A stretch of DNA of 10,897 bases from Candidatus Tectimicrobiota bacterium (GTDB lineage Bacteria; JACPSX01), in assembly GCA_016193065.1 (NCBI GenBank), contig JACPSX010000239.1, positions 1-10,897 of the forward strand. The letters run 5' to 3'. Numbering within the stretch: the first letter of the stretch is position 1; the number at the start of each line of letters is the position of its first letter. Below, one piece after another: positions 1 to 10,897 of this stretch. The position numbers and the translations under genes were made by a program. The notes beneath the pieces are model-generated. The model was given only the letters and a program-made list of their open reading frames with translations, made no database searches and had not been told where the DNA came from.

Positions 1-47
1 ACGCCCGCATGTACCTGGACATACGCCGCCTCTTCCTCGATTCCTAA
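1..47 (+). CDS. C-terminal tail of an upstream gene (partial)
   Basis: The frame starting at base 3 reads ARMYLDIRRLFLDS and ends at TAA 45-47. The base composition and the absence of any gene for the next 400 bases suggest the 3' end of a gene that begins outside the window. Only 14 residues are visible, so no function can be given. Confidence 0.35.
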   Translation, partial: ARMYLDIRRLFLDS

Positions 48-75
48 AGATTCCCTTGTCCCCTTTCATTCATTC

Positions 76-117
76 TTCCCCCTTGATGGGGGAGGATCAA
101 GGTGGGGGTAAAATCAA
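76..117. repeat. REP-like palindromic repeat, family A copy 1
   Basis: A C-run and a G-run separated by TTGAT (TTCCCCCTTGATGGGGGAGG) can form a small hairpin and are followed by AAGGTGGGGGTAAAA. The same unit recurs near 2038, 3051 and 3088. It is intergenic, as expected for REP/MITE-like elements. Confidence 0.7.
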
Positions 118-165
118 CTTCTACCCTGGGCCAGGCATGGAAAGCATGAGTACTGCTCAATAATT

Positions 166-242
166 CCCTCTCCCCTTGGGGGAGAGGGTCAGGGTGAGGG
201 GGGATTCAGGTGGAGGTGGAGTAGATGTGGGGGTGAAAAAAG
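166..242. repeat. REP-like palindrome with G-rich tail
   Basis: CCCTCTCCCC (166-175) pairs perfectly with GGGGAGAGGG (179-188) over a three-base loop. The tail that follows (AGGGTGAGGGG, then GTGGGGGTGAAAA) resembles the tail of the copy at 2038-2098. This type of CCCTCTCCCC/GGGGAGAGGG repeat is common between genes in several GC-rich environmental lineages. There is no U-run, so it is not a typical intrinsic terminator. Confidence 0.65.
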
Positions 243-366
243 TCTCTCCCCGGGGCAGGCCAAATTGGTCTTTACAGGGTAAAATATCATGGTAAATTGG
301 TACGGTTCTGTAGACCGGAACACAACGGCGCTTGGTTCGGCCTCGGGTGCTAATCCCATTCGCAAG

Positions 367-425
367 CCCTCCGCCGTTCGCCCTCACCCGGAAACCGGGT
401 ACCCGGTCGAAGGGTGAACGGAGGG
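367..425. repeat. Nested palindrome in the leader of the MocR gene
   Basis: The outer arms CCGTTCGCCCT (374-384) and AGGGTGAACGG (411-421) pair over 11 positions with one G-U. The flanking CCCTCCG and GGAGGG can extend the stem. Inside are a small hairpin, ACCCGG-AAA-CCGGGT (386-400), and an overlapping perfect 12-base palindrome, CCGGGTACCCGG (395-406). It ends 36 bases before the ATG at 461, so it could be a dispersed repeat, a leader RNA structure or a protein-binding site. The sequence does not decide between these. Confidence 0.55.
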
Positions 426-460
426 TTATTCAGCGGCCAGGTGCTGAGATCGGGGGAAAG

Positions 461-2008
461 ATGGAACTCGGATTTCGCTTGGAGCGGGAGAGCTTTCAGC
501 CCCTCTACGTGCAGATCAAGGAGCACCTGCACCGCCTGATCGAGAAGCGGCTGTTGCTTCCCGGTGTGAAGCTTCCTCCCAGCCGCGACCTGGCCCAGCA
601 GCTTCAGGTGACGCGGAGCACGATCAACAGCGCCTACAGTGCTCTGCTGAGCGAGGGGCTGGTCGTGAGCGAGGTAGGCCGAGGCACATTCGTCTCCGGC
701 AAGGTGGCTGCGCCTGCCTCGGGGGCCGAAGCCGGCCAGGGGCCGGAGCCCGATCTGCCCGGCGTCGTGGATTGGGACCAGCAATTTTCCCGGCGCGGAC
801 TTTTACCTGAGCCCTCCTTCTGGCCGGGCGTGGAACCCTTCCTACTGCGGCCGCAGACCATCTCTTTCATCGGCGGGGTTCCGGACAGCGCACTCTTTCC
901 CATCGATCTCTTCCGCAAGGTTCTCAACGCCGCCCTCAAGAAAGAAGGGAAGGCGCTCCTCCAGTATGGCAACGTGAGCGGCTACCCGCCGCTCAAGCGC
1001 TACCTGAGCACCTACCTGCTGGGCCTGGGGATCGAGGCTCCCGAGCGCTCCATCCTCATCGTGAACGGCTCCCAGCAGGGCCTGGATCTGCTGGCCCGCG
1101 TCCTCCTGGATCCCGGCGACGCCGTCGTGGTCGAGAACCCTTCCTATCCGGGCGCCCTGGACGTCTTCCGCTCCAACCGGGCGGAGCTGCTGCCGGTCCC
1201 CATGGGGGAAGACGGTCTGAGCCGCGAGGCTCTGGGCCGGATCCTGCAGCGCCAGCGCCCCAAGCTCATCTACACGATCCCCACGTTCCACAACCCGACC
1301 GGAATCACGCTCAGCGCCGAGGGGCGCCGGGAACTGCTCGCCCTGGCCGCCAGACACCAGGTTCCCATCGTGGAGGACGATTACGACGGGGAGCTGCGCT
1401 ACGAAGGCCCGCGCCTGCTGTCCCTGAAAGGGCTGGACCCGGCAGACCTGGTCATCTACACGGGCACCTTCTCCAAGATCCTGTTCCCGGGCCTGCGGCT
1501 GGGCTGGATCGTGGGGCCGGAGCCGGTGATGGAGCGGCTGCGGGCGGCCAAGCAGATCTCCGACCTGCAGACCAGCCCCGTGCTGCAGGCCGCTCTCTAC
1601 CACTTCTGCCAGAAGGGATTGCTCACCAAGCACATGGAGCACATCCGCAAGGAATACCGCGGGCGCCGCGATCTCCTGCTGGAGAGCTTGCAGAAGCACA
1701 TGCCGGCGGGGGTGTCCTGGACCCGGCCCGTAGGAGGGCTCTCCCTCATGGTGCGGCTGCCGGACCCACTGAACAGCCTGGACCTGCTGCCCCGGGCGGC
1801 CGAGGAAGGGGTCGTGTTTCTGCCCGGACCCGTCTTCTTTGCCGCCGGAGGAGGGGAGCGGGAGCTGCGCTTGAGTTTTTCCGCCGTGCCGGCAGGCCGG
1901 ATCGAAGAAGGAGTGCGCAGGCTCGCGCGGGTCGTGCGCCGGATGATTGCGGATCAGAAGAACAAACCACCCAGGCCGAGGTTGCGCGAACGCGCCCCGG
2001 TGCTCTAG
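461..2008 (+). CDS. pdxR: MocR/PdxR-family transcriptional regulator (GntR wHTH + aminotransferase-like domain)
   Basis: A 515-residue cytoplasmic DNA-binding regulator of the MocR subfamily. Residues about 10-80 are a GntR-type winged helix (PLYVQIKEHLHRLIEKR, then LPPSRDLAQQLQVTRSTINSAYSALLSEGL). Residues about 130-500 are a fold-type I aminotransferase-like domain with HNPTG (277-281), EDDYDGE (305-311) and the PLP-anchoring lysine K339 in TGTFSKI. The length is usual for the family. I chose ATG 461 because the helix-turn-helix starts shortly after it and GGGGGAAAG lies just upstream; the open frame extends back to 332, but that part lies in the palindrome. MocR proteins next to pdxST usually sense PLP and control its synthesis. 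Here the regulator is on the same strand, 203 bases upstream of pdxS. The PdxR assignment rests on this context; the MocR fold itself is very secure. Confidence 0.88.
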   Translation: MELGFRLERESFQPLYVQIKEHLHRLIEKRLLLPGVKLPPSRDLAQQLQVTRSTINSAYSALLSEGLVVSEVGRGTFVSGKVAAPASGAEAGQGPEPDLPGVVDWDQQFSRRGLLPEPSFWPGVEPFLLRPQTISFIGGVPDSALFPIDLFRKVLNAALKKEGKALLQYGNVSGYPPLKRYLSTYLLGLGIEAPERSILIVNGSQQGLDLLARVLLDPGDAVVVENPSYPGALDVFRSNRAELLPVPMGEDGLSREALGRILQRQRPKLIYTIPTFHNPTGITLSAEGRRELLALAARHQVPIVEDDYDGELRYEGPRLLSLKGLDPADLVIYTGTFSKILFPGLRLGWIVGPEPVMERLRAAKQISDLQTSPVLQAALYHFCQKGLLTKHMEHIRKEYRGRRDLLLESLQKHMPAGVSWTRPVGGLSLMVRLPDPLNSLDLLPRAAEEGVVFLPGPVFFAAGGGERELRLSFSAVPAGRIEEGVRRLARVVRRMIADQKNKPPRPRLRERAPVL

Positions 2009-2037
2009 CTTTTGTACCCTCTCCCTCGTTTTTAAAT

Positions 2038-2098
2038 TATCTCCTCCTCCTTGATGGGGGAGGATGAAGGTGGGGGAGAAGTAGACCTGGGGGTGAGA
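2038..2098. repeat. REP-like palindromic repeat, family A copy 2
   Basis: CTCCTCCTCCTTGATGGGGG is followed by AGGATGAAGGTGGGGGAGAA and a G-rich tail with GGGGGTGAGAAG. It is closely similar to the units at 76-117 and 3088-3130. It lies 30 bases after the regulator stop. Confidence 0.7.
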
Positions 2099-2130
2099 AG
2101 GAAGCAGGCATGAACGTGGGTAATGGACCG

Positions 2131-2157
2131 TTCGTGGTGAGCCTGTCGAACCACGAA
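2131..2157. repeat. Hairpin TTCGTGGT/ACCACGAA before pdxS
   Basis: TTCGTGGT (2131-2138) and ACCACGAA (2150-2157) form a perfect eight-base stem around GAGCCTGTCGA. A repeat of this consensus (TTCGTGGTGAGCxTGTCGAACCACGAA) is familiar as a dispersed intergenic element in many proteobacterial genomes. It sits 54 bases upstream of the pdxS start and is followed by A-rich rather than T-rich sequence, so it is not an intrinsic terminator on this strand. Confidence 0.6.
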
Positions 2158-2211
2158 AAAGAATTTTCCAGCTCTTTCGGTTAGACAGGTTATTGCAACA
2201 AGGAGGGACTC

Positions 2212-3010
2212 ATGGAAACAGGGACTCTGAAACTAAAAACGGGCCTGGCGGAAATGCTCAAGGGCGGCGTCATCATGGACGTCACCAACGCGGATCAGGC
2301 CCGCATCGCCGCAGACGCGGGGGCCGTGTCCGTCATGGCTCTGGAGCGAGTGCCTGCGGACATCCGGGCTGAGGGCGGCGTGGCCCGCATGGCCAGCCTG
2401 CGCAAGATCAAGGAGATCATGAAGTGCGTCACGATCCCGGTCATGGCCAAGGTGCGCATCGGCCACTTTGTGGAGGCCCAGATCCTCCAGGCCATGGGCG
2501 TGGACTACATCGACGAGAGCGAGGTGCTCACCCCGGCTGACGAGCATTTCCACGTGGACAAGTTCGCCTTTGCCGTGCCCTTTGTCTGCGGCTGCCGCAA
2601 CCTGGGCGAGGCCCTGCGCCGCATCGGCGAGGGGGCGGCGGCGCCTGACGGCCATGCGCCCCGACGAGCTGATGCGGGAAGCCAAGGAGATGGGGGCGCC
2701 CTACGATCTCGTTTGCCTCGTGGCCCAGACCGGCAAGCTCCCGGTGCCGAACTTCGCGGCGGGCGGCATCGCCACACCCGCCGATGCGGCCCTCATGATG
2801 CAGCTTGGGGCGGAGTCCGTGTTCGTGGGCTCGGGGATCTTCAAGTCCGAGGACCCGCCCGCCCGGGCCCGGGCCATCGTGGAAGCCACGACCCACTACA
2901 ACGATCCCGATATTCTGGCCCGAGTGACCGAGGAACTGGGAGAGGCCATGCCCGGCCTCGACATCGCCACACTGGACCGCGGCGCGCTCCTTCAGCAGCG
3001 CGGCATGTGA
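2212..3010 (+). pseudogene. pdxS: pdxS, PLP synthase synthase subunit, disrupted by internal deletion and frameshift
   Basis: PdxS condenses ribose 5-phosphate, glyceraldehyde 3-phosphate and PdxT-derived ammonia into pyridoxal 5'-phosphate. The first 143 codons (2212-2640) are a textbook PdxS N-terminus: [16 protein letters not shown] with the active-site aspartate D23, and [14 protein letters not shown] with the first Schiff-base lysine K80. The C-terminal half resumes one frame over, from 2642 ([20 protein letters not shown]) to TGA 3008-3010. Between them the usual MIRTKGE-x-GTGN segment and the next helix are missing. The pieces total 265 residues against about 293 in the family, so about 28 codons minus one base (roughly 83 nt) are gone. 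The second catalytic lysine and the phosphate loop are lost. An excellent Shine-Dalgarno (AAGGAGGG, 2200-2207) precedes the ATG. Either the gene is dead or the assembly is wrong at the GCGGCGGCG run, 2634-2642. Confidence 0.9.
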
Positions 3011-3020
3011 GCAAATGTCA

Positions 3021-3130
3021 CTTCCTCCCCGATACGCGAGGATCAAACCAGTTATCTCCTCATCGATGGGGGAGGATCATCCCAATAATCTCCTCCCCCT
3101 TGAAGGGGGAGGATGAAGGTGGGGGTGAAA
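3021..3130. repeat. Tandem REP-like repeats, family A, between pdxS and pdxT
   Basis: There are three successive units: a degenerate one (3021-3045, CTTCCTCCCCGATACGCGAG), one at 3051-3080 (CTCCTCATCGATGGGGGAGG) and a full copy at 3088-3130 (CTCCTCCCCCTTGAAGGGGG, then AGGATGAAGGTGGGGGTGAAA). The last copy ends six bases before the pdxT ATG, so the translation start region of pdxT is made largely of repeat sequence. Confidence 0.7.
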
Positions 3131-3136
3131 AGAAGC

Positions 3137-3727
3137 ATGAAACTCATCGGCGTCCTCGCACTGCAGGGCGACTTTGCCGCTCACCAGCGCGCCCTGGATC
3201 GCCTGGGCGTCGCCTCCCGGCAGGTGCGAAACCTTCGGGATCTGGAGGGGATCAGCGGCCTCATCCTGCCCGGCGGCGAGAGCACGACCCTCTTGAAGCT
3301 CCTGGATTCCTCGGGCCTGAAGGAAGCCATCGTGGACTTCCACCGCCAGGGGCATCCTCTCTTCGGCACCTGCGCGGGGCTCATCCTTCTCTCCCGGCAG
3401 GTCCTCAACCCGGAGCAGCCTTCCCTGGGCCTCATCGACGTCACCACCATGCGCAACGCCTACGGGCGCCAGAAGGAGAGCTTCGAGACCACCGGAGAAG
3501 CCAACTTCGGAGAAGATCCTTCTCTTCCCATGGTCTTCATCCGCGCTCCCCGCATCGTCCGCCTAGGTGAGAGTGTCACACCGCTTGCCTCCTACCAGGG
3601 GGAATGCGTGATGGCCGGCCAGGACAAGGTTTTGGTCGCTACCTTCCACCCCGAGATGACGGACGACACCCGTGTCCACCGCTACTTCCTGGACATGACC
3701 TCCAACGGGAGCCTATCCAGCTCCTGA
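3137..3727 (+). CDS. pdxT: PdxT, glutaminase subunit of pyridoxal 5'-phosphate synthase
   Basis: A 196-residue class I glutamine amidotransferase. It hydrolyses glutamine and passes ammonia to PdxS in the cytoplasmic PdxS12/PdxT12 complex. Visible hallmarks are [17 protein letters not shown] at the start, [13 protein letters not shown] (44-56), the nucleophile C79 in [10 protein letters not shown], and the rest of the triad, H171 and E173, in FHPEM. The length is normal for the family and the frame is intact. ATG 3137 gives the canonical N-terminus; the open frame starts at 3113, but that stretch is repeat sequence. The Shine-Dalgarno is poor (AAAAGAAG). It lies 126 bases downstream of the broken pdxS, and without a working PdxS it would have no partner unless another copy exists. 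Confidence 0.95.
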
Positions 3728-3737
3728 TTTTCCCATC

Positions 3738-3767
3738 TTGACTGAGGCCACTCACTCGACCTAGACT
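3738..3767 (+). promoter_or_regulatory. Weak candidate sigma-70 promoter
   Basis: TTGACT (3738-3743) lies 18 bases from TAGACT (3762-3767, four of six matches to TATAAT). It is just downstream of pdxT and upstream of the accessory genes. The match is modest and could be chance. Confidence 0.25.
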
Positions 3768-3820
3768 CTCTTCATCGTCTCAATCATTGCAGTTCTTCCC
3801 GAGACCTGGGAGGAGGATTC

Positions 3821-3928
3821 ATGGGCGAGGACCCCGTTGCCAGACGCTCTGAGAGCCGCCTGGCTTTAGTCCGCTGTCGCGGACTTGGAAGAAAGGGTTC
3901 TCTTTACACGTTGTTGGAACTGTTATAA
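3821..3928 (+). CDS. Possible 35-residue leader peptide or gene remnant
   Basis: ATG 3821 is preceded by GGGAGGAGG with acceptable spacing and opens a 35-codon frame (MGEDPVARRSESRLALVRCR...) ending at TAA 3926-3928. It encodes a basic peptide I do not recognise. The strong ribosome-binding site is the only positive argument; it could be a leader peptide or the start of a decayed gene. The hairpin at 3868-3885 lies inside it. Confidence 0.25.
   Translation: MGEDPVARRSESRLALVRCRGLGRKGSLYTLLELL
3868..3885. repeat. Perfect hairpin AGTCCGC-TGTC-GCGGACT
   Basis: A seven-base perfect stem with a four-base loop, 140 bases upstream of the likely start at 4026. No U-run follows, so it is not a simple terminator. 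It could be a leader structure or a decayed repeat end. Confidence 0.4.
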
Positions 3929-4025
3929 AAGTGCTACCAGGGCTAGGCAGTTATTACCTGAGCTATTCAGAAATCAGAGGGAATTATGCCGAAGAACATC
4001 CTCAGGAGTTAGGCTCCCGAATACG

Positions 4026-4727
4026 ATGACATCTACGAGTGACATTCAGGCGCTGTTCGAGGAAGTTCGGAAGCGGTGTGGCGTGATTCAAGCGTGCTTG
4101 CCCAAACGAAATGACCCGGTCTCGATATCTCTTAAAGCAAAGATTCCGTTTAAGGCCCTTGAATACAGGGAGGCCTTGATCTGGAGAGCGAGCGAACTAG
4201 CCAGTACTGCTTGCCGGCTACTGGAGGAGGGCGAGTTAGCGGCCGGAACCTTACTGGTGCGGGGGCTGATGGAGACCAGCGCAGCATTGTGGTTCCTTAA
4301 CCGAAAGATCAAGGATGTTGTGGACGGCCACAGGGTCGGATCCATAGATGAGGATCTAATGCGCCTCTTGATGGGCAGTCGAACGGACCTTACCACCTAC
4401 GAGTCATTCAACGTCCTGACTCTTGTGGACAAGATAGCCCAAGAAATCCCTAGCTTCCGCCGCGAGTACGAGGCGTTGAGTCAAATTGCCCACCCAAACT
4501 GGTGTGGAACGATGATGCTCTATTCCAGACCAAATACAGAGAAGATCTGGACGGATTTCGGAAAGCACGTGCGGGACAATGAGTCGGTGGTAAAAGTGGG
4601 CCTAATTAATTTGAATGCCGGGCTCCAGATATTCGAGTATGCCTATAACCAAATTGTGGATCTGATGCCCAGATTCATAGAAATCTGCGAAAAAGCTCTC
4701 GATGACTCAGTTGAAAGCGCGCGCTAA
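4026..4727 (+). CDS. Hypothetical helical protein (233 aa), upstream neighbour of the TIR gene
   Basis: I do not recognise this protein with confidence. It is predicted soluble and mostly helical, with no signal peptide. Two stretches look conserved in type: a helix ending in LLVRGLMETSAALWFL (77-92) and YEALSQIAHPNWCG (148-161). An Arg-x3-Glu helix followed by a His-Pro-Asn-Trp motif recalls families of unknown function such as DUF5677, but this is from memory and unverified. ATG 4026 is the first ATG in a frame open from 3885; the nearest AGGAG is 17 bases away, so the start is uncertain. It lies 257 bases upstream of the TIR gene on the same strand and shares its lower GC and less biased codon use, so the two may have arrived together. 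Confidence 0.7.
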   Translation: MTSTSDIQALFEEVRKRCGVIQACLPKRNDPVSISLKAKIPFKALEYREALIWRASELASTACRLLEEGELAAGTLLVRGLMETSAALWFLNRKIKDVVDGHRVGSIDEDLMRLLMGSRTDLTTYESFNVLTLVDKIAQEIPSFRREYEALSQIAHPNWCGTMMLYSRPNTEKIWTDFGKHVRDNESVVKVGLINLNAGLQIFEYAYNQIVDLMPRFIEICEKALDDSVESAR

Positions 4728-4984
4728 CTCGCTCGGGTCCTGGCGTGAAGATCGATTCCGCAATAGTAGAGGTGCCGTTTGGTTTAGAATCACGTTTGGG
4801 GGCTCCTCTTCTCCGTAGTGTGGGCAAACACGAGCATACCAGGCGGCATGCTTGCCAAGGGGCCTCAATGAGTATCAGCTTGCTGCAGGTGACGGAGGCC
4901 GAGCAATCGATGGGCTGCAGCGGCTGAGTACCAAGTTAGACAGACACAGCGTTGATGGTGACACTCGAGAGGATCGCAAACGCG

Positions 4985-6487
4985 ATGACTCAGCCGAGAG
5001 TATTCATTAGCTACAGTCACAAGGACAAGCTGGTTGCCAAATACCTCGCCGCCCATCTACAGGAACGCGGAGCGGAGGTATGGGTTGATGAAGGCGAGAT
5101 CTTGGTCGGGGATTCATTGCTTGCCAAAATAGCTCAAGGTGTCCAGCGGGCCAGCTTCGTTATAGCCATTATCTCCCGGAACTCGATCGGTTCTCGGTGG
5201 GTAAGGAAGGAGCTTGCTATCGCGATGCACAAAGAGGTCTCCGGTAGGAGAGTAGTTGTGCTTCCAGTAAGGGTCGATGACTCCGGGCCGCCCAATTTCC
5301 TGAAGGACAAGCTCTACTGCGACCTCTCAGCAGACGCCATCGACTGGAATGCAGAGTTGTCACGCCTCTTCCGGTCGCTTGGGCTCACCTCAGGCGCTCA
5401 TGGAACTCTCGCGGAGAACACACCGCTCCCACTCTCGTTGACAATCCCGGCGGTCTTCAGCCAGCACAGAATCCTAGAGAGTAACTGCTGGGGGTTCGGT
5501 CACTTTGTGGCCGACGACGTCTGGACTGGTGGCATCTATATCCCTGTTCGTCAACGGGCCTTAGGGCGTGTTCTGGCGGAGACACCCGCTCCCCTGAGTC
5601 GAAGCGTCCCCCGCCGCATCAAAGCCCCACCTACCAGCAGGGTTCTGACTCTCTCGGCTGTCTCGGAATACAAGCCAGGCGCAGCCCTTCGGATTAGAGG
5701 ACTGGCTACATGCGACACGTTTGCCCGTCGGAGAGGCTTCTGCGCAGTCTGCTACGGCGGTGATCCAATGACTGGTGCGTTTGTCCGCCGCGCCACTCAG
5801 GTTGGCCGCTCCGCCGCCACCTCTATTTTGACGGCTCTGGAGCGCGCTCAAGACATCTCGGCTGTCACCCGGCTTTTCGAGGCCGGGCCGGCTCCAGGTC
5901 GTATGGTCCTCTCTCCGGCGGACGGTGTGGTTAGACTCGAGCGCACCGCGACCGGCACCCTGCGCATAGCCGTAACTGACGATTCTGGTGAGTGTTTTAA
6001 TGTCGTGACCAAGGATGATCCGACCGTACCCGAAGGCGACCGCGTGTGGCTCGGGCAGGCCTTGACTCAGGGCGACCCCTCACCGCATGACTTGTTGCAG
6101 ATGTTTGGCAATAAGTTCGTTGAACGCCATCTGGTTACAGAACTAGCTGCAGCCTTCATGCGCCAGGGGATCCGAATCCCCGAGCGCGACCTGGAGCTCC
6201 TCGTCGCGGTCATGACTTCCTACGTTAAGGTCGAGGGCGGCAATGAGCAAGACGCGTTGGTCCGACGGCATAAGGGAAAGGCACTTCCGAGGCGTAAGTT
6301 CTTCTCCACAAATAATCGTTTGTTGAGGCTAGGTCGGGAACCAATTCTCGCGAGGCCCCTGGTTCTGGGCGTAAGTGAGATCTTTCACCTGGAGCGTGCA
6401 CTGGTCGCTGACTTAGCACGCAATCAGCGTAGGTGGCGTCTAATCCCTACGAGGTCCCCGGTTGTCAAGGGCAGAAAACTTACGTGA
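4985..6487 (+). CDS. TIR domain fused to an RNA polymerase beta' (RpoC) C-terminal-like region
   Basis: A 500-residue soluble protein. Residues 4-135 are a TIR domain: RVFISYSHKDK, a BB-loop-like DEGEILVGDSL, and SRWVRKE, where W72 and E76 have the W-x3-E spacing of TIR NADases. Residues about 160-488 resemble the C-terminal half of RpoC: QRALGRVLAE (190-199), CDTFARRRGFCAVCYGGD (243-260), VGRSAATSI (273-281, compare VGVIAAQSI), QDISAVTRLFEA (289-300), SPHDLL (366-371), RQGIRIPERDLELLVAVM (393-410) and ARPLVLGVSE (456-465). C168, C243, C253 and C256 match the order of the RpoC zinc site. The trigger loop is cut after SI, and the NADFDGD-bearing half of RpoC is absent, so polymerase catalysis is excluded. 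ATG 4985 is chosen because the TIR starts at once and GAGAGGA lies upstream; TTG 4952 and ATG 4955 are alternatives. Likely role, inferred: an NAD-cleaving defence effector with a polymerase-mimic sensor. Confidence 0.88.
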   Translation: MTQPRVFISYSHKDKLVAKYLAAHLQERGAEVWVDEGEILVGDSLLAKIAQGVQRASFVIAIISRNSIGSRWVRKELAIAMHKEVSGRRVVVLPVRVDDSGPPNFLKDKLYCDLSADAIDWNAELSRLFRSLGLTSGAHGTLAENTPLPLSLTIPAVFSQHRILESNCWGFGHFVADDVWTGGIYIPVRQRALGRVLAETPAPLSRSVPRRIKAPPTSRVLTLSAVSEYKPGAALRIRGLATCDTFARRRGFCAVCYGGDPMTGAFVRRATQVGRSAATSILTALERAQDISAVTRLFEAGPAPGRMVLSPADGVVRLERTATGTLRIAVTDDSGECFNVVTKDDPTVPEGDRVWLGQALTQGDPSPHDLLQMFGNKFVERHLVTELAAAFMRQGIRIPERDLELLVAVMTSYVKVEGGNEQDALVRRHKGKALPRRKFFSTNNRLLRLGREPILARPLVLGVSEIFHLERALVADLARNQRRWRLIPTRSPVVKGRKLT

Positions 6488-6591
6488 CGAAAACTCTTCG
6501 CCTCAAAGAGAACAACATCCGGGGTAAATAGTTGGGTGTTGTCCGACAATTCAGGCATTATCCCTTGTCAAATAGCATCGGGAGATAATCC

Positions 6592-6774
6592 ATGATTCGA
6601 CGAACATCAGGTTCAAAAGATCCAGATATTCAGGCTTCAGCCAAGGCGCTGCGTCGAGCGGCGCGGCGGGCCAGAGAGCTTGGCATGCAGATGGGCACGC
6701 CCGTCTACGTGGTACAGCGTGGCCAAATCATTGATCTAACCAAGCAAAAGCGCTTGCGTGTCAGAATGAAGTAG
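6592..6774 (+). CDS. Small basic hypothetical protein (60 aa)
   Basis: A strongly basic protein (16 Lys/Arg against 4 Asp/Glu) with an amphipathic helix ALRRAARRARELG followed by TPVYVVQRGQIIDL. Similar small proteins, a basic helix then a short beta hairpin ending in a 'V.. .G.I..L' strand, are often seen near toxin-antitoxin genes; this is recalled, not checked. GGGAGA lies upstream of the ATG at good spacing. It sits 104 bases after the TIR gene on the same strand. It could be an antitoxin-like or accessory protein; the function is unknown. Confidence 0.65.
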   Translation: MIRRTSGSKDPDIQASAKALRRAARRARELGMQMGTPVYVVQRGQIIDLTKQKRLRVRMK

Positions 6775-6819
6775 CGCCGCTCGGCCCTTCATTGGGAGAA
6801 AGGTGCAAGCGCTCTCACT

Positions 6820-6834
6820 GACGAGGAACTCGTC
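6820..6834. repeat. Short perfect hairpin GACGAG-GAA-CTCGTC
   Basis: A six-base stem with a three-base loop, 45 bases after the small basic gene. No U-run follows. It may be chance or part of a decayed coding sequence. Confidence 0.3.
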
Positions 6835-6884
6835 GCGGCGGTATGCTCAGGAGGGGGTCTCACTGAGTAGGAGGTGCCTGGAGT

Positions 6885-6909
6885 CGGCGCACGCGGAGAC
6901 CGTGCGCCG
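6885..6909. repeat. Hairpin CGGCGCACG/CGTGCGCCG before the acidic gene
   Basis: A nine-base perfect stem around CGGAGAC, 33 bases upstream of ATG 6942. It is GC-rich and lacks a U-run. It may act as a weak terminator for upstream transcription or as a leader structure. Confidence 0.45.
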
Positions 6910-6941
6910 GCGGCAGAGTGTTAGAGACTAGAGGAAAACCT

Positions 6942-7262
6942 ATGGACGAAGACGACAGGATCATCCCAAGTGGCCCGTTCAAGGGGAAGAAGGTTGAGTT
7001 CGCTCCCACCACGGGGATCGACATGTTTTTGGACATTGCCGAGGATTTCATGAGACGGATCTTTGATTTCGAACCGGGGAATTACCTCATCACGGATGAA
7101 TCGAGTCACTCTGATTTCACAGGTCTGGACGAGATGGATATGTCGGACATCCACAAGAAGATTCGAGAGGTATATGATCTGGATCCTTCTGACGTCCCAT
7201 CCGGAAATCTGCTGGAGATTTTCCTCCGGATTCACCGCAGCAAGTATGGTTCGCCGTCATAG
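6942..7262 (+). CDS. Small acidic hypothetical protein (106 aa)
   Basis: A very acidic soluble protein (23 Asp/Glu against 12 Lys/Arg). Features include IPSGPFKGKKVEF near the start, GNYLITDESSHSDF (46-59) and a C-terminal helix SGNLLEIFLRIHR. It resembles a recurrent but uncharacterised family with a YLITDESS-type motif; I cannot name a domain. ATG 6942 is chosen because AGAGGAAA lies a few bases upstream; the open frame extends only eight codons further. It stands between the basic 60-residue gene and the mazEF pair. No function is claimed. Confidence 0.75.
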   Translation: MDEDDRIIPSGPFKGKKVEFAPTTGIDMFLDIAEDFMRRIFDFEPGNYLITDESSHSDFTGLDEMDMSDIHKKIREVYDLDPSDVPSGNLLEIFLRIHRSKYGSPS

Positions 7263-7304
7263 ATAAGTCCTCGATCCGACTTGGAAGAGCACGTCCATCC
7301 TGCC

Positions 7305-7333
7305 CTTTCCCCCCATCGAGGGGGAAGGAATTG
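7305..7333. repeat. REP-like palindrome, family B copy 1
   Basis: TTCCCCC (7307-7313) pairs with GGGGGAA (7320-7326) over CATCGA. The right side, GGGGGAAGGAATTG (7320-7333), recurs exactly at 9353-9366. It lies in the 257-base gap before mazE. Confidence 0.55.
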
Positions 7334-7452
7334 GGTTTACAGCGGCCATCCGGCATGCTCCGCGGCGGACGGCTTGCCTCTTTCTTGTCGGGTGTCCGCC
7401 TCTGAAGTAGAGGATTAGATTTCCATATTAAGAGATTTTTCCCTGCTCGTGC

Positions 7453-7481
7453 TTGACATGTTGTTGAAGGCCCCTTAATAT
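7453..7481 (+). promoter_or_regulatory. Sigma-70 promoter of the mazEF-type operon
   Basis: A perfect TTGACA (7453-7458), a 17-base spacer and TAATAT (7476-7481, five of six matches to TATAAT). It starts 67 bases upstream of the antitoxin ATG. This is the best promoter in the window. Confidence 0.75.
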
Positions 7482-7499
7482 ACGTATTGAGCACGTATA
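7479..7499. promoter_or_regulatory. Candidate autoregulatory operator of the MazE/MazF pair
   Basis: TATACGT (7479-7485) and ACGTATA (7493-7499) are perfect inverted arms seven bases apart. They overlap the -10 element and the expected transcription start. A ribbon-helix-helix antitoxin bound here would block transcription, the usual autoregulation of toxin-antitoxin operons. The binding is inferred; the symmetry is seen. Confidence 0.6.
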
Positions 7500-7519
7500 C
7501 AAGAGAAGGGACCCGCATA

Positions 7520-7750
7520 ATGCAAAAAAAGCTAACCATCACCGTCAATGAGAAAGTGTATGAGGGCCTGCACAAAGTTGTGGGCCGCCGTCGCATTAGC
7601 CGGTTTATCGAAGAGTTGGTCCGTCCATACGTCCTGAACCGGGAGCTTGAAGCCGCCTATCAGCAGATGGCCAAGGACGAGGCACGCGAAGCAGAGGCTT
7701 TGGAATGGTCAGAGGCCACGGTTCGAGATGTCGGCGATGAAACGCGGTGA
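7520..7750 (+). CDS. MazE-like antitoxin, ribbon-helix-helix type
   Basis: A 76-residue antitoxin. Residues 1-40 fit a ribbon-helix-helix DNA-binding domain: the strand [15 protein letters not shown], then [17 protein letters not shown]. The rest is an acidic, flexible helix ([17 protein letters not shown]) of the kind that wraps and inhibits MazF. ATG 7520 is preceded by GAGAAGG. Its last 14 bases overlap the toxin start, which couples the translation of the two. It probably represses its own promoter through the inverted repeat at 7479-7499. Confidence 0.85.
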
Positions 7751-8078
7751 GGTGTGGTGGGTGAACTTCGAAGCGGCTGTTGGTGGCGAGATTCGCAAGA
7801 AACGACCAGCAGTTATTATCAGCAACGATGCCTCAAACAAATATCTGAATCGTATTCAGGTTATACCACTGACGAGTAATGTTGATCGACTCTATCCAAG
7901 TGAAGCGCCTGTCACGCTGAAAGGCAAGCGGAGCAAAGCTATGGCGGATCAACTCACGACGGTCAGCAAAGCACGATTGATAAACCGAGTGGGGAGGCTG
8001 TCTGAGATAGATATGCAGCGGGTGGAGCGTGCTGTGCGCATGCAACTTGGCCTGTCCGGCCTCATGGAAGAAATCTAA
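7737..8078 (+). CDS. mazF: MazF/PemK-family endoribonuclease toxin
   Basis: A 113-residue toxin that cuts mRNA at short sequence motifs and halts growth when its antitoxin is lost. The family start [11 protein letters not shown] is present, then [11 protein letters not shown] with the conserved R23-P24, QVIPLTSN with T46 (R23 to T46 matches the usual catalytic Arg/Thr spacing) and [15 protein letters not shown]. The C-terminal helix carries [14 protein letters not shown]. The length is normal and the frame intact. ATG 7737 lies inside the antitoxin gene. TTG or ATG codons further upstream in the same frame would add non-family residues. Confidence 0.93.
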
Positions 8079-8154
8079 CCCCTTGGTGACACTGGTATGA
8101 AGCCCATGGCATCGGAAGGAGAGACCTCAGGATCAAGCGGTACCTGGAGGAAAC

Positions 8155-8394
8155 ATGAGGCAGCCGACAAAGCCCTTTGCCCTGTGTATTGATAACACCG
8201 ACTACCAAGCCTCGTTGATCGCCGGCAAGGTGTATCGGATCATCCGGGATCCGAAAGCGGCCAAGGACGATTTGGTGCGGATTGTGGATGAGAGCGGCGA
8301 GGATTACCTCTACCACAAGAGTCACTTCGTCTTCGTTGACTTCCCCAAGGCTGTCACGAAAAAGATACTGTCGCTCCACACTACGACGGTCTAA
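8155..8394 (+). CDS. Hypothetical protein (79 aa)
   Basis: A small soluble protein with a beta-rich pattern: FALCIDNTDYQASLIAGKVYRIIRDP, then LVRIVDESGEDYLYHKSHFVFVDFP. This recalls a widespread uncharacterised family with a VDESGEDYLYP-type core, possibly a small SH3-like barrel. GGAGGA precedes the ATG at ideal spacing, so translation is likely. It follows mazF by 76 bases on the same strand and could be co-transcribed. No function is known to me. Confidence 0.75.
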   Translation: MRQPTKPFALCIDNTDYQASLIAGKVYRIIRDPKAAKDDLVRIVDESGEDYLYHKSHFVFVDFPKAVTKKILSLHTTTV

Positions 8395-8472
8395 CCCGTC
8401 GTTGAACCCGCTGCGCGTTTGTGCTTGACTACATAACTGAATGGGACCCGAACGAGGGCAAGAGGCTGCGTT

Positions 8473-9189
8473 ATGAGTACGGAAGACAAGGTACGGCTGC
8501 ACCCGGGGTATGCGTTACAGGTGGCCGATTTGATGGCTCCAGTGGAGATAGCGGAAGACTTCACGCTGGGCGATTTGTGCCGGATCATTGACCACTTCGA
8601 GGAAATGGACCGCGAGACCTTCTCCGCCTTACTCCAATGTCCTCTTGAACCGTTTCTGGAAGAATGTCTGCGGCCACGGGATGCTGGCACTGAGCCCGGG
8701 TCCGACTTGCACTATATTCGCCTGTTCTGGGAATGCGAGTACGATCTGCGCACCGAGACCCGCTGGCCGCCCGTCACCTCCTTGTGGCTGCACGTCGACG
8801 GCGTCGGCGATATCTGGGAAGACCATCAACCGGGAGGACGCTTCTACGAGGAAGGGCGGGATTGTAGCCAGTGCAACCGCTATGCCGTCGAGATGACGCC
8901 CCTGTATGCCCTGCGCCACCTGCCTCTGCGGATCGATCCCGTCATGACGGTGCGACCGAGTCTTACCCTGGAGTCCCGCCACACGCCTCTGGACATTCCT
9001 GCTCCCGATGTGACCTTGCTGCAACTGATTCACGCCCTGTTTTGGGAGTTGTCGTTCTTCGGCACGCCGGAAGAGCGGGATGCCACGCGTGATGAACTGC
9101 GCCAACAGGTCAAACGGATCGACGCCGGTGAGGAACGATTGATCCCATTGGAGGAGTTCCGGAAAAAATTGGACGAGGAGACATCTTGA
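8473..9189 (+). CDS. Hypothetical protein (238 aa), possibly DUF6557-like
   Basis: A soluble acidic protein with FTLGDLCRIIDHFEEMDRET near the start, a middle SLWLHVDGVGDIWEDH, a CSQC pair (131-134) and a C-terminal segment LIHALFWELSFFGTPEERD followed by a charged helix. The WELSFFG-then-helix ending recalls DUF6557 proteins, but I cannot verify this. AAGAGG precedes ATG 8473 at good spacing. The frame is intact. It may extend the transcript with the gene at 8155, the gap being 78 bases. The function is unknown. Confidence 0.72.
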   Translation: MSTEDKVRLHPGYALQVADLMAPVEIAEDFTLGDLCRIIDHFEEMDRETFSALLQCPLEPFLEECLRPRDAGTEPGSDLHYIRLFWECEYDLRTETRWPPVTSLWLHVDGVGDIWEDHQPGGRFYEEGRDCSQCNRYAVEMTPLYALRHLPLRIDPVMTVRPSLTLESRHTPLDIPAPDVTLLQLIHALFWELSFFGTPEERDATRDELRQQVKRIDAGEERLIPLEEFRKKLDEETS

Positions 9190-9324
9190 GTGCTCAGCAG
9201 GTAGGTCCCGACTATTCCATGTTGGTGACCTCCCCGGTCAGTCTTCATGCATCCTCCGGGCCGACATGCCGTACCCAATCCTTGCAGGCAAAGGTTGGGA
9301 CGGGGAAGAACACCCCCATCCTGA

Positions 9325-9366
9325 CCTTCCCCACACGCCCAGAGGGTACCCGGGGGGAAGGAATTG
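9325..9366. repeat. REP-like palindrome, family B copy 2
   Basis: CCTTCCCC (9325-9332) pairs with GGGGAAGG (9354-9361). The interior palindrome GGGTACCC (9344-9351) is also part of the leader structure at 395-406. The right arm, GGGGGAAGGAATTG, repeats the one at 7320-7333. Confidence 0.55.
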
Positions 9367-9604
9367 AAGTGGATGCAAAGGTACATGATCCTGGCACGCC
9401 GAGCGATCCCGCAGTACCATAAGGGCTGTCTGGTTTCGAATCTCATGTGCGGAAGGACGACAAGGGCGGCCTATTTTGCTGCAGCCGGTGTGACGGTGGT
9501 GCCGCATGACGAGGCGCTGAGCTGGACGGCGCCCCAGCGGTCAGTTCCCTGGGCGAAATAGTATTGAAACAAACATATCTTAGCTACAGACTGCTCTTCC
9601 GGCC

Positions 9605-9633
9605 TTGACTCCGGGTTTTCTTTTGATCTACAG
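9605..9633 (+). promoter_or_regulatory. Weak candidate promoter for the binding-protein gene
   Basis: TTGACT (9605-9610) is followed after 17 bases by CTACAG (9628-9633), which keeps only part of the -10 consensus. It lies 150 bases upstream of the LivK start and is the only candidate in this leader. Confidence 0.3.
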
Positions 9634-9721
9634 TAGTTGTGCTCTTAACTCCCGATGAAAATCGCCCACCGGAATTGGTCTGCTCCAGGAACCATCTGTT
9701 GTACTCTGGCGGTGCAGAGGT

Positions 9722-9753
9722 GGGAAGGGGTAGGGGGGGACGGAACAGGGGGG
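9722..9753 (+). promoter_or_regulatory. G-quadruplex-prone tract in the livK leader
   Basis: Runs of 3, 4, 7 and 6 G are separated by AA, TA and eight bases. The first 18 bases alone (9722-9739) can provide four G-triplets with loops of 2, 2 and 1. The tract ends 30 bases before the start codon and 17 bases before the Shine-Dalgarno. Confidence 0.5.
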
Positions 9754-9783
9754 AAACCCGATCAGGCGAAAGGAGGCAGAAAA

Positions 9784-10897
9784 ATGATGAAGAAATGGAT
9801 CGCGTTGCTGAGCCTCATGGTGCTGGCGGTGGTTGCGTCACCCGGCGGAGCCCAAGCGCAGGAGACTGTAAAGTTCGGATTTCTGGCGTCGTTGAGCGGG
9901 CCCTTCACGATCTGGGGGGTGCAGGTGCGGGACGGAATGAAGATGGCCGTGGACGAGTTGAACGAAAGGGGCGGCGTGCTCGGAAAGAAGGTTCAGCTGG
10001 TGGAGCGCGACGACAAAAACAACCCGAATGAGGGGATCACGGCGTTCCGGTACCTGGTCGAGCAGGAACGCGTCAGCGGCAGGGGGAATGATTTCGAGCG
10101 ACGTGGGCCTGGCCGTCTCCCGGGAGGCGGAGTCCCTGAAGGTCCCTCACTTCCTGACCATGTCGGGCTCCCATGAAATCCTCAAGAAGAACAGCCGGTA
10201 CACGTTCCGGACGTGTCTGCCGGCGGCGCCGGAGAACATGGAGGCCGTCGCCGCCCTGATCAAAGACAAGAAATACACCCGGGTCGGCGCCATCATCGCC
10301 GACTATGCCTGGGGGCATTCCCTCCGGGAAGCTCTCGAAAAGCACATCAAGCCCATGGCGGGCGTCAAGCTGCAGATCGAGGTGGCTCCGGTTCCCGAGA
10401 AGGACTTCACTCCCTACCTGAGAAAGCTCCAGGCTTTCGATCCACAGCTCATCGTTGCCACGGGTCACCCCCCGGGAAATCCCACGATCACCCGGCAGGC
10501 GATCGAGCTGGGGATGAAGGCCCAGGTCATCGGATCCTGGTACCCCACGGAGTTCATGGTGCAAAGGGTGGGAGAGCTGATGTTTGGACGCTTCGTGGAT
10601 TATTCCTGCGTCGACCTTGAAAGCCCGGCGTACAGGCAACTGGCGGAAAAGTTCCATGCGATCTACAAGCGCCTGTTCGACAACAACGCCTTCTCCGGCT
10701 ACGTGATGGTCAAGATGGTGGCGGACGCGGCCCAGAAGGCCAAGTCCACCGACCCGAAGGTCGTGGCGGATGCCATCCGGAAGGGAAAGTTCACGCAGCC
10801 GGGCTACGGCTGGCCGCTCTCGTACACGGAGTGGGGGGAGATGAAGGAGGCCAGGCCGATCCTGTACACTTACGAGAAGGGAAACCCCGGGCCGATC
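9784..10897 (+). pseudogene. livK: LivK-type ABC transporter substrate-binding protein, frameshifted, 3' end outside the window
   Basis: A periplasmic binding protein of the branched-chain amino acid/HAAT family that delivers ligand to a LivHMGF-type ABC importer. The frame from ATG 9784 has a clear signal peptide (KKWIALLSLMVLAVV, likely cleavage after AQA at residue 25) and then VKFGFLASLSGPFTIWGVQV and GKKVQLVERDDKNNP. At about 10070-10087 homology moves to the +1 frame (from ATG 10088: ISSDVGLAVSREAESLKVPH), which stays open to the last base with YTRVGAIIADYAWGHS and QAFDPQLIVATGHPPGNP. Removing one G near 10077, or one from the G5 run, restores a continuous AGGMISSD-like reading. AGGAGG (9771-9776) is an ideal ribosome-binding site. 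The break may be a real mutation or a base-call error in a G-rich run. The ligand is uncertain. Confidence 0.88.

Follow-up and report, generated by a model that had tools for sequence, protein, structure and literature searches.

The gene at 4985-6487 of a contig from Candidatus Tectimicrobiota raises the question of whether a bacterial TIR effector can carry a copy of part of the host transcription machinery as its sensor. An earlier note on this DNA had read the product as a TIR domain joined to a non-catalytic mimic of the zinc-site, jaw and C-terminal portion of RpoC, the beta' subunit of RNA polymerase. In what follows, the window is the whole stretch of DNA that was analyzed, 10,897 nucleotides. 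The gene lies on the forward strand as an intact open reading frame of 500 codons plus a stop, giving a TIR-RpoC fusion protein of 500 amino acids. A possible ribosome-binding site, GAGAGGA, stands immediately 5′ of the ATG at 4985, and a TTG at 4952 is an alternative start. The GC content at the three codon positions (0.630/0.482/0.638) is coding-like, and the third-position value (GC3, 0.64 for the gene) is the same in the TIR part (0.636) as in the RpoC part (0.639).

The N-terminal portion (residues 6-128; 5000-5368, + strand) is a TIR domain, which matches PF13676 (TIR_2) with an E-value of 1.9e-29 and 103.1 bits against a gathering cut-off of 28. W72 and E76, the two residues singled out in the earlier note, form a W-x3-E motif that is nearly invariant in an alignment including 35 related TIR sequences; E76 is the putative catalytic glutamate of TIR NADases. 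In bacteria, TIR domains that retain the catalytic glutamate act as NADases, and the TIR domain of the fusion is predicted to share this activity. Related TIR domains of the same subfamily carry unlike C-terminal regions, as expected for an effector combined with a swappable sensor. Between the TIR domain and the RpoC-like part lies a linker (residues 129-162; 5369-5470, + strand), in which a domain search recognised nothing and alignment to RpoC found no counterpart of the bridge helix that precedes this point in beta'. The same genome encodes a second TIR protein of 286 residues (L037; 4239-5099 on contig C18 of genome G000; GC3 0.50), which is without an RpoC-like part.

Downstream of the linker, the protein follows the linear order of RpoC. 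This had been claimed for about 330 residues; the similarity is convincing for residues 163-466, and residues 467-500 form an RpoC-unlike tail. A profile search, which had been suggested as a check, returned the NCBIfam model TIGR02386 over residues 235-465 with an E-value of 4.5e-21. The match reached 74.4 bits and missed the equivalog cut-off of 963.5, and we therefore regard the fusion as homologous to RpoC and not as an equivalog. Similarly, a search of the PDB with the fusion found RpoC chains with an E-value of 3.2e-22, and 60 of the 60 chains listed were RNA polymerase large subunits; the Pfam model Rpb1_5 matched below threshold only (E=4.9e-5). The match to some genomic RpoCs spans residue 163 or 167 to 467, and the jaw section alone (residues 290-385) finds RpoC in a phmmer search (E=1.6e-10). 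Identity of the RpoC-like part to RpoCs is about 25-34%, and the figure of roughly one third given earlier agrees with the 28-34% seen in genomic RpoC alignments. The gapless stretch from 350 to 415 likewise holds in alignment to most RpoCs. Judged from sequence, then, residues 163-466 are RpoC homology and not a chance resemblance.

To see what had been kept and what lost, we aligned the RpoC-like part to 13 RpoCs, the host's own among them. The fusion enters beta' directly after the bridge helix and runs through the zinc site to the AAxSI motif. This post-bridge and zinc-binding region (residues 163-281; 5471-5827, + strand) retains all four zinc cysteines (C168, C243, C253 and C256) and, before the trigger loop, 17 of 23 RpoC-invariant residues. 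After AAxSI, the fusion has LTALERAQ in place of the trigger loop (GEPGTQLTMRTFH) of RpoC, and an LFEA motif follows before the jaw. Residues 282-292 (5828-5860, + strand) are thus a short substitute at the position of the trigger loop and of SI3, a large insertion that many RpoC lineages, including that of this host, carry at this site and that is absent from the fusion. The jaw-like domain (residues 293-365, corresponding to about 1140-1215 of E. coli; 5861-6079, + strand) keeps 7 of 10 invariant residues. The post-jaw helices and the C-terminal segment (residues 366-466; 6080-6382, + strand), recognised by the PDB match and the RpoC alignment, extend to GVSEI, the equivalent of the GITKA motif; the helices keep 8 of 18. 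Soon after it the fusion stops, and the RpoC C-terminal region beyond GITKA is lost; a forced alignment of the tail (residues 467-500; 6383-6484, + strand) recovered 3 of 18 RpoC-invariant residues. Among the invariants, 12 of 23 polar residues were lost versus 9 of 37 apolar ones (Fisher p=0.05, a small and alignment-dependent sample), which is as expected if contacts to the remaining polymerase are not needed while the fold is. With bridge helix, trigger loop and SI3 absent, a detail that goes beyond the earlier note, the fusion cannot be a polymerase subunit. The upstream parts of RpoC, including the catalytic NADFDGD loop, have no match within the window. By its sequence, the protein is homologous to beta' but does not have the features that define a polymerase subunit.

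A predicted structure was also compared with known folds. Since mixed alignments of TIR and RpoC sequences were misaligned, the RpoC-like part (residues 141-500) was modelled by itself from a shallow alignment of five sequences. The mean pLDDT of the model was 49, rising to 82-86 over the jaw (approximately residues 310-360). The Foldseek check proposed earlier was carried out with this model, and its best 50 matches in the PDB were all RNA polymerase chains (top E=3.4e-13, probability 1.00); VIA-align superposed it on beta' chains with Z-scores of 10-12 over 174-240 residues at an rmsd of 6-10 Å. As the remainder of the model is of low confidence, the fold match agrees with the sequence and adds little beyond the jaw. 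The RpoC-derived part would be expected to fold as a free module. Together, profile, sequence and fold comparisons confirm the non-catalytic beta' mimic.

Could the gene nevertheless be an artefact? It is known from one copy in one metagenome-assembled genome, and two neighbours on the same contig look frameshifted. In pdxS (2212-3010), the reading frame differs between the part for the N-terminal half and that for the C-terminal half, the break falling near 2620-2640, where a conserved stretch is also missing; the gene appears to be a pseudogene or an assembly error. Similarly, an ABC-type solute-binding protein gene (Peripla_BP_6; 9733-10897) is split over two frames that overlap at about 10028-10171. 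These two genes suggest that the contig carries indel errors. We do not think that the fusion is one of them, because it is a single open frame, has equal GC3 in its two halves and contains a continuous RpoC part. Furthermore, no RpoC-like pieces were found in the other frames of the window, so the missing RpoC parts are not a frameshift artefact; in particular, a frameshift hiding the trigger loop or the C-terminus is ruled out. A fragment or misassembly of the host's own rpoC is also ruled out. In the host genome, which is 86% complete and the sole member of its phylum in our comparison set, contig C263 carries rpoB together with the greater part of rpoC, and contig C112 carries the last part of rpoC ahead of ribosomal-protein genes, fusA and tuf. 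This canonical rpoC has both SI3 and the trigger loop, and at the level of identity to RpoCs given above the fusion is not a copy.

Base composition sets the fusion apart from the host polymerase genes, with a GC3 of 0.64 versus 0.81 for rpoC and 0.82 for rpoB. The region from 3.6 to 8.4 kb has a GC content of 52-61%, compared with 61-68% for the majority of genes upstream. This low-GC island and the GC3 gap suggest that the fusion is of foreign origin. The island also contains a gene for a 233-residue DUF5677-like protein (4026-4727; E=2e-4, below the curated cut-off), which ends 257 bases upstream of the fusion start, two small genes to which no function has been assigned (6592-6774 and 6942-7262), and, beyond these, a MazEF-like toxin-antitoxin pair (7487-8078; PemK_toxin E=1e-27) with a sigma-70-like site at 7453-7481. 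Tree reconstruction gives the RpoC-like part a terminal branch of 4.26 substitutions per site, 13 times the median of 0.33, as expected once the constraints on a polymerase are lifted; because of this long branch, the tree does not place the origin of the RpoC part.

We searched for further members of the same architecture. The host genome gave no further TIR-RpoC fusion, and neither did some 1,060 distinct genomes from sets of 98 and then 386 across bacterial families and from phylum samples of 195, 396, 95, 5, 2 and 1; all matches were TIR-only or RpoC-only, and since the larger searches scored the best few candidates per genome, relatives may exist. A tblastn search of plasmid and phage collections found none, and there were none among the matches listed in scans of genome and viral contigs. 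Several candidates were rejected on inspection. The best TIR matches whose similarity appeared to continue beyond the domain (L045/L062 and L061) have a different C-terminal region; short-frame RpoC matches elsewhere sit at contig ends or beside a run of N; and in Granulicella (L082), the RpoC match that lies close to a TIR gene is that genome's own rpoC, at a contig end and on the opposite strand. Searches of PADLOC, NCBIfam, Pfam and the literature revealed no described system with this architecture, an absence that applies to those sources. The architecture is real and unusual and so far a singleton, and the protein would be a TIR effector whose sensor is of a new type. As it is a singleton, its own neighbourhood was the sole basis for judging whether it clusters with defence genes, and no partner from a defence operon was seen there. 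Thus, of the proposal of an undescribed defence system with an RpoC-derived sensor, the architecture and the lack of a described match stood, while neither a homologue nor a defence-operon partner came to light. On these data it is plausible that the protein acts in defence and senses through its RpoC copy.

We propose that the fusion is a single-protein immune receptor and that its RpoC-like part is an integrated decoy, meant for phage proteins with affinity for the jaw and zinc region of beta'; we put the probability of this reading at roughly 40-45%. In this model, the RpoC-derived part would fold into the beta' zinc/jaw surface and have no polymerase activity. A phage protein that binds or modifies this region of the host polymerase, and so shuts off or redirects transcription, would also bind the copy. 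Once a ligand is bound, the attached TIR domains would shift to a different oligomeric state and would consume NAD+ or produce a TIR signal, bringing the infected cell to a halt in an abortive response. The class of ligand, the TIR catalysis and the defence role are what we infer here. Many phage proteins bind or modify the RNA polymerase of the host. In E. coli, an isolated jaw fragment (residues 1153-1213) is sufficient for binding of the phage T7 protein Gp2 (PMC3778932), so a copy of the jaw can work as bait. Together with the NADase activity of bacterial TIR domains and the known indirect sensing of transcription shut-off (PMC12409349), these points lead us to prefer the decoy. The fusion itself argues for it by its secure RpoC homology, with the catalytic elements gone and the four zinc cysteines and most fold-type invariants kept. 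It is further favoured by the TIR subfamily with its W72/E76 pair and variable C-terminal regions, by the long branch beside a canonical rpoB-rpoC on other contigs, and by the low-GC island with its MazEF-like pair. Gp2 itself is not supported as the specific ligand. In a jaw alignment extended by hand, the Gp2-essential residues E1158 and E1188 of E. coli correspond to P311 and F338 of the fusion, and as they are not conserved, the predicted trigger would be another factor. Against the decoy stand the single copy in one metagenome-assembled genome, the lack of a defence-operon partner, and the strong divergence, by which the surface may no longer resemble that of the host polymerase.

Alternatively, the RpoC-like part may dock the TIR domain on polymerase subunits or jaw-binding factors, so that it fires when the complex changes upon stalling or shut-off. 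Phage attack on transcription is a known class of trigger for bacterial immunity, with shut-off sensed indirectly (PMC12409349), and the large contiguous portion of beta' that is kept would, in the polymerase, touch other subunits and downstream DNA. However, the preferential loss of polar invariants and the loss of the region beyond GITKA indicate that the docking contacts have probably not been preserved, and we consider such a guard unlikely. A chance joining of a TIR gene to an rpoC fragment of foreign origin, functionless or drifting, would fit the very long branch and the singleton status in the genomes, collections and matches listed. This explanation is quite unlikely in our view, given an intact 500-codon frame in which the catalytic parts were lost cleanly and in frame, and in which the four zinc cysteines and E76 were kept despite great divergence. 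It is more doubtful still that the jaw/zinc part acts as a DNA sensor, which dense phage DNA would cluster to activate the TIR domain: the isolated E. coli jaw does bind double-stranded DNA by NMR, through a surface that is partly shared with the site for Gp2 (PMC3778932), and the jaw is the best-modelled part of the fusion, but this binding is non-specific and would not discriminate self from non-self. Finally, that the RpoC-like part brings the TIR domain to nascent transcripts to remove nicotinamide from NAD-capped RNA, a reaction that bacterial TIR proteins can perform on NAD-RNA through the catalytic glutamate (PMC10937652), is very improbable, because RNA binding shows no sign and the docking on polymerase that it requires has weak evidence.

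If the integrated decoy is correct, it would provide direct evidence for the use of such decoys as bait for pathogen effectors in bacteria, as in plants. Known sensors of bacterial TIR effectors are of nucleotide-signal or repeat type. Direct sensing of a phage take-over of transcription would become testable with one gene, and the finding would point to further decoys still hidden, for instance essential host proteins of which a truncated copy is joined to an effector.

Among known systems, the fusion shares an N-terminal TIR_2 domain with the W/E motif with Thoeris ThsB, TIR-SAVED, TIR-STING, the RT-TIR retron XII and TIR-NLR proteins, and several PADLOC models of TIR systems match its TIR part. 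It differs from all of these in that its C-terminal part is RpoC-derived and their sensor domains were not found. Specifically, ThsB models match the TIR part only, and the neighbours examined on the 10.9-kb contig include no Thoeris partner (ThsA with SIR2 or another effector). The SAVED-TIR model likewise matches only residues 1-86 within the TIR part; there is no CD-NTase among the window proteins examined, and neither a SAVED nor a STING domain was found. On the parts that could be checked, the protein is not a component of Thoeris or CBASS as judged by these models. With RpoC (TIGR02386) it shares homology over residues 163-466, the zinc cysteines and the jaw, but all of beta' through the end of the bridge helix is missing, as are the trigger loop and SI3, and the fusion ends after GITKA. 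T7 Gp2 offers a phage protein that binds the same region of beta', even as an isolated jaw (PMC3778932), although the two residues essential to it are not conserved here. The proposed logic has a parallel in plant NLRs that carry integrated decoys, such as RRS1, in which a receptor bears a copy of a host protein targeted by pathogens. The likeness is one of analogy and not of homology: the fusion is bacterial and has neither NB-ARC nor LRR, and its proposed decoy would be copied from RNA polymerase.
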